A stretch of 63,936 nucleotides of DNA from positions 1 to 63,936 of the forward strand of contig JAJFJQ010000037.1 of assembly GCA_021773835.1 (NCBI GenBank). Direction: 5' to 3'. Of the stretch, positions 1 through 63,936 are shown in pieces. A program made the translations under genes and the position numbers. Numbering within the stretch: position 1 is the stretch's first letter; every line of letters starts with the position of its first letter. Under the pieces are notes generated by a model. The model was not told the DNA's origin, did not search any database, and was given only the letters and a program-made list of their open reading frames with translations. The stretch is from Gammaproteobacteria bacterium (GTDB taxonomy: Bacteria > Pseudomonadota > Gammaproteobacteria > Ga0077536).

Positions 1-41
1 CTGTCATCTATCTCGGTCGGCGAGCGATCCAAGACCGTCGA

Positions 42-161
42 TTAAACATCGACAGGCGCCAACTGAATGCGGCTGATGAACACCGTATCAAGTTGGTTCA
101 CAATGTCTTCTATCAAGACTAATTCGTGGGGATCCTTCAGGTACTGACCCCTTTTCTCCAT
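42..161 (-). pseudogene. 39-codon ORF, possible frameshifted tail of the preceding chimera
   Basis: The ORF begins MEKRGQYLKDPHE and ends LAPVDV. Its ATG lies just past the TGA that ends the chimeric monooxygenase/aminotransferase ORF, in the +1 frame. Removing one T at the TGA would join the two frames as ...AVAAAEMEKRGQ. It may therefore be a frameshifted C-terminal tail rather than a gene. I do not recognise the sequence, and the window edge hides what lies beyond. Confidence 0.25.
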
Positions 162-162
162 C

Positions 163-801
163 TCAAGCCGCAGCGACAGCGGCCAGCGCTTGGTCACAAA
201 TGTCGAGGGCTTCATCGACGTCGTCGCTGGTGTGGGCCGTCGACACATAGAATTTTGCGTCGCCCTTTAACAACCCGTCGGCCACTATCGACTCGCGGAT
301 CTTGCTCCACATGCCGTCTGCGCCAATGAGTAACGTACCTTCAACGATTTCGTCGTTATGCAACGTTACGCTTACCCGGTTTTCCGTTTGAGTATAAAAC
401 TCGACTTTGGTTGATGTGCGTAATTCGACATTTGGCAAAGCACCACAGGCATGCAATAAGACATCGTGTAAGTTCGCACGATAAATAACGCCATACGGAT
501 AACCGTATGCAGCGCGAGCGGCATTACCAAGCGGCACCTGGATGACAGCTTCATCGGTAATAATGTCGCGCATGCCGAGTGCGGGGGGATAATACGCCAC
601 CGCATCAATCGCGTCGGTCAACCCCAGGAATTCAAGCATCTTGAAAATATTGGGCCCGAGCTGAATGCCTGCGCCAATCTCACCAAACTCTGAGGCTTGC
701 TCTAACACCTTCACCGTGTGTCCTTGCCGCCCCAAAACTAATGCTGCCGCGAGGCCGCCAATTCCACCACCGGCAATCAATACGTTTTGTTTCATTGACA
801 T
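163..801 (-). pseudogene. Chimera: FAD monooxygenase N-terminal half fused to aminotransferase tail
   Basis: Residues 1 to about 175 match the N-terminal half of group A flavin monooxygenases of the 3-hydroxybenzoate 6-hydroxylase/salicylate hydroxylase kind. They carry a Rossmann GGGIGG at 11-16, an acidic ribose-binding residue in VLEQA near 34, and the GADG motif at 160-163. The second FAD/substrate half, with its GD motif, is absent; the family usually has about 400 residues. From about residue 176 (near base 276) the chain switches to FYVSTAHTSDDVDEALD, which looks like the C-terminus of glutamate-1-semialdehyde-type class III aminotransferases. An in-frame deletion or recombination joining two genes is the simplest reading. 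Neither enzyme should be active. The start (ATG at 801) is intact. Confidence 0.6.
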
Positions 802-864
802 GCGTGGGTCATGCCACGGCCCAGGAAGGGATGCTCAAGGATTTTCTACCATAATTGTCCGCGG

Positions 865-924
865 GAAATCAGGGACAGACCACCTTTACTCGGAAGATCA
901 ACCGTGGTCTATCCCCGATAATTT
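865..924. repeat. Imperfect inverted repeat between gene ends
   Basis: The left arm (865-883, ending GGGACAGACCAC) pairs with the right arm (904-924, starting GTGGTCTATCCCC) across a loop of about 20 nt. There are a few mismatches and a small bulge. The motif GTCCCCTTT follows at 942-950. The arrangement resembles the REP-like or IS-remnant palindromes found between genes in many proteobacteria. It could also act as a transcript-end hairpin, although it has no T-tract. Confidence 0.45.
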
Positions 925-962
925 ACTAGCCAAATAAATCCGTCCCCTTTCGTCTAGACGTT

Positions 963-1394
963 TTACGACAACATTTGCTCGGGCGAAAGTATCCAAAATA
1001 CATGGTCTGGGTACTCGTCTTTGTCCGACACGCTATAACCGTGTTCCAGTGCCAAAGTTCGAAGAAGATAAAATTCTGTGTGGCGCGTGAGTCCAGCCGT
1101 CGCGACTCGTCCTTGATGCCAAAGCGGTTCGAGAACGTTGACCCAAATTGGGGTGATGTCTCCAGTAAACGAGTGGCTCCGTGACGGCGACAATTTCCTG
1201 TAGAAGTCGATTTTGGATGGGACACCGACGCGTCGGTCAAATACGAAATGTGTTGCGTTGCGGGGGGTACTTGCTACGCAAGTATCATTAAAAGCGGCGG
1301 CTAATATCGGTATGGCGCAGCTGGACGTAGCGACAGCCATGCGTAAGAAGTCACGCCGCCCAAAGGTCAAGTCATTTTCAACTGGCGGAATCAT
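963..1394 (-). CDS. Tat-signal protein, third gene of the flavocytochrome operon
   Basis: 143 residues of unknown function. The N-terminus has a twin-arginine signal (GRRDFLRM at about 12-19, then a short hydrophobic stretch ending near AST), so export to the periplasm in folded form is likely. The mature part has several Trp, His and Tyr residues but no motif I recognise. Its ATG overlaps the stop of the cytochrome c gene by 4 nt (ATGA). That makes it the last gene of a translationally coupled trio with a VAO/PCMH-type flavoprotein. The context suggests a role in assembly, cofactor loading or electron transfer for that periplasmic oxidase, but this is inference only. Confidence 0.7.
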   Translation of the reverse strand: MIPPVENDLTFGRRDFLRMAVATSSCAIPILAAAFNDTCVASTPRNATHFVFDRRVGVPSKIDFYRKLSPSRSHSFTGDITPIWVNVLEPLWHQGRVATAGLTRHTEFYLLRTLALEHGYSVSDKDEYPDHVFWILSPEQMLS

Positions 1395-1720
1395 TGTGAT
1401 TTCACCAAATACTTCACCAGCGAATCGAGTTCAGCATCACTGATCTCTGTGCGGCGAAACTTTGGCATTCCTGCCCGACCCTGGCGAACGAGCAAGCGAA
1501 TAAAAGCATCGGTGAGATCTGCCCTATTTTGGATCACCGCATACTCGGGACCATGCGTTTGTTTGAGCTGGATTGTGCCGGGCGCGAATGGGCTGTCCAT
1601 ATGGCAGGCACTACACCACTGTCCAAAAACCTTCCTCCCCGTGGAATTCTCGGCGGCCACCTGACCCGAGATAACCAAGCATCCGAGCAGCAACAGAAGT
1701 AGCTTTGCGTTGAGGGTCAT
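1391..1720 (-). CDS. Class I cytochrome c, PCMH/eugenol hydroxylase small subunit type
   Basis: 109 residues with a Sec signal peptide (hydrophobic LLLLLLGCLVISG, cleavage probably after VAA near 23). One haem c site, CSACH, is at about 36-40. A GMPKFRR segment near the C-terminus could supply the axial Met. The size and position match the cytochrome subunit of p-cresol methylhydroxylase and eugenol hydroxylase, which takes electrons from the flavoprotein during oxidation of 4-alkylphenols. The gene overlaps both neighbours by 4 nt, so the three proteins are probably made together. The electron acceptor beyond the cytochrome is not in the window. Confidence 0.85.
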   Translation of the reverse strand: MTLNAKLLLLLLGCLVISGQVAAENSTGRKVFGQWCSACHMDSPFAPGTIQLKQTHGPEYAVIQNRADLTDAFIRLLVRQGRAGMPKFRRTEISDAELDSLVKYLVKSQ

Positions 1721-3285
1721 TTACCTTGTTCCCGATAGCTGCGCGGCCAGATCCCTGACTTTCCAGGAGCGACCACACCATTCGGATCAATTGCGTCCTT
1801 AAGCGTTTGTTGAAACCGGAGCATCGCGTTGTTGTTGAAGTCATAGCTTCGCGCAACTGAATCCATATAGGCTAGATGAGTGCGATACTCGCCGTAGCCC
1901 AAGGCGGCAGACTCGCGAATCAACACAGAAAATAATTCGCGTACCTTTTTCATTTCTGACTTGTCGTCCTTGCGGAAAACCAGCGTATTGATTAATCGAA
2001 ATGCGCGTGACTGACAATAGAATCCACACAGATGATCGAAGCCATATTCATGGACCCGTCGGCGTATCAGCCGATATAACTCGCGCGCATTTTTACCCGT
2101 CATAGGACCAACCGGCGAAAAATCGATATGTCCGCCGGAACCCATCCAATTGACCAGTCCGAACTCGTTCAAACTCGGGACACCGGCTTGGCTTTGGTCT
2201 CGCGGATGCAAGATCTCGTCGCCAGGATGATAAACCCGCTCGTGTAGTTCAGTATCCTTGATCACAGCTACGGCTTGTTTGATCCTGGCCCAACTATCAT
2301 TCACTTTTTCTTCATTGCCGAACAACCCGAAGGACGCGTTCCAGCGCCCCAACGCAAGCTTTTCCTGCACGATTGCGAGTCGGTCTTCGGGCATTGGTCC
2401 GTCACCCTGATACCATTGGCTACGAACCGACAAGAACGACGCGATAAGTTCAAGATTACTGATGACAACCGGATTACGAATTGTCTCGTCCATTTTAAAG
2501 GGACGTAGGGTTTCGACGAGCATCTCTAGGCCGGCATCGCTGCGACAATTAATTTCGCAACTCATATACGTTTGCGGTTCTGGATAGAGATATCGTGCCA
2601 TCTTCGTGACGACGCCATAGTTCGATTGTGTAAACAAGCCCTCAACTAATGGACCGAAACCGGCCTGGATCAAGGATCCTGAGTTACCGTTGGCCATCGC
2701 GCCCATACCCGCGCGGAGCATTTCGCCATCCGGTAATATAATTTCCATACCGGCAGAATTCGCGAATTGGTCGTCGAAATAGCCGTACCCTATCCCGCGT
2801 TCGACGCCGTTGCCGATGATGCTGCCCCAACCCGGCCCCGGCACAGACATCCACAACTTATGGCCGTTTTCTTTCAGATATCGAAACAAATCGAAAAAGC
2901 TCACCCCTGGTTCTACAAGCGCATACGCTAAGTCGTCGTTGACCTCGAGGACTTGATTCATTCGCTTCAAATCCAAAACGAGTGTCCCTGGCACCAAGGG
3001 CGCAGCACCGCCGTAAGCAAGATTTTTCCCTGTGGACATTGGCCAGTATGGAACGCGCAGGCGATTGGCGATTTTCACGACCGCCTGGACTTCCTCTACG
3101 GATGCCGGTGCGACGAATCCGCCCGCTACAAACTCGAGCGGATCTCCGGGATTGTAAGCGTCGTTATAGGATTCACGATCTACCTGCGTAGAAGACGCCC
3201 ATTGCTCACCAACGATTTTTTTGAACTCGCCGATCGCGCGTTCTAAGGTTCTTTCGCTAACACCTAGGGGTAGGGGTAATTTCAT
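1717..3285 (-). CDS. VAO/PCMH-family FAD oxidase or dehydrogenase, 4-alkylphenol type
   Basis: A 522-residue flavoprotein of the vanillyl-alcohol oxidase/p-cresol methylhydroxylase family. It has the FAD-binding PP-loop region (STGKNLAYGG, YALVEPGVSF), the GNGVERGIGYG segment and the C-terminal DPNGVVAPGKSGI. At the covalent-flavin region the sequence is NWMGSGGHIDFSPV. It lacks the Tyr that binds FAD in PchF, and it has a His (about residue 386) where VAO-type enzymes attach FAD. A His-linked FAD is therefore inferred. The likely reaction is oxidation or hydroxylation at the benzylic carbon of a para-alkylphenol or allylphenol such as eugenol or cresol, passing electrons to the adjacent cytochrome. 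I chose the ATG at 3285 because homologues begin near LPLGVSERTL; an upstream ATG at 3348 exists. Neither start has a strong ribosome site. Confidence 0.85.
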   Translation of the reverse strand: MKLPLPLGVSERTLERAIGEFKKIVGEQWASSTQVDRESYNDAYNPGDPLEFVAGGFVAPASVEEVQAVVKIANRLRVPYWPMSTGKNLAYGGAAPLVPGTLVLDLKRMNQVLEVNDDLAYALVEPGVSFFDLFRYLKENGHKLWMSVPGPGWGSIIGNGVERGIGYGYFDDQFANSAGMEIILPDGEMLRAGMGAMANGNSGSLIQAGFGPLVEGLFTQSNYGVVTKMARYLYPEPQTYMSCEINCRSDAGLEMLVETLRPFKMDETIRNPVVISNLELIASFLSVRSQWYQGDGPMPEDRLAIVQEKLALGRWNASFGLFGNEEKVNDSWARIKQAVAVIKDTELHERVYHPGDEILHPRDQSQAGVPSLNEFGLVNWMGSGGHIDFSPVGPMTGKNARELYRLIRRRVHEYGFDHLCGFYCQSRAFRLINTLVFRKDDKSEMKKVRELFSVLIRESAALGYGEYRTHLAYMDSVARSYDFNNNAMLRFQQTLKDAIDPNGVVAPGKSGIWPRSYREQGK

Positions 3286-3458
3286 TACTTGCAATACTAC
3301 CTGTTCAATACGAGGAACTATAGGACACCCACGATAACAACTCCGCATAACTCTTTAGCGTGGGTAGAGAAATTCAACTGAATGGTGATGGGTTTTTTGG
3401 GTGTCCCGTATTAATCGCAGGGCAAGAAATACACCTATTTCAACATAGTCGTTGCAAC

Positions 3459-3539
3459 TTATTCGACGATCACGGCGGTTCCGTAAGCAAAAAGCTCGGC
3501 TGCACCGACGGTGACCGATGAAGTCAAAAAATGCACGTT
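3459..3539 (-). pseudogene. Relic of a YbjQ/UPF0145-type C-terminus
   Basis: Reading the minus strand gives 26 codons ending SSVTVGAAELFAYGTAV-IVE and a stop. This matches the conserved C-terminus of the YbjQ (UPF0145) family. A stop codon lies directly upstream in the same frame, and no N-terminal part is nearby, so only the tail survives. The rest of the roughly 300-nt gap between the flavoprotein and DAHP synthase shows nothing else recognisable. Confidence 0.55.
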
Positions 3540-3649
3540 CTAAATCGTATCCGCCACTCTACCCCGGCTAGAATAGTCGCATATCGGCTTCAACACGAAA
3601 TTTTTATCCGGCACTTCCGCTACGCGATTATCCGCGCATAGGACCGAAC

Positions 3650-4717
3650 ATGACGATACACGAAGACGACAATCGCCTCGACAATCTCAATATCGAATCC
3701 ATCGAACCGCTGCCGTCACCTCAAGTCATCCGTGCAGATTTCGCGCTTGACGATAAGGCTTCGTCGACGGTGGCGGACGGCCGACGGGCGGTGAGCGATA
3801 TCATCGATCAAAATGATCCACGATTGCTCGTCGTGGTCGGGCCCTGCTCGATCCACGATCTCAAAGCGGGGCTCGAATACGCAACCTTGTTGCACGAATT
3901 CCAGCACAAAGTTGCGCGACAGATGCTACTGGTGATGCGCGTCTATTTCGAAAAACCGCGGACGACTACGGGCTGGAAAGGCCTGATAAACGATCCTCAT
4001 CTCGATGATTCATTCGATGTCGAAACCGGGCTGCGCCAGGCACGCTCTTTTCTGCTGCAGCTTGCGAACATCGGGATCCCGGCGGCGACCGAAGCCCTGG
4101 ATCCGATCGTACCGCAATACCTCGGAGATTTAATCAGCTGGTACGCAATTGGCGCGCGTACCGCAGAATCGCAAACGCATCGTGAAATGGCGAGCGGGTT
4201 ATCAGCCCCGTGCGGATTCAAAAACGCGACCGACGGTAATATCCAACTCGCCGTCAACGGGATCACCTCATCTCGCGGTGGCCATCACTTCTTGGGCATT
4301 ACCGAAACTGGCAGTTCCGCGATCGTGCGAACGCGCGGAAACGCTCACGCCCATCTCATCCTGCGCGGTGGCGTGCGACCCAATTACGATGTGTTAAGCA
4401 TCGAGGCCGCTGCCTCGATCCTGCGTGCAAACGATTTAGTCCCATCGATCATGATCGACTGTAGCCACGGCAATTCTGACAGTGATCCGGCAAATCAAAC
4501 CGCCGTTGCCAACGAATGTCTACGGCAGCGCTTGAAAGGTCAACGCGCGATTGTCGGGTTAATGCTTGAAAGTAATCTGCATTGGGGAAATCAACCCCTC
4601 ACCAACCCGAAAAGCGATTTGCGTTACGGTGTCTCGATCACCGATGGATGTATCGACTGGCCAACGACCGTCGAACTACTATTTGGTCTCGCCGAGCGAA
4701 TTCACAACGCTGCGTAA
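3650..4717 (+). CDS. aroG: 3-deoxy-7-phosphoheptulonate (DAHP) synthase, class I
   Basis: 355 residues, the normal length for E. coli AroF/AroG/AroH-type enzymes. It condenses phosphoenolpyruvate with erythrose 4-phosphate, the first step of aromatic amino-acid synthesis, in the cytoplasm. Visible signatures are GPCSIHD near 66, RVYFEKPRTT-GWKG near 97, TRGNAHAHLILRGG near 228 and the metal-binding DCSHGNS near 269. The N-terminal 45 residues should carry the feedback-inhibition region, but I cannot tell which amino acid binds. It stands alone: the relic of YbjQ is upstream and the GntR locus follows after 357 nt. An AGGA sits upstream of the ATG. The symbol marks the family; aroF or aroH would be equally valid. 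Confidence 0.92.
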   Translation: MTIHEDDNRLDNLNIESIEPLPSPQVIRADFALDDKASSTVADGRRAVSDIIDQNDPRLLVVVGPCSIHDLKAGLEYATLLHEFQHKVARQMLLVMRVYFEKPRTTTGWKGLINDPHLDDSFDVETGLRQARSFLLQLANIGIPAATEALDPIVPQYLGDLISWYAIGARTAESQTHREMASGLSAPCGFKNATDGNIQLAVNGITSSRGGHHFLGITETGSSAIVRTRGNAHAHLILRGGVRPNYDVLSIEAAASILRANDLVPSIMIDCSHGNSDSDPANQTAVANECLRQRLKGQRAIVGLMLESNLHWGNQPLTNPKSDLRYGVSITDGCIDWPTTVELLFGLAERIHNAA

Positions 4718-4981
4718 TTATCGGCTCTCTCACGAGCGCCTCTAATTCTCACGTGCCGTCCGCTTTTGAATTGGCGCCGCGCCAGATTTGGTGCGAAATA
4801 AACTTGCCGCAGTCATATATCGATGTGATGGTCGCCACGTATCGGGGCCGCTGGTAATTCAATCAAATTCGGCTAAACCGCGATGGCTCGGCTGGGTCCA
4901 TGACCATGTCACCACTGCTCAATGAATTCGGTTGTGATAAGCCTCGTAGGGACACGATAGGCGTGGCCGTAGGAGGCATTA

Positions 4982-4995
4982 CTTGTACGGACAAG
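4982..4995. promoter_or_regulatory. Palindromic operator 1 upstream of the GntR gene
   Basis: CTTGTACGGACAAG, a near-perfect dyad (outer five bases on each side complementary). The same 14-mer recurs in inverted orientation at 5045-5058 with a single mismatch. It lies about 80 nt before the ATG of the GntR/UTRA regulator, as expected for an autoregulated operator. The remainder of the 4718-4981 gap shows no gene. Confidence 0.65.
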
Positions 4996-5044
4996 ATAAA
5001 CAGTTTTAAGACTATTATCCTTATGGTATGGATTTTTATGGATA

Positions 5045-5058
5045 TTTGTCCGTACAAG
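5045..5058. promoter_or_regulatory. Palindromic operator 2 upstream of the GntR gene
   Basis: TTTGTCCGTACAAG is the reverse complement of operator 1 with one mismatch. The centres of the two sites are 63 bp apart, almost exactly six helical turns, so dimers bound at both would face the same side of the DNA. The site ends 16 nt before the regulator ATG and could block initiation or leader transcription. The region between the two sites is A+T-rich and probably contains the promoter. Confidence 0.65.
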
Positions 5059-5074
5059 ATGATAACCTAAGCGG

Positions 5075-5845
5075 ATGTCCACACGTATAGCGGCCGATAA
5101 GCTCAGCAAAGCTGACCCGCTCCGCCCTAAATACAGCACGGTCGCAGCCGAACTCGCCGAGGCGATCCTTGACGGCACCTACTTACCGGGTGACCTGCTA
5201 CCGTCGGAGCCCGAGATGACGCGACGCTTTGGTGTCTCCCGGCACACGGTGCGCGCTGCGTTACGGTCGCTATATGAGAAAGGCCTTATCGTCAGCCAGC
5301 GCGGCCGCGGCTCGATTGTTCAGGCAGCACCGGTTTCGCCGCGCTACATTCAGGCCTGCGATTCGATCGAAGACGTACTGCAGTATGCCCACGCGACGCC
5401 GCGCCAAATCCTCAGCCGTCACCGCATCATTGCCGATGATGCACTGGCGGAACGGTTGGGTTGCGCGCCCGGCTACCCGTGGTGGGAGATCCACACACGC
5501 CGCCTACGTGAAGCGGGCGGGCCGATGATCGCATCATCGCTGATATGGGTACCGGACGAATTTGCCGACGCCGTTGCCGCACTCGATACAACCGACGAAG
5601 CGCTGTTTGTTCTTATAGAACGCCTCCACGGATGTACTTTCGCGGAAATCCGCCAGGCCTTGTCGATGACAAATGCGAATTCGCGGGAAGCCGAGGATCT
5701 CGGCGTCGAGACGGGTGCCGCCGTGATGTGCGTGGAGCGTCGCTTCACCGATGAGCGCGGCGGCTTGCTGGAAGTTTCGCGTAGCGTGCATCCAGCAGAA
5801 ACCTTTCGTTATGAAACCAGCCTTCGACGGGTGCTCGGCCCGTGA
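5075..5845 (+). CDS. GntR-family transcriptional regulator (HutC/UTRA subfamily)
   Basis: 256 residues. The winged helix-turn-helix covers about 18-85 (LLPSEPEMTRRFGVSRHT, then VRAALRSLYEKGL and GRGSIV). A UTRA ligand-binding domain follows from about 100 to 250. Such proteins are usually repressors released by a pathway metabolite. The gene is first in a same-strand cluster of catabolic genes and has two copies of a 14-bp palindrome in its leader, so autoregulation and control of the downstream acyl-CoA/ThDP genes are likely. The ligand cannot be read from sequence; candidates are a substrate or CoA-ester of the cluster. The ribosome site is weak (CTAAGCGG). Confidence 0.88.
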   Translation: MSTRIAADKLSKADPLRPKYSTVAAELAEAILDGTYLPGDLLPSEPEMTRRFGVSRHTVRAALRSLYEKGLIVSQRGRGSIVQAAPVSPRYIQACDSIEDVLQYAHATPRQILSRHRIIADDALAERLGCAPGYPWWEIHTRRLREAGGPMIASSLIWVPDEFADAVAALDTTDEALFVLIERLHGCTFAEIRQALSMTNANSREAEDLGVETGAAVMCVERRFTDERGGLLEVSRSVHPAETFRYETSLRRVLGP

Positions 5846-5943
5846 AAGACAACTGCGATCGTCGCTCGGTGCGAGCGGCCGCAACCATTCACCCTGCCAC
5901 GCTTGGACGTCGGTAGGTAAACGGAAACGAGGAAAAACCACTG

Positions 5944-6711
5944 ATGTATAAAAAAAGCGATCCAGTCACACGGCTTTGCACGAGTGACGTCGACAACATC
6001 TGGATACGGGGACGCAACCTGTGCGACGAACTGATCGGCCACAAAACTTTCACGGATTACATCCTGTTCCATTTTTTCGGCGAGGAGCCCAACGCACTGC
6101 AACGCGCCGTGGTCGACGCCGTACTCGTGTGCATCATGGAGCACGGCATGACACCGTCGGCGATCGCAAGCCGCGTGACCTACCTCGGCGCACCCGAATC
6201 GCTGCAGGGCGCGGTGGCAGCGGGCCTGTTAGGCGCAGGGTCGCGCTTCGTCGGTACGGCCGATGAGTCGGCTGCGCTACTCAAACGCATCGCCGACAAG
6301 CCGCCCTCTGAACGCGTCGGCGAAGCGGAGCGTATTGCCGAGGAGTTCACGAGCGCGAAGAAATTCCTGCCAGGCTACGGCCATCCGATCCACGTCAACG
6401 GCGATCCGCGAGTGAAGCGGCTGGACGAAGTTGCACGCGAGGCCGGTGCAAAAGGCGAATATCTCGATGCCATGTACCTACTAGGCGACGCCATTAAGAA
6501 GGCCTCCGGCAAAAACATCGTCATCAACGTCAACGCGGCGATCGGCGCTGTGCTGCTGGAAGCGGACATCCCGCCGACCATCGCGCGCGGTTTTAATCTC
6601 ATCGCGCGTTGCGCAGGCCTAGTCGGTCACCTGCTCGAAGAGCAGACCGAGCCCGCGGGTTATCACATCTGGAAGACTGCCGACGCGGCAGTGCCGTTCG
6701 AAGCCTCATGA
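5944..6711 (+). CDS. Citrate synthase-like protein (citryl-CoA lyase type), short form
   Basis: 255 residues, much shorter than the roughly 430 of housekeeping citrate synthase. It contains the family core: EHGMTPSAIASRV (first active-site His region), GYGHPIHVNGDPRVKRL (equivalent to the GFGHR...DPR segment with the second His) and GLVGHLLEEQ near the C-terminus. Proteins of this size occur in acyl-CoA catabolic clusters and are labelled citryl-CoA lyase; they may make or cleave a branched acyl-CoA with acetyl-CoA. It follows the GntR gene after 98 nt and shares an ATGA overlap with the acyl-CoA dehydrogenase gene, so the two are co-translated. Substrate unknown. Confidence 0.75.
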   Translation: MYKKSDPVTRLCTSDVDNIWIRGRNLCDELIGHKTFTDYILFHFFGEEPNALQRAVVDAVLVCIMEHGMTPSAIASRVTYLGAPESLQGAVAAGLLGAGSRFVGTADESAALLKRIADKPPSERVGEAERIAEEFTSAKKFLPGYGHPIHVNGDPRVKRLDEVAREAGAKGEYLDAMYLLGDAIKKASGKNIVINVNAAIGAVLLEADIPPTIARGFNLIARCAGLVGHLLEEQTEPAGYHIWKTADAAVPFEAS

Positions 6712-9047
6712 GCGCGTCAGCACAAGCGGCACCGACCGCCGAGAACGCAAACGACGAGTTCATCACGCTGCTCGAAGACAGCGCGCGAGACTTTTGTTCG
6801 CGCGCCCTGCCCCCTACACGACTGCGAGCGCTGCGCGGCGCATCGCCATCATTCGACCGCGGACAGTGGCGGGCCATCGCCGAGCTCGGTTGGCTCGGGG
6901 TCACCTTACCCGAGTCGCGCGGTGGTCTCGAACTCGGCGCGCGTGGCGCGGCCGTGCTGTGTCGTGCGCTCGGCACCGTGGCAGCGCCAGAGCCATTGAT
7001 CGAGACTGCGATAGCAGCGGGCACACTGCTCGCCGGCTGCAACGCCAGTGATGACTTAATTGCGCCCTTGTTAAGCGGCGAATCTGTCATCGCCGCGGCA
7101 CTTGGCGGCATTGAGGACGATCCCTTTGCACGCTCGAAGGCTAGTACAGACGATGCCGGTACGCGGGTCACTGGAAACCTCGACGCAGTACCGCTCGGCG
7201 CGGACGCGGATGCCTTCATTGTGCCGGCGACGCTCTCCGACAAACCGGCCTGGTTGCTGATCGCGACCGGAAGCAAAGGTCTCGAGTTGCAACCACGGCT
7301 GCTCGGCGACGGTACCGCCAGTGCGCGCCTAGTGCTGTCCGACTGCATGGCGACGGTGCTCGAAAGCGGTTCAGCCGCATCCACCGCTGGTGACGCTGCC
7401 CGCACGGCTGCCGAACTCGCGTCCAGCGCCTATCAACTCGGCCTCAGCGACACCCTGCTTGCCACGACGCTCGAATACGTCGGCACGCGCCGCCAGTTCG
7501 GACAGGCCATCGGCAGCTTCCAGTCACTTCAGCACCGCCTGGTAGATGCCTACATGGCGCAACGTGTGACCGAAGCAGTGGTTGCGGAATGCGTCGCGGC
7601 CGTCGATGCTGGCGCGACCGACACAGAGGCAAAATGCCTTGCGAGCAGCGCACGGCACCGGAGCGGTGAGACCTTGCTCGAAATGACACGAGAGGCCATC
7701 CAACTGCACGGTGCGATCGGTTACACCGATGAATGCGACGTCTCCATGTTCGCGAATCGCGCAATGGCCGTGGCCGCGCGCTATGGTCGGCCCGACGCAC
7801 ACGTCGCGCGTCTCGTGCGTCTCAGCGCCGGTATCACCCCGCCGACCGAGACGACCGAAGACGTTGACGGTGCGCTTGCTAATAGCGAACCGCCCGGCGG
7901 AGACTGGAACGCGCTGTCCAACGATGCGTTCCGCACGATCGTGCGCCAGTGGCACACAGCGAACTATCCGCCGGAACTTAAGAACCTGCGCTATCGCGCG
8001 CGCTGGCCCGAGTGCCGCGTGTGGTACGAGCGCCTATATGATCGCGGCTTCGCTGCGCCCGGCTGGCCGGCGGAGCACGGGGGTATGGGCCTGGAGCCGG
8101 ACAAACTGCTGATCTTCATCGAGGAGCGCGAGCGCCTCGGCATCGTACGCACGCCTGACCAGGGGATCATCATGGTCGGCCCATTGTTGATGCAACACGG
8201 TACGCCGGAGCAGCAGGCGTATTACCTACCCAAAGCCTTGTCGGGTGAACACATCTGGTGCCAGGGCTACTCGGAGCCGAACGCCGGATCCGATCTTGCC
8301 TCTCTGCAAACCAGCGCCGTACGCGACGGTGATGAATTCGTCATCAATGGTCAGAAGATCTGGACCACCATGGCGCAGGACGCGAACCAAATGTTCTGTC
8401 TAGTGCGCACCGACCCGAAGGCCAAGCCACAGGCAGGGATCAGTTTTGTGCTGATCGATTTCAACACACCCGGCATCACCGTAAGACCAATCCGTAACAT
8501 CTCAGGGGACGAGGAATTCTGTGAGGTGTTTTTTGACGACGTGCGAGTACCGTGCACTAACCTGGTTGGCGCGCTGAACGACGGTTGGACAATCGCCAAA
8601 GCGCTGCTCGGGTTTGAGCGTTTCTTCATCGGCAGCCCCAAGAATTGCCGCAACGCCTTGTCCAGAGCCGCGGCGCTAGCGAATGCGCGAGGCATGGAAC
8701 GTGATCCAGTCACTGTCGATCGCTATACACGTTTTGCACTCGACGTCGCTGCATTGGAAGCCTTATACAAAGAGTTTGCTGATCTGATCCGGCGCGGCGA
8801 AGTACCGGGAGCGGATATTTCGCTGCTCAAAATCTACGCCAGCGAAACGTTTCAGCGCTTATCGGAATTCGTTCTTGATCTCGGCGGCGAAGGCGGTGCG
8901 CAGCTCGACGGCGTCGATGCCGGCAGCTCGGCGATCGACGCCTTGTTTCCTTGGTACAACGCACGGCCGACAACAATCTATGGCGGCAGCAACGAGATCC
9001 AACGCAACATTCTCGCCAAACTCGTGTTGCGCCTACCGTCACACTGA
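6708..9047 (+). CDS. Fused double acyl-CoA dehydrogenase
   Basis: 779 residues containing two acyl-CoA dehydrogenase units in one chain. The first spans about 15-370 (LGVTLPESRGGLELG; YVGTRRQFGQAIGSFQSLQH). A low-complexity linker (TPPTETTEDVDG) follows, then the second unit from about 400 to 779 (EHGGMGLEPDK, QGYSEPNAGSDLASLQT, KIWTTMAQ, YNARPTTIYGGSNEIQRN). The normal monomer is about 380-400 residues. The layout recalls heteromeric alpha/beta dehydrogenases of steroid side-chain degradation, here genetically fused. The role is alpha,beta-dehydrogenation of a CoA ester with FAD. I used the ATG at 6708, which overlaps the upstream stop by 4 nt, rather than an in-frame ATG 99 nt earlier inside the citrate synthase-like gene. 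Confidence 0.85.
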   Translation: MSASAQAAPTAENANDEFITLLEDSARDFCSRALPPTRLRALRGASPSFDRGQWRAIAELGWLGVTLPESRGGLELGARGAAVLCRALGTVAAPEPLIETAIAAGTLLAGCNASDDLIAPLLSGESVIAAALGGIEDDPFARSKASTDDAGTRVTGNLDAVPLGADADAFIVPATLSDKPAWLLIATGSKGLELQPRLLGDGTASARLVLSDCMATVLESGSAASTAGDAARTAAELASSAYQLGLSDTLLATTLEYVGTRRQFGQAIGSFQSLQHRLVDAYMAQRVTEAVVAECVAAVDAGATDTEAKCLASSARHRSGETLLEMTREAIQLHGAIGYTDECDVSMFANRAMAVAARYGRPDAHVARLVRLSAGITPPTETTEDVDGALANSEPPGGDWNALSNDAFRTIVRQWHTANYPPELKNLRYRARWPECRVWYERLYDRGFAAPGWPAEHGGMGLEPDKLLIFIEERERLGIVRTPDQGIIMVGPLLMQHGTPEQQAYYLPKALSGEHIWCQGYSEPNAGSDLASLQTSAVRDGDEFVINGQKIWTTMAQDANQMFCLVRTDPKAKPQAGISFVLIDFNTPGITVRPIRNISGDEEFCEVFFDDVRVPCTNLVGALNDGWTIAKALLGFERFFIGSPKNCRNALSRAAALANARGMERDPVTVDRYTRFALDVAALEALYKEFADLIRRGEVPGADISLLKIYASETFQRLSEFVLDLGGEGGAQLDGVDAGSSAIDALFPWYNARPTTIYGGSNEIQRNILAKLVLRLPSH

Positions 9048-9074
9048 GGCGGAACGTAGCGGGAATACATCAGC

Positions 9075-10784
9075 TTGAAGACGCTAGCAAATGCCGAGCG
9101 GACGGGCGCAAACATTCTCTTGGATGTGCTGGAGAGTGAAGACTGCGAGTACATCTTCGGCAATCCGGGAACGACGGAGCTGCCGCTCATCGATGCCCTC
9201 GTTGATCGGCCACGACTGCACTACGTACTTGGTCTGCAGGAAGCAACTGTCGTCGCCATGGCGGACGGTTACGCGCAGGCCTCCGGCAAGCCCGGCTTCG
9301 TCAATCTGCATACCGCCGGTGGTCTCGGTCACGGACTAGGCAACCTGCTCAATGCGTCCACGTCCGGGACGCCTCTGGTGGTCACTGCGGGTCAGCAAGA
9401 CTCGCGCCACGCGATTACAGATCCACTGCTGCAGGGGGATCTAGTTTCGATCGCTCGGCCTGCCTGCAAGTGGGCTGCCGAAATCACCTCCCCAGATCAG
9501 ATCGCCATACTTATGCACCGCGCCTTTCAGGACTGCCGCGCGACACCGCGCGGCCCAGTCTTTCTATCACTACCGATGGACGTTATGGAGGCAACGAGCG
9601 ACGTTTTGATCCCGGAAACCTCGAACGTCGACCGGCGCCCAATTGCGGGTTCGCTATCACAACTCGCGGTCGAACTGAGTTCGGTGACGCCTGGGCGCGT
9701 CGCCATTATCGCCGGTGATGAGATTTCGTTTCACGACGCGTACAAAGAAGTCGTGAGGCTCGCGGAGTTGCTTGCGGCGCCCGTGTTCGGTTCCTCTTGG
9801 CCGGCACACATTCCCTACCCAACCAGTCACTATCTTTGGCAGGGCAACCTACCGACTCGAGCAAACGCTATTGCCGAGACAATGCGCGAATTCGACTGTG
9901 TCTTCGCCCTCGGCGGCAAATCCTTCATCACCATTCTCTACTCCGAAGCGTCTGCCCTACCCGACGGCTGCGAACTATTTCAGCTGTCGGTAGACGGCCG
10001 CGATCTCGGCCGCACATTCCCGTCGAAGCTTTCGGTCGTCGGCGACATCGAACTTTCACTGCACGAACTGAACACGCTTATCGCACAGCGCATCGCGCCG
10101 CGGGAGGCTGCATTCGATGCCGCAAGAAAGGACGCACGCGCCACATTTGCCGAACGAAATCACGAACTCACTGCGCGCGCTGAAGCGTTGGCCGGGGAAA
10201 CCCCGCTGCATCCGATGGTGGTCGCAAAGATCTTGGCCGAAAGCATCGGTGGTACCCCCATCGTCGATGAGGCGATCGCAACGGCAAGCCATTTGCGCGA
10301 ATTTCTGAATAACGGTTCGACCCGCCAATATTCTTTTCTGCGCGGCGGCGCGCTCGGTTGGGGTATGCCCGCGGCAATCGGTTTCTCGCTCGGGCTTGGG
10401 CGTCAACCCGTTGTGTCACTCGTCGGCGACGGCGCCGCTATGTATTCGCCGCAGGCACTATGGACCGCCGCGAAAGAGGATCTTCCGGTAACATTCATCG
10501 TGGTCAACAACCGTGAATACAACGTGCTTAAGAATTTCATGCGCTCGCAGCCTCACTATTTGTCGGCGCAGACTGGACGCTTCATCGGCATGGACATCGA
10601 TACGCCGGCCATCGATTTTCCCGCACTTGCACAGTCTATGGGCGTGCCCGCGCGACGCCTCGATGCTGCGGCGGATTTGCGTGAGGCAGTCACTGAAGCT
10701 ATCGCCTCGTGCCGACCGAGCCTGATCGAGATCTCGGTTGGTCAGGAATCAAGGACGATGTCAGATCGGGACGCTTTGAATTAA
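9075..10784 (+). CDS. Thiamine diphosphate-dependent decarboxylase/lyase (benzoylformate decarboxylase/ALS family)
   Basis: 569 residues from a TTG start (the next in-frame Met is too far inside). The ThDP-enzyme architecture is complete. The Pyr domain has the cofactor-activating Glu at about 56 (GLQEATVVAMADGYAQ), the central domain is about 190-340, and the PP domain has GDGAAMYSPQALW near 452 with the metal-binding end FIVVNN. Family members decarboxylate 2-oxo acids such as benzoylformate, or cleave or ligate 2-hydroxyacyl-CoA (oxalyl/2-hydroxyacyl-CoA lyases). In an acyl-CoA cluster a 2-oxo acid decarboxylase or 2-hydroxyacyl-CoA lyase is plausible. It follows the dehydrogenase after 27 nt. 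Confidence 0.82.
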   Translation: MKTLANAERTGANILLDVLESEDCEYIFGNPGTTELPLIDALVDRPRLHYVLGLQEATVVAMADGYAQASGKPGFVNLHTAGGLGHGLGNLLNASTSGTPLVVTAGQQDSRHAITDPLLQGDLVSIARPACKWAAEITSPDQIAILMHRAFQDCRATPRGPVFLSLPMDVMEATSDVLIPETSNVDRRPIAGSLSQLAVELSSVTPGRVAIIAGDEISFHDAYKEVVRLAELLAAPVFGSSWPAHIPYPTSHYLWQGNLPTRANAIAETMREFDCVFALGGKSFITILYSEASALPDGCELFQLSVDGRDLGRTFPSKLSVVGDIELSLHELNTLIAQRIAPREAAFDAARKDARATFAERNHELTARAEALAGETPLHPMVVAKILAESIGGTPIVDEAIATASHLREFLNNGSTRQYSFLRGGALGWGMPAAIGFSLGLGRQPVVSLVGDGAAMYSPQALWTAAKEDLPVTFIVVNNREYNVLKNFMRSQPHYLSAQTGRFIGMDIDTPAIDFPALAQSMGVPARRLDAAADLREAVTEAIASCRPSLIEISVGQESRTMSDRDALN

Positions 10785-10917
10785 ATTCATGTTTTCTCGT
10801 TACCATTTGTCGGCTGCGCTAACGCAACGCTGCCAGCAACAACATTTACAAACAGAAACAGGGGTAGACGCTGGCTGCGGCCCCGATTTTCGAACTACCT
10901 AGAGGAGTTGAAACGCC

Positions 10918-11385
10918 ATGAACGTCCCAACCACCCCCACTGAATTTTACGATCTCTTTACCGGCGACGACCTCAAGTGGGTGCAGATCACCGGTTCGAA
11001 GCGCTTCGATTATCCGATTGACTATGAGGTCGCCATTCTGCACGTCGATGAAAGCACTGGGCGGGTTGACTTCCTGTCCCGCTGGAAACCGGATTGCTAT
11101 TGTCACTACCATCGTCATGTCGGCGATACGTCGTTGCTCGTGCTGGAAGGCGAGCACCACGTGGTCGAAACCCACAACCACGAAACCGTCCATAAAACCC
11201 GCAAGCCTGGTTTTTTCGCCACTAACCCCGGTGGCGACGTCCACATGGAGTATGGCGGTCCTGAAGGCACGCTGGTCTACTTCAACTGTCAGGCCGTCGA
11301 CGGCGGTTTGTTCGACGTCATGGACCGCGACGGCACGGTATTGAAAACGGCGACTATTGAAGACTTTCTGTCCGGCGCAATGTAA
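10918..11385 (+). CDS. Small cupin, ChrR/dioxygenase-like
   Basis: 155 residues, a single cupin barrel. Metal ligands are apparent in CHYHRHVGD and LEGEHHVVE, with a later His in GGDVHMEYGGPEGTL. It is a clear paralogue of the cupin at 32535-32984: both share FDYPIDY, the CHxHRH segment, GEHH, VHMEY-GPEG and a C-terminal TI-DF-SG. Such proteins can be Fe(II) dioxygenases that cleave diketones or dihydroxy-ketones, or metal-binding sensors. It has an excellent ribosome site (AGAGGAG) and sits 133 nt after the ThDP gene, probably in the same regulon. Confidence 0.8.
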   Translation: MNVPTTPTEFYDLFTGDDLKWVQITGSKRFDYPIDYEVAILHVDESTGRVDFLSRWKPDCYCHYHRHVGDTSLLVLEGEHHVVETHNHETVHKTRKPGFFATNPGGDVHMEYGGPEGTLVYFNCQAVDGGLFDVMDRDGTVLKTATIEDFLSGAM

Positions 11386-11535
11386 ACATCAACAGAATAT
11401 TTACGCCCACTACGTCGCGCCGGAGCAACGCCGTCGCAACATTATTGAACTCACGGTGATGGCTCGGCTGCTGGAAAGGCGCGCACGGCGTATTGAAATT
11501 ACGGCTAGCAAGCTTGAACAAAATGTTCTCTATAT

Positions 11536-12744
11536 CTAAGTTATGACACCTGTTGTGCGAAGCACCTCGATCTCCTCGGCAGTGAGATTAAGCTCGTCCA
11601 AAACATCTTGCGTGTCGGCTCCGATAACCGGCGGCGCCGCTGGGGACGCTACCGGTGAGCCACTAAAATCAACGGGGGTGGCGATACTCATTTGCTGATC
11701 GCCCTCCCCTCCAGAAGAGGGCATCGATAAAAATGCACCGATGGTTTCGACTTGCTTATCATCCAATAAATCTTCAAACGAATTGACCGGCGCCCACCAG
11801 ATCTCATGTTCATTTAGGATTTCTGTCCATTGCTCCCGCGTGTGTTGGGCAAAAATTTCGTCGAAGATCGCAACCAGTTCGGTTGAATTTTTGTAGCGAT
11901 CGCGACTTGTTCTAAAGCGTTCATCTTCGATGAGTTGTGGCGAACGCAGTGCCTGCGCGATCGGTTCCCAATGGCGATTTGCCTCCGCTCCGATTAGCCA
12001 CAACCATTTATCGTCCACAGTGCGATAGGAATTCATCAATGGGTTTTGCGGTTGGGTTCGTGACGGCGACGGCGCCACCCGCCCGAGACCAACCCGGGCC
12101 GACAACTCCATGCTCACACAGAAGATACCGGTGCGCAGTAGCGAGGTTGATACGAGTTGTCCAAGTCCCGTGCGCTCACGCGCGAATAATGCGCCGAGTA
12201 TTCCCGCCACCAGCGTGATCGCAGTAATGTTATCGCCAATACCGCCGGGCAGGGTTGGCGGCACGCCGCCCGGGGGCGTCGCTCTATGGCTGACCCCGCC
12301 ACGTGCTGAAAAGGCCGCCAAATCATAGCCCGGCGCATCTTTGTCGGGACCTTCTAGGCCATAGCCTGTGAGGCTGCCGTAGACGAGTTTTGGGTTCGCC
12401 GCGAGTAGTTGTTCGTGGTGCATACCCACTTTATGCAAATACTGCGGCCGCATGTTAGAGAGGAATATATCCGCCGTTGAGATCAATCGACGCGCAAGTG
12501 CGGCGCCATCGGGATGGTTGACCTCAAGTGACACACTGCGCTTGCCACGATTGTATAAATCGAACGGCGGGCAGCGCGACTCGTCCGATCCGGACAAAGC
12601 ACCGTATAGATTTCGCATGGGATCGCCCTTGGGCGTTTCGAGTTTGATCACATCCGCACCCCAGTCGGCAAGGATGCCGCCGGCAGATGGGCCCGCAACC
12701 CATAGTCCCATCTCGACCACTCGGACACTGTCTAACAGACTCAT
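11536..12744 (-). CDS. Family III (CaiB/BaiF) CoA-transferase
   Basis: 402 residues, typical family length. Conserved parts visible are VVEMGLWVAGPSAGGILADW at the N-terminus, GADVIKLETPKGDPMR, NRGKRSVSLEV and SLTGYG-EGP. PGYDLAAFSARGG contains the probable catalytic Asp at about 141, which forms the aspartyl-CoA anhydride. It moves CoA between carboxylic acids, activating a substrate for beta-oxidation-like steps. It is the second gene of a minus-strand pair, with its ATG inside the stop of the enoyl-CoA hydratase gene (ATGA). The pair is convergent with the GntR-led cluster and may supply it with CoA esters. Confidence 0.9.
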   Translation of the reverse strand: MSLLDSVRVVEMGLWVAGPSAGGILADWGADVIKLETPKGDPMRNLYGALSGSDESRCPPFDLYNRGKRSVSLEVNHPDGAALARRLISTADIFLSNMRPQYLHKVGMHHEQLLAANPKLVYGSLTGYGLEGPDKDAPGYDLAAFSARGGVSHRATPPGGVPPTLPGGIGDNITAITLVAGILGALFARERTGLGQLVSTSLLRTGIFCVSMELSARVGLGRVAPSPSRTQPQNPLMNSYRTVDDKWLWLIGAEANRHWEPIAQALRSPQLIEDERFRTSRDRYKNSTELVAIFDEIFAQHTREQWTEILNEHEIWWAPVNSFEDLLDDKQVETIGAFLSMPSSGGEGDQQMSIATPVDFSGSPVASPAAPPVIGADTQDVLDELNLTAEEIEVLRTTGVIT

Positions 12745-13559
12745 GACTTTGGCCGCCGGCCGGTAAACACCGGCGGTCGCTTTTCCATGAATGCGCGTGG
12801 GCCTTCGCGAGCGTCGTCCATCTTCGCGTTTTCCCTCGCGCAGCGGGTCTCCACCGCAAATGCTTCATCGAACGGCAAACCGTTAGAGCACACCATCGCC
12901 TCCTTTGTTTTCTCCAACGCAACCGGCGCACCCAGACACACGCGACGCGCCAGATCGAGCGCAGTGGACAATACCTCGCCCGGCGGCACGACCCGATTGA
13001 CGAGTCCCATTGCCAACGCCTGCTCCGCGCTGATCGGTTCGCCGACCAACAGTAGTTCCATCGCATGCGCCCACGACACCTGACGTCCAAGACGCACCAA
13101 CGAACCGCCGCTGGCAATCAGGCCACGTCGCACTTCCGTAACCGCCAAGTTCGCCTCGGAGGACATCACGCGCAGATCGGTCGCCAGAACAAATTCCGCA
13201 CCACCCGCATGCGCGTGACCGTTAATGGCCGCAATCACTGGCTTGAAGAATCGTGCATCACGCAACAACGCCGCATACAACTGTTTGCGATCGGCGGCAA
13301 AGCGTGTTTCCCATTCGCCTTCGGGCGCGCGCGATTTCAGCATTAACGGTATGAGGCTTCCCATGTCGCCGCCCGCGCAAAAGGCCTGCTCGCCAGCACC
13401 CGTCACAACGACCGCACGCACACTCAGATCGGTTGCCGCCTCCTGCCAAAACTCAGCCAGCCTCACCGCCATTTCCGGAGAAAAGGCATTGCGCTTTTCC
13501 GGGCGATTCAAAGTAACGACGACAATGTCGTCGTGTTGTTCAGTAAGAAGGTCTGGCAT
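12741..13559 (-). CDS. Enoyl-CoA hydratase/isomerase family protein
   Basis: 272 residues, usual crotonase size. It shows LNRPEKRNAFS near 18, the first oxyanion-hole segment AFCAGGDMG near 60, the second NGHAHAGGAEFVLATDLR near 114-131, and a C-terminal segment KMDDAREGPRAFMEKRPPVF. It hydrates or isomerises a 2-enoyl-CoA; the exact reaction within the crotonase family cannot be set. It is the first gene of the pair with the CoA-transferase. The bases before the ATG (ACCTCC) resemble an anti-Shine-Dalgarno sequence rather than a ribosome site, so initiation may be weak. Confidence 0.88.
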   Translation of the reverse strand: MPDLLTEQHDDIVVVTLNRPEKRNAFSPEMAVRLAEFWQEAATDLSVRAVVVTGAGEQAFCAGGDMGSLIPLMLKSRAPEGEWETRFAADRKQLYAALLRDARFFKPVIAAINGHAHAGGAEFVLATDLRVMSSEANLAVTEVRRGLIASGGSLVRLGRQVSWAHAMELLLVGEPISAEQALAMGLVNRVVPPGEVLSTALDLARRVCLGAPVALEKTKEAMVCSNGLPFDEAFAVETRCARENAKMDDAREGPRAFMEKRPPVFTGRRPKS

Positions 13560-13727
13560 GGAGGTAACCTATTCGCGGATGATTTCGGATCAATTGAATC
13601 GGCGCTAGATTGGGCCGGAAACTAACCATTTGCGCTCAATCGAAAGCTAAAGGTTACCCAATTTTGATCAAAAGGTGGCGGAGGGGTTAAAAATTAACCA
13701 GTTCGTCGCGTGGCAGATTTTGGCGAT

Positions 13728-13761
13728 CGGTCCCGGGGCTACGTACCCCGTAGGGAGACCG
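13728..13761 (-). terminator. G+C-rich hairpin 3' of the repeat-protein gene
   Basis: CGGTC/GACCG and CGGGG/CCCCG pair around a short loop, about 75 nt beyond the stop of the minus-strand gene ending at 13836. It has no T-tract, so factor-independent termination is uncertain. The remaining intergenic bases (13560-13835) show nothing else. Confidence 0.3.
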
Positions 13762-13835
13762 AGACGACTTGTCGCCGCTGGGTTGGTAGCAGTGGCTTAC
13801 CCGTCAAATCAGGGCAATATCGGACACCGAATAGA

Positions 13836-15536
13836 CTATCTCGATGGCGTAATAGTATTGGGTGATTTGTAGGGTTTCGCACCTCTTGCGCCAGTGACCC
13901 CACTACCGCCAGGCTTTTTCGCTTCTTCCCGATCACCTGCTGCGTCCGTATCGCGACGAAGCACCGCGCTAGCACTGGCCCTGGTGGACGCTTTCTTTTC
14001 TTGCTCTGCCGCGACCGACCAGTTATGCCACAGCGCATCCGTTTCCGTTTTTGCTTCCTGCAGCTCCGCCTTACGCTCGATCTCCGCATTCAAATCCGCC
14101 GATAACGCACGATGCACCTCAATGAGACCACTCGTCGTTATGCCGCTCGACTCAATTGCGTCTTCGAGAGCATCGTCTAAATCAGATTTGATATCGTATC
14201 TCACCACGCCTTCAATGCCGTCCAAAAATAAGCCAATAACGATCCCCGCCGGCGTCGGATTTCTTGCTAGTAGGCGGGTTGCAACAAAGCCGCCTGTCTT
14301 CAAGCCCGCCTTTGGACCGATTCGACCATCACCGTAGGGATTCGCCGAGGTTTCGTCGTTCTCGGTCTTGAGCTTTTCTAGGTACGCCTTCCCCTCGTCC
14401 GTTTTCTCGATAAGTTTGTCGATTTGCTCTTGGCGAACCCTGATTGACGCCATACGGTATCCGTTTTCATCCATCTGTGTTCTTAGCGATTTTCCGCCAC
14501 CCTCTTTCTTGATTTCGTCCATTCTTTCCTTGTATTGAGCCTTGAATCCCTCCGACTTACTGTTCTTTGGCACCGAAGGGAAACCAGGGACCTTGAGACC
14601 CGATCCACGCTCGGCAGCGCAACCAACAAACACACACCCTTCGAGCGCGGAGAATGAGCTATCGATATCGTGTTCGTCCGAGACAAACGAGCTCGGAATT
14701 TGGAAATCTCCCAGATAGCGCCCCGCGGTGTCTTCCGTCTCAAGCCCTGATGGACCCATCGGGTCCAGGCCGTCCAAAATTGGCCTTTCAGATGTGGGTG
14801 TTGGATCCGATGCCCATAGCTCGTCATCGAAAGTGACCTCACTTAACGGGTCACTGCGTGTACCGCCGGCAAATACATCACAGCCGCCGTCGTCACAAAC
14901 GGTATCAACAACGTCGTCCAATGGACCGGCGGGACATTCGCTACCGACGCACGATGGATCAACAAATTCTTCCAGGCTCCCTAACTCACATCCTCCGGCA
15001 TCGCATGACGCGCCGGCCGCTTCAACGGGGTCGAATTCGCGAGCCTTCGGCAGCTCACGTTCTCCAGGCGTAGAGCCGAGGCCGAATGCGCCCACGACAC
15101 CAACCACAAATTGGTCGCCCGCCGAATCAGTCGTATCGTCGAATACGAGATAATCAGGTTCGATCACATCCGGCGGCGTATAAGTATTGTCGAGCTGCTC
15201 CATCCCGCTCGGAAATCCATCGAATGGTATGCCGCTAAAGCTCGGCGACTCACCAGGGCTTGATGGTCCACCGGGAGAACCGCTCGGGCTCGTTGGTACG
15301 GGACAGTCGACGAACGGATCAATGGGACCACTTGTAATGCTACCGTCGTCCCAAAAGGTGCTCGATCCGGACATACTCGTACTCGTGCTGCCCTCCATTA
15401 CCATATCCGGGCAAATAACAGCGGCACCCATATGGGTACAAAGCGGGTTTGCATGAACCGAGCTGATGATTGCCAAAGAAGAAATAATTTTCAGAATTCT
15501 TATCGTTTTGCTTCTATTGATACCGATTAAATGCAT
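13836..15536 (-). CDS. Exported Cys-repeat protein, putative substrate of the adjacent beta-barrel
   Basis: 566 residues, no recognised family. A Sec signal is visible (basic RSKTIR, then ILKIISSLAIISSVHA; cleavage near 29). The next part is rich in Pro, Ser, Gly and Asp. Residues 177-230 form tandem 18-residue units each starting with a C-x4-C pair (Cys 178/183, 196/201, 214/219); a further C-x4-C lies at 301/306. The C-terminal 240 residues are charged and helical, with one hydrophobic, Gly-containing segment near 423-444. The start lies 12 nt after the outer-membrane protein gene, its ribosome site (AGGAG) overlapping that gene's end, so the two are coupled. A secreted or surface protein handled by the barrel is the natural inference. 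Confidence 0.75.
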   Translation of the reverse strand: MHLIGINRSKTIRILKIISSLAIISSVHANPLCTHMGAAVICPDMVMEGSTSTSMSGSSTFWDDGSITSGPIDPFVDCPVPTSPSGSPGGPSSPGESPSFSGIPFDGFPSGMEQLDNTYTPPDVIEPDYLVFDDTTDSAGDQFVVGVVGAFGLGSTPGERELPKAREFDPVEAAGASCDAGGCELGSLEEFVDPSCVGSECPAGPLDDVVDTVCDDGGCDVFAGGTRSDPLSEVTFDDELWASDPTPTSERPILDGLDPMGPSGLETEDTAGRYLGDFQIPSSFVSDEHDIDSSFSALEGCVFVGCAAERGSGLKVPGFPSVPKNSKSEGFKAQYKERMDEIKKEGGGKSLRTQMDENGYRMASIRVRQEQIDKLIEKTDEGKAYLEKLKTENDETSANPYGDGRIGPKAGLKTGGFVATRLLARNPTPAGIVIGLFLDGIEGVVRYDIKSDLDDALEDAIESSGITTSGLIEVHRALSADLNAEIERKAELQEAKTETDALWHNWSVAAEQEKKASTRASASAVLRRDTDAAGDREEAKKPGGSGVTGARGAKPYKSPNTITPSR

Positions 15537-15548
15537 CAGTAGTCTCCT

Positions 15549-17120
15549 CTAGAATTCCACGACCAGACCACCGCTCCAAATGGTCTGGTCATAATTAAAT
15601 AACACGATATTCGAATCGTTATTGGTGTGATCAAAACGTGCGTAGGCGGATAAGCCCTTATACAGCGGTCGGGAAAATCGGACGGTTACTGCATCGACAT
15701 CATCATCACGGATGTCGCCAATTGGCGAGAATATATCTGGATTGTCATAATCATTTAATACCTTGGTGTAGCTGACATAGCCTTCGGTCTGCCACAGCAA
15801 AGGCGACGATGCGACGAACTGGAAGCTGTCTGAATCTGAATCATAGTTTGCACCGTCGGTATCATTTGCTACGTGAAAATATCCAGTCTGAAACGTGATT
15901 TCAGTATTCGGCACGCGGAAATACCCAACCAGAGATACGGTATGCGTATCGGCATCACGATCTAATGCGGCAAGGGTGACGTTGGCGTAGTAGTTAGACG
16001 ATGCGTAGCGATACGCCAACTCCACTATGGAGTAATCATTGAATCGATAGAGCAAAGCCGGACGCACCCCGACTGAATTTCGAAAACCATCGGTATCGAC
16101 GAGCGTGTATTGGTCACTGACCGTCAAGCTTGCGATGAGGCCATCACGTACCCGTTTCGAGTACCGTGCGTAAAAATATTGATCAACCACATCAAACCCA
16201 TTGATGTCGGTATAGATATTCGAGTTGAGGCTATACCCGAATGAGAGACTGCTGTCGGCTTGCAATATATGGTCGTAACTTGCGCCGAGCGCGAATTGCA
16301 CAAATGACGAATCTTTACTGGAAATATCACTCGGCAAGGTTAATCCATCTCCAAGCGCGATCACGTTATTGTTATGTCCGCCGGCCGCCGACGCCGATAC
16401 GCGCCAGGGTTTCCGGGACGTGGCCCGTGACGTCTGGGCTTGTTGCGCTTGTCGCGCGAGACCACCCCACAGCGACCGCCCCATTGCCGAATCCGGCGTT
16501 TCGATCATGATTTGTTTGAGGTGCTGCCGCGCCGCTGGCATATCACCCCGCGCACTCTCGATGCGAGACAACAAATACAACGCGGAGGGTTTACGACTCG
16601 GGTCGCGCGCGATCGCCTCCTGCAACCGGGCTTCCGCTTTGTCCAATTCGCCTCGCCCGAACAAGGCCAGACCAATCGATGAACTTACTTTCGCGTCGCC
16701 TGGATTCGCTCTATCGTAGCTCTCGAGGTGTTGCGCGGCGAGATTCCACTCACCGACGAATATTGCAGCCCACCCAATTTCGTAGTCGAAAGATGCGCCG
16801 CGCAGACCCGCTTTGCGCGCTATCTTCAATGCAGCTAACGCATCTTCGTGGCGACCAAGTCGGTTAAGCGCGAACCCCTGCAAAAACCACCCTGCAGGGA
16901 TATCGGGATTAATTTCCGTCGCACTCTGCGCTTTGGTTAATGCACCAACATAATCCCGAACCTGCAGGAGTTCTTGCGCCTCCTTCACCAACGCTATCCC
17001 CGGTAATCCCGGACTCTCTTGCGCAATGGCGCCGGTAGGGGCGCACAAGGTCAAGACCAGAACACCGAGCATAGACACGAGTGTGTCTGCCGAAAGAGAC
17101 CTATTCCGAAATTTCTGCAT
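15549..17120 (-). CDS. TPR plus outer-membrane beta-barrel protein (Slam-like architecture)
   Basis: 523 residues. A signal peptide ends near AIAQ. Residues 30-210 are tetratricopeptide repeats (for example IPAGWFLQGFALNRLGRHED). After a short linker, the C-terminal 300 residues alternate short polar and aromatic strands and end in LVVEF, the terminal aromatic typical of outer-membrane barrels. The TPR-then-barrel order matches Slam/DUF560 translocators, which move lipoproteins or secreted proteins encoded beside them; exopolysaccharide exporters such as PgaA are an alternative. I used the ATG at 17120, preceded by GGGAAG; a TTG start 30 nt upstream would spoil the signal peptide. The exported repeat protein follows directly. 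Confidence 0.78.
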   Translation of the reverse strand: MQKFRNRSLSADTLVSMLGVLVLTLCAPTGAIAQESPGLPGIALVKEAQELLQVRDYVGALTKAQSATEINPDIPAGWFLQGFALNRLGRHEDALAALKIARKAGLRGASFDYEIGWAAIFVGEWNLAAQHLESYDRANPGDAKVSSSIGLALFGRGELDKAEARLQEAIARDPSRKPSALYLLSRIESARGDMPAARQHLKQIMIETPDSAMGRSLWGGLARQAQQAQTSRATSRKPWRVSASAAGGHNNNVIALGDGLTLPSDISSKDSSFVQFALGASYDHILQADSSLSFGYSLNSNIYTDINGFDVVDQYFYARYSKRVRDGLIASLTVSDQYTLVDTDGFRNSVGVRPALLYRFNDYSIVELAYRYASSNYYANVTLAALDRDADTHTVSLVGYFRVPNTEITFQTGYFHVANDTDGANYDSDSDSFQFVASSPLLWQTEGYVSYTKVLNDYDNPDIFSPIGDIRDDDVDAVTVRFSRPLYKGLSAYARFDHTNNDSNIVLFNYDQTIWSGGLVVEF

Positions 17121-17150
17121 CACTTCCCGTCCGATTAAGTTGCTAGACAA

Positions 17151-17619
17151 ATTCGATTGGGCAGGCGGTTTGGAATAATTATAAAAATCTGGTGTTCGAC
17201 GCTGCGGCAGTTCACGTAACGTCGTTGTAATGGTTTCTAACTTCGGCGAGATTGAGACGCCTCATTACTTTAGAGCGTACGATGCGCACGCACGCTCTCC
17301 CAAGTGTCGAGTCCGTTAATCGAGCGGATCCGGTGTCGTCCATCGAGGGAGCGCGCAGTCATACTCAAAATGGCCTCTCATTGAGTATAGTCGACCTCAG
17401 CGATATCACTACGACTAGGATCGGTAATTCGCCCGCTGGTTGGTTTCGATACCCATAGCCGAGTTTGTGTGCTTTCTATCGTACCGACTCCGGGCATCAC
17501 ACTGACGGATGCTATCGATAGATCACTCGGCTTGCCGTTCCCAGGCGGTGTGGCCAAGCCAACCAACGGCTAACCACCAACGACGAAATCCCAAGTTGCT
17601 GGATAAGCCCGAATCAACG
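17151..17619. other. 469-nt intergenic region with an 8-bp inverted repeat
   Basis: No convincing gene. It must hold the promoter of the barrel/repeat-protein operon. ATACTCAA (17361-17368) and TTGAGTAT (17381-17388) form a perfect inverted repeat with a 12-nt loop, a possible operator or hairpin. A short minus-strand reading frame at 17378-17566 has no recognisable features. Confidence 0.4.
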
Positions 17620-19935
17620 TCAGTAAATTGTTTCACCATGGTCAATACGCTTGCCCGCACCGACCAAGTCCGCGAACCCATCAAATGGCACCGGCTTTCC
17701 GAGCAAAAAACCCTGCCCAAGGTCACAACCGTTGGCCACGAGGAATCTCAATTGATCCTCCGTCTCGATCCCTTTTGCAACGACCCGCATCTGCAGTTTA
17801 TGCGCCATCGCAATAACCGCAGCAACTATCTCCGCGTGTTTGCTACTCGTCTCAATACGCTGCACAAACGAACGATCGATCTTCAAGGTATCGATGGGCA
17901 GGTCCTTCAAGTAGCTCAATGAATAATAACCCGTGCCAAAGTCGTCAATCGCGATAGAGATCCCCAGCGTTTTTAGCTGTTCCAGCGCAACCCGTGTTTT
18001 AACCATGTTGTCCATTAACACCGATTCGGTGATTTCGACCTCTAGGCCACGCAGCTCGACACCACTGTGTTGGATAGCGCGCTGAAACACCGGGACGAGT
18101 TCACTGCGTAACTGGCGTGCTGAAAGGTTGATCGCGATCCGAACGTGTTCCCTACCTACGCGCTGCAGATGCGCAAGGTGCGCACACGCGCTTTCAATTA
18201 CCCATTCGCCGATGTGGACGATCAGCTCACTGTCCTCCGCTAGCTCAATAAAATCTTCCGGTAACAATAATCCCCGATGCGGATGCTGCCATCGCGTTAG
18301 TGCCTCCGCGCCCACCGGTATCGCGTCATGTAGCCGCCATACCGGCTGGAAATGTTGCACAAACTGTCCCAGCTCTAAACTCGTCCATAGCTCTCGCTGA
18401 ACAAACAGACGGTCTGCGATCTCTTTATTCATGTCGTCGACAAAGAACTGAAACGTGTCCCGCCCGCGCCCCTTCGCCCGGTACAGCGCAAGGTCGGCGT
18501 TTTTGAGTAGCTGTTCGGCGTTTTCGCCGTCGTCCGGCGCAATGGTGATCCCAATACTCCCGGTGGCATGTAATTGGTGCTTCTCGACTTCAATCGGCTT
18601 ACGTAGCTCGTTGAGAATTTTCTCGGCCACCACTTTCGGTCCATCAATACCGATAATGTCACTCATTAACACCGCAAACTCGTCGCCACCCAGACGCGCT
18701 ACCGTATCCTCATTGCGGACGCACCCCCGTAGCCGATCGCCAATGGTACAAAGCAGCACGTCTCCAACGCCGTGGCCGAGGGTGTCGTTGACTTGCTTGA
18801 AATCGTCAAGATCCAAATATAGTACGGCGAGTCGCTGTCGGGTTCGTCGGCTGTTCTTCACCGCTTGTTCCAGGCGATCAAGAAATAACCGGCGATTGTG
18901 CAAACCGGTAAGCGGGTCAAAAAATGCGAGCTGCTCCATTTCAGCTTGGATGGACGTTAGCTCGTCAACCGTCTTCACCAATCCCGTAGTGAGTTGAGCA
19001 TTATCGATACACAGCGCGGCCTGATGTGCGAGCAAAGTAAAACATGTCAGATCCTCCAGGGTAAGCGGCGGTGAGTGTTTGCGCTGTGAATCTACCAGCG
19101 CCAAGCCGATAACCCGGTCGCCATTCCAGATCGGTGCGCAAAGGCCACTTACGATTTCTGCATTAAATAAACTTTGTGCATCGCCGAGTGCAGGATCTGA
19201 GATTGAAAATAAAACCGCCTCACCACGATCGAATACCATTTCGCGCAAGGTTCTAGACAACGGCTCTGGCGGCTCCGCAGCGCTACGGGTCTGTGCATAT
19301 ACGGGTTGAAATTCACCGCTATCGCTATCCACGAGATAAACACTCAAGCGATCCGCACGCTTGATTGCGTCTAGCGTACTGCTCGCAAACTGCGCTAGCA
19401 GGCGTTTTAAATCACGTTCTCCAGTAGCTAAGTTACTAAAGCGATGCAGGGCGATAAGCGCGGATCGATCGGCTGAGGCACCAAGAGCGGCCAAGGTATG
19501 TCGCTGGGTAGCCTGTAGCGACTGCGCGATATCGAGTGTTGCCTCGACCGGGAACATCCGATCCGCCGCATCTACGGGTAAGCTGTCTTCCTCTGCCTCG
19601 TTGTGTTCGACGATCTCAATATGCAGGAGAACGGGCATGTCGATAAAACCGAGTAGCAAGACGTCAGCGTCTTGTAATGCAATGCGATGTTGTTGGCCGT
19701 CGAGGCGCAAGAGTTGTGATCCACGTCGAACCACGGAGCCGTTAGTGCTCTGCAAGTCGCGGTACACCGGCCCTTCTTCGGTGTCCCGGATCTCGCCGTG
19801 GAAATTCGACACGGCCGGGTTAGCGAGGATGATATCGTTATTTGGATTACGACCGATGCGAACGGACGATTGCCGGAACGAAACTTGTATTGGATCCGTA
19901 TCGTTCGCCGATTCCAGGATGACGATTTTCAACAT
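17620..19935 (-). CDS. FHA-GAF-GGDEF-EAL cyclic-di-GMP protein
   Basis: 771 residues. An N-terminal FHA domain (about 20-95: SVRIGRNPNNDI, SNFHGEI, STNG) should bind phosphothreonine peptides. A GAF-like sensor domain follows at about 160-315. The GGDEF domain is intact at 416-420, with an RxxD inhibitory site (Arg407-Asp410) five residues before it. The EAL domain is intact too, with EAL at 543-545, DDFGTGYYSLSYL and KIDRSF. The protein could both make and degrade c-di-GMP, switching between biofilm and motile states. It has no membrane segment, so it is cytoplasmic and probably recruited through FHA. No partner kinase is encoded nearby; the gene stands alone. Confidence 0.93.
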   Translation of the reverse strand: MLKIVILESANDTDPIQVSFRQSSVRIGRNPNNDIILANPAVSNFHGEIRDTEEGPVYRDLQSTNGSVVRRGSQLLRLDGQQHRIALQDADVLLLGFIDMPVLLHIEIVEHNEAEEDSLPVDAADRMFPVEATLDIAQSLQATQRHTLAALGASADRSALIALHRFSNLATGERDLKRLLAQFASSTLDAIKRADRLSVYLVDSDSGEFQPVYAQTRSAAEPPEPLSRTLREMVFDRGEAVLFSISDPALGDAQSLFNAEIVSGLCAPIWNGDRVIGLALVDSQRKHSPPLTLEDLTCFTLLAHQAALCIDNAQLTTGLVKTVDELTSIQAEMEQLAFFDPLTGLHNRRLFLDRLEQAVKNSRRTRQRLAVLYLDLDDFKQVNDTLGHGVGDVLLCTIGDRLRGCVRNEDTVARLGGDEFAVLMSDIIGIDGPKVVAEKILNELRKPIEVEKHQLHATGSIGITIAPDDGENAEQLLKNADLALYRAKGRGRDTFQFFVDDMNKEIADRLFVQRELWTSLELGQFVQHFQPVWRLHDAIPVGAEALTRWQHPHRGLLLPEDFIELAEDSELIVHIGEWVIESACAHLAHLQRVGREHVRIAINLSARQLRSELVPVFQRAIQHSGVELRGLEVEITESVLMDNMVKTRVALEQLKTLGISIAIDDFGTGYYSLSYLKDLPIDTLKIDRSFVQRIETSSKHAEIVAAVIAMAHKLQMRVVAKGIETEDQLRFLVANGCDLGQGFLLGKPVPFDGFADLVGAGKRIDHGETIY

Positions 19936-20332
19936 AGCGTAGCTTCCCTAAAGACGCTGTGAACTTATCCATATTTGATGCGCCGGAGGGCGCGACTATC
20001 CGCGGTAGGGTGGATAATGGTGGGATCTGCAATCGATCGCACAGAACTGCTGCGAATTCGTGTGACTAATTTGGCAAATAATCGGTGGTCGGTCCGCGGA
20101 CACGATCGCCACGCTTCGCCCGGCGAATGCGTCACACTGAATTCCGGCTTCGAGAACACCGACCGTCGCCCAATGGATTTCGCCGATTCGACATAAAAAG
20201 GCCGGCCATGAAACCGGTAAAATCGGTCATATTGGCCTGTAGCAGCATGATCCATGCGTTTATCTTGTAGCAAACCCGCGCCGATGGGTCTAAGCTCGGC
20301 GTGTATCAGATCGCAGCAATCGGAGAACACAA
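19936..20332. other. 397-nt divergent intergenic region
   Basis: It lies between the c-di-GMP protein gene (-) and the YjlB-like cupin gene (+) and must carry both promoters. A weak G+C-rich hairpin (GGCCGGCC and neighbouring CCGGT/ATCGG) is near 20200-20240. A plus-strand frame at 19975-20196 has no recognisable protein features. Confidence 0.3.
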
Positions 20333-20923
20333 ATGGCCACCAACGGATCCGTCCAACACTTCCTAATTTCTGACGCCGGCGACGTACCCAATAACGATGC
20401 GCTTCCGGTGATCCTTTACAAGGGCGCCGCCGATTTCGGAGATAAAGAACCCGAAAGCGTCTTCGAAGAGATGTTTGCGCAAAACAACTGGGGCAATGGT
20501 TGGCGTGTCGAGAGTATTTATCACTTCCATCACTATCATTCCGATGCGCATGAAGTAGTAGCATTCGCACGCGGCAAAGCGACGCTCCAGGTTGGTGGCC
20601 CCGACGGACCGATCATCGAAGTTGAAGCTGGAGATGCTGCGGTGATCCCAGCCGGCGTCGGTCATAAAAGATTGGACGACGCACCGGGTTTGTCGGTAGT
20701 CGGTGCCTACCCCCCAGAACAATCGCCTGACGTTTGCGTGATCAGCGAAGAAGACGTGCAGAAGGCGCGCGATGAAAACGCCGATGCCGACGGCTGTGTC
20801 ATTCGACTGTTTGGAAAGAATGAACAAGACGTGGTGCGAGCAAGTATTGCGGCCACACCGTTACCGCCAACGGATCCGTTGAGTGGAAGCGATGGCCCCG
20901 TTATGGATCTCTGGAAAACCTAA
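20333..20923 (+). CDS. YjlB-like cupin protein
   Basis: 196 residues matching the YjlB cupin family: IPN-like PNNDALPVILYKGA near the start, then YHFHHYHSDAHEVVAFARGK with several His metal ligands (about 63-72), and EVEAGDAAVIPAGVGHK. The family binds a metal in a single cupin barrel; its reaction is unknown. The C-terminal 45 residues (after about 150) extend beyond the usual 160-175. A GGAGA ribosome site precedes the ATG, and a strong terminator follows 26 nt after the stop, so it is a monocistronic unit. Confidence 0.85.
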   Translation: MATNGSVQHFLISDAGDVPNNDALPVILYKGAADFGDKEPESVFEEMFAQNNWGNGWRVESIYHFHHYHSDAHEVVAFARGKATLQVGGPDGPIIEVEAGDAAVIPAGVGHKRLDDAPGLSVVGAYPPEQSPDVCVISEEDVQKARDENADADGCVIRLFGKNEQDVVRASIAATPLPPTDPLSGSDGPVMDLWKT

Positions 20924-20948
20924 GCTTCACAGGACCTACTGAAAAAAG

Positions 20949-20987
20949 AGGCCGGCGCGATCACGCAAGATCCGCGCCGGCCTTTTG
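20949..20987 (+). terminator. Rho-independent terminator after the YjlB-like gene
   Basis: GGCCGGCGCG-ATC pairs with GATCCGCGCCGGCC across a loop of about 8 nt, with one bulged base. TTTTGATTT follows on the plus strand. Position and strength fit termination of the cupin transcript. Confidence 0.75.
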
Positions 20988-21084
20988 ATTTCCACGCTTG
21001 AATTTGTCCAGTCGCCGTACCTGGGACGAGGCTAGGGAAAACAACGGTGACTTGCACGCGTTCATCGACATCGAAGGCCCGTGC

Positions 21085-21264
21085 CTACGACGTGCCGCGG
21101 ATCCGACAACTAAAGGCCAACGCGCGCACGAAGCGTACTTGTATTACTTCTACGCCGGCCTCGTCTTCTGCCTGGTCACGTGCCCGGGCCGCTGTTTCTG
21201 CTTCCACCATGAGCAGCCGCTGCCGGCCGTCGTCTTCCTGCAATGTAACCTCGTATTCGTTCAT
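21085..21264 (-). CDS. Small 59-residue protein
   Basis: The ORF starts MNEYEVTLQEDDGRQRLLMV and ends in CRIRGTS. It reads like a compact beta-strand/helix/beta-strand unit (EYEVTLQ; an Ala/Glu/Arg-rich helix; VEVIQVRFV), with acidic composition typical of a real small protein. A short purine stretch (AAGAGCAA) precedes the ATG. It lies in the gap between the cupin terminator and the sulfurtransferase gene. I do not recognise a family. The rest of the 20988-21365 gap is empty. Confidence 0.5.
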   Translation of the reverse strand: MNEYEVTLQEDDGRQRLLMVEAETAARARDQAEDEAGVEVIQVRFVRALAFSCRIRGTS

Positions 21265-21365
21265 CTGTTGCTCTTAGGCGGATCTTTTCACGGCACCGAA
21301 AGTGATCCGGCATCGCGGGTTCGATCGCGCCAAAGGTCAATAGATGAATCTTTCATCGTTTTAAT

Positions 21366-22250
21366 TCAGCCGGTTTCCATTGGAAGGTCAGGATCGCTAG
21401 TCCATTCGGTCAGCGAGCCGTCGTAGAGTGAGACATTTTCAACGCCCAAGCGGGTAAGCGCGAAAACTGTGTTACTCGCCGCAATTGCCCCACCGCAGTA
21501 GGCAATGACTCGCTCTTTGCCAAGCGCGCCGACGTCCTCGAACTGCTGCCGTAACGCCGCGTCATCTGCAAAGTACTGTGTTGGGAGATCGACCGTCGTC
21601 GAAAACGGCACATTCACGCTGTCGGGAATGCGACCGTTGCGCGCGTAGCGTTGGGGTGGGCGCCCGGCAAACTCGTCAGGGTCCAGGGCATTGATCAGGC
21701 AGGTCCGATCATTACCAATAGTCGCTAGCACATCATCGCGACTAGCAATCAGACCCGCACGCGGACGCGCAGTAAACGTCGCGGGCGGATAGCTTGACGC
21801 CGCGGTTGAGGTCGGCAATCCACGCTCGCTCCAAGTCGTCCAGCCACCATTGAGGACGGCCGCATTGTCAAAGCCAAAACAGCGCAGCATCCACCATATG
21901 CGGGCAGCCCATGAATTCATGCCGCGGTCGTAGAGCACCACCACAGAATCGTCGCTCACCCCGATGGCGGACATTACCTGGGCGAAGCGATCGGCAGACG
22001 GCATGGCATACATGTAGTTAGTTTTCGAACGATCGGAAAGTTCGTGCAGTAGATCGATGTAGGTGGCGCCCGCAATATGTTCCTCATCGAATAATGGCCG
22101 GCCGCTGGTCAGTTCTAGCCCGTCTGCCGCGCTCGGCTCAAAATAATTTGGCAACTGCGAGGTGCATTCAATGATCCGAAGCTCTGGCATATCAAGGTGG
22201 GCGGCAAGCCACTCGCAGTCGACCAGGTAGTTCAATTCAGCTAGGTTCAC
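21366..22250 (-). CDS. Thiosulfate/3-mercaptopyruvate sulfurtransferase (tandem rhodanese)
   Basis: 294 residues with two rhodanese domains, the usual SseA/TST length. The first (about 10-145) is structural; it has VVLYDRGMNSWAAR and LNGGW. The second (about 165-290) holds the active-site Cys at 252 in the loop CGGAIA, which differs from both CRKGVT (TST) and CGSGVT (MST), so the donor is uncertain. Sulfur is transferred from thiosulfate or mercaptopyruvate to cyanide or thiols in the cytoplasm or periplasm; there is no signal peptide. The start is GTG, chosen because AGGAGAG lies 8 nt upstream. Confidence 0.88.
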   Translation of the reverse strand: MNLAELNYLVDCEWLAAHLDMPELRIIECTSQLPNYFEPSAADGLELTSGRPLFDEEHIAGATYIDLLHELSDRSKTNYMYAMPSADRFAQVMSAIGVSDDSVVVLYDRGMNSWAARIWWMLRCFGFDNAAVLNGGWTTWSERGLPTSTAASSYPPATFTARPRAGLIASRDDVLATIGNDRTCLINALDPDEFAGRPPQRYARNGRIPDSVNVPFSTTVDLPTQYFADDAALRQQFEDVGALGKERVIAYCGGAIAASNTVFALTRLGVENVSLYDGSLTEWTSDPDLPMETG

Positions 22251-22335
22251 GATGGTTCTCTCCTACAGGTTGGACAATAGGCGGCAGATTTATTTAAGAA
22301 TGAAGGGCGCGAATTCTGCCACCACTTACCGCGCG

Positions 22336-23763
22336 TCACAAACGCGGTCGAAACTTGCGCCACGGCCGCGCATTTTCATAGGCGTAGGCAAGCCGGAAGA
22401 CACTGGGATCGTCGTAGGTTCGTCCAACGATCTGGATCCCGGTCGGCACGCGTGTTTTGCGGCAATGTCCCGCAGGCACCGCCATCACCGGACAGGTGCT
22501 GACCATGTTGAACGGCCAGGTCAAAAACCAATTGAGATAGGCCGGCACCTTGCGACCATTAATAGTGAAGTTGGGATCCGCGTTGTCATGATCGGCTTTT
22601 ACCGACGGCAGCGCCAAGGTCGGGCAGATCAGTACGTCGTACTTTTCTAGGATCGGCGCGAGCTGCTGGAACATTTCACCCCGCACAATATTTATCAGGT
22701 AGTGACCGGTAGCGCCGTGTGCCATACCGCGCTCGATCATGCCGACGAAGAACGGATCCATTTCATAGCGCCAGCGGCGCAATACTTCACCACCCAAAAA
22801 GGCAGCCGCCATCGCCTCCCAATGCTGGAGATACGGTAACAAAATGCCACTATGCCAGCCGAGATTGACTTCTTTGACCTTGCAACCGAGCGAGCGCATC
22901 ACATCAAGTGCGGCGTGCGTATTTTTCGCCACTACGGGGTCGATCTCAAAGAACCCAAGGTCCATCGAAACCGCTATTTTCATGCCTCGAACGGATGCAT
23001 GGGTCGTCGGCAGCTCGACATTCGTCTTCAATGACAGCATGTCCGCCGGATGGTGACCGGACATGACATTTTGCATCAGTGCGGCATCCGCCACGCTGCG
23101 GGTCATCGGGCCATAGTGCAGTAGCGTCTCTAACGGATGTTCTAGATCGAGTGGGTTACGCCCGAATGGAGGTTTGTAGCCGACGATATTGGAGGCCGAG
23201 GCCGGTATGCGTACCGAGCCACCCGCGTCAGTGCCATCGGCAATGGTGGTCATACCGGCGGCGAGTGCGGCGCCCGCCCCGCCCGATGATCCACCGGGGC
23301 TGTACTCGAGATTGTACGGGTTACGTGTGATGCCCCAAGCCGGACTATGCGTGGCACCGGAGTGCGCAAACTCTGGCGTGGTGGAGCGTGCATGCATGAT
23401 CGCGCCGGCATCGAGCAGGCGCGCGACGGTTGGTGCGCTACTTGTCGGACGAAAGTCTGCATGCATGCGTGAACCGAAGGTCGTGATTTCACCCTCAACC
23501 GGGTGAAAATCTTTAATCACACACGGGATCCCTTCGAGCGGCCGCGGATCGGGCTTCCGTTTTCCATACTCTCTTTCGGCTTTGCGCGCCTGCTTCAGTG
23601 CACGCTCGAAAAACGTATAGGTAAACGCGTTGACGCTTGGGCCGACGGTCTCGGCGCGCGCAATCACGGCTTGCATCAATTCTACCGGTGACAGTTTTTT
23701 TGCGCGAAACGCCGCGACAGCTTCGGTCGCGCTCATATAACAGAGCTCTGTCTCTTTGGTCAT
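22336..23763 (-). CDS. Amidase-signature family amidohydrolase
   Basis: 475 residues from the ATG at 23763, which has GGGGAGGA 7 nt upstream; another ATG 24 nt earlier is less well placed. The Ser-cisSer-Lys triad is visible: Lys in PCVIKDFHPVEG, cis-Ser in GGSSGGAGAALAAG, and the nucleophile in DAGGSVRIPAS. It hydrolyses an amide to acid plus ammonia; substrate unknown (the family also includes aryl-acylamidases and GatA). It is divergent from an MFS carrier 177 nt away, which may bring in its substrate. Confidence 0.9.
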   Translation of the reverse strand: MTKETELCYMSATEAVAAFRAKKLSPVELMQAVIARAETVGPSVNAFTYTFFERALKQARKAEREYGKRKPDPRPLEGIPCVIKDFHPVEGEITTFGSRMHADFRPTSSAPTVARLLDAGAIMHARSTTPEFAHSGATHSPAWGITRNPYNLEYSPGGSSGGAGAALAAGMTTIADGTDAGGSVRIPASASNIVGYKPPFGRNPLDLEHPLETLLHYGPMTRSVADAALMQNVMSGHHPADMLSLKTNVELPTTHASVRGMKIAVSMDLGFFEIDPVVAKNTHAALDVMRSLGCKVKEVNLGWHSGILLPYLQHWEAMAAAFLGGEVLRRWRYEMDPFFVGMIERGMAHGATGHYLINIVRGEMFQQLAPILEKYDVLICPTLALPSVKADHDNADPNFTINGRKVPAYLNWFLTWPFNMVSTCPVMAVPAGHCRKTRVPTGIQIVGRTYDDPSVFRLAYAYENARPWRKFRPRL

Positions 23764-23940
23764 GCCGCCATCCTCCCCACGGTGCAAAGTCTCCTGATTC
23801 TGGCAGAGTCAGGCGCCCGAGACGAGTGCCGGCAATCAACCTCACTGGTCAATAACGAATGGACTGCGGCATTAGTAATATTGCTATGATGCAGACGCGT
23901 AGCAAAACCCCATTAGAACGATCTCTGTAAACCGCAGCTT

Positions 23941-25194
23941 ATGAGTTCCAAACACTTCTACGGCTGGCCGCTCGTCGGGGTCGGATTTTTGATCTACGGA
24001 CTCGGCATTGCGCCGGCGTACTACAGCTGGGGCTTCTTTGCCCCTGAGGTAATAGCGGACCTTGGGATCACCCGACAACAGGTTGGCACTGTGTTCGGTG
24101 GCTTAACCCTGACCTTTGCCGTGACCAGTATCTTGTCCGCGACGGTCATTCACTACTTCGGCGTACGTGTGACGGTGACCATCGGCGCCCTAATTTGCGC
24201 GCTCGCCTGGTTCTTGACCGGACGGGCCGAATCGCTGACCCAAATCTACCTATGCTTCTCACTCCTGGGTGGAATTGGTATCGGACTATCGACGCTCTTA
24301 CCAGCACAGACAATCGCTGTTTATTGGTTCAACAAATACAGAGCGCGCGCGACGGCGATCATCTTATTGGGCGCCGCAGTAGTGGGTGCCGCGGTCTCTC
24401 CGATCGACGCCATGATTCTGGAGAATGCGGACTGGCGCACCGCTTGGATCTATATCTCAATAACATCGATCCTGGTCGCGATCATCGCTGTCGTGTTTAT
24501 CCGTGACCGACCCGAGGACATCGGCCAACTGCCCGATGGACAACTGGCAACAGAACAGACGCTGACAGGTTCACCCGCTGCACCCGCACTAGCATCGAAC
24601 AGCGTCGACAACGGTGAGAAACGCTTCACCTTGAGACAAGCAATTGCGACGCCGCACTTCTTCATCGCCACGTTTGCTGACATCGCCAACACTATCCCGT
24701 GGCGCGTGCTCACCGTGCACGGTCGACTACACCTGGAAGATCTCGGATTTGCACCAACGCTTGCCGCCGCGATCCTCGGTGTGCGGGTGGGTATGAGTGG
24801 GGTCGGCCGCCTATCGGGCGCGCTAAGTGACTTCATGGCGCCACCGAAGGTGATGGCGCTTGCCCTTATCGTGAGCGCTCTTGGCGTTGGCGGTCTGCGT
24901 TTTGCCGAAACGCCGATGCTGGCTTACGCCTGTGTGGTATTGCTCGGCATCGGCTACGGTGCGGCGTTCACTACCGCGCCCATGGTTTTCGCCAGCTTTT
25001 TTGGCCGTGAGGCGTTTGCCGCCACGGGTGGCCTGCGCATTGCTATCACTGGGGTTGTCGGGTTCATTGGACCGGGCTGGGCAGGCGCGGCTGCCGACAG
25101 CTCAGGGTCCTACAACTCATCTCTAATCGTCATGATGGTGCTGTGCGTCGTCGGCGCGGTGACAATCTTCCGTTGCCGCGCACCCGAGCGTTAA
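23941..25194 (+). CDS. MFS transporter, oxalate/formate antiporter-monocarboxylate type
   Basis: 417 residues with twelve predicted membrane helices in two halves and a central cytoplasmic loop (about 190-225, RDRPEDIGQLPDGQ). The N-terminus FYGWPLVGVGFLIYG is typical of the OFA/monocarboxylate branch. It likely imports an organic anion, possibly an aromatic or amide-derived acid. It is divergently transcribed from the amidase gene and convergent with the molybdenum hydroxylase genes. A TATGAT -10-like element sits near 23884. Confidence 0.85.
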   Translation: MSSKHFYGWPLVGVGFLIYGLGIAPAYYSWGFFAPEVIADLGITRQQVGTVFGGLTLTFAVTSILSATVIHYFGVRVTVTIGALICALAWFLTGRAESLTQIYLCFSLLGGIGIGLSTLLPAQTIAVYWFNKYRARATAIILLGAAVVGAAVSPIDAMILENADWRTAWIYISITSILVAIIAVVFIRDRPEDIGQLPDGQLATEQTLTGSPAAPALASNSVDNGEKRFTLRQAIATPHFFIATFADIANTIPWRVLTVHGRLHLEDLGFAPTLAAAILGVRVGMSGVGRLSGALSDFMAPPKVMALALIVSALGVGGLRFAETPMLAYACVVLLGIGYGAAFTTAPMVFASFFGREAFAATGGLRIAITGVVGFIGPGWAGAAADSSGSYNSSLIVMMVLCVVGAVTIFRCRAPER

Positions 25195-25229
25195 GGCCGA
25201 GGCCGGCCGTGTAATCGCGCATCGTCTCC

Positions 25230-27470
25230 TCAAGTTTTCAGCTGGTCGCCAACCGGCAAGCGCCGGATCCGCTTTCCAGTTGCCGCGAAGATCGCATTAA
25301 CGAGAGCCGGTGCAACCGTCGGGGTACCCATCTCGCCAGCGCCGGCAGGAGCATAGTCGCTTGGCACAATGTCGACTTCAACGTCCGGCGCGGCGGCGCT
25401 CGCCAGCAATCGATAGTCGGGAAAATTGCTTTGCACGACCTGGCCATCCTTAACCGTGACTTCCTGATATAGCGTCGTTGAAATGCCGTCGATCGTGCCG
25501 CCAGATAATTGGGCATCGAGACCTAAGGGATTGACCGGCACGCCCACATCGGCTGCGCACACGCAGCGGTGTATCTTGAGTTCGCCGTTCTCAACCGACA
25601 CTTCCATCGCATGCGCGCTATAGGCACCGAAAACGAAATGTGCGGCGACACCGATCCCATGCCCACTGGCTAAATCGCGACCGTAACCAATTTTTCGCGC
25701 CGCGCGTTGCAATACTGTCGCCAGACGGCCGGTATGAAACACGGGGCCACCGTGGCCTTTGTATTTCAGTTCGCGCGGTTCGCCGAGTAGCGCTAAGCGA
25801 AATTCGACCGGGTCGGCGCCGGCGGCGTGTGCCACTTCGTCCATGAATGCCTGATTGGCGAAGGCAACAAATGTCGGTAGGGGGCCACGCCACCAACCGA
25901 GCGGCAAGCCGAATGGTACGGCGGTAAAAGTCGCCAAATAATTCGGCACACAACCAGCAGGAAACGCATCTGCATCTAGGCAGGTGAACCACGGATCGCG
26001 GCCGGCCAAATAGGGAATACGGAAACGCCGATCGGTGGCGGCAACTTTATGCACCCAACCGGTGAGTTTTTTTTGCGTATCTAAAGTTGCCGTCATCCCG
26101 TGAGCACCGGACGGCCGGTACCAATCATTGCGGATGTCGTCTTCGCGGCTCCAGATCAATTTCACCGGTTTGTTTACCGCCATGGCGATGTGCACCGCTT
26201 CGGCGACAAAATCGTTTTGGCCACGACGGCCGAAGCCGCCGCCAGAACGCGGCAGGCGAACTTCGATATTGAGTCTATCGATACCGGTTAGCTTGCTAAT
26301 CAAGCTTGATGCGGCGGCCGGTGCTTGGAGCGAGGCGATAAGTAAGGCACGGTCTTGTTCGAGCGCGATTGTCGCATTCATGGGCTCCATCGTGGCGTGT
26401 GCCAGGAACGGTTGAAAATATTCGGCCTCGACAACTTGGCTCGCCTCGGTCCGCGCAGTAGTGATATCGCCGTCTGCGCGCGCGACCTCGCCGTCCAGTT
26501 GCAATGCGCTGTGTGCAGTGTCGCGAAAGGTATCTGTATCGTCCGCCGACCAACTGCCGGTTCGCCACTTCACCTTGAGCGCTTTGCGACCTTGCATTGC
26601 CGACCAAGTATCATCGGCAACGATGGCAATACCGGCAGCGAGATGTTCAGTAAATGCGGTCTTCGAAGGCACGGGCAGTACGACGACGTGGCGCACGCCG
26701 GCAACAGCAAGCGTCGCCGAATCGTCGTAGGACTCGACTTCGCCATCGAGATAGGGAGAACGCTCGACCACAGCGACGAGTCGCCCTTCCACCGCACCAT
26801 CGATACCGTACTCGGCACGCCCCGTAACAATATCCCGTGCATCGGTAACCATCGTGCTCGTACCAATGGTGTGGAAGGCAGTAGGTGATTTTAACGGTAG
26901 CGGATGCGCCGCCACGGATAGCGTATTCGCGAGTGGCGCCAATTTGCCATAGCTTGAGCGTTGACCACCTGGGCCGATAACGTAGCCTAACTTCGTGGTC
27001 AATTTTGCCGCGTCGACGCCCCAAGCCTGTGCCGCTGCTTGGACAAACAGCTCACGCACGCGCGCGCCGACCTGGCGCATTTCGAGCCAACTTTGCGGAA
27101 TAGCGGTACTGCCACCGGCTCGTTGCGCACCGTATTTTGTATCAACTCCAGCTGTTGTATCGGCGGCAACCACGCCATAGGGCAATTGTTCGACAGTTAC
27201 TTGATCCCAGCTAACGTCGAGTTCCTCGGCGATCAACATGGGTAGCGAGGTGCGCACACCCTGACCGATCTCTGGGCCGCGCGCGCCAATGAAAACTCGC
27301 TCATCCGGTTCCACGCGCACGAACAATTGCACGGCGTCGCGTAACCACGCGGGCTCCGCGGTAGCCGCTCGATTCGCAAACGTGCTTGGCAGGAAACTTG
27401 TGGCTACCAGGCCGCCGAGCGACGTCGAGGTAACCCGTAGAAAATCTCGTCGCGTGACCGCGCTACTCAT
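25230..27470 (-). CDS. Molybdopterin-binding subunit of a periplasmic aldehyde/isoquinoline oxidoreductase
   Basis: 746 residues with a Tat signal ([15 protein letters not shown], hydrophobic to about 30). It belongs to the xanthine dehydrogenase superfamily, IorB-like branch. Conserved parts include EPMNATIAL near 362, [15 protein letters not shown] and the C-terminal [15 protein letters not shown], whose Glu (about 713) is the expected catalytic base. It hydroxylates an N-heterocycle or oxidises an aldehyde using water, with electrons leaving through the [2Fe-2S] subunit. Its ATG overlaps that gene's stop (ATGA). No MocA/XdhC-type maturation gene or cytochrome partner is nearby. Confidence 0.9.
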
Positions 27471-27937
27471 GCGTGCTTACTCGCGGCGAGCAATCCAGCC
27501 GCGCGCTTTATTGCTCGACGGATCCGCGGGTAGGTACCGCAACGACATAAGTTGGTGATCCCCGCAATGCTTCCATCATCGGGGTTGCCGTCGCGCGCCA
27601 ACAAGTCTGCTGCAGCCATTATTTGTCCGGCCTGACAGTAACCACATTGCGGTACATCTTCCTCAATCCATGCTTGTTGCACTGGATGCAACTGGCCATC
27701 GGTCGCTAAACCTTCGATCGTGGTGACGACCTTGTCGGCCACACTACTTATCGGCGTGACACAGGCGCGCACCGCTTTGCCGTCGACATGCACCGTACAG
27801 GCGCCACAAGCGGCAATACCGCAACCAAATTTGGTGCCCGTAAGCGCGGCATAATCACGCAGATACCACAGTAACGGCATATCGCCCGCACCATCGAATT
27901 CGGTTTCACGACCATTAAGAGAGAATTGCACAGCCAT
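27467..27937 (-). CDS. [2Fe-2S] subunit of the same molybdenum hydroxylase
   Basis: 156 residues. The N-terminal plant-type ferredoxin cluster is seen as [16 protein letters not shown] with a later RAC. The second cluster is in [12 protein letters not shown] and [15 protein letters not shown]. It passes electrons from the molybdenum centre to an external acceptor. There is no signal peptide, so it is probably carried out by the Tat signal of its partner. I chose the ATG at 27937 (AAGGA 8 nt upstream), since the longer frame adds 43 residues foreign to the family. Confidence 0.92.
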
Positions 27938-28118
27938 GTGAGGTGTCCTTGTTGTCCAATTACGTTGCATTGTACCGTAGGGCAAGCGCCCCGGGTTTCT
28001 TGTAAATCGTTGCCGGCCACCTGTTTGGGCCCCAATTATTTTCAGCGCTCGAATTGCTGGGCCCAATCAACGAGAATCGTAGTCGGGACCATCCACGCCT
28101 TACGGGAGTAACGACGCC

Positions 28119-28853
28119 ATGACCTACACTGTACTTGCAAGCAATCCAGACACGAACGAGATCGGCATCGCGTCGACGACCATCACCATCAACTTCAGCC
28201 GGACCTTCCCGGTGCACCGCCACCTGCTGCCGGAGATGACCGACAAAGGGATCATCGTCGCGCCGATGGCGACAATCCATCCGCAGAATGGCTACAAGCT
28301 GTGCGACCTGCGCGACGCTGGGGTCAGCTGGGACGACATGGAGGGTGAGCTCGAGAAGCAGGACGAAAACTGGAGCTGGCGACAGATCGGCGCCGTCACG
28401 ACGAGCGGCGAGACCTGGGTTCGCACCGGCACGGATGCGTGGGACCATGCGAGCCACATCATGGCCGACGGATCGATCGCGATGGGCAACTTCATGGGTG
28501 GTCCGGAGCCAGTCAAGGCCATGGCCAAGGCGCTTGAGGACAATCGCGGGGAGTCGATGGACGAGCGGCTACTGCGCGCGCTCGAGGCCGGTAAAGCGGC
28601 TGGCGGACAGGGTCAGCCGGACCTCGGTCCGGTCCCCGAGTCGTGGGCAATGATCCAAGTCTTTAACGGCCAGCAGCCGTGGCCGGCTGTCGACGTTCGG
28701 GTCGACTTCGACGTCGACCCGGTGCCGAAGCTACGCCGGCTCGTGACGCAGCTAAAGAATATGGACAAGGTGTTGCACACCATGTCCTACAATCCGTCGA
28801 AAACCTTTGATGTTTATGGCGTAGTGTTCGACATGTACAACGCGCAGGTCTAG
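28119..28853 (+). CDS. DUF1028 protein
   Basis: 244 residues. The start MTYTVLASNPDTNEIGIAS is the DUF1028 hallmark, a predicted Ntn-hydrolase-like fold in which a residue next to the initiator Met may be the nucleophile (here Thr2). Other typical parts are GIIVAPMATIHPQNGYKL, a GNFMGGPEPVKAMA segment and RALEAGKAAGGQGQPD. The function is unproven; members often sit with amidohydrolase or hydantoinase genes, and a fused hydantoinase lies 4 kb away here. It leads a same-strand run with the Rieske oxygenase (41-nt gap). GGGAG is upstream of the ATG. Confidence 0.85.
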   Translation: MTYTVLASNPDTNEIGIASTTITINFSRTFPVHRHLLPEMTDKGIIVAPMATIHPQNGYKLCDLRDAGVSWDDMEGELEKQDENWSWRQIGAVTTSGETWVRTGTDAWDHASHIMADGSIAMGNFMGGPEPVKAMAKALEDNRGESMDERLLRALEAGKAAGGQGQPDLGPVPESWAMIQVFNGQQPWPAVDVRVDFDVDPVPKLRRLVTQLKNMDKVLHTMSYNPSKTFDVYGVVFDMYNAQV

Positions 28854-28894
28854 CAATACCCAACTGGCGATAGCGTCATCCGCGAGGTGCATCA

Positions 28895-30124
28895 ATGAGT
28901 GCCGTGACCAAAGAAAACGACTTCGACAGAAAATGGACTCTAGACTATCCGGAGCTAGGTACCGGATCGGTTTCGACCGAACCGTACCTGAGTGCAGAAT
29001 ACTTTGAGTTAGAGCGCGATGCGGTGTTCCGGCGTAGTTGGCTAAACCTTGGACGCGTAGAACAAATTCCCAACGCCGGCGACTACTTCACCAAGGATAT
29101 CGCTGTGTGTAACGCCTCGGTCATCGTCGTGCGCAGCCGCGATGGTGCGATCAAGGCATTCCACAACGCCTGTCGTCATCGATCGAATAAACTCGCCTGG
29201 CAAGAAAAAGGCTCGTGCCAATCGTTCAACTGTAAGTTTCATGGTTGGAACTATGATCTCGACGGGCGCCTGCAGTTCGTGCCCGACGAAGACCGCTTCT
29301 ACGATTTCGACAAGCGCTCAAGTGGTCTGCTGCCCGTCCATGTCGATACCTGGAACGGTTTTATTTTTATCAACCTCAACGATGCGCCGACGGAGACCTT
29401 GCGTGAGTTCCTGGGGGAACTCGGCGAACGCTTAGACGGGTTTCCGTTTGACGATATGGTGACGAACTATTGTTACCGAGCAGTCCTCGACGCGAACTGG
29501 AAAACCGCGGTGCATGCCTACAACGAGTTGTATCACCTTGGGTTTGTGCACACTCAGACTGGTAGTACCTCGATGGTGGGAACGGAGAACATGTTCGGAC
29601 GCCCGATATGGGTCGGACTTGGTATCCGCCACCAGACGATCTCTGTTTATGGCAACCCGAATCATCAATTGTCACCGGTTGAGGCACTGGCAGCAAAGTT
29701 TGGTCCCATGTTTTCACAGGGCGCGGTCGGCGATGGATCGGGATTAAACCCCGACGCCGCCGACATGTGGACCGCGGATGTGAATGTCTTCTTTCCCAAT
29801 TTCTTCGTCGATACCTTCATGGGATCGTATTTCAGCTACAACTTCTGGCCGTTGTCGCATGAGCAAACACTATATGAATATCGGCACTACACGTTAAAGC
29901 CGGAAAACGCGGCGCATCGGTTCACCAACGAATTCAGCCGGATCTGGCTCCGCGAGTTGCTGCTCGAGGACATGGAGATGATCGAGCAATCTCAGCAGGG
30001 ACTCAATTCTCGGGCGGTGACCGACATTCAACTAGGTGATTCAGAGATCGGTGTGCGTCATCACCTGAAAGTCGTCGACGATAGTGTGGCGCGACTAAAG
30101 CTTGCTAGACAGCAGGAGGCTTAA
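28895..30124 (+). CDS. Rieske aromatic ring-hydroxylating oxygenase, alpha subunit
   Basis: 409 residues. The Rieske [2Fe-2S] ligands are Cys93-x-His95 and Cys113-x2-His116 (CKFHGW). The catalytic domain has NELYHLGFVH, giving Fe ligands His214 and His219, the bridging acidic residue Glu211, and a late carboxylate in LLLEDMEMIEQSQQGL. It adds O2 to an aromatic or N-methyl/O-methyl substrate, cytoplasmic. No reductase or ferredoxin gene is in the window, so electrons must come from elsewhere. The only partner is the small gene directly downstream. Confidence 0.92.
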   Translation: MSAVTKENDFDRKWTLDYPELGTGSVSTEPYLSAEYFELERDAVFRRSWLNLGRVEQIPNAGDYFTKDIAVCNASVIVVRSRDGAIKAFHNACRHRSNKLAWQEKGSCQSFNCKFHGWNYDLDGRLQFVPDEDRFYDFDKRSSGLLPVHVDTWNGFIFINLNDAPTETLREFLGELGERLDGFPFDDMVTNYCYRAVLDANWKTAVHAYNELYHLGFVHTQTGSTSMVGTENMFGRPIWVGLGIRHQTISVYGNPNHQLSPVEALAAKFGPMFSQGAVGDGSGLNPDAADMWTADVNVFFPNFFVDTFMGSYFSYNFWPLSHEQTLYEYRHYTLKPENAAHRFTNEFSRIWLRELLLEDMEMIEQSQQGLNSRAVTDIQLGDSEIGVRHHLKVVDDSVARLKLARQQEA

Positions 30125-30125
30125 G

Positions 30126-30491
30126 ATGGCACATACAAATGCAGACAGCAGCTTACCGCCCGCCTTCGAAGATCTTGAGCCACTCGTTGCGGAAGGTTGG
30201 AGTCTCGGCACTTGGACTGAACGCAACGCGCGGCGGTATGCCAGCACGATGGAAGAGTTACAGTCTTTCTACGATCGACTGATGGCCCGCGCTGAGGATG
30301 TCCTCAAGTACCTGGCTAAGATCGACGTCGAAGATCTAGCACCGCAAGATCTTCGCCTGCTGCAGCTGATGTTGATGTTGCCGGAGGCCTCCTTTCCGGT
30401 AGAGCGCCACGGCCAGCCGACGACGCCAGATGGCGTTGACACGACCCGGTTTCCCCAGTGGGATCCGCGCCCACCGGCGCTGGTGCCGTAA
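30126..30491 (+). CDS. Small protein linked to the Rieske oxygenase
   Basis: 121 residues, mostly helical in the middle (TERNARRYASTMEELQSFYD and following) with a Pro-rich tail (PQWDPRPPALVP). No known family. It begins 1 nt after the Rieske stop with CAGGAGG inside the end of that gene, so it is co-translated with it. It is too short and of the wrong composition for a classical beta subunit. An accessory or electron-transfer-docking role is possible but only inferred from position. Confidence 0.75.
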   Translation: MAHTNADSSLPPAFEDLEPLVAEGWSLGTWTERNARRYASTMEELQSFYDRLMARAEDVLKYLAKIDVEDLAPQDLRLLQLMLMLPEASFPVERHGQPTTPDGVDTTRFPQWDPRPPALVP

Positions 30492-30513
30492 CAAGCACGA
30501 GGGTCGCCGCGAC

Positions 30514-31296
30514 TCAAAGGATCGAGTTGTTGTTGACCATGCCGCCATCGATGGTGACAACGGTTCCGGAGATATAACTCGCGCGATCCGAAGCCAGAAA
30601 AACGATGAGATCGGCGACCTCCTCCGGTTTTGCAAACCGACCCAACGGCCAGTTGGCATAGAATTCTGACGCCCGGTTTTCGTCGCCGAATTCCGCCTTC
30701 GCCTTGCTGCGCATCATCGTTTGGATGCGGTCCGTTTCCACTGGTCCCGGATTAACACCGACTACGCGCACTCCGGCGTACATGGAGCGACTACCAATCG
30801 CGCGAGTGAATGCCATCATCGAGGCATTGCCGGCAGCACCGGCGATGTAGTTGGCATCAAGCTTCTCGCCACCGGTACCAATGTCATTGACGATCACGCC
30901 GCTACCGCGCGCAGACATCCGCGCAAGAAACGCGCGGGTCATATTGATGTAGCCGTAGACCTTGAGGTCCCATGCATCGCGCCACTGCGGCTCATCGACC
31001 TTGTCTAAGGTGCCGACCGGTATCGCGCCAGCATTGTTGACCAAGATATCGACGTCGCCTGCGCTCTCGACGAGCCGGTTGACGTTGGCGCTGTCGCTGA
31101 GATCCAGGGGCGAGATCTCGACTTTGACTTGATACTGCCCCGCAATGTCCGACTGCGCCCGTTCGAGATCCGCCACGCTACGCGCGACCAAATGGAGGTC
31201 GCAGCCTTCAGCCGCGAAGCCGTTGGCGCAGGCGAGCCCAATACCCTTAGAACCTCCGGTGATCAGCACCGATTTACCAGCGAGTCCAAGCTCCAT
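30514..31296 (-). CDS. Short-chain dehydrogenase/reductase-like protein lacking the catalytic Lys
   Basis: 260 residues. The NAD(P)-binding TGGSKGIG is at 13-20 and NNAG at 87-90. The active-site region reads Y150-I-A-G-A: the Lys expected four residues after Tyr is Ala154, and the usual Ser region reads NDIG. The C-terminus has the normal VNPGPVETDR and ISGTVVTIDGG. It may be a non-canonical SDR subfamily with a different proton relay, or a binding protein. A good ribosome site (AAAGAGG) precedes the ATG. It is convergent with the Rieske pair. Confidence 0.88.
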   Translation of the reverse strand: MELGLAGKSVLITGGSKGIGLACANGFAAEGCDLHLVARSVADLERAQSDIAGQYQVKVEISPLDLSDSANVNRLVESAGDVDILVNNAGAIPVGTLDKVDEPQWRDAWDLKVYGYINMTRAFLARMSARGSGVIVNDIGTGGEKLDANYIAGAAGNASMMAFTRAIGSRSMYAGVRVVGVNPGPVETDRIQTMMRSKAKAEFGDENRASEFYANWPLGRFAKPEEVADLIVFLASDRASYISGTVVTIDGGMVNNNSIL

Positions 31297-31456
31297 ATCA
31301 AATACCTCTTTGTCATGCGTGGCTACGTTTCCACGTCTAGCAATGTCGGACTACTCGCGGTCTCACGTGCCGACTTATCTAGCCAAAAATACTTAAGGGA
31401 ATATACAGTTCCAGAGAAACCCGACGCTCAGACTAACACCGCTGCAACGATCGGGA

Positions 31457-32404
31457 TCAAGCCATTCCGGTCGCCTCGGCGAAGGCCTCGCAATTATCGA
31501 CTATCTCTTCGACACTCGGCGCGATCAGGCTCGGAATCAGTACATCTAAACCACCGTTCTCAAAGCTTGCGACATCCTCAAGCAAGGCATCACGCGGCCC
31601 GGTGAAGATCATCCGTCGACCGTCCTTCATGATCGGTTCTCCGAGCTTCGCCCACGGTACAAACAACGCAACCTCGATGTCGTCCGGATCGCGACCGTTC
31701 GCTTCACTAAGCGCCCGAACCTCCTTCACCGCAACAGTGAAACGTTCGACGGTGTCCAAGGGGTAGCGTGGATTACCCGACACCGGATACCAGCCGTCGC
31801 CTAAACGCGCGACCCGGCGCCGCGCCGCGGGCCCTTCTCCACCGATCCAGATTGGCGGGCCGGGTTGCTGCACCGGTTTCGGCGCGGCAATAACGTTTTT
31901 AAACGAGACGAACTCGCCGTCGAACTCAGCAATCTCGTCCCGCCACAAGGTCCGGTAGGCATTTATGTATTCTTCCGAGGCCGCGCCGCGACGCCGATAC
32001 TCGGGCGCACCGAGTGCGACTAATTCTTCTTCCATCCACCCGACGCCAATGCCAACCGTTAGTCGGCCCTTCGAGAGGACGTCGACGGTGGCCAGGATCT
32101 GCGAAGCCAACACCGCTGGCCGATGCGGTATGACCATGACCGAGGTCAAAAGTCGCACGCGTTTGGTTGTCGCCGCGACGAAGGAAAGCGTGGTCAGGCA
32201 GTCGATACAGTCCGTGTCGCTTGCGCCCGGCCAAGAGCCATCCTCGGTATAGGGATAGGTGGAATCAATCTGCGCGGAGACGATAACGTGGTCGGACACG
32301 CCGTAGTAGTCGAAGCCAAGCCGATCGCACGCACTCGCCAAAGTCGTAATCGGATCCGGATCCCGGGTTGGGCCTCGAGTGAAGGTATGAATGCCATATT
32401 TCAT
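31457..32404 (-). CDS. Luciferase-like (LLM) flavin/F420-dependent oxidoreductase 1
   Basis: 315 residues with the bacterial luciferase-like TIM barrel: DYYGVSDHVIVS near 32, RLTVGIGVGWMEEE near 113-127, PPIWIGGEGPAARRRVA and GDGWYPV. The family uses FMNH2 or reduced F420 to oxygenate or reduce a small substrate; the cofactor cannot be decided here. It is one of four such genes in the window and lies downstream of the second cupin gene on the same strand. Confidence 0.87.
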   Translation of the reverse strand: MKYGIHTFTRGPTRDPDPITTLASACDRLGFDYYGVSDHVIVSAQIDSTYPYTEDGSWPGASDTDCIDCLTTLSFVAATTKRVRLLTSVMVIPHRPAVLASQILATVDVLSKGRLTVGIGVGWMEEELVALGAPEYRRRGAASEEYINAYRTLWRDEIAEFDGEFVSFKNVIAAPKPVQQPGPPIWIGGEGPAARRRVARLGDGWYPVSGNPRYPLDTVERFTVAVKEVRALSEANGRDPDDIEVALFVPWAKLGEPIMKDGRRMIFTGPRDALLEDVASFENGGLDVLIPSLIAPSVEEIVDNCEAFAEATGMA

Positions 32405-32534
32405 CGGGAGCGGGTTCCTGGATCACCACTGGGCCAGTTTGCGGCGTGCCTGACGATTTACCGCCGCGGCGCTCTGAATTATCGGGCAGGCGCGGTTAAG
32501 CGAAATTGGCAATGTAACTTAACGGCCAACGTGC

Positions 32535-32984
32535 TCACGCAGCATTGGCGAGTCGCCCCGATGTAAAATCGTCGATTGTTACCAGCATCAAGACGTTCTC
32601 GTCTTTATCCAGGATCTCGAACAGCCGGCCATCAGGCGCGTACATGTTGAACAACAACAGCGAGCCCTCGGGTCCCGCGTACTCCATATGCACTTCTTCC
32701 GATGGCTTGTGCGAATAATCGCCCGCCACACGAATGCGGTGCTCGCCTTCGACACCGTTGTCAATGTCAATGAGATGATGTTCACCCTGCAATACAGTAG
32801 TCGTCGTCTCGACCAAGTGGCGGTGAAAATGGCAATATGCATTCGGCTCCCAGCGAAACAACATGTCGATGTGCCCGTCCGGTCGTGTATTGAGTACCGC
32901 GGCCCAGTAATCGATTGGGTAGTCGAAGGTCTCGTCGCCAACAAGGTGCATCCATTCAATGGCGTTGTCGTCGTAGAGTTGCAT
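32535..32984 (-). CDS. Small cupin, paralogue of the 10918-11385 protein
   Basis: 149 residues, single cupin barrel with CHFHRHLVE, LQGEHHLID and a later His in EVHMEYAGPEGSL. It aligns over nearly its full length with the cupin of the GntR-led cluster (FDYPIDY, HRH, GEHH, HMEY-GPEG, TIDDFTSG). A strong GGGGAGAG ribosome site precedes the ATG. It is divergent from the fused hydantoinase gene. A dioxygenase or metal-dependent ring/ketone-cleaving role is possible. Confidence 0.8.
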   Translation of the reverse strand: MQLYDDNAIEWMHLVGDETFDYPIDYWAAVLNTRPDGHIDMLFRWEPNAYCHFHRHLVETTTTVLQGEHHLIDIDNGVEGEHRIRVAGDYSHKPSEEVHMEYAGPEGSLLLFNMYAPDGRLFEILDKDENVLMLVTIDDFTSGRLANAA

Positions 32985-33179
32985 TTACTCTCCCCTTTTC
33001 AATTGATTCCGGTGATCCTGTTACTATCGATATGCTAACGGATGGCTAAGAGCTTGTCTGCGGCGTCTCGCCGACCAGCGGGGCCACAGATTGAATTCTG
33101 CCTAAAGGTTAAGAAACCGATTGAGGACCGCGTAACGCTGATGCAAGCTTCACGTGGCTAAATAGAAGTACCGATATCG

Positions 33180-36100
33180 ATGACAGCTGACCCGAGCCCA
33201 CCGCAACAATCACGAGCGCCTTGGCGCATTGGGGTCGACGTCGGCGGAACATTTACCGATCTCGTTCTCGCCGATGCAACTGGTGCGACCTGGGTGGCTA
33301 AGGTGCCGTCCGTCCCCGCCGATCCCAGCCGCGGGGTTGTGGCAGCGGTGCAACGCGTTGCCACCGATTTAGGGCTATCGCTGCAGCAAGTGCTGGAACC
33401 GTGTGCTTTGTTTGTGCACGGCTCAACCATCGCGACCAATACGATGCTCGAAGGTAAAGGTGCGAAGGTCGGCCTCATTACCACCGAGGGATTTCGGGAC
33501 ACCTTAGAAATTCGCCGCGGTTTGCGTGAAGACCAGTTCAATCACCGCAAGCCCTACCCGCCGGTATTGGTTCCGCGTTATCTGCGCAAATCCGTTCGAG
33601 GACGCATTGATGCCGCCGGCAACGAAACCTCAGCGCTCGATCTCGATGGGCTTGCGGATATCGCGGCCGCTTTCGAGGCGGAAGGTGTCGAAGCCGTCGC
33701 CGTGACATTGATGAATAGTTTTCTCAACGACGAGCATGAACGTGCGGTCGCCGATGCGCTAAACGACCGTTGGGCGGGACAGTGGATCACCTGCTCGGCG
33801 GCGGTGTCTCCGTTGATGGGAGAATACGAGAGGACCTCAACGGCGGTCGTCAATGCCGCCTTGTTGCCCCGGATCGTCGCTTATCTGCGCTCGCTCGACA
33901 GCGAGTTGGCAGCGCTCGGCTTGCCGCGCCCGATCTTGTTGGTGCAGTCCAACGGCGGTGCCGCCTCGGTGAACCAACTCACCGGCCGACCAGTTAACCT
34001 GCTGCTCAGTGGACCGGCAGCAGCAGTCGGCGCACTGAACCTATATCGTCATGCGGTCGATGCCGCACCCGGGACGGTTGGAGACCAAGGGAATTTGATC
34101 TCGATGGAGATCGGCGGTACCTCGTGTGATGTGCTGATGATGTCGGGCGGCAAGGTTGGTACGCGGGACGACGTGATGGTCGCCGACTACCACGTCTCAA
34201 CCCCCGCGATCGATATCCATACAGTCGGGGCCGGTGGCGGTACGATTGCCGGGGTCGACGATGCCGGTCTGTTATATGTCGGACCCGAGGGAGCCGGCGC
34301 CGATCCAGGCCCGGCGTGTTACCGACTCGGCGGCCTGCGACCGACCGTAACCGACGCGCAATTGGTACTCGGCCGACTACGCCCCGGCATGTCGGCGGGC
34401 GGGACCCTGGATCTCGATCTCGATGCGGCCCGCGAGGCCATTCGCACGGAGGTCGCCGAGCCACTCGGGATGTCGATTGAAGACGCCTCTGCCGGCATCA
34501 TCAATTTGGTCGAGCAACACCTACTGCATGCGGTTGAACATATCTCTATAGAACGTGGGCACTCGCCGCGGCGTTTCACACTTGTTGCGGCCGGCGGCGC
34601 TGGTCCGATGCACGGCGCCTCGGTTGCCGGCGGCCTTGGTTGCAGCCGAGTCTATGTGCCACGCGACGCCGGTGCGCTATGCGCGGTCGGCATGTTGCAC
34701 GCCGATGTGCGCCAAGACTTCGTGCGTTTTATGATCGGATCAATCGACGAACTGGATGTGGTGGAAGTGAATGCGGGCTTCGCCGATCTCAATGCCCAGG
34801 CGATTGAAGTGATGGGGCATGAAGGATTCGCCGCCGCTGACATCCAACTTCACCACGAATTGGAACTGCATCACCCCGGGCAACTTTGGGCCATTCGCGT
34901 GGCCGTACCCAGTGGCGTGATGGATCCCGAGAGCGTCCGAGCGGCATTCGAAGTCGAATACAAACGGCTCTACGGCCATATCCAACAAGGCGGGACTATC
35001 ATGGTGGCCTCGCTGCGGTTGACGGCTGCGGGCTCGACCGGTGAGGTCGCCGTATCGGGCGGCGAGCGCGCCGTCGATGAACCCAAAGCAATGGAGAGGC
35101 GCTCGGTTTGGCACGCTAGCCATGGCTGGCAGCCGACACCTATCTATGATGGTGCCGAGATCCGACCGGGACACCGGATTGCGGGGCCGGCACTCATTGA
35201 AGAACTGACCACGACCGTGCTGGCGGGTCCAGGCGACACCTTGTGGGTAGACGATGACGGTAATTTTTTCATCGACGTCGCATCGCAGGCAACGGCCGAT
35301 GATACCCAAAGTTCAGCGACCGCCGCCGCGCAAGCAGTGGACCTCGATCCTGTCGTACTAGCGCTGATGCAAAACCGGCTCGACCAGATCACACGTCACA
35401 TGGGCTGGGTGATGACCCGCACAGCGCGCAGCACGATTTTTAGTCAATCCCACGATTTCAGCTGTTTCATCACCACCCCCGACGGCACTCTCGTCGCCAA
35501 TGCGGACGGCATCCCTATCCATACCGGTGGCGGTGGCTTTGCGGTCCGTGCCCTGCTGCGCCGCTTCGGCGATCGTCTGCGTCCGGGCGATGTCTTCGTA
35601 CTGTCCGATCCCTACGTTGCCGGCGGCAACCACTTGCCCGACTGGGTTATCAGCCGTCCGATTTGGGTCGCTGGCGATGACGGTAAGCCGGTGCTTGCCG
35701 GGTTTTGCTGTAACCGTGCCCATCAGTCCGATATCGGTGGCGGTCTCGCGGGCACATACAACCCGGAAGCTACCGAGATCTGGCACGAGGGGATCCGGCT
35801 CCCGGTTCTAAAACTCGTCGACCAAGGCGAGGTACGCGATGACGTGTGGGAATTGCTGCTGATTAATTCGCGCACACCTGAATTGCTCGACGGTGATCTG
35901 AGGGCGATGTTGGGCTCCACCCAAATCGGATCCGAACGGGTGATCGCCCTCACCGAAGAACTTGGGATCACCCCGTATCTTCGTTATCTTGACGGCGTAC
36001 TCGACCACGCAGAGCGCCGCATGCGTGCGGCAGTGGCCGAGCTTCCGGATGGCGTCTACTACGGCGAAGACCACAACGACAACGACTGCTTCCAGAAAAT

Positions 36101-37088
36101 GGATATCGCCATTCGAGTGTCCCTGACGGTCAAAGGTGATGAGCTGGTAGCCGACTTCAGCGCAAGCGACCCGCAGATCTCGGGATTCAAGAACAGCTCG
36201 TTGGCAAATACTTACTCATCGGTATTTCTAGGCATTGCCTCCTTCTTCGATACCTCGATACCGCGCAATGAGGGCACTTATCGATGTCTCACCATCATTG
36301 CGCCCGAGGGCACGATTGTGAACGCACTGCCGCCGGCACCGATGACGATGAATACCGTGTTCGTCGCCCACGAAATTGTGCATGCTGTGTGGCGCGCGCT
36401 GGCCGAAGCCGATCCATCGCGAGCCTGTGCAGGCTGGTCGAAAACCATGCACGGCCATGTCACGGCACGCAACGACAAAGGTGGTGCGTGGGTGATGTAC
36501 CACTGGCATGCGATGGGCACCCCCGGTGCGACGGCCGAACGTGATGGCTTTGTGCAGATGGGACACCTCATCACGCTCGGTGGTCTCGACCTACCCAACC
36601 TTGAGTTCCACGAACAAATGTATCCAGTGCACTATGTTCGCCAAGAACAACGCATGGACAATGGCGGCGCCGGGGCAACCCGAGGCGGCACCGGTGTGCG
36701 CTACGAGGCCGACGTCCTCGTTCCCTCAACGTGGTCATTCCGCGCCGAGGGTCTCGACACCCCGAGTGGGTTCGGTGTGCAAGGCGGCATGACTGGTGGC
36801 GTGGGTCTCGAATGGATCGTGCCAGTGGCAGAAGACGTCGACGGCCCGGCCTTTGTCCCGCCGAAGTATGGCGTTAGACGACTCGGACCGGCCCGAATGA
36901 TCGCCGATACACCGGGTGGTGGCGGTTGGGGCGATCCGTTTACGCGCGCGCCCCAGCTGGTGCTACGCGACGTGCGCGATGAGGTGGTTTCTATTGAAGC
37001 GGCGGCGCGTGATTATGGCGTCGTCATTTGTGCCGACGGGCGCAATATCGATACCGACGCCACCGCTAAACTGCGCTCCGCGCGCTAG
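33180..37088 (+). CDS. Fused hydantoinase/5-oxoprolinase (HyuA-HyuB)
   Basis: 1302 residues. The first half (about 1-705) is HyuA-like with the actin-type ATP site GVDVGGTFTD at 18-27, HGSTIATNTMLEGKGA and EIGGTSCDV. The second half (from about 722) is HyuB-like: DPVVLALMQNRLDQI, then SDPYVAGGNHLPDW and TPGGGGWGDP near the end. Bacterial enzymes are often two proteins; the single chain resembles eukaryotic 5-oxoprolinase (about 1290 residues). It hydrolyses a lactam or hydantoin ring using ATP, cytoplasmic. It could open a cyclic imide produced by the neighbouring oxygenases. No ribosome site is evident before the ATG. Confidence 0.92.
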   Translation: MTADPSPPQQSRAPWRIGVDVGGTFTDLVLADATGATWVAKVPSVPADPSRGVVAAVQRVATDLGLSLQQVLEPCALFVHGSTIATNTMLEGKGAKVGLITTEGFRDTLEIRRGLREDQFNHRKPYPPVLVPRYLRKSVRGRIDAAGNETSALDLDGLADIAAAFEAEGVEAVAVTLMNSFLNDEHERAVADALNDRWAGQWITCSAAVSPLMGEYERTSTAVVNAALLPRIVAYLRSLDSELAALGLPRPILLVQSNGGAASVNQLTGRPVNLLLSGPAAAVGALNLYRHAVDAAPGTVGDQGNLISMEIGGTSCDVLMMSGGKVGTRDDVMVADYHVSTPAIDIHTVGAGGGTIAGVDDAGLLYVGPEGAGADPGPACYRLGGLRPTVTDAQLVLGRLRPGMSAGGTLDLDLDAAREAIRTEVAEPLGMSIEDASAGIINLVEQHLLHAVEHISIERGHSPRRFTLVAAGGAGPMHGASVAGGLGCSRVYVPRDAGALCAVGMLHADVRQDFVRFMIGSIDELDVVEVNAGFADLNAQAIEVMGHEGFAAADIQLHHELELHHPGQLWAIRVAVPSGVMDPESVRAAFEVEYKRLYGHIQQGGTIMVASLRLTAAGSTGEVAVSGGERAVDEPKAMERRSVWHASHGWQPTPIYDGAEIRPGHRIAGPALIEELTTTVLAGPGDTLWVDDDGNFFIDVASQATADDTQSSATAAAQAVDLDPVVLALMQNRLDQITRHMGWVMTRTARSTIFSQSHDFSCFITTPDGTLVANADGIPIHTGGGGFAVRALLRRFGDRLRPGDVFVLSDPYVAGGNHLPDWVISRPIWVAGDDGKPVLAGFCCNRAHQSDIGGGLAGTYNPEATEIWHEGIRLPVLKLVDQGEVRDDVWELLLINSRTPELLDGDLRAMLGSTQIGSERVIALTEELGITPYLRYLDGVLDHAERRMRAAVAELPDGVYYGEDHNDNDCFQKMDIAIRVSLTVKGDELVADFSASDPQISGFKNSSLANTYSSVFLGIASFFDTSIPRNEGTYRCLTIIAPEGTIVNALPPAPMTMNTVFVAHEIVHAVWRALAEADPSRACAGWSKTMHGHVTARNDKGGAWVMYHWHAMGTPGATAERDGFVQMGHLITLGGLDLPNLEFHEQMYPVHYVRQEQRMDNGGAGATRGGTGVRYEADVLVPSTWSFRAEGLDTPSGFGVQGGMTGGVGLEWIVPVAEDVDGPAFVPPKYGVRRLGPARMIADTPGGGGWGDPFTRAPQLVLRDVRDEVVSIEAAARDYGVVICADGRNIDTDATAKLRSAR

Positions 37089-37119
37089 CCGGAATACGCC
37101 TGTTGGCGCCGGTCTCCTT

Positions 37120-37770
37120 CTAACCGATACTGCGGCCGAACAGGTATCCGGGCCGTTCGACATCTGCCGCGGTGAACTGGTCCGCTTGTGGCGCCTCGAA
37201 AGCACTTGCGATGGGCAACACTCCGGCCCACACGTTGAAAGCATAGTCTTCGTCATCGTCCGCCGGCGGGCCTGTGCGAATCTTGGCCGATGCCTCGGTA
37301 ATGGGGAGGGACAATATCGACGTTGCCCGAATTTCTTTGTCCTTCACCGGACGCAGTCTATCCCACCGCCCTGGGAATAAGCCCTCAACGAAATTCTTCA
37401 TCAGCTGTGTTTTTTCGTCATGGTCGACAATCGATTCTGGGGTACCGAATATCGTGACAGAACGATAGTTGGCCGAATGATGAAAGGCGGAGCGCGCGAG
37501 CACGAGGCCGTCAAAAATACACACATTCAGGCAGACCTCATCTTCGCGCCCTTGCAGATGGGAGGCGGCTCCGGTGGAGCCATGCCAAAAGACGCGGTCC
37601 GCTTCGCGCCATTGCAGTGTCGGCAAAATGGCCGGTTTCCCATCGCGCATATAGGCAACATGACACATGGGCATCGCATCCAAAATCGCGTGGATTGTGT
37701 CGGTATCGAAGCGGCCGCGCTCCGGCAAGCGACTGAGTTTCGTCCGGGTCGTCGTTTCTAGAGTCGTCAT
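37120..37770 (-). CDS. Pyridoxamine 5'-phosphate oxidase-family flavoprotein
   Basis: 216 residues with the split-barrel flavin-binding fold: HVAYMRDGKPAILPTLQWRE near 36-55, VFWHGSTGAASHLQ, and VCLNVCIFDGLVLARSAFHH with YRSVTIFG. Members bind FMN, or F420 in some bacteria, and act as oxidases, reductases or haem-related proteins. The exact role is unknown. It is convergent with the fused hydantoinase and may share a transcript with the CmcJ-like gene upstream (86-nt gap). Confidence 0.8.
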   Translation of the reverse strand: MTTLETTTRTKLSRLPERGRFDTDTIHAILDAMPMCHVAYMRDGKPAILPTLQWREADRVFWHGSTGAASHLQGREDEVCLNVCIFDGLVLARSAFHHSANYRSVTIFGTPESIVDHDEKTQLMKNFVEGLFPGRWDRLRPVKDKEIRATSILSLPITEASAKIRTGPPADDDEDYAFNVWAGVLPIASAFEAPQADQFTAADVERPGYLFGRSIG

Positions 37771-37856
37771 TATGATGTTCTCGTATTACGGTTTGACGGT
37801 AACTAACGGAACCGAACGACGGCGCCGCCTATTTGTGGTCTGGACTTTTTTTCGCC

Positions 37857-39134
37857 TTAGAAGAACACAAAAGACCGGACCACAACATTCTTGCGGCACG
37901 GCGCATCAAGCGGAGCAGTCGGATCAACACAGGCGGAGTGGAAAGACCAACGCGAAACGGAGCCGTCGGTAACAGAGTCATAGCACTTAAGCATCGAGAC
38001 CTCCGTGGGTGTCTGTCTTGGCAGCCAATACCACTCATGGTCGGACCGGTAGGTAAAGCGAGTGGTCTCGCCTACCCGGTCGTCGTAGATGCGGTAGTTG
38101 TTGATGTAGGGCTGGTCGGCGAACGACGGCCACGCACATAGTACGAAGGGATTCTGCATCACCGTCTGCATCGGCTTGGCAAGGTTAATCGACATGTACC
38201 GCCGCGACATCTTCGCGTCGGCCTCAGCTTCCGTGTAGTGCTGTTCGCGGCCGAAGTTACGCAAATTCTTCGTCAGCAACTCGCGACAGCGGACCCGGCC
38301 GCTGTTGTCGTTAAGATCGTTATGCACGATGTTGGCGTAGAAATTGTTGACCCCAGGGTTCTTATTGTCCTGGTCCTCGGTTCGGTCGCCGGTGTATTCA
38401 ATATCAAACACGTCGTGGTTATAGACGAGTGCGTCGGTTGCACCGGGGAAAAATTCGAGTAGGAGCTTTTCCATCTCCGGATAGAACACACGTTCCACTT
38501 CATGCGCATCATAGAAATTCCGGCATTCGGATTCACAGTGAGCCAACGAGACACCGAGTCTGTCCATACACTCAGGGCTGTACGGTGACAGGCCGGGGTA
38601 GTACTCCTCGATGCGTCGCGCGTCACGCATCACATGCGGGAAATATAGGCGGCGCCGCTCGATGTCTTCCTCTTCCTTGCGCAGTGCCTCGGCATCCGCT
38701 TTTCGCGTAGGATCGGACCACAGTGCGTTGGAAGATACGACGGTGTAGGACGGCTCCTCGTAGATGGTATAGCGCAGGGGTAGCGCCAAACCACCTTCAG
38801 GGGCTTCGATGCCGCTCGTCCGAATATGTTCTACACACTCCTCATAGGTGCGGAAACCGATCCCCCACTTGGTCTCGATCGGGCCTGGGGGCGCATTGTC
38901 GAGCATGTCGATGATTGCCTGCCCGTCGCCAATCGCGATCTGGCGAAGTGCCGCCTCCGTCGCCGCAGCCGTGCCTGCATCGCCGTCCCGGTCGAACGAC
39001 ATATAAGATAAACCGCCGTTTGCGGCGAACGGCGGTGGTTGCCCCTCGGTCAGTTGAAGGGGTGGCACGTAGGCTGACGGCGCGATGTCTGTCTCCAACG
39101 CAAGGTCGTTCGTAACACGATTAGGCTGATTCAT
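37857..39134 (-). CDS. CmcJ/NvfI-like Fe(II)/2-oxoglutarate oxygenase
   Basis: 425 residues from the ATG at 39134 (GGAGGC upstream); a GTG start 66 nt earlier is possible but not needed. The family signature is present. NIVHNDLND gives Fe ligands His271 and Asp273, and NLAKPM with FVLCAWPS forms the core. HEWYWLPRQTPTEVSMLKCYDS leads to the distal His399 (FHSACVDP) and the 2-oxoglutarate-binding Arg near 420. Such enzymes hydroxylate or desaturate specialised substrates (cephamycin CmcJ, fungal NvfI). It is longer than most, with an extra N-terminal region of about 90 residues. The substrate is unknown. Confidence 0.8.
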   Translation of the reverse strand: MNQPNRVTNDLALETDIAPSAYVPPLQLTEGQPPPFAANGGLSYMSFDRDGDAGTAAATEAALRQIAIGDGQAIIDMLDNAPPGPIETKWGIGFRTYEECVEHIRTSGIEAPEGGLALPLRYTIYEEPSYTVVSSNALWSDPTRKADAEALRKEEEDIERRRLYFPHVMRDARRIEEYYPGLSPYSPECMDRLGVSLAHCESECRNFYDAHEVERVFYPEMEKLLLEFFPGATDALVYNHDVFDIEYTGDRTEDQDNKNPGVNNFYANIVHNDLNDNSGRVRCRELLTKNLRNFGREQHYTEAEADAKMSRRYMSINLAKPMQTVMQNPFVLCAWPSFADQPYINNYRIYDDRVGETTRFTYRSDHEWYWLPRQTPTEVSMLKCYDSVTDGSVSRWSFHSACVDPTAPLDAPCRKNVVVRSFVFF

Positions 39135-39463
39135 AGTACGCCTCCGGCTCAGGAGCCTGGATCTTGGCACACCAGACTTGCACTGCCTAGGGAAGGCCAC
39201 AATGGCCGCGAAATTGCTGTCCGTCGGCGCACGTCCTGGGGCTAGATCGGTTTATCGCGGTCTCAGTTGTGACCTGGTGTAGTGATTAAATCATGCACCT
39301 GCTTTATCCTTGCGCACTCCCAAATATTTGGCGCCATATTCGGCGTCGCGATTCGGCTTGATCGTTTTGATTGCGTCGCCAAATTACGGGTTTTATCACG
39401 GCATCAAGTAGTCGCCATATTGGGGATTGCGTAGTTGTATTTGTAACGAGTTGGAGACAAGAA
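39135..39463. other. 329-nt intergenic region
   Basis: It separates divergent genes (CmcJ-like on minus, exported protein on plus). It contains a related pair GGCGCCATATT and GTCGCCATATT near 39330 and 39410, but no gene. Reading frames here on the minus strand are shadows of the genes at 39.5-39.8 kb. Confidence 0.35.
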
Positions 39464-39817
39464 ATGAAGTATGGATTTTTGGTGTTACTAATCGGTGCAT
39501 TGTTGTCGGGGCCCGCGAGCGGCGAAGGGCCGACACATATGACGGAACCGTTAGCCACCGCCGGCGCCTCGGCTGTTAAGGGGCACGGCAAAATCATATT
39601 GACGGAAAGCAACCTGGAGCACCCAAACGGACGATACATGTTCCGCGCAGCGACCGACTTCACTGCGACCGTTAGTTGTGGAAACGGCCACGGCTCGAAT
39701 TCGGTAACGCTTATGCGCAAAGGAGATATGGGTACCCTTGATTGCAGAAACGCGACCGGCAGCATCAGCATTACCGGTGCCACTGGGGTCCTGGTCGATA
39801 TCATCGCCATCTGGTAA
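39464..39817 (+). CDS. Small exported protein
   Basis: 117 residues. The Sec signal is MKYGFLVLLIGALLSGPASG with cleavage near 20-22. The mature part of about 95 residues is predicted mainly beta and has two Cys (in VSCGNG and LDCRNA), likely disulfide-bonded in the periplasm. It ends in a hydrophobic VDIIAIW. No family recognised. The ATG at 39464 has GGAG 9 nt upstream; an earlier in-frame ATG (39371) would bury the signal. It may lead the run with the TPR, ATPase and arrestin-like genes. Confidence 0.7.
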   Translation: MKYGFLVLLIGALLSGPASGEGPTHMTEPLATAGASAVKGHGKIILTESNLEHPNGRYMFRAATDFTATVSCGNGHGSNSVTLMRKGDMGTLDCRNATGSISITGATGVLVDIIAIW

Positions 39818-39872
39818 CCAGGCCGGCGGCACAACTGTCTTAACTCAAAAACCGATTACCCTGACTCGAGAA

Positions 39873-40451
39873 ATGTCACCAAGTTCCTCCCCTTCCGATT
39901 CCGTCAATGCTCAGATTTGGCAGGTCCTCGCATTGTTGGATAAATTGCCGTCGGCGCCACAATCGGGATACCGGCTGCATCAGTTGGCTGCCAACTTCGA
40001 AATGCTGAAGCATCCGGACCCCGAGGAGCGTGCCGGCGCTGAACAGCAGATTTGGACGGCGTGGTGCGACCATTCACAACCGATCGCCAAAGCTGCCATG
40101 ATGACCGGCATCGGGCATTTATCCGATGGTGAACTCGAACCAGCCAAGGCGATATTCGACCAGCTCGTTGCCGACCACCCGACGTGGGCGGAAACATGGA
40201 ACAAGCGCGCGACCGTTCTTTTCCTATTGAATCGAGATGCGGAAAGCGTTGGCGACATTCATCGTACGCTCGAACTCGAGCCGCGCCACTTTGGTGCGTT
40301 GGGCGGCTTCGCTCAAATCTGTGTCCGCAATGGCACCCCTGAGGCTGCCCAGCAAGCGCTGTCACGTCTACTCGCGGTCAATCCGAATGCACCCGGCGTG
40401 GCCGAAGCTCTGGCCTCGCTGGCCAATGACGGACCAAACGTTCTGCATTAG
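39873..40451 (+). CDS. TPR-repeat protein
   Basis: 192 residues, no signal peptide. After a helical N-terminal part, about 95-180 carry at least two tetratricopeptide-like helical pairs (PTWAETWNKRATVLFLLNR; RHFGALGGFAQICVRNG). Such repeats bind partner proteins. The chosen ATG (39873) begins after the exported gene's stop; a longer frame starts within that gene. It precedes the P-loop ATPase by 27 nt, so co-transcription is likely, and it may be the scaffold of that cassette. Confidence 0.7.
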   Translation: MSPSSSPSDSVNAQIWQVLALLDKLPSAPQSGYRLHQLAANFEMLKHPDPEERAGAEQQIWTAWCDHSQPIAKAAMMTGIGHLSDGELEPAKAIFDQLVADHPTWAETWNKRATVLFLLNRDAESVGDIHRTLELEPRHFGALGGFAQICVRNGTPEAAQQALSRLLAVNPNAPGVAEALASLANDGPNVLH

Positions 40452-40478
40452 AGTGTTATTGCAGAACAGACTTAACTT

Positions 40479-41090
40479 ATGGCCAAAAGCGACCTGGCAT
40501 TTAGTAAGCTCAACCTTCGCTTTAACCCATTTGGTGAGCTCGATCCGGCCGAGCGAACGCAGCTCGCGGTCGTTGACGTCGCGCCCCTGGTCCCTATATT
40601 GAGGAACTCTAGGACTGCCATCCAGTTTCTTGCGGACCATGGACGCGGTAAAACGACCCATTTACTCGCCTTGCATGCTTATTTTCCGGGTGCACCGTAT
40701 CTGAAGCTCCACAGCGGCAGTCGTCCGGTCTTACATTCTGCACAAATTCATTTTATCGATAGTATCGAACATCTAAACGCGCGTGCGCGCAGGCGACTCT
40801 ATCGGCGATCGAATTCCATCGCGTTTACGACGCACATCGATTTGAGCGAAGAGCTTGATCGGAGCGGTTTGAAACTCACCACCGTCAATGTCAGCTGCAG
40901 CAACATTGAAACACTACAGAAGATTTTTCAAAAGCGAATTGAATTCGCGAGACGCGGTTCTGGCGACATACCAATGATCTCCAAGGAGACGATCCGAGCA
41001 TTGAAGTCGCAACATCAAGACGATATTCGGGCCATCGAAAATAGTCTATATTTTCAATTCCAAACCATGGACGCTATCGATCGTGGCTAA
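40479..41090 (+). CDS. P-loop ATPase of unknown role
   Basis: 203 residues. A Walker A-like loop is at 52-59 (ADHGRGKT, with Ala at the first Gly position), and a Walker B-like strand is at 90-94 (IHFID). The opening LRFNPFGELDPAER recalls the NPF start of ExeA/TniB-like AAA ATPases. The chain is shorter than these, and the usual sensor and lid regions are only partly present. Its last 8 nt overlap the arrestin-like gene, so the two proteins are made together. An energy-using partner of the membrane protein is the natural guess. Confidence 0.7.
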   Translation: MAKSDLAFSKLNLRFNPFGELDPAERTQLAVVDVAPLVPILRNSRTAIQFLADHGRGKTTHLLALHAYFPGAPYLKLHSGSRPVLHSAQIHFIDSIEHLNARARRRLYRRSNSIAFTTHIDLSEELDRSGLKLTTVNVSCSNIETLQKIFQKRIEFARRGSGDIPMISKETIRALKSQHQDDIRAIENSLYFQFQTMDAIDRG

Positions 41091-42108
41091 GTGCGACATC
41101 AAAATCTCACTAGATAAAACCGATCTGACCTACGAAACCCACGATCGCGTTAAATGCCGATTTCAAGTGACGGTGGATAAACCAGTTAAATGCAAAGGGT
41201 TTATCGCCTCAATCCTGTGGCGCACCCATGGGAAAGGAAATCGCAATCAAAAGGAGATGCAGGAAACAGTCCTGTTCGAAGGCAATTGGGAGGTTGGCAG
41301 TTACGACTACGAACACACCTTCATAATTGTGGACGGACCCACCACTTACCACGGAAAAATTGTCAACGTCGATTGGTATATTAAGGCCACTGTCGACATA
41401 CCTTGGGCCTTTGATCCCAAGGAGGAAGTCGATTTCATCGTGCGGCGACGGGACAAGGATCGCACGTCACCTCACGATGCAAAAGAACTAGAATTCACCG
41501 GTCAAAAGAACGGTGTCGAATTGGCTAAAGAATTTTCTGGCAAAATGTACAAAGCGTATCTTGGGTTTGCCGGTGTCGCTTGTCTTGGAGGGATCTATTT
41601 GTTGGTCAGCGGTGTCATTCAAAACCTAGACATAGAAAAAATTATTTGGGGTTTAGGCTTACTCCTTATGGCGTACGGCTTCGCCTGGAATCCATTGAAA
41701 AAAGCTATCGCGGAAAATAAATTCGGTTCAATCGATTTTGAAATAGAAAATGCAACGCTATATCCCGGAGAAAATTGCCGCGTGTCGTTTCGTTTTGTTG
41801 CGAAGCGCGACATTTTGATCAACGGGCTAGCACTTCGGCTCGTCGGGGTAGAAACCGCCACCTCGGGCAGCGGGACGAATGAGACGACCTATCATGAACC
41901 CTTATTTACCGACAAAATAGATCTGGACGTGCCGAACATTGCCCGTGCCGGGCGAGCGGTAGAAAGCTCGGCGGAGATCGCTATTCCGGAAGCTGCGCCG
42001 GCGACGTTTCTCGCCTCCGATAATTCTGTAACATGGACGCTGAAAGCCGCGCTCGACGTTGAGAAATGGATAGACATCGAACGTGAACAGCCCATTACCG
42101 TTAGATAA
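41083..42108 (+). CDS. Membrane-anchored double arrestin-like protein
   Basis: 341 residues from a GTG start overlapping the ATPase gene. Residues 1-120 form a beta-sandwich with arrestin-type strands (LDKTDLTYETHDRVKCRFQV, KPVKCKGFIASI). Two hydrophobic helices follow at about 158-179 and 187-202, joined by a short loop. Residues 215-341 form a second such sandwich (TLYPGENCRVSFRF). The hairpin anchor places both domains on the same side, probably cytoplasmic. Bacterial relatives of the fold include Spo0M-like proteins, but the two-domain membrane layout is unfamiliar to me. It probably works with the ATPase just upstream. Confidence 0.65.
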   Translation: MAKCDIKISLDKTDLTYETHDRVKCRFQVTVDKPVKCKGFIASILWRTHGKGNRNQKEMQETVLFEGNWEVGSYDYEHTFIIVDGPTTYHGKIVNVDWYIKATVDIPWAFDPKEEVDFIVRRRDKDRTSPHDAKELEFTGQKNGVELAKEFSGKMYKAYLGFAGVACLGGIYLLVSGVIQNLDIEKIIWGLGLLLMAYGFAWNPLKKAIAENKFGSIDFEIENATLYPGENCRVSFRFVAKRDILINGLALRLVGVETATSGSGTNETTYHEPLFTDKIDLDVPNIARAGRAVESSAEIAIPEAAPATFLASDNSVTWTLKAALDVEKWIDIEREQPITVR

Positions 42109-42247
42109 CGCGCGAATACCGGAAATTGTTGATTTACTTGTAATCGGTAGCCGATACATTGTAGAAGTAGCCCTGACACTCCTTCGTCGCTCGGTTAAGC
42201 CACATAAAGCCTGCCGCTAAATTGACTAATCTTTTGGAACCGAAACT

Positions 42248-43105
42248 ATGACCGAATCATCCGAATACACACCACCCAAAGTATGGAAGCCGAGTGATAT
42301 CGACGGCCAATGGGGCAAAATCAATGCGCCTACTGCCGGTGCCAGGGAAGAAAAAGAACTGCCGGTTGGGAAGCATCCGTTTCAGCTGTATTCCTTGGCC
42401 ACGCCAAACGGAATAAAAGTAACGATTATGCTCGAGGAGCTTTTAGCACTCGGACATAGTGATGCTGAATACGATGCCTATCTGATTAATATCGGCGAAG
42501 GTGACCAATTCGGCAGCGGATTTGTCGCGATCAATCCTAATTCAAAGATCCCGGCACTACTTGATCGCAGCACTTCACCGCCGACCAGAATATTTGAGTC
42601 CGGTGCTATCCTCGTCTATCTCGCGGAAAAGTTCGGTCGATTTATCCCGACCGATCCGGTTGCACGTGCTGAGTGCATGTCGTGGCTATTCTGGCAGATG
42701 GGTAGCGCGCCGTACCTCGGCGGTGGTTTCGGACATTTCTACACTTACGCGCCGGTGAAAATTGAATATTGCATCGATCGATTCGCCATGGAAGCGAAAC
42801 GGCAACTGGACGTGTTAGACCAGAATTTATCCGCACGCACCTATCTTTGTGGCGACGATTATAATATTGCAGATATCGCCACTTATTCTTGGTACGGTAA
42901 CCTGGTGCTCAACAATGTATACGAAGCTGCAGAGTTTCTCGATGTCGCATCGTATACGCATGTCGTTCGGTGGGCGTCCGAGATCCAGGCGCGCCCCGCG
43001 GTGCAACGCGGCCGCCGGGTCAACAAATCTTGGGGACCGGAAGAGGAACAACTACCGGAACGCCACGATGCGAGCGATATCGATAAAACTTTCGCAACGA
43101 CATAA
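42248..43105 (+). CDS. yghU: YghU-type glutathione transferase / disulfide reductase
   Basis: 285 residues, close to E. coli YghU (288) along its whole length: PAKVW-like PPKVWKPSD start, LPVGKHPFQLYSLATPNG, VTIMLEELLALG, NPNSKIPALLD, FESGAILVYLAEKFGRF, GGGFGHFYTYAPVKIEY and the tail ERHDAS. The N-terminal thioredoxin-like domain lies at about 40-130 and the helical domain after it. YghU-type proteins bind two glutathiones and reduce disulfides or peroxides. It is followed 21 nt later by a second GST-like gene. Confidence 0.93.
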   Translation: MTESSEYTPPKVWKPSDIDGQWGKINAPTAGAREEKELPVGKHPFQLYSLATPNGIKVTIMLEELLALGHSDAEYDAYLINIGEGDQFGSGFVAINPNSKIPALLDRSTSPPTRIFESGAILVYLAEKFGRFIPTDPVARAECMSWLFWQMGSAPYLGGGFGHFYTYAPVKIEYCIDRFAMEAKRQLDVLDQNLSARTYLCGDDYNIADIATYSWYGNLVLNNVYEAAEFLDVASYTHVVRWASEIQARPAVQRGRRVNKSWGPEEEQLPERHDASDIDKTFATT

Positions 43106-43126
43106 CTAGAAGGAAGGAAACATCCC

Positions 43127-43876
43127 ATGCAATACGTCGATATAAATGAAGCCATTAAGTCCGATGGCCTGCGCATCGTCCTCGTCAAAGACATGCCAAG
43201 TGCATGGGGCCTGGCGGCTAAAGCGATGATTGATTTCAAAGGGCTGGAGTGCAAACTCGCCCACCAAATTCCGTTTGCGGACAATCCAGAATTGCTCGCC
43301 TGGTCCGGCACCAACAGTGCACCGGTGGTTGCCTGGAACGATGAGGCGCCGATCAATCGTTGGGACGATATCGTGTTACTGTTAGAACGATTGGCACCGG
43401 AACCGCGGGTCGTACCGGAGGATCCTAAACAGCGGATCCAAGTATTCGGTATCGGCCACGAGCTGTGCGGTGAATTAGGTTTCGGCTGGAATCGACGCCT
43501 CGACATGTTGCGTCCTGCAGACGGAGGCGAGGTACCGGGGCTCGCGTATAAGTACGGTTATCGGGACGCCGATGTGGCTGCTGCGAATTCGCGCGTTGTC
43601 GCGTTGATGCAGGAGCTTACCGCGACCCTAAAGGCGCAAAAAGCGCAGGGTAGCGACTTCCTCGTTGGAAATTCAGTCACCGCGGCCGATTTTTATTGGG
43701 CCGCCTTCAGTAACTTCGTCGTCCTACAACCCTACGAAGAAATCCCAATGAATCCGGACGCGCGACCACTGTTCGAAAACACCCCGGCGGAAGTGATGGC
43801 CGCGAACGATCCAATCCTAATGACGCACCGTGACCACATCATGCAGAACTACTACAAACTACCCATGGAGTTGTAG
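43127..43876 (+). CDS. GST-superfamily protein, divergent
   Basis: 249 residues. A thioredoxin-like N-terminal part (about 12-90: LRIVLVKDMPSAWGLAAKAM, then NSAPVVAWND) leads to a helical C-terminal domain with the GST signature-like FLVGNSVTAADFYWAA near 182. The usual N-terminal catalytic Ser or Cys is not obvious. The strong AAGGAAGG ribosome site and short gap link it to yghU. A cooperative detoxification role is likely; substrate unknown. Confidence 0.78.
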   Translation: MQYVDINEAIKSDGLRIVLVKDMPSAWGLAAKAMIDFKGLECKLAHQIPFADNPELLAWSGTNSAPVVAWNDEAPINRWDDIVLLLERLAPEPRVVPEDPKQRIQVFGIGHELCGELGFGWNRRLDMLRPADGGEVPGLAYKYGYRDADVAAANSRVVALMQELTATLKAQKAQGSDFLVGNSVTAADFYWAAFSNFVVLQPYEEIPMNPDARPLFENTPAEVMAANDPILMTHRDHIMQNYYKLPMEL

Positions 43877-43919
43877 CCCTATAAGCCGTAGCTGCATTGT
43901 CAAATAGCCGCCGGCCGCT

Positions 43920-43947
43920 AAGAAAGGATGCGGACCGATCCTTTCTT
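43920..43947. terminator. Hairpin between convergent genes
   Basis: AAGAAAGGAT and ATCCTTTCTT form a perfect 10-bp stem around an 8-nt loop, 44 nt after the GST-like stop and 82 nt before the end of the deacetylase gene. Position suits termination from the plus strand, although a long T-tract is lacking. Confidence 0.45.
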
Positions 43948-44028
43948 GACGGCAGCGGCGTAACACCTCGGGGATCGAACTTTACGTTTTTTTATCGATA
44001 CCGACGTCCTCGTTTCCTTGTTGATTAT

Positions 44029-45069
44029 TCAAACCACCTCTGGACGCTTACCGCTGGCAAACGGGAAGCGTTGGCGAAAATCGTGCGCGATTTCCTCGAA
44101 GGTCATCCATTTCACGTCATCGTGTCCATTGATGTACTCAATCAAACGTTCGAGCATGAGCAACACCTGTGGGCGACCGCTGACGCCCGGGTGAATGGTG
44201 AACGGAAAAACGCCGTAATCGAGCTCGCGATAGACCCAATCGAACTGGTCTCGCCACATTTGTTCAATGTCACGCGGATTCACGAAGCCATGACTATTCG
44301 GCACTTTTTTCATGAACATCATTGGCGGTAAATCGTCGACGTACCAATTTGCGCCGATCTCGACGAGATCAATTTCCGTGCCATGGTTCAGCGGCTTCAT
44401 CCACTCCTGCGCTGTCTTGGAATAGTCGATCACGTTCCATGAATCGCCAACACGCGCGTAGAAAGGTTGGAAGTCGCGGTAGCCTTGGCTGTGGTCATAG
44501 GTAAAGCCATATTTTTGTAATAATTCAGCGGTAGCTGCCGACATCTCCCACCACGGTGCGACATAACCTCGCGGTTTTTGCCCGCTGTATTGCTCGATGA
44601 GTTCGATTGATTTCACCAGCACCGCCTCTTCCTGCACCGGCGTCATCGCGATCGGGTTCTCATGCAGATAACCATGGGCACCGATCTCATGGCCTTCATC
44701 GGCAATGCGCTTCGTCTGATCGGGGAAGGTTTCTATCGAGTGGCCAGGGATAAAGAAGCTGGTCTTGAGCTTATATTTCTTAAATAAATTAAGCAGACGG
44801 ATGGTACCGACTTCACCGGCAAAGATGCCGCGCTGAATATCCGATGGCGAGTCGCCGCCGAGATAGGAGCCGATTTGGCCGGCTACCGAATCTATGTCGG
44901 TACCGAAGGCGCAGATGATTTCTTTTTTCGCCTTCTTAGTGCTCTTCGAAGCCGCCGCCGCGGCAGCATTGGTATCCCCGGCTTGGGCCAGCGCCAGCGG
45001 CGCGGTCACGCTCGCGGCGGCGAGTCCTGCGAATTGACGGCCGAAGCCGCGACGGTTGATCGATTCCAT
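44029..45069 (-). CDS. Tat-exported polysaccharide deacetylase-like protein
   Basis: 346 residues with a Tat signal ([20 protein letters not shown]) and an Ala/Lys-rich spacer to about 48. The NodB-type core follows: AFGTDID (first Asp of the metal site), the [14 protein letters not shown] segment with two His ligands near 139-143, APWWEMS and TIHPGVSGR. It removes acetyl or formyl groups from a polysaccharide or acts on a ring amide (the PuuE/allantoinase-like branch). GGGGAA lies 8 nt before the ATG. It is convergent with the GST genes. Confidence 0.87.
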
Positions 45070-45221
45070 AGAAAATTCCCCGTGAATGTGAAAATTGCTG
45101 GCTCGGGCGCGGCCGAGCGGAAGTCAAACAATGTGCGTTCTCCGAAGGCATGAGTTTAAATCGGATCGCAGGCAGAAAGGAAAAAGTGTCAGAATTCGAT
45201 CGCCTAGCGCTGGAGAATTTC

Positions 45222-45545
45222 ATGGAAGCCAAAGCGAATATGCTCATCACCACAGTCGACTCAGATGATCTCGCGACGAAACTAGCTGAGACCTTGATTG
45301 CCAAGCGCCTCGCTGCTTGTGTTCAGCAGATGCCGATAAAAAGCCATTACCGTTGGCAGGGAAACGTCCAGTGCGACACGGAGATAATGCTTTTCATAAA
45401 GACATCCATGGGCACGGTAGACAAAGCGATCGCCATGATTGAGGAGATCCACAGCTACGATGTGCCTGAAATAATCACGATGCCGATAACAGGCGGCTCC
45501 GCCGCCTACTTGGATTGGATCAATATGGAAACGGCTAGCCCATAG
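45222..45545 (+). CDS. cutA: CutA divalent-cation tolerance protein
   Basis: 107 residues from the ATG at 45222, matching the family length and preceded by GGAG at a good distance; an ATG at 45150 adds 24 residues. Conserved CutA parts: LITTVDSDDLATKLAETLI, KRLAACVQQ, YRWQGNVQ, TEIMLFIKT and YDVPEIITMPI. Members form trimers that bind copper and other metals in the cytoplasm. It is divergent from the deacetylase gene. Confidence 0.93.
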   Translation: MEAKANMLITTVDSDDLATKLAETLIAKRLAACVQQMPIKSHYRWQGNVQCDTEIMLFIKTSMGTVDKAIAMIEEIHSYDVPEIITMPITGGSAAYLDWINMETASP

Positions 45546-45601
45546 ACCACGCGCACGACGTTGGCGTATGGCCGCCTCGATCACATGGGAGAGTTACCCG
45601 T

Positions 45602-46579
45602 TTATTCTTTTGCCCCGCTTGAAGTGGACTCACCGCGCGATTCCAGCGCAGCCCAGACACCAAGCGCCGGTAAGCCAACGAGTAATTCCCGCGCACGTTT
45701 TACCAAGGCGACCACAACACCGCCGGTTGCTGGGATCCCGAATGCGCCCGCTAGCCACAACACACTGATCTCTTGGACCCCGACACCAGCGGGTACAAAA
45801 AAAGCGGCTGCGCGGGCAGCACGGGTCAACGATTGAATAACAAATGCCTCGACCAAGCCAAGCGGTAAACCAATTAAGAAGCACACGAGCCATATTTCAA
45901 CGCTTGTCGCGATTTGCGTAGAGAGTTGAATGGTGAGATTTGCGCTGAGCCGACCCCAAGCTTGATAGATATCACGCAGTGTTTGATCGATCGCGTCGGC
46001 ATTGTCAATCAGGCTACCGAATTTAGTTGAATGACGCGTTGCCCGGCGCAGGACGATCCCGACGAGTCCGCGTTGCTGTAGAAAGGCAAAAATCATAATC
46101 AATCCAAGCAGTGCGATCGCGGAAAGAAACAGCAAGCCAATAGAAAGCGAGCCATAGGTCAAACCAACAAAGGCAACAATGCCCAGCAAGGTGAATATCA
46201 TTTGCGCACTGGCGCCGAGCGTGAGATCTACGACGGTAGAGGCCACTGCTTGATCGGTTGCAAGGCCATATTTGCTTAGCGCGCGCGCCCCGGCCAATTC
46301 ACCGCCGACTTGTGCTACCGGTAATAGCTGGCTAACCGCTTGACGGATCCAACGTGAGAGAAGCCACCGCGACCAATGCATCGTCGAATACGAAGTAATA
46401 AGAAGGCGCCAGGCCGTCGCGCGCATGGCGAGCGAAGCAATGTCGATAGCCACGACAAGCGCAATGCCCCAACCTACCTGGTTAAGCGCTGCGACAACAT
46501 CCTCACGGCCCGCATCGAGAACCAAATAGAAAACGAATGTAAGACCGGCGAGTGCGGCGATTGAACGGAGCAGCAACAC
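45602..46579 (-). CDS. UPF0104/LPG-synthase-TM-type membrane protein (HpnL-like)
   Basis: 325 residues, about eight hydrophobic helices. The family signature is visible in LPVAQVGGELAGARAL near 86-101 and PAGVGVQEISVLWLAG near 265-280. It is related to the membrane part of lysylphosphatidylglycerol synthase and to HpnL, linked to lipid or hopanoid transport. The start is GTG (46579), 9 nt after the lipid kinase stop, so the two are co-expressed. A role in membrane-lipid flipping or modification is likely. Confidence 0.8.
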   Translation of the reverse strand: MLLLRSIAALAGLTFVFYLVLDAGREDVVAALNQVGWGIALVVAIDIASLAMRATAWRLLITSYSTMHWSRWLLSRWIRQAVSQLLPVAQVGGELAGARALSKYGLATDQAVASTVVDLTLGASAQMIFTLLGIVAFVGLTYGSLSIGLLFLSAIALLGLIMIFAFLQQRGLVGIVLRRATRHSTKFGSLIDNADAIDQTLRDIYQAWGRLSANLTIQLSTQIATSVEIWLVCFLIGLPLGLVEAFVIQSLTRAARAAAFFVPAGVGVQEISVLWLAGAFGIPATGGVVVALVKRARELLVGLPALGVWAALESRGESTSSGAKE

Positions 46580-46588
46580 TCCGAAACG

Positions 46589-47473
46589 CTAATTGGGAAA
46601 CATAATCTGAACCGCGTTCGGAACGGCGCTGATAGTCGCCGGTAGCGACGTCACAATGTCTCCATCCGCTTGTACGGGTTCTCCCGCCGGACCTTCGATC
46701 GTAATCGACGAGGCGACATCGATATTCAGCCCGCGACCTTGTGCCAATCTCCCGCCGAAGAGCTTTATCGGTGTTGTTCTACGTCCACCGGCGTCTGTCG
46801 GCGCCACATGGCAAACATGTAAATTCGGTCCGGTAAGCTCCGCGCCCGGTGCAATCACCCAGCGTGGCGCATAGCGCCGCACATTAGATACGATGACAGA
46901 GGCTGCAGTCTTGGCATCACCGTCTACCGTTAGGCGGTAGTCAGAATATTCGTAATCGATCAGTTGCTGAAAAAAGGAAGCGGCATAGGCACCGGCGCCG
47001 ATGTGCTTCTTCAGGCGCAGACTCGCGTTGGCCACCATATGGGCATCAAATCCGGCCCCCGCCATGACGCTGAAATAGCGGCCATTAACTCTCCCTAATG
47101 TCACCGATCGCGGTGTTCCAAAGCGAACGACTTCTGCCAGCGCCAAGGCTGTGCGCGGTAGACCAATTTCCGCGGCTAGCACATTGCTGGTACCGGCCGG
47201 GATAATCGCCAACGGCGGCGCCGAATCGTTTTCGGCCAGCCCATTGATGACTTCGTTGATGGTGCCATCTCCCCCAACCGCTATGACGCGATCAAAATCG
47301 ATGGCCTTGCACGCCAACTCGCTGGCATGCCCCGGCGCGCTCGTTTGCGCAACCTCCACCTCCGACCCACCGGCGCCCAAATTAGCTAGCAGATCGTCCA
47401 GCAGATCGCGCTTACCGTTTCCCGCGTTGGGGTTGTGAATGACGAAGTATTTGAGTGTTGTAGCCCTCAACAT
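46589..47473 (-). CDS. Diacylglycerol/lipid kinase (YegS/BmrU family)
   Basis: 294 residues. It has the DAGK catalytic N-domain with NPNAGNGKR near 14-22 and the GGDGTINEVINGL loop near 66-78, then PAGTSNVLAAEIGLP. The C-domain has FSVMAGAGFDAHMV and VQADGDIV near 269. It phosphorylates a lipid hydroxyl from ATP at the membrane face. AGGAGAG precedes the ATG. Paired with the flippase-like gene, it may be part of a lipid-modification or recycling unit. Confidence 0.9.
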   Translation of the reverse strand: MLRATTLKYFVIHNPNAGNGKRDLLDDLLANLGAGGSEVEVAQTSAPGHASELACKAIDFDRVIAVGGDGTINEVINGLAENDSAPPLAIIPAGTSNVLAAEIGLPRTALALAEVVRFGTPRSVTLGRVNGRYFSVMAGAGFDAHMVANASLRLKKHIGAGAYAASFFQQLIDYEYSDYRLTVDGDAKTAASVIVSNVRRYAPRWVIAPGAELTGPNLHVCHVAPTDAGGRRTTPIKLFGGRLAQGRGLNIDVASSITIEGPAGEPVQADGDIVTSLPATISAVPNAVQIMFPN

Positions 47474-47830
47474 CCCATCTCTCCTGGACTGGTCGACCTG
47501 ACAGGCATCATGGTACTCGGCTCAAGATCCACTTTTTTCGACGGAATCGTGAAATGCACATCCCAGACACAATTTTCAACTATCGCCGTAGAGTTTAAGG
47601 AAGCAGCGGTGCCCCAACAGTTTATATCTGTGCATCGTTTAGCACCACTAGGCAATAATTACCGGAACCATTGTTATCGGCATCGCTGGAAATCCATTGA
47701 GGATGGATCGGGGACGATTTGGTCTGATACCCCGAGCCTCACCCAGCATCAATTAAACGCCCGATGAAAAAGTGGTTTCGCCTCGGTTTTCATGTATAAA
47801 ACGAGGCCGTGTCCCTAAATTGAGTGCGTA
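47474..47830. other. 357-nt divergent intergenic region with a leader hairpin
   Basis: No gene. It separates the lipid kinase gene (-) from an LLM gene (+). Near the end GCCTCGGTTTT (47780-47790) pairs with AAAACGAGGC (47798-47807), one base bulged. This hairpin lies in the presumed leader of the LLM gene, 23 nt before its ATG, and may affect its translation or stability. Confidence 0.4.
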
Positions 47831-48709
47831 ATGACTTCCAAACCCAGTTGTCCACGCGGCGTTATCGCGATGACCGATCGCCTAAATGCGCGCGAAATGA
47901 TCCAGTTCGTTCGCTTTTTGGAAGATCTAAACTACGAAAGCTTTTGGATCCCGGAGCTGTTCGGGCGAGAGATTATGGCTAATGCGGCACACCTGTTGGC
48001 CCACACCAAGCGCCTCGTCATCGCCACGGGGATCGCGAATGTTTACGTGCGCGACCCCAATGCAACCGCTCAAGCGCGCCAAACACTGGCCGAGTTTGCC
48101 GAGGGCCGGTTCATCATGGGTTTGGGCGTTTCAAATATCGGCGTCAATACCGCGCGTGGCCATACCTGGGAGGCGCCCGCGGTTAAGCTGAACGCCTACC
48201 TCGACGCGATGGATGCGGTCCAGCCGGACTTACCGGCCTACAAGCCGTTAGGGCCTTTACTCGTCGCCGCACACGGACCGGTGTTGCAGCAGATCGCCAC
48301 CGCCCGAACGGACGGCGTGATGACTTATTTAATGTCGCCGGAACACACCGAAATTTCGCGCGCCCGGCTCGGCCCTGCCGCAGATCTCACGGTGGTTGTA
48401 CCGGTACTCGCCGAATCGGATAAAGCGCGGGCACGGGAAATTTGTCGTAAATCGCTCGGTTACTACACCACACTAGACTACTACCAACGCGAATGGCGGA
48501 AACTCGGTTTTACTGACGCGGATTTCAAGAATAATGGCAGCGACCGCCTGCACGATAATCTCGTTGCGTGGGGTGGGAGTGAATCAATCGAACAACGCAT
48601 CGCCGAGCACGAGGCCGCCGGTGCGAGTCGAATTGTATTGCTACCGTTGGATACTGGTATTGGCGAAGCCACCGACAGCGCCACGCTCACCACGTTAGCA
48701 CCTCGTTGA
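47831..48709 (+). CDS. Luciferase-like (LLM) oxidoreductase 2
   Basis: 292 residues of the LLM TIM-barrel family, F420-type branch in appearance (FIMGLGVSNIGVNTARGH near 97-114, then AAHGPVLQQIATARTDGVMT). It lacks an obvious signal. Typical F420-dependent members oxidise secondary alcohols or reduce C=C bonds, but FMN use cannot be excluded. It is transcribed alone, ahead of the PQQ dehydrogenase by 141 nt. Confidence 0.82.
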   Translation: MTSKPSCPRGVIAMTDRLNAREMIQFVRFLEDLNYESFWIPELFGREIMANAAHLLAHTKRLVIATGIANVYVRDPNATAQARQTLAEFAEGRFIMGLGVSNIGVNTARGHTWEAPAVKLNAYLDAMDAVQPDLPAYKPLGPLLVAAHGPVLQQIATARTDGVMTYLMSPEHTEISRARLGPAADLTVVVPVLAESDKARAREICRKSLGYYTTLDYYQREWRKLGFTDADFKNNGSDRLHDNLVAWGGSESIEQRIAEHEAAGASRIVLLPLDTGIGEATDSATLTTLAPR

Positions 48710-48850
48710 ATTGGGCGCATAGGTATCCAATCACGCTGTTGGACGCCCGGTTGCAAAATTGTTTCTAAATAATGACGACGCTTTTGCATGACTTCGCAAA
48801 TCGAGAGCCTAAGGTTCAACGTAAACCGCAATCCATTTTGGAAGGTACTT

Positions 48851-50704
48851 ATGCGCAAGATTCCATGCATGACATTAATCACGGTGCTTGGAATTTCAAT
48901 CTTGTTCACGTCGGTAAGCCGAGCTGGCGCAACGGATGATTCGGAACAGGTTTTCCAAGATAGATGCGCAACATGCCACGTTACGAACCAAGTACCGAAA
49001 GCGATCCGACGCGACGTAATGGCAACACTGCCGCCGGAAAAAATATTTGATGCGATTACAAGTGGACTGATGTCCCTACATGCGCAGTCGCTAAATGCTG
49101 ACGCGCGCAAGCGCTTGTCCATGCATCTTTCGACGCATCCATGGACGGGATCTACGGCAGGACAAATGTCGGAAACCCTCGCGTTTTGCGACAACCCAAG
49201 CGCACTAAAGAGCGATGCTTGGAATGGCCCACTTTGGTCTGGCTGGAGTCCAGATCTGGACAACGCGCGCGAGCAGCCCGTTGCCCAAGCACAAATAGAC
49301 GAGGGCAAACTTGCCGATCTCGAATTGCGTTGGACATTGGGATTTCCCGGTGCAACAACGGTAGGGTCGCAACCGGCTATCGTCGGTGAGCGTTTATTCA
49401 TCGGCGGTCCCGGGCATGCTGTTTATGCACTTCACGCAAAAACGGGATGTGCGTATTGGAAATACGACACCGTCGGCAAGATCAAAGGAACGCCGGTTGT
49501 GATGCCGACAGCCGCGGGGACGATGGTGTTTATCGGTGATCGTACTGGCTGGGTCTATGCGCTCGACGCGAACACGGGTGAGCTTCGGTGGAAAGATAGA
49601 CCCGACAAACATCCGGCAGCTTCGGTTACGGCGACACTAGTCGCACACGCAGGTCGCGTGTATGTCCCTGTCGCATCACTGGAGGAAACCAGTGGCATGG
49701 CGCCGGATTACGAATGTTGCACGTTTCGTGGCAGCGTCGTCGTATACGACGCGCTTACCGGGAAACGCGTATGGAAAACCTACCTCATTGCACAAACACC
49801 GAGCCCGACAAAACGTTCGCCCCATGGAACTCAACTCTTCGCCCCTTCGGGCGCGGCAGTGTGGGGCACACCGACACTGGATCTAAAACGCGGGTTGCTT
49901 TACGTCACGACTGGTGATGCATATTCGCGACCTGCGGCGAAGACAACCGACGCGGTGGTCGCGTTGGAATTGGACACGGGGGCGATCCGGTGGTCGTGGC
50001 AAGCGACCGCGGACGATGCCTACACGAACGCCTGTCTTATCGCTGAAACCCACCCCCAGATCCTAGAAGAGTGCGGGCCCGACTTGGATTTTGGCGCCTC
50101 GGCAATACTACGAAAACTGCCGAGTGGCGCAGATGTCCTACTCGCAGGTCAGAAATCGGGTGTGCTGCACGGCTTGGATCCGGACGACGGCACCCTCCTG
50201 TGGCAAAAACGGTTGGCACGCGGCGGCATTCTCGGCGGTATCGAATGGGGCATGAGTGCTGATGATCTGACCGTCTATATACCGATCTCCGATACGTGGG
50301 AGAACGCGGATACCCCAAACGCAGCGGGCGGCATCGTAGCAATGCATTTTCATGACCAATCTATTCGCTGGCGGCGGCCAGCCGCGGAGTTGAAATGCCT
50401 CGACACTCCGGGATGCAACGCCGGTCAACCACAGGCCGCGACGCTCGTTGGTGGGCTGCTATTCTCGGGCTCAATGGACGGCCACATGCGCGTCTATCGA
50501 ACAATTGATGGTAGTGTCGTATGGGATTACGACACACTCCGCGAATACGAAACCGTCAACGGGGTGAAAGGCTTCGGCGGCTCGTTGAACGGCGCCGGCG
50601 CCACGGTGGTCGATGGGTGGGTGTATTTTAGCTCTGGCTACGGGCTGCTCGGTATGCCGGGTAATGTCATGTTGGCGTTCGGGCCACCGGCTCAGCGGGA
50701 GTAG
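48851..50704 (+). CDS. PQQ-dependent dehydrogenase with N-terminal haem c (PVA dehydrogenase type)
   Basis: 617 residues from the ATG at 48851 (GGAAGG upstream); a longer frame starts at 48788. A Sec signal ends near SRAGA. A cytochrome c domain follows, with haem site CATCH at 39-43. A PQQ-binding beta-propeller then runs from about 120 to the end, with repeated W-motif-like blades (GWVYALDANTGELRWK, GSVVVYDALTGKRVWK). This order is that of polyvinyl-alcohol dehydrogenase (cytochrome), a periplasmic alcohol oxidase. It may oxidise hydroxyl groups of a polymer or aromatic alcohol, passing electrons through its own haem. Confidence 0.85.
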   Translation: MRKIPCMTLITVLGISILFTSVSRAGATDDSEQVFQDRCATCHVTNQVPKAIRRDVMATLPPEKIFDAITSGLMSLHAQSLNADARKRLSMHLSTHPWTGSTAGQMSETLAFCDNPSALKSDAWNGPLWSGWSPDLDNAREQPVAQAQIDEGKLADLELRWTLGFPGATTVGSQPAIVGERLFIGGPGHAVYALHAKTGCAYWKYDTVGKIKGTPVVMPTAAGTMVFIGDRTGWVYALDANTGELRWKDRPDKHPAASVTATLVAHAGRVYVPVASLEETSGMAPDYECCTFRGSVVVYDALTGKRVWKTYLIAQTPSPTKRSPHGTQLFAPSGAAVWGTPTLDLKRGLLYVTTGDAYSRPAAKTTDAVVALELDTGAIRWSWQATADDAYTNACLIAETHPQILEECGPDLDFGASAILRKLPSGADVLLAGQKSGVLHGLDPDDGTLLWQKRLARGGILGGIEWGMSADDLTVYIPISDTWENADTPNAAGGIVAMHFHDQSIRWRRPAAELKCLDTPGCNAGQPQAATLVGGLLFSGSMDGHMRVYRTIDGSVVWDYDTLREYETVNGVKGFGGSLNGAGATVVDGWVYFSSGYGLLGMPGNVMLAFGPPAQRE

Positions 50705-50788
50705 CGTCACAGCGTCTCGTTGGTAGAGGCGCTAGGCGGATCGTATAGCGCCTGCCACAAGACGGCCGCAGGGACACATTAGAATTTT

Positions 50789-51679
50789 TTAATCATAGAT
50801 CGGCGTGCCATTTGCACCTGATTCGCGCAGCGCCCAATAGTCCTCATTGAGCCTCACTGTTACCGGTCCAGGCGCGGCTCGCCTGATCTGTCGTCCGGCA
50901 ATTTCGCGCACCGCTAGTGCCCCACCCGCAGTACTTGTGGTGAATACTTCATCGGCCGTGTAGAGGTCAAATGGGGTCATGGTGACCTCTTCACACTTAA
51001 ATCCTGCGGCGCGGGCCAGGTCGATAAAGGTTTGCCTGGTTACACCCCGAAGTATCCCTCCCGCTGGGGTGTACACAATATCGTTTTTTACCGCGAAGAT
51101 ATTTGAAGCAGCCGATTCGCTAACATTGCCTGCATGGTCCAACCAGATTGCATCGTCGTAACCAGCACTTAAGGCCTCAAGCCGCACCAGTTGCGAGTGC
51201 AATCGGTCCAGGCACTTGTAACGCGGGTCTAGACTGTCCGCGGGAAAACCACGTGTACTTGATATCATTAACCGTATGCCCTGATCACGCGTCGCTTCAT
51301 CGGCAAGAAAAATATACGGCGCGGCCCATACGATGACCGTCGCATCAAAGTTTCTCGGATCCGCAACGACTTCCTTGGGTACCCCACGAGTCACGATAAA
51401 ACGAATAGTGGCATCGCGTAACTCGTTGCGTCGAGTTGTCTCGATGATGATGTCTTTCCATTGCTCGGCGGTCCAACCCGGATCGAGACAAGCCGCGAGC
51501 ATAGAATCGAAAAATCGCTCGATGTGCTCATCCAACTTGAAAATCACGCCCTTCCAAGCCGAGACGACGTCGAACACGCCGTCGCCTAATAAAAAACCCT
51601 GGTCGAGCGGCGATATCGCGGCAGAACTCAGCGGAACGTAATCACCATTGACGTAGAGGATAGGATCATCACTCATCAT
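50789..51679 (-). CDS. Fold-type IV PLP aminotransferase (BCAT/D-amino-acid/R-amine type)
   Basis: 296 residues. The PLP Lys is in DPRYKCLDRL near 157. FLLGDGVFDVVSAWKG near 29-44 and NVSESAASNIFAVKND near 189-204 are typical of BCAT and D-amino-acid transaminases. The substrate-loop sequence does not settle between L-branched-chain, D-amino acid and (R)-amine specificity. GGGAG lies before the ATG. It is convergent with the PQQ dehydrogenase and followed by an LLM gene on the same strand. Confidence 0.85.
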   Translation of the reverse strand: MMSDDPILYVNGDYVPLSSAAISPLDQGFLLGDGVFDVVSAWKGVIFKLDEHIERFFDSMLAACLDPGWTAEQWKDIIIETTRRNELRDATIRFIVTRGVPKEVVADPRNFDATVIVWAAPYIFLADEATRDQGIRLMISSTRGFPADSLDPRYKCLDRLHSQLVRLEALSAGYDDAIWLDHAGNVSESAASNIFAVKNDIVYTPAGGILRGVTRQTFIDLARAAGFKCEEVTMTPFDLYTADEVFTTSTAGGALAVREIAGRQIRRAAPGPVTVRLNEDYWALRESGANGTPIYD

Positions 51680-51749
51680 TCTGACTCCCGAAATTCATCC
51701 GCAAAAAATAACCAATCTGACATCAGGCACGCGCCAGCACTAAATCCAA

Positions 51750-52667
51750 TCAAAGATTCGGTACAACCGCCTCAGCCAATATTTCCAAATGCTCCTGATC
51801 GTCAAATACCGGATTGAGCAGCAGATGCTCAGCGCCGGCCTCGACCACTTCAGCGAGCTCGTCGGTACATTGCGCGGCGCTACCCCAGATCGAATCACGC
51901 ACCGCCATATCCTCATTCCCATAACGCAGGCCGAACCATTCGCGCAATCGGCGCTCCGCACGTGCGCGATCATCATCGACGGCGATGTAGACGCGCTTGG
52001 ATATCTTAAATGTCGCGGGATCGCGGTTCGCAGCGTCGAGCTCGCGGCGCACCACCTCCATTTGCTTAACGAATGCTTCGGTCGAGGAAGAGCCCGCGCC
52101 CATCCACGCGTCACCCAAACGCACCGCGCGACGGATCCCCACCTCGCTACGTGCACCAAACCAAATTGGCGGATGCGGCGACTGCACCGGCTTCGGATTC
52201 ATTGATTGGTTCTCAAAATTCCAGAAGGTCCCCGACACCGAGGCACCGTCGTCGCCCCACAGCGCCTTCATCACCGCGATCTCTTCGGCGAACCGACGCA
52301 TCCGGCGCTCCTTCGAATAACCGAATATCCCTTCGTCCACGTGGCCACCTGCCCCAACCCCGACATCTAAGCGACCACCACTTAATTGATCGATCGTCAC
52401 CAAGGTCTTTGCCAGTTGGATCGGGTTCCTCAAGGTCAGCAACATGATCGAAACACCTAAGCGCATATTTGTTGTCAACGCCGCGGCGTGCGACAACAAA
52501 CTCAAGGGCTCCAATAACGGAAACTTGCCGAGGATTCCCTCCTGCGTCCATACACTCTCGAAGCCAAGCGCATCGGCCCGTTTCAGAAAGTCGTGGAGTT
52601 CTGTCAGATAGGCCGCGTTGTCGACGACTTGGGGAATTGCGATCCCGCAGGGGGTGTTTCCAGTCAA
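51750..52667 (-). CDS. Luciferase-like (LLM) oxidoreductase 3
   Basis: 305 residues. It has LLM signatures FESVWTQEGI near 35, GGRLDVGVGAGGHVDEG, PIWFGARSEVGIRRAV and GDAWMGAGSS. Translation starts at TTG (52667), with AGAGGAC upstream and no better Met. A C-terminal VVEAGAEHLLLNP closes the barrel. The reaction and cofactor (FMN or F420) are not determinable. It is transcribed in the same direction as the transaminase gene downstream of it. Confidence 0.85.
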   Translation of the reverse strand: MTGNTPCGIAIPQVVDNAAYLTELHDFLKRADALGFESVWTQEGILGKFPLLEPLSLLSHAAALTTNMRLGVSIMLLTLRNPIQLAKTLVTIDQLSGGRLDVGVGAGGHVDEGIFGYSKERRMRRFAEEIAVMKALWGDDGASVSGTFWNFENQSMNPKPVQSPHPPIWFGARSEVGIRRAVRLGDAWMGAGSSSTEAFVKQMEVVRRELDAANRDPATFKISKRVYIAVDDDRARAERRLREWFGLRYGNEDMAVRDSIWGSAAQCTDELAEVVEAGAEHLLLNPVFDDQEHLEILAEAVVPNL

Positions 52668-53025
52668 GGTAGATGTCCTCTTGGTTGCTTAATGCGTTGT
52701 TCGCTGCACAGCGTAGGGTACCGGGCGCAATGCCCGGGAAGCAAACGGTGGATCATCCGGTTAGCGTGGGTCCCGTTTCATACTTCGGCCGGTTTATCGG
52801 CGGCTCACTCAATGACAGTACGTTCGAAGTGCTCCGGGCTCAAACTCCAAGGCGTGACTGTCGGCCTTGGTAATCGGGTAGTCGAAATCCTTACGTCTTG
52901 CTGCTGATTTTCTGTACATGTTTAGCGTCGCAACATCGGTCTACAGTTTTCGCAATGTGCTGACGGACCATCCGTTCTCAAACCCGTCGGAGCGAAAACG
53001 AGATGCACGCTAATGACGGCTTTTG
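52668..53025. other. 358-nt gap with a 36-codon minus-strand ORF
   Basis: The stretch between the LLM and SDR genes has no clear gene. At 52809-52919 on the minus strand a 36-residue ORF reads MYRKSAARRKDFDYPITKAD and on to a stop. Its composition looks protein-like and might be the start of a decayed gene, but I do not recognise it. Confidence 0.3.
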
Positions 53026-53841
53026 CTATACAAACGTCAAGCCGCCATCGGCCTGCAGACTCTGGCCGGTGATATATCCCGCCTCTTCCGAACAAAGGAA
53101 CAGGACCGGTTTCGCGAGGTCATGGATCGTGCCCTGACGCGGCAGCGCCTGCCGCGCGGTGTATTCCTTAAACCGCTCGTTCGGTACCGAGGGGCGCTCG
53201 ATCTCCGTTTGCATAACCCCCGGCCAAAACGTGTTAACCGTAACATTCCACGGCCCCAACTCGCGCGCCATCGAGCGACTCATCCCAACCATCGCCGACT
53301 TCGTGGTGATGTAATGCAGGTAGTTCGGCAGCCCCATCAAAAACGTCGCCGAAGACACGTTGATGATCCGGCCCCAGTTTGCTTCCTGCATTGCCGGCAC
53401 CACAGCTCGTGCACAAAAGAAGGCGCCGGTGATGTTCACATCGACTGCGGCCTTCCATTCGTCAACCGGCAGCTCCCAAAACGGCGCCATGGTGATCTTA
53501 GAAAACACCGCGGCGTTGTTGATCAAACAATCGACGCGACCGAATTTGGACAAGGTCTTGTCCACCATGCTTGTTACCGAGTCGAGATCGGTAACGTCGA
53601 GTTGGATGGAAAGCGCAGGGCCATGCTTAGCGCGCACTTCGTCCGCCACTTTGTCGCCGGCCTCGCCATTGATTTCGGCGATCACTGGGATTGCCCCCTG
53701 GGCCGCGAAATAATGCGCATAGCCACGGCCGATGCCTTGACCGGCGCCCGTGATGACTACAACGCGATCCTTCAAGTCCGGATACGTCGCCGACTTGTCG
53801 ACCTCGAAATCGCTGTAATCAATTTCGCCAATTTCTGCCAT
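53026..53841 (-). CDS. Short-chain dehydrogenase/reductase
   Basis: 271 residues, canonical SDR: TGAGQGIG at 31-38, NNAA at 108-111, catalytic Ser164 in NVSS, Tyr177 and Lys181 in YITTK, and the C-terminal GQSLQADGGLTFV. An extra N-terminal extension of about 25 residues (acidic and Tyr-containing) precedes the Rossmann strand. It oxidises or reduces an alcohol/ketone with NAD(P), cytoplasmic. This contrasts with the other SDR at 30.5 kb, which lacks Lys. Neighbouring LLM and transaminase genes suggest a shared pathway. Confidence 0.9.
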   Translation of the reverse strand: MAEIGEIDYSDFEVDKSATYPDLKDRVVVITGAGQGIGRGYAHYFAAQGAIPVIAEINGEAGDKVADEVRAKHGPALSIQLDVTDLDSVTSMVDKTLSKFGRVDCLINNAAVFSKITMAPFWELPVDEWKAAVDVNITGAFFCARAVVPAMQEANWGRIINVSSATFLMGLPNYLHYITTKSAMVGMSRSMARELGPWNVTVNTFWPGVMQTEIERPSVPNERFKEYTARQALPRQGTIHDLAKPVLFLCSEEAGYITGQSLQADGGLTFV

Positions 53842-54034
53842 TGTCTCGTCCCCTAGCTTGCTCTGACGCTATCGTATACGGACAGCATCGCGACTAGGAA
53901 ACGATATTCAACAGGAAGATAAATAATGTTGGCAGGATCAAGACGATCGACAGAAGTGACCGCGCGGTAATCTTGCGCGCCTAGCGTCCGCCACTAAGTG
54001 GCGTCTCAGCGCACAAATAGTTCGTAGTGTCGGC

Positions 54035-55303
54035 TTACCGGGACAATCCCGCCCCCTCGTCCGGCATCATCTCCTCGAGATTGTCGATTTGTTGGGTCAT
54101 CGTCTGCCCGAGTGTCGACAATTCGCGATGTAGCTCAGCGGCGGCGTGCAATTTTTGCTCTAAGTGGCGACGTGCGCGTTGGATCTCTGCCTTTTGATGA
54201 GTGATCTTATTTGCCACCTGTTCGAGCCGGCCATAGCGTTCACGCAATTGCGCTTCCAATGCCTCGATGCGCTCCTTGTCGCGCGCACGCGCCTCGACTA
54301 ACCGCTCGCGGATCATTTCCTCAGCACGTTTCCCAACGTGCGCAACCCGCTCCTGAACAAGCTGCTCTGCATGGGCGCGTTCCGCTACGAGAGCACTCTC
54401 CAGTTGCTCGCGAAACCTGTCTTCAGATTCCTTGAAGGCCTTGCTGATCCAATCTTGCGTCGCGGACTCTGCAATCTCGGGCGTGCGCGCCTGTGGCGAC
54501 TCGTCTATTGCCGCGGTCGACTCGCTTTGCCCAAATTCGAGATCAAAAAATTCGTCACCAAGATTGAGCTCGGTAGTCCCGGTTAAGGTTGTCTCGGCGC
54601 GATCAGCGACTGGTTGGTTTGCAATCTTTTCACTATCGGAGCGGATCTCCTCTACTAGGGCGGCCAACCCTTGACCGTACTGAGTATCGCTGTAGAACTC
54701 AGGATCCGCTGGTGCGATCTCCGTGCTATCCGAGACTGACGCGGCCGTGACAGATTCATCCACGCCCTCATCCTCACCGACTTCCAGCCGCTTGATGGTA
54801 ACGGCATCCGGCAGTGTCGTGTCCGCCGGCTCGGGCATGACGGGAGATCCGGTCATTGAGGAAGACTTAACAGCGTCGGACGTCGACGGCGTTACCTCGG
54901 TGATATCAATTACTTCATCGAGTTTCGTTGTGGTGGCGGATGCCGCCATATCTATCTGGCGCTGCAGCGCGGCATGCTCAATCCGGAAAACTTTAGCAGC
55001 TTCCTCGACCGACGCCGTACAGGTCCGCTCTTTGCCGCCTTCATCGAGCGGGTAGGCACTTGTATCGCTGTTCCCCGAGAGATAACGCGCGGCAAAACCG
55101 TTAATCAACATGGCAACCCGCCCCTCGAGCAGGTAATGCACATATTCATCGTCGGAACCCTCGAGGAATATCCGCGATCCTCGAGCAAAACTTAGCACGT
55201 CACCCTGTCGGATCACGTTGTCCTGGTAGCGAGACGGTAGCTGATTGATCGGCGTCAGACGCCGCATGCGTGCTTCCATGGCAGGATTTACTTGGTTCAT
55301 CAT
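54035..55303 (-). CDS. Protein with partial cNMP-binding-like domain and C-terminal coiled coil
   Basis: 422 residues. Residues 30-115 resemble the start of a cyclic-nucleotide-binding domain (FARGSRIFLEGSDDEYVHYL, LEGRVAML), but the phosphate-binding cassette is not clear. Residues 120-270 are acidic and low-complexity (DLEFGQSES and similar). About 290-410 is a long heptad-rich coiled coil with many Arg, Glu and Gln. There is no membrane segment. It stands alone with 193 nt and 394 nt on either side. It could be a cytoskeletal or scaffold protein that senses a ligand; no function is known. Confidence 0.7.
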   Translation of the reverse strand: MMNQVNPAMEARMRRLTPINQLPSRYQDNVIRQGDVLSFARGSRIFLEGSDDEYVHYLLEGRVAMLINGFAARYLSGNSDTSAYPLDEGGKERTCTASVEEAAKVFRIEHAALQRQIDMAASATTTKLDEVIDITEVTPSTSDAVKSSSMTGSPVMPEPADTTLPDAVTIKRLEVGEDEGVDESVTAASVSDSTEIAPADPEFYSDTQYGQGLAALVEEIRSDSEKIANQPVADRAETTLTGTTELNLGDEFFDLEFGQSESTAAIDESPQARTPEIAESATQDWISKAFKESEDRFREQLESALVAERAHAEQLVQERVAHVGKRAEEMIRERLVEARARDKERIEALEAQLRERYGRLEQVANKITHQKAEIQRARRHLEQKLHAAAELHRELSTLGQTMTQQIDNLEEMMPDEGAGLSR

Positions 55304-55697
55304 GGCAGTTGACGCGGTAGCCGTGTTTTCAAAGAATTCACGCTGGCGCCCATCCTCCTGAATTGCTTCATTGACCTTATCCCTCCTCGCGAAACCGCGG
55401 ATCCCATCCGTCTAAAGTTTCGGAGATGGCACAGATTCTGGCTGATTTGTTGCACAATTTTACGGACTTGCATCTCATTTGGGCGAAGTCGCGGTTGAAA
55501 CGCCGCACAAACTGCGCCAACCACCCCACTGAACGGTGATCTGAGTGTAAGTGCGGCGCCCCGGCGATCATGACTAGCTGCTTAACTTGGCTGATCGCCC
55601 CCGCCGCACTGCGCTGCAGTCTGTCGCTGCGTGGCGCACGGCTTGACGTCTTGGCCACTCGATTTAATATTCGGGTAGCAACGAATATTAGCGTTAC
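55304..55697. other. 394-nt divergent intergenic region
   Basis: It lies between the coiled-coil protein gene (-) and the PhyH gene (+) and should contain both promoters. I see no gene or clear repeat. Confidence 0.3.
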
Positions 55698-56555
55698 ATG
55701 GCTTGTGAGAAATCGGACATGGGCAAAATCCTCAGCGCTGCCGCACTGGCGCAATACCAAGAGCAGGGCTTTTACTCCCCGCTCGATGTTTTAACGGGCC
55801 TAGAGGCGGCGGATTGCCGCGCGCGCCTGGAAGCCATTGAGGCTGCACAAGGACATGCAATCGTCGGTCCCGAACGCAGCAAATCGCATCTTCTGTACAC
55901 CTGGATCGACGAATTGATCCGGCACCCAACGATCCTCGATGCCGTTGAGGACATCATCGGGCCAGATATTTTGTGCTGGAACACGGTGTGGTGGATCAAG
56001 GAGCCGATGAGCGACACCTTCGTGGCCTGGCATCAAGACAAGCTTTACGTAGGCCTCGACACCGACGACTTCGTGACCGCGTGGTTGGCATTGTCACCGG
56101 CAACGCTAGAAAGCGGTTGCATGCGTATCCTACCCGGCAGCCACAGGCGCGATCTCATGCCCCACCGCGATGAATTCGGTGAAGACAATATGCTCTCGCG
56201 CGGCCAGATGATAGACGTGCCGATAGATGAGTCCGAGGCGGTATCGATGGAACTCGCACCCGGCCAGATCTCGTTACATGATGTGCGCATCGCCCATGCA
56301 TCAACGCCGAATGCCTCGAACGATCGCCGGATCGGCTTATCGATGCATTACATTCCGACCTCGAGCCGCCAAATTGCCATGGATTGGGATACTGCAACCC
56401 TGGTACGCGGTGAAGATCGCTACAATCATTTCACGCTTACCCCACGGCCGTCGCGCGACCTCGAAGCGGAAGCGATCCAGCTCCACCAACAAGCCACCGA
56501 CGCCTTCCGCGCTATTGTGTTTAATGACGCCGAGCGCGTGCGGCGGAGATTTTGA
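55698..56555 (+). CDS. Phytanoyl-CoA dioxygenase (PhyH) family oxygenase
   Basis: 285 residues. Fe(II) ligands are His112 and Asp114 (WHQDKLYVGLD) and the distal His200 (DVRIAHAS), with Arg near 211 for 2-oxoglutarate. GSHRRDLMPHRDE matches the family. PhyH enzymes hydroxylate lipids, amino acids or specialised metabolites. A second in-frame ATG (55719) is equally possible. A damaged copy of its last 40 codons lies 2 kb further on, beyond the BVMO gene, so a second PhyH gene once stood there. Confidence 0.87.
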   Translation: MACEKSDMGKILSAAALAQYQEQGFYSPLDVLTGLEAADCRARLEAIEAAQGHAIVGPERSKSHLLYTWIDELIRHPTILDAVEDIIGPDILCWNTVWWIKEPMSDTFVAWHQDKLYVGLDTDDFVTAWLALSPATLESGCMRILPGSHRRDLMPHRDEFGEDNMLSRGQMIDVPIDESEAVSMELAPGQISLHDVRIAHASTPNASNDRRIGLSMHYIPTSSRQIAMDWDTATLVRGEDRYNHFTLTPRPSRDLEAEAIQLHQQATDAFRAIVFNDAERVRRRF

Positions 56556-56709
56556 CGTGCCGCAGTGGTGGTGCGCTTAGTTAATTCCCGTCGTGGATTT
56601 ATTTCACAACGAAACGAAGGCACCGCTTAGCCCGACGCTACAACGAAACCAGGCTTTTGCGGGTAGGTCGGTGCCGCGCCGCTTCAATGCACGGCGCGTT
56701 TAAACGCGT

Positions 56710-58404
56710 TCAACGCCCCTGCGTTTGCACGGCCGGACGGTCGTCGCTGACTCGAGATCTCGCGCCGGTGGGCGTAAATGTAAATCCTTCGTAGTTTTTT
56801 TCCGCCACGGCATCACAAATCTGCCGATATGTTCCCACGCCACCGGCGTAGGGGGTAAACATACGGACCTTGCCCGGGATATTTGCGCCGGTATACCAGG
56901 AATTTGCCATCGGATAGAGCGTCGTGTGCCCAACTTCATGCACGGTCTTAACCCAGTCATCCTCGGCCTGCACGTTCGGCTCGATGGTAGCGGATCCCTC
57001 GTCGCGCATACGTTCGATGCACGTGACCATCCAGTCCACATGCTGCTCTATAGACGTCAGCATGTTACTCAGTACACAAGGACTGCCGGGTCCGGTGATC
57101 ATGAATAGGTTTGGAAACCCGGCGGTCGCGAGACCAAGGTAGGTACGCGGCCCTTCCGCCCACTTGTCGACGAGACGTTCGCCGCCGCGGCCACGGATAT
57201 CAATCTTGAGCAGCGGCCCGGTGATCGCATCGAAACCGGTCGCAAACACGATGACATCGAGCGCATAGCTCGCATCGCGCGTGCGCAAACCCTCGGCGGT
57301 AATCGTTTCGATCGGGGCGTTGCGAATATCGACGAGGGTGACGTTGTCACGATTGAAGGTTTCATAGTAGCCCGTGTCGACACACAGACGCTTCGTCCCG
57401 ATCGGATGGTCTTTTGGGATCAGTAGATCCGCGACGGCGGGATCGTTCACCGTCGCGCGGATCTTGCGCTCTACAAAATCCGCCGCCGTGCGGTTCGATT
57501 CGATGTCCATGAGCAAGTCTGGATAAGACATGACGAAATTGAACCCACCCTCTGCCCATGCGGCTTCGAATTCACGTTCACGCTCCTCCACCGGCACCGA
57601 TTTTGCGGACTTGCCATTGCTCTCGAACGGGATACCGATCTGTGAGTAACGTGCGGCCTCGCGCCACGCGGCATAATTCTCCTTGAGCTTCGCCGCATCT
57701 TCGCGTGCCAAAGGTCCGTTCCAGGCTGGAATACTGTAGTTCGGTGTTCTTTGAAAGACATGGAGGTGCGCCGCCTCTTTGGCGATAGCGATGGTCGATT
57801 GCACGCCGGAAGAGCCGGTGCCGATAATACCAATCCGCTTACCGGCGAAGCTCACAGGTTCGTGCGGCCAGCGCCCAGTGTGGTACCACTCGCCGGTGTA
57901 ATCCTTGAGCCCCGGGTAATCAGGCATTGTTGCTGCGGACAGACACCCGACCGCCGAGATACAAAAGCGCGCAGAGACTTTCTCGCCGCCTTCCGTGGTG
58001 ACCTGCCAGGTTTGTTCAAGCTCGTCGAAAACGACGGACCTCACCGCCGTGTTCAATTCGATGTCGCGCAACAAGTCGAAACGTTCCGCAACATGATTCG
58101 CATACGCGAGAATTTCGGATTGCAGCGCATAGCGCTCCGACCACTCCCATTCCTGTTCGAGATCTCCTGAAAACGAATACGAGTAGGTCATGCTCTCGGT
58201 ATCGCAACGCGCGCCGGGGTAGCGATTCCAATACCAAGTGCCGCCGACCCCGTCACCACGTTCGAACACGACAACGGAGAGACCGAGTTTGCGCAGCCTA
58301 TGCAGCATATACAGGCCGGCAAAGCCGGCGCCGATGACAACCGCGTCGACCGACGTCCGGCGTGCGCTCGCACCACCGTTGCGTTTAGATGTCTTCGCCT
58401 GCAT
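56710..58404 (-). CDS. Baeyer-Villiger monooxygenase (cyclohexanone monooxygenase type)
   Basis: 564 residues from the ATG at 58404 (GGAGGAAAC upstream); a longer frame starts at 58500. It has two Rossmann sites (VVIGAGFAGL and IIGTGSSG) and between them the BVMO fingerprint YTGEWYHTGRWP at about 169-180. It uses NADPH and FAD to insert oxygen next to a ketone carbonyl, giving an ester or lactone, cytoplasmic. It is flanked by PhyH sequence on both sides, the intact gene and a relic, and may have been inserted with or near a PhyH duplicate. Confidence 0.92.
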   Translation of the reverse strand: MQAKTSKRNGGASARRTSVDAVVIGAGFAGLYMLHRLRKLGLSVVVFERGDGVGGTWYWNRYPGARCDTESMTYSYSFSGDLEQEWEWSERYALQSEILAYANHVAERFDLLRDIELNTAVRSVVFDELEQTWQVTTEGGEKVSARFCISAVGCLSAATMPDYPGLKDYTGEWYHTGRWPHEPVSFAGKRIGIIGTGSSGVQSTIAIAKEAAHLHVFQRTPNYSIPAWNGPLAREDAAKLKENYAAWREAARYSQIGIPFESNGKSAKSVPVEEREREFEAAWAEGGFNFVMSYPDLLMDIESNRTAADFVERKIRATVNDPAVADLLIPKDHPIGTKRLCVDTGYYETFNRDNVTLVDIRNAPIETITAEGLRTRDASYALDVIVFATGFDAITGPLLKIDIRGRGGERLVDKWAEGPRTYLGLATAGFPNLFMITGPGSPCVLSNMLTSIEQHVDWMVTCIERMRDEGSATIEPNVQAEDDWVKTVHEVGHTTLYPMANSWYTGANIPGKVRMFTPYAGGVGTYRQICDAVAEKNYEGFTFTPTGARSRVSDDRPAVQTQGR

Positions 58405-58575
58405 TGTTTCCTCCAGATGCCATCGATGCCCGCGTCGTCGGCCCGGTAGGCGTGGTTTATCGAGAAGCTGTAATCGAAATCCCGAACGTACTGATGTCAT
58501 ATTAGCGGAAAATATCGACTGCGGGGCACGGATCAGGAATGGCGGGTTGGGTCCGACCGCCGCAAAGGCGACAGA

Positions 58576-58703
58576 CCACCGCGGGTGGCTTGAGACGGTC
58601 GCGCAGTCTCGAAGGGGAAGCCGATAGGTTCCACGAACAGGCCACGAAAACCTTCCGCGACCTGGCGTCTAATGATGATGAGCGTGTGCGGCGGAGATTT
58701 TAA
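58576..58703 (+). pseudogene. C-terminal relic of a second PhyH gene
   Basis: In frame the DNA reads RSRSLEGEADRFHEQATKTF and then RDLASNDDERVRRRF-stop. This aligns with the C-terminus of the intact PhyH protein (RDLEAEAIQLHQQATDAFRA and NDAERVRRRF). The last 22 or so bases before the stop are almost identical in both copies. No matching sequence precedes it, because the BVMO promoter region takes its place. The rest of 58405-58838 holds the BVMO leader and nothing else recognised. Confidence 0.65.
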
Positions 58704-58838
58704 AGCAGTAACGGGGCTCGCTTGTTGACTTTCCCTCGGCGCATGAGTGGCGCAATACCATCATTAGGGTTAGGCAAACTGCGTAACGCCAGTTCGATTC
58801 AGCACGCAATTTTCGACACAGGCGGCTAAAATAAGCCG

Positions 58839-59870
58839 ATGATCAAAAATAAACACGACAACATTATCGAATCGGTAACAGCACTTTCCTTTCCTTGGCA
58901 AACGCGCGATCCGTTTCTGTTCTGCGCCTACCACAACGATCCCTACCCCGCTGGCAACGCCGACCTCGGACCCGCGGCATCGCTCGCCGGCCGCCAGATC
59001 GGTCAAGACTTCGATACGAGAAATGGTTGGCGCATGTATCACGGCGACACCGTCCCGGGTTTTCCGCAACATCCGCACCGAGGTTTCGAAACGGTGACGG
59101 TCGTCAATCAAGGATACGTTGACCACGCCGATTCATTAGGCGCAACAGCGCGCTTTGGACCTGGTGATGTGCAATGGCTAACCGCTGGTAAAGGTATCCA
59201 ACATGCCGAGATGTTTCCATTAATTCATGAGGAACAAAACAACCCGCTCGAAATGTTTCAAGTGTGGTTAAACCTACCGGCGGCCGACAAGATGGTCGAT
59301 CCACATTTCACCATGCTGTGGCGCGATTCCATTCAAACGGTTATGCAAGGAGACGACCAGGGACGAAACACTTCCGTTCGCGTTGTTACCGGTAACTATC
59401 TCGATCGCCGCGGCCCGCAAACGCCGCCGAATTCGTGGGCCACAAAAGACGACGCACACGTCAATATTTGGACCATCGATATCGACGCTGGCGCAAGCTG
59501 GACGTTGCCAGCAACAGTTCCTGAGGCGAACCGGACGCTGTACTTCTATGCTGGCGACGAAATCGAAGTCGCCGACACGACCGTTCCGGTTGATCATTTG
59601 ATCGCGGTGAAAGCGGATGCAGAGGTCCGCATTCATGCGGTAAAACAATCGGCACGCCTATTGTTATTAGAAGGCCGGCCGATTGGCGAACCCGTCGCGC
59701 ATTACGGGCCGTTTGTGATGAATACTCGCGAAGAGTTGGAACAAGCGTTTAGCGATTATCACAGTACCGGCTTTGGCGGTTGGCCATGGCAAGACTCGGC
59801 ACCTGTTCACGAACGTGATGCGGGTCGTTTTGCTGTTCATGCGGACGGTAAGAAGGAACAGATTGGGTGA
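58839..59870 (+). CDS. Pirin-family cupin protein
   Basis: 343 residues, two cupin barrels. The N-terminal metal site is intact: His78 and His80 in FPQHPHRGFETVT, and His122 and Glu124 in GKGIQHAEMFP, the same spacing as human pirin (His56, His58, His101, Glu103). Bacterial pirins act as quercetinases or redox-sensitive co-regulators. It is longer than the usual 230-300 because of an extended start and C-terminus. It is followed by an LLM gene 107 nt on. Confidence 0.9.
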   Translation: MIKNKHDNIIESVTALSFPWQTRDPFLFCAYHNDPYPAGNADLGPAASLAGRQIGQDFDTRNGWRMYHGDTVPGFPQHPHRGFETVTVVNQGYVDHADSLGATARFGPGDVQWLTAGKGIQHAEMFPLIHEEQNNPLEMFQVWLNLPAADKMVDPHFTMLWRDSIQTVMQGDDQGRNTSVRVVTGNYLDRRGPQTPPNSWATKDDAHVNIWTIDIDAGASWTLPATVPEANRTLYFYAGDEIEVADTTVPVDHLIAVKADAEVRIHAVKQSARLLLLEGRPIGEPVAHYGPFVMNTREELEQAFSDYHSTGFGGWPWQDSAPVHERDAGRFAVHADGKKEQIG

Positions 59871-59976
59871 CAAGGTAGCGTCTACTTTTCTCGTCAAACG
59901 GTATCACCTTGACGCCCTGAGTACGTTTGAACATCTCGCGTAACTCGCTTTACCTACCTGCCATAGGAGCGGACCA

Positions 59977-61056
59977 ATGGAATTCGGCATTATTTTTCCA
60001 ACGCGGATCGACGATTGGCGACTGATCGCCGACGCCGAGGCGCTTGGCTACGATCGGGCGTGGGTTCCCGATTCTCAGATGATTTGGTCGGATTGCTACG
60101 CAACGCTGGCGCTCGCGGCCGAACATACTTCGCGCATTCAGATCGGCACCGGCGTCTCGATCCCGCGCACTCGCATAGCACCCGTTACCGCACATTCGAT
60201 TGCCACGATTAACCAGCTCGCCCCTGGTCGCGTGTTCCTGGGGTTGGGCACCGGCCACACCGCCATGCGTGTGATGGGTATGCGACCACAAAAGATCGAC
60301 GCCTTTCGCGAATATTTGCGGGTAGTCCGCGCGCTATTACGCGGCGAAGAAGTCGACTACACCCTCGATGGCGTCACCCGACCCATCCGCTTCCTACACC
60401 CCGACCACGGGTTTCGCGAATTAACGCCAGAAATACCGGTCTACATCGCTGCCAATGGACCGCGGGCGCTCGCCGTCACCGGAGAGTACGGTGACGGATT
60501 GACCACCTTATTGTATGAAGACCCGACGGTACTCCAGGATCATTTCGCATTGGTCAAAGAAGGCGCGGAGCACGCCGGACGGCAGCTTCCGGATCCTTTC
60601 CATCTCGCCGCCGTTACCGCGGTCGTCGTGTTGCGAGCCGGAGAAACGCTAGCGTCCCAGCGAGTCATTGATGCCTGCGGCGCGTGGGTGACGACGGCAT
60701 TACATTTCGTCTACGAAGTGTACGCCCAGACCGGACGCGAGGAAGTCATACCGGAGGCATTTCGTGATACCTGGGAACAGTACTGTGCCTACGTTGAAAG
60801 CATGGAGACGCCCGCGGACAGACGCTACCTGCAATTGCACGACGGGCACAGCACCTACCTCGTTGAAGCAGAGCGACAGTTCGTCACTCCTGCGGCGATC
60901 GAAGGGACATCGTTGGTAGGCAGCGCCAGTGAAATCATCGAGCGCATCCGCGCGGCAGAACGCGCGGGGTTAACGGAGCTGACGATATTGCCGCCGGCTG
61001 AGGCCAGTCGCGAGAATCTTGGCGAGTTTGCTACTGAAGTGATGAAGCGTTATTAG
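59977..61056 (+). CDS. Luciferase-like (LLM) oxidoreductase 4
   Basis: 359 residues, longer than the other three. The N-terminus MEFGIIFPTRIDDWRLIADA, GRVFLGLGTGHTAMRVMG near 88-105 and PVYIAANGPRALAVTG near 150-165 are typical. It resembles F420-type methylene-tetrahydromethanopterin reductase-like enzymes. A good TAGGAG ribosome site precedes the ATG. Its stop marks the end of the G+C-rich catabolic region; the DNA beyond becomes richer in A+T. Confidence 0.88.
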   Translation: MEFGIIFPTRIDDWRLIADAEALGYDRAWVPDSQMIWSDCYATLALAAEHTSRIQIGTGVSIPRTRIAPVTAHSIATINQLAPGRVFLGLGTGHTAMRVMGMRPQKIDAFREYLRVVRALLRGEEVDYTLDGVTRPIRFLHPDHGFRELTPEIPVYIAANGPRALAVTGEYGDGLTTLLYEDPTVLQDHFALVKEGAEHAGRQLPDPFHLAAVTAVVVLRAGETLASQRVIDACGAWVTTALHFVYEVYAQTGREEVIPEAFRDTWEQYCAYVESMETPADRRYLQLHDGHSTYLVEAERQFVTPAAIEGTSLVGSASEIIERIRAAERAGLTELTILPPAEASRENLGEFATEVMKRY

Positions 61057-61516
61057 GCGGCAATTTCTGGACTGTGTCGGTTTGAAGTCAAATTTGTCAC
61101 AGTCCGTAAGACAGCCATTGTACGCCCCGTGAAAATCCAATAGACGGCTGCGATATCGACCCGCATGAGACATTCGTGATGCTGAGCTAAGGGGATTAAG
61201 GTTACTCCGAAAAGGTGACGGAGATCTGCCCAGCATAGTAGAGCAGTGCCTGCAGCAGGCAGAGATCCTCTTTGCTATTTCAAACAGGTATAACACAGCC
61301 CTAACCGGCGCACTAACGACCGCCAATTATTGGAAAAAACTTAGACTTCAACATACGGGTTCAAATCGTAGTTTCGAGCTGAGCAGACGAGCCCACAGAG
61401 CAGCATATGCATCAGCCCCCTAATAGCGGCCGTTCGTTTTGCTTCATGCCATCTACGCGAACGGCCAGGAACGGACGATTGTTTCTGGGTTCGCTAAATA
61501 GTGATTACGTTAATTG
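61057..61516. other. 460-nt gap with a 9-bp inverted repeat at the composition boundary
   Basis: No gene. GGCCGTTCG (61428-61436) and CGAACGGCC (61458-61466) are perfect arms around a 21-nt loop. A+T content rises from about 61500. The gap may mark the left edge of a transferred segment, but I see no tRNA gene or direct repeat to prove it. Confidence 0.4.
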
Positions 61517-62035
61517 TTATTTTTTGCGGTCTATTATCTTTTTGTATTTAGTGATCATTCGAGTAATTTCATTAGTCGGCAAGTGAACCGTTGGATCGGT
61601 GTGAAATATTTCTAGGACATCAACTAGCGTTTTAACCTCTACGTCTGTTGAAATCCGAATTTGTTCTAACATCCACAATACGCCGTGTACTTCCAAGTCG
61701 TTCGATTTCGCAAATAGGCGCAAGTTTCGATCGCCGGTAAGAAGAATGCTATTTTCCGTCGATTCGGCTAAAGCGAAAGCAAAACTATCGTTAAGGGTTA
61801 ATACGGGATTGAGTCGATTTACCTCAATCGCTCTGTTGACACCCTCTGGCGGTAGAGACTGCACTTCAACTCCGTGCGTTAATATCTCGTAGTGTGCGCT
61901 CGTAAACTCTATGAGCTCCTGCTCAAAAATTACGTCAGGAATTACCCTTTCGAAAGGCGTGTTGATAAACGCATCTAGTAAATCCGCTTTACGCAAGTCG
62001 ATTAAGCACGATGTGTCACTGATTATGATCCGCAT
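61517..62035 (-). CDS. PIN-domain-like nuclease, putative toxin
   Basis: 172 residues from the ATG at 62035. The PIN acidic positions are visible: Asp7 in SDTSCLIDL, Glu38/Glu40 in DVIFEQELIEF, Asp83 in LTLNDSFAFALA and Asp102 in LLTGDRNLR. PIN proteins are Mg-dependent ribonucleases, often type II toxins. Its start lies inside the end of the XRE-ImmA gene (20-nt overlap), the order antitoxin first, toxin second. The C-terminal 60 residues are helical and Lys-rich. The gene is A+T-rich compared with the rest of the window. Confidence 0.78.
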   Translation of the reverse strand: MRIIISDTSCLIDLRKADLLDAFINTPFERVIPDVIFEQELIEFTSAHYEILTHGVEVQSLPPEGVNRAIEVNRLNPVLTLNDSFAFALAESTENSILLTGDRNLRLFAKSNDLEVHGVLWMLEQIRISTDVEVKTLVDVLEIFHTDPTVHLPTNEITRMITKYKKIIDRKK

Positions 62036-63104
62036 TAGACCCACGTAGCTCTTGCTCAACAATGTCAACTGGACGCTGGAGAAGCTCGGACACTTTGGCA
62101 AGCGTCACTAGCTGCTCGGCAAGCGCCCGATAACACAGACGTTCGAACCGCCGCTCGCATTCTCGTTGCCCACGCTCATTTTCTTCCTCAATTTGGTCAG
62201 GTTCAGACGTGCGCCAAGACCGGGCAATGGTTTGAAATGCGGTGCTAAGAACGCCATTATCAATGATTCCGATATCGCGCATGCGCACAAGCAACGCCGC
62301 CCCGCTAATCCTATAAATTCTCTTTAAAGTGATCAGCTCTCGATACCCAAGTGCGTGTCGAAGAGCACCGACTTCTCTTTCTAAATGCGAGGCTGGAACC
62401 AAGAACGCACCGGCGAATCGATTTGCCGCCTTTTCTACGTCCTTTTCATTGAGATATTTACCGTCTATTAGACGATGCGCTAGTTCATGCGCCAACGTTA
62501 GGCGGCGACGCTCTAAAGGAAACCTACGGTTTACTACGATCACCGGTACAGGCTGTGGTAAAGCGCTCCCTTGTACCAAACAAGTAAGTCCGGACACCTT
62601 AATCGGCAAGTCTCGTATCAATACTTTCAGCCCTTTTTCTTCTAAGAGCTCAGTCATATTCAAAATCGGATCCTCGCCAAGCTCCCAATTGCCCCGCAGA
62701 TCGCGCGCAACTTTTTCAGCATTTTCAATCTGTTTTATCGCGCGAGGAGCAAACGGGGCGTTCCATTTGACACTTTCGAGACCGAGAATTTGTTCAATCT
62801 GAAGATAGCTTCCAACCCACTCTAAGACTTCGGCTTCAACGGCCGCACGTTCTCTTGCCGTGGTGGTTGATTTTTTTCGAAAATCCACTTCTTCAAGGGT
62901 AAGTTCTTGTGGATCTAACAAATAAGGCAAGGTGACCTGGAGAGCTTTGGAAAGCGCGATTAAAACGTCCGAACTAGGTGTCATCTCGCCAGTTTCATAT
63001 TTGCTAATGGCCATAGCAGAAACCATTCCGTCTATCGCATCCACGACGGCACGTTGGCTTAAACCAGCCTTTTTTCTCGCTAACTTTAATCGGCTACCTA
63101 GCAT
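62016..63104 (-). CDS. XRE helix-turn-helix plus ImmA/IrrE-type metallopeptidase, putative antitoxin
   Basis: 362 residues from the ATG at 63104 (GGAGAG upstream); a TTG 18 nt earlier is less likely. Residues 1-65 are an XRE HTH (LKLARKKAGLSQRAVVDAI). The centre has the zinc-peptidase motif HELAH at about 206-210, with a further acidic ligand near 224, as in ImmA/COG2856 proteins. Such fusions act as regulators that cleave or are cleaved on stress. With the overlapping PIN gene it forms a likely toxin-antitoxin or defence pair. The C-terminus (about 290-350) is charged and helical. Confidence 0.85.
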   Translation of the reverse strand: MLGSRLKLARKKAGLSQRAVVDAIDGMVSAMAISKYETGEMTPSSDVLIALSKALQVTLPYLLDPQELTLEEVDFRKKSTTTARERAAVEAEVLEWVGSYLQIEQILGLESVKWNAPFAPRAIKQIENAEKVARDLRGNWELGEDPILNMTELLEEKGLKVLIRDLPIKVSGLTCLVQGSALPQPVPVIVVNRRFPLERRRLTLAHELAHRLIDGKYLNEKDVEKAANRFAGAFLVPASHLEREVGALRHALGYRELITLKRIYRISGAALLVRMRDIGIIDNGVLSTAFQTIARSWRTSEPDQIEEENERGQRECERRFERLCYRALAEQLVTLAKVSELLQRPVDIVEQELRGSNADHNQ

Positions 63105-63146
63105 CGTTTTCTCTCCAGACAATCATTCGATTAACATAACGTCGAA

Positions 63147-63181
63147 GTTTACAAATCAAATAATTAATATATAATGTAAAC
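63147..63181. promoter_or_regulatory. Divergent promoter overlapped by an inverted-repeat operator
   Basis: GTTTACA (63147-63153) and TGTAAAC (63175-63181) are perfect inverted arms 21 nt apart. On the plus strand TTTACA (63148-63153) and TATAAT (63170-63175) make a good sigma-70 promoter with a 16-nt spacer, reading into the small gene at 63239. The repeat covers both promoter elements, so binding by the XRE protein would block it. The same TTTACA appears on the minus strand for the opposite direction. Confidence 0.6.
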
Positions 63182-63238
63182 CATTACTGAACTAAATACC
63201 AGTATCTATTAAATCTCAACAACTTAGGAGACAGAGAC

Positions 63239-63397
63239 ATGCCAAAATCAAAAAATTCTCACCCCGGGCACCGAAGTTCAAAAAATGGTCGCTTCGTAAC
63301 CGAGCAATACGCTAATCGACACAAAAACACCACGCAAAAGGAATCAATACCCAACCCAGGTCGGGGAGACACTGGGCGGGGCACAAAAGCTAAGTAG
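63239..63397 (+). CDS. Small basic protein (GRFVTEQYA type)
   Basis: 52 residues, too short for most gene finders. MPKSKNSHPGHRSSKNGRFV is followed by TEQYANRHKNTTQKES and a Gly/Arg-rich end GRGDTGRGTK. Small proteins with a repeated S-x-GRFVT-x-x-YA core and a TT after it occur in many bacteria; their role is unknown. It has a clear TTAGGAG ribosome site and the sigma-70 promoter at 63148-63175. It is divergent from the XRE-ImmA/PIN pair and probably shares its control. Confidence 0.75.
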   Translation: MPKSKNSHPGHRSSKNGRFVTEQYANRHKNTTQKESIPNPGRGDTGRGTKAK

Positions 63398-63419
63398 GAT
63401 TGAATTATGGAGACCTAGG

Positions 63420-63662
63420 ATGATTGATGTGAGTTACGAAATTAACGGCCGGAAAGTTCAACCCAACCAAATTGGTGAGGCTCTCGAAAACGCAGCGCTT
63501 AAAGACATCGTAAAACAACTTCGGAATAAATTAGGGAGGGTGAAATCTTCCACTGGCGAACGTCTGAAAATAACGTTCCGTGGTAGAAAGCTCAGCGACC
63601 TAAAAATGCACCTGGAAGGCCCAGAAGAATTGATTGAAAAAGCAGAGCAAATTTTGGGGTGA
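63420..63662 (+). CDS. Small 80-residue protein
   Basis: Reads MIDVSYEINGRKVQPNQIGE to EKAEQILG. Predicted alternating strands and helices (VSYEING; IGEALENAALKDIVKQL; LKITFRGRKL; PEELIEKAEQIL) give a compact alpha/beta unit. No family recognised. It follows the 52-residue gene by 22 nt and probably shares its promoter. It ends just before IS-like sequence. Confidence 0.65.
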   Translation: MIDVSYEINGRKVQPNQIGEALENAALKDIVKQLRNKLGRVKSSTGERLKITFRGRKLSDLKMHLEGPEELIEKAEQILG

Positions 63663-63675
63663 ACCAAAGGGGACA

Positions 63676-63727
63676 GCCTCAGGGCCTCCAATTTAAATTC
63701 TTTGGTATAACTTGCTCGTTTGTTCAT
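63676..63727 (-). pseudogene. Inverted relic of an IS3-type transposase start
   Basis: On the minus strand the ORF starts MNKRASYTKEFKLEALRL, matching the start of the intact transposase (MKKRASYTKEFKLEALRL) at 63781. After Leu18 the match stops. Upstream of both start codons the DNA also matches (GTCGCC..., GTATCCGA), so the relic is an inverted copy of the element's 5' end. The two copies lie head to head about 50 bp apart. Confidence 0.75.
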
Positions 63728-63733
63728 TGTTCG

Positions 63734-63779
63734 GATACTCCTCTAAGGCGACTATCGTCGCCGATGAGAGGTATCCGAC
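63734..63779. repeat. Palindrome at the junction of two head-to-head IS ends
   Basis: CGGATACTCCTCT-AAGGCGAC on the left pairs with GTCGCCGATGAGAGGTATCCG on the right around a 4-nt centre. It is formed by the two inverted leader sequences of the transposase relic and the intact gene. It could be a cruciform or an IS circle-junction-like structure. Confidence 0.5.
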
Positions 63780-63780
63780 G

Positions 63781-63936
63781 ATGAAGAAACGAGCGAGTTA
63801 TACCAAAGAATTCAAACTAGAAGCGCTGCGCTTAATGCGTGAATCAGAGCGACCAGCGACGGATGTTGCGCGAGAACTGGGTATCCGTCGGAACCAGCTT
63901 TATAAATGGCAGGAGCAATACGCGGCTAACGGTGAG
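63781..63936 (+). mobile_element. IS3-family transposase OrfA start (cut by window end)
   Basis: The first 52 codons of an IS3-type OrfA: MKKRASYTKEFKLEALRLMR, then ATDVARELGIRRNQLYKWQ, a helix-turn-helix that binds the element ends. The frame is open to the last base, so the gene continues beyond the window. It follows its own inverted 5' relic, which suggests two insertions in opposite directions or an end duplication. OrfB is not visible. Confidence 0.88.

Follow-up and report, generated by a model that had tools for sequence, protein, structure and literature searches.

A gene pair for a small AAA+ ATPase and a membrane arrestin-like protein, conserved in two arrangements in planctomycetes and some proteobacteria

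Within the 63,936-nucleotide stretch of gammaproteobacterial DNA analyzed here (the window) there is a gene for a small AAA+-like ATPase, and this overlaps the start of a gene for a membrane protein with arrestin-like domains. The link between the two genes is conserved in two arrangements, a compact form as in the window (type I) and a form in which the arrestin-like protein is split between two genes (type II), and the ATPase and arrestin genes co-occur even where they are separated from one another. The features of the region are as follows.

39464-39817, + strand: open reading frame of an exported protein, from the list of open reading frames
39873-40451, + strand: open reading frame of a TPR protein, 55 nt after the preceding frame
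40479..41090, + strand: gene of the type I NPF-motif AAA+ ATPase, 203 aa, 27 nt after the TPR frame; assigned from motifs, AlphaFold and VIA-align
40632..40655, + strand: Walker A motif A-D-H-G-R-G-K58-T, with the first Gly replaced by Ala; from the alignment
40749..40763, + strand: Walker B motif H-F-I-D94-S95, with the canonical Glu replaced by Ser and Glu97 two residues on; from the alignment
41083..42108, + strand: gene of the membrane arrestin-like protein, 341 aa, GTG start, 8-nt overlap with the ATPase gene; assigned from Pfam, the TXNIP profile match and Foldseek
41083..41457, + strand: arrestin-N domain, Pfam PF00339, 1.4e-7
41218..41241, + strand: conserved loop W-R-T-H-G-K-G-N in arrestin-N, common to the split planctomycete form
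41524..41721, + strand: predicted transmembrane hairpin between the arrestin domains, from helices 148-179 and 184-213 of a low-confidence model and from hydropathy
41722..42105, + strand: arrestin-C domain, Pfam PF02752, 1.2e-5, just under the cut-off
41863..41880, + strand: conserved loop S-G-S-G-T-N in arrestin-C, from the alignments

The four open reading frames lie on the same strand with gaps of 55 and 27 nt, and the ATPase and membrane-protein genes overlap by 8 nt, exactly as the initial annotation had claimed. That annotation also took the four genes for a single cassette, and here we reach a different result, with only the ATPase and the membrane arrestin gene traveling together. The translation of the exported protein begins with a signal-like hydrophobic stretch, as read by eye; its best Pfam row has an E-value of 0.1, far under the cut-off, and NCBIfam gives none. 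The TPR protein is an ordinary one (Pfam TPR_14, 1.1e-9). A tblastn search (E ≤ 1) for relatives of either protein at 31 other loci of the module, 11 of the compact form (in 10 genomes) and 20 of the split form, with some of the contigs ending close by, found none, the rows returned being at the level of chance (best 0.77). The two closest relatives of the TPR protein in the same family of genomes are about 50% identical to it, and lie in other gene contexts in genomes that lack the pair. A four-gene cassette is ruled out by the search of the 31 loci and by these TPR relatives. In a genome of the same genus (G003, 82% complete) one contig carries five genes of the window, a GST gene that in the window lies beside the pair and four genes beyond it, at 69-88% identity. 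Other genes fill the 2.5 kb before its GST gene, and none of the four is located there. On at least one side, judged by sequence, the contig of the window is evidently native to its host.

By sequence profile the membrane protein is classed as an arrestin relative. It scores 32.1 bits against Arrestin_N, passing the Pfam cut-off of 24.9, and 26.1 bits against Arrestin_C, for which the cut-off of 27.7 is passed by the relative in L033 with 28.1. At E ≤ 1 Arrestin_N matches all nine family members and Arrestin_C eight of them. A profile made from the nine members finds human TXNIP (1.8e-9) and ARRDC3 (1.5e-8), with VPS26B (0.007) and Spo0M (0.011) behind them. The arrestin-like character first proposed for the domains is borne out by the profile matches to Arrestin_N and TXNIP. 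All nine rows of the family alignment begin M-[A/S]-K-C (with one extra M in L051), which supports the GTG start; more distant relatives start differently. Two hydrophobic peaks lie between the domains in 9 of the 11 compact-form arrestins scanned, and the window protein and L048 show one. In the N domain the loop consensus is W-x-T-H-G-[K/R]-G-N and in the C domain S-G-S-G-T-N, apart from a few variants, and the pattern W-x-T-x-G-x-G occurs at all 10 type I loci and at 17 of the 20 type II loci.

Structure prediction of each protein alone, which the initial annotation had suggested, gave an AAA+-like model for the ATPase (pLDDT 78) but a poor one for the membrane protein (single-sequence AlphaFold, pLDDT 55.6, pTM 0.34). 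The latter has two β regions around helices 148-179 and 184-213. With this model Foldseek has β-arrestin, VPS26 and TXNIP among its first matches, and ranks Spo0M 43rd; overlaid on arrestins over the whole length, the model gives an rmsd of over 20 Å. In VIA-align the top rank goes to Spo0M (Z = 11.3, 117 residues of the C domain), and because non-arrestin chains of the TRAP complex tie with it (Z = 11.2) this ranking alone decides nothing.

The model of the ATPase, calculated with a four-row alignment, is fair (pTM 0.72). It has an AAA+ fold with a C-terminal helical lid, and resembles AAA+ proteins of the ORC/Cdc6 and clamp-loader (RFC) kind, the best match in VIA-align being an ORC chain (Z = 12.1, 189 residues within 5-202, 3.2 Å). 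On its own the window ATPase matches no Pfam model at E ≤ 10, and hence no AAA model. Searches of the PDB with single sequences gave nothing below E = 0.4, and with the type I ATPase profile nothing below 0.1. The type II profile matches RFC subunit 2 at positions 47-195 (8.3e-6), while its best PDB rows align with RecA and ABC proteins through the P-loop only. Homology between the two types of ATPase extends along the sequence (hhalign 99.1%, E = 1.7e-18, 173 columns). LNLR and NPF are invariant across nine type I rows, as are G55, G57 and K58 of Walker A.

Neither protein of the pair is found in the other 57 of 58 genomes of close relatives (E ≤ 0.001), the single positive being the window's own, and this rules out a wide distribution among close relatives. 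In 398 genomes of the phylum 45 others have weak arrestin rows (best E from 0.007 to 0.63), which we take for chance. We scanned 84,980 species genomes with a single ATPase sequence, a search that reaches close relatives only, and obtained three ATPase loci, in two gammaproteobacterial MAGs and one Pirellulaceae MAG; the arrestin gene lies directly downstream at all three. A four-row ATPase profile detects the protein in 6 of 294 Planctomycetota genomes, and a nine-row profile in 3 of 321 genomes of the class of L034, including that of L034 itself. The type I set comprises 11 genomes with this ATPase, counting the window. In nine of them the arrestin gene follows the ATPase on the same strand, at gaps of -17 to +48 nt, and the coding frames overlap in six of the nine pairs measured. 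The ATPase of G519 lies in pieces on two contigs, and two arrestin genes follow the C-terminal piece, while in G572 the compact-form arrestin is on a different contig from the ATPase. That the ATPase and the arrestin-like protein belong together, as was first suggested, agrees with their adjacency in 10 of the 11 genomes. In a tree of nine ATPase sequences the window groups with four from proteobacterial genomes (support 100/98). The same group has support of 65/62 in the tree of nine arrestin genes, where the window lies weakly on the planctomycete side (79/64). No 16S gene turned up in a search of the window's own genome.

A search of the 294 Planctomycetota genomes with the arrestin profile at a cut-off of 1e-5 gave a match in 42. 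The split form is present at 20 loci in 20 genomes, where one strand carries, in this order, a gene for transmembrane segments with arrestin-C, a short arrestin-N gene and a gene for an ATPase of about 200 aa. At 14 of these loci the arrestin-N stretch passes 1e-4. The pattern W-x-T-x-G-x-G is absent from L153, L154 and L166, and those three pass the arrestin-N profile; arrestin-N is seen at every split locus because either the profile or the loop pattern catches each one. In the three membrane genes of the split form that we tested, DUF3592 (PF12158) is found at the N terminus (1.2e-12, 1.9e-15 and 4.5e-6), and this domain is absent from the compact form of the window. We know of no function for DUF3592 proteins.

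An initial profile of the type II ATPase was discarded, as iteration had pulled in type I ATPases, ABC transporters and an antisense frame. The profile used was made from 17 hand-picked members adjacent to arrestin genes. The ATPases of L158, L161 and L164 are also adjacent; they were kept outside the profile because their frames run together with others, and all match it. At 1e-10 the 17-row profile finds 24 of the 294 genomes, these being the 20 with split loci plus G478, G591, G648 and G734. The first three of these four have split arrestin genes with no adjoining ATPase, the ATPase lying elsewhere in the genome. G734 has an ATPase, cut by a contig end, and no arrestin match.

Taking both types together, an ATPase is present in 29 of the 294 genomes, and 28 of these 29 have an arrestin match, compared with 42 of 294 overall (hypergeometric 1.3e-27, a value that overstates the case since the genomes are related and the type II profile was built from arrestin-adjacent members). 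Within the 28 the genes are side by side in 24 and apart in four (G478, G591, G648 and G572). Absences are soft, as at most 5 to 10 candidates per genome were scored. Of the 42 genomes with an arrestin match, 14 show no ATPase, which counts against the reading proposed below. In three of these (G459, G494 and G544) the arrestin match is full-length, the cluster in G459 running off the contig end; the remaining matches are partial or weak and may belong to other arrestins. It is highly improbable that the two genes are mere neighbors with no common function. The separation of the compact genes in G572, and of the split arrestin and ATPase genes in three genomes, would fit such an explanation, but the same partners are kept in two gene orders and the separated genes still co-occur. 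The neighborhood search that the initial annotation had proposed for the ATPase/arrestin pair comes out in its favor, the pair being conserved in both arrangements.

The ATPases differ at the nucleotide-binding motifs. The first position of Walker A is Ala in all five members of the window's group (the window, L033, L034, L137 and L138) and Gly in all six planctomycete type I sequences. Walker B has DE in the latter six, DS with Glu at +3 in the window's five, and D-G in all 17 type II sequences, 15 of which have an acidic residue at +3. Since the acidic residue of Walker B is moved or lost, a nucleotide switch is no less likely than a motor. Catalysis by the window ATPase is doubtful, whereas the AAA+ fold predicted by the model is not in doubt.

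We tentatively favor a reading, to which we give slightly less than an even chance, in which the arrestin-like protein acts as a membrane-anchored adaptor or client clamp, with the AAA+ protein as its ATP-dependent switch. The arrestin-like protein would be anchored in the inner membrane by the hairpin, with both arrestin domains probably on the cytoplasmic side, where it could act as an adaptor or clamp holding a membrane client. The small AAA+ protein would form a complex with it by docking on glycine loops that are conserved in its arrestin domains; on the evidence of the alignments the loops in both domains are putative natural docking points. The ATP state of the AAA+ protein might then switch the clamp between holding the client and releasing or remodeling it. 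As the ATPases of the window's group and of the split type lack the usual Walker B Glu, a slow switch is likelier than a fast motor. The wider proposal is a possibility that we hold with some reserve, and rate a little below the mechanism itself. This is of an undescribed bacterial membrane machine, in which a membrane-embedded arrestin picks out and holds membrane clients and is gated by a dedicated AAA+ protein, in parallel with eukaryotic arrestin and VPS26 adaptors. As part of the same reading, and held with the same reserve, the machine would span the compact two-gene form and the rearranged three-gene form, in planctomycetes and some proteobacteria.

The window ATPase shares its fold, P-loop and Walker B Asp with ORC/Cdc6 and clamp-loader AAA+ proteins and with STAND/NACHT proteins, but unlike these it is limited to about 200 aa, has no further domain and lacks the Walker B Glu. 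An explanation that we consider unlikely, if the most serious of the alternatives, is a nucleotide switch tethered to the membrane, which would detect a signal or stress as STAND proteins do, possibly in defense, with the arrestin providing the tether or recognizing the trigger. The D-G Walker B of all 17 type II sequences recalls STAND proteins, the type II member L154 reaches NACHT at 6.7e-6, just under the cut-off, and the defense filament AVAST5 is among the structural matches of the ATPase (Z = 11.1). The patchy distribution of the module also points this way. However, PADLOC gave no match at E ≤ 1 for six proteins (the four of the window and two of L035), no relative was found in the viral collection scanned, and we see no effector domain. 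The initial annotation had likewise thought a defense-like role conceivable, beside ATP-driven membrane remodeling or trafficking.

Still less probable is a role like that of ExeA/GspA or MoxR proteins, in which the AAA+ protein would be a factor for assembly or secretion and build an envelope structure by way of the arrestin-like protein. The N-terminal NPF and the D-E-x-Q Walker B, which we take to resemble those of ExeA/TniB-type ATPases, count for this, as does the type II member of L054 that passes the Pfam AAA_22 cut-off (32.2 against 27 bits). Against it, no neighboring gene family is common to more than 4 of 30 module loci.

What is known of arrestins mainly concerns eukaryotes, where they serve as adaptors and bind membrane receptors and transporters. 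We regard it as very unlikely that the pair does in bacteria what arrestin or retromer trafficking does in eukaryotes, serving membrane uptake or the internal membranes of planctomycetes. The closest relatives of solved structure by sequence are the α-arrestins TXNIP and ARRDC3, ahead of VPS26 and Spo0M, and the split form is found in planctomycetes, the sole phylum searched for it. Yet likeness of fold shows no function, the pair occurs in proteobacteria too, and no coat or cargo partner is linked to it at the 30 loci.

Compared with known systems, both parts of the proposed clamp and switch come from known superfamilies, and their combination into one system appears to be new. The retromer subunit VPS26 likewise has two arrestin domains (Foldseek 7.2e-8, profile 0.007), but it lacks a membrane hairpin and an AAA+ partner; it works with VPS35 and VPS29. 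Spo0M is bacterial and of the arrestin clan, and 5 of the 9 family members match the Pfam Spo0M model at E ≤ 1, whereas the window protein gives no Spo0M row at E ≤ 10. To our knowledge Spo0M has neither a hairpin nor an ATPase partner. The α-arrestins TXNIP and ARRDC3 share the arrestin N and C domains with the membrane protein, but the latter has the hairpin between its domains and a dedicated AAA+ partner gene, and ends at arrestin-C with no tail and no PPxY or LPxY. In eukaryotic α-arrestins the PY motifs lie in a C-terminal tail, according to PMC2515105, where in 2008 the arrestin clan was described as comprising Spo0M for archaea and bacteria and, for eukaryotes, arrestin and VPS26. Spo0M of B. 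subtilis was later linked to cell division and membrane shape (PMC5325327), and in the accessible portion of PMC6524685 arrestin is mentioned only in a reference. The initial annotation knew of no described system with this combination, and we likewise found no description of a membrane arrestin with an AAA+ partner in the open-access literature, judged by titles, hit counts and the openings of abstracts, a body that leaves bioRxiv and most subscription papers outside. If our reading is correct, arrestin-based and ATP-gated handling of membrane proteins exists outside eukaryotes, in the form of a two-gene system suited to reconstitution and testing. The module may also bear on how planctomycetes organize their membranes.

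Plasmid searches and a scan of the viral collection gave no match indicating plasmid or viral origin. The G+C content of the pair is 0.50 and 0.48, compared with 0.557 for the window; as the GST gene is also low (0.514), the low value for the pair says little about gain. The most recurrent neighbor of the module is a gene that precedes four type II modules, and we take this to resemble the C-terminal domain of the α subunit of RNA polymerase.

Some planctomycete arrestins, at three comparison loci (L035, L048 and L053; coordinates are internal to each locus), contain a linker and an extra C-terminal segment, and have a total length of 454-586 aa. The extra C-terminal segments resemble one another. 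The arrestin-like protein of the window differs in having neither the linker nor this segment.

Long planctomycete arrestins
L035:6685-8049
L048:6957-8717
L053:5341-8566

Arrestin-TM genes occur in tandem in three genomes, and in the second copy at L053 the conserved glycine loops have been lost.

Tandem arrestin-TM genes
L053:5341-8566 (-)
L138:3-1439 (-), one copy cut by the contig end
L139:6533-8444 (-), one copy cut by the contig end

Within the split, type II loci, the arrestin-C stretch of L146:5911-7161 (-) is spread over two reading frames, and the gene or the assembly may therefore be broken there. A same-strand gene lies upstream of the type II module in 4 of 20 loci (L149, L153, L154 and L165), and we take its product to resemble the alpha-subunit C-terminal domain (alpha-CTD) of RNA polymerase. 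In three further genomes (L199, L203 and L204) the type II ATPase gene is separated from the split arrestin genes, and in each genome it adjoins two genes that, judged by sequence, are presumably one metallo-beta-lactamase-fold-like and one ketosynthase-like.

The compact, type I pair has the same flanking genes in two related genomes (L033:4350-8097 and L137:4703-8800). Judged by sequence, those preceding it are presumably FHA-like and RIO-kinase-like, and the one following is presumably RNA-methyltransferase-like.

In the window itself, no Pfam model matches the 447-aa protein encoded at 37857-39200 (-) at E<=10. The family to which the TPR protein belongs has a conserved motif, P-N-x-[L/V]-H, at its C-terminal end, and its genes lie in varied contexts.

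TPR family members
window:39873-40451 (+)
L092:7682-8287
L093:1602-2177
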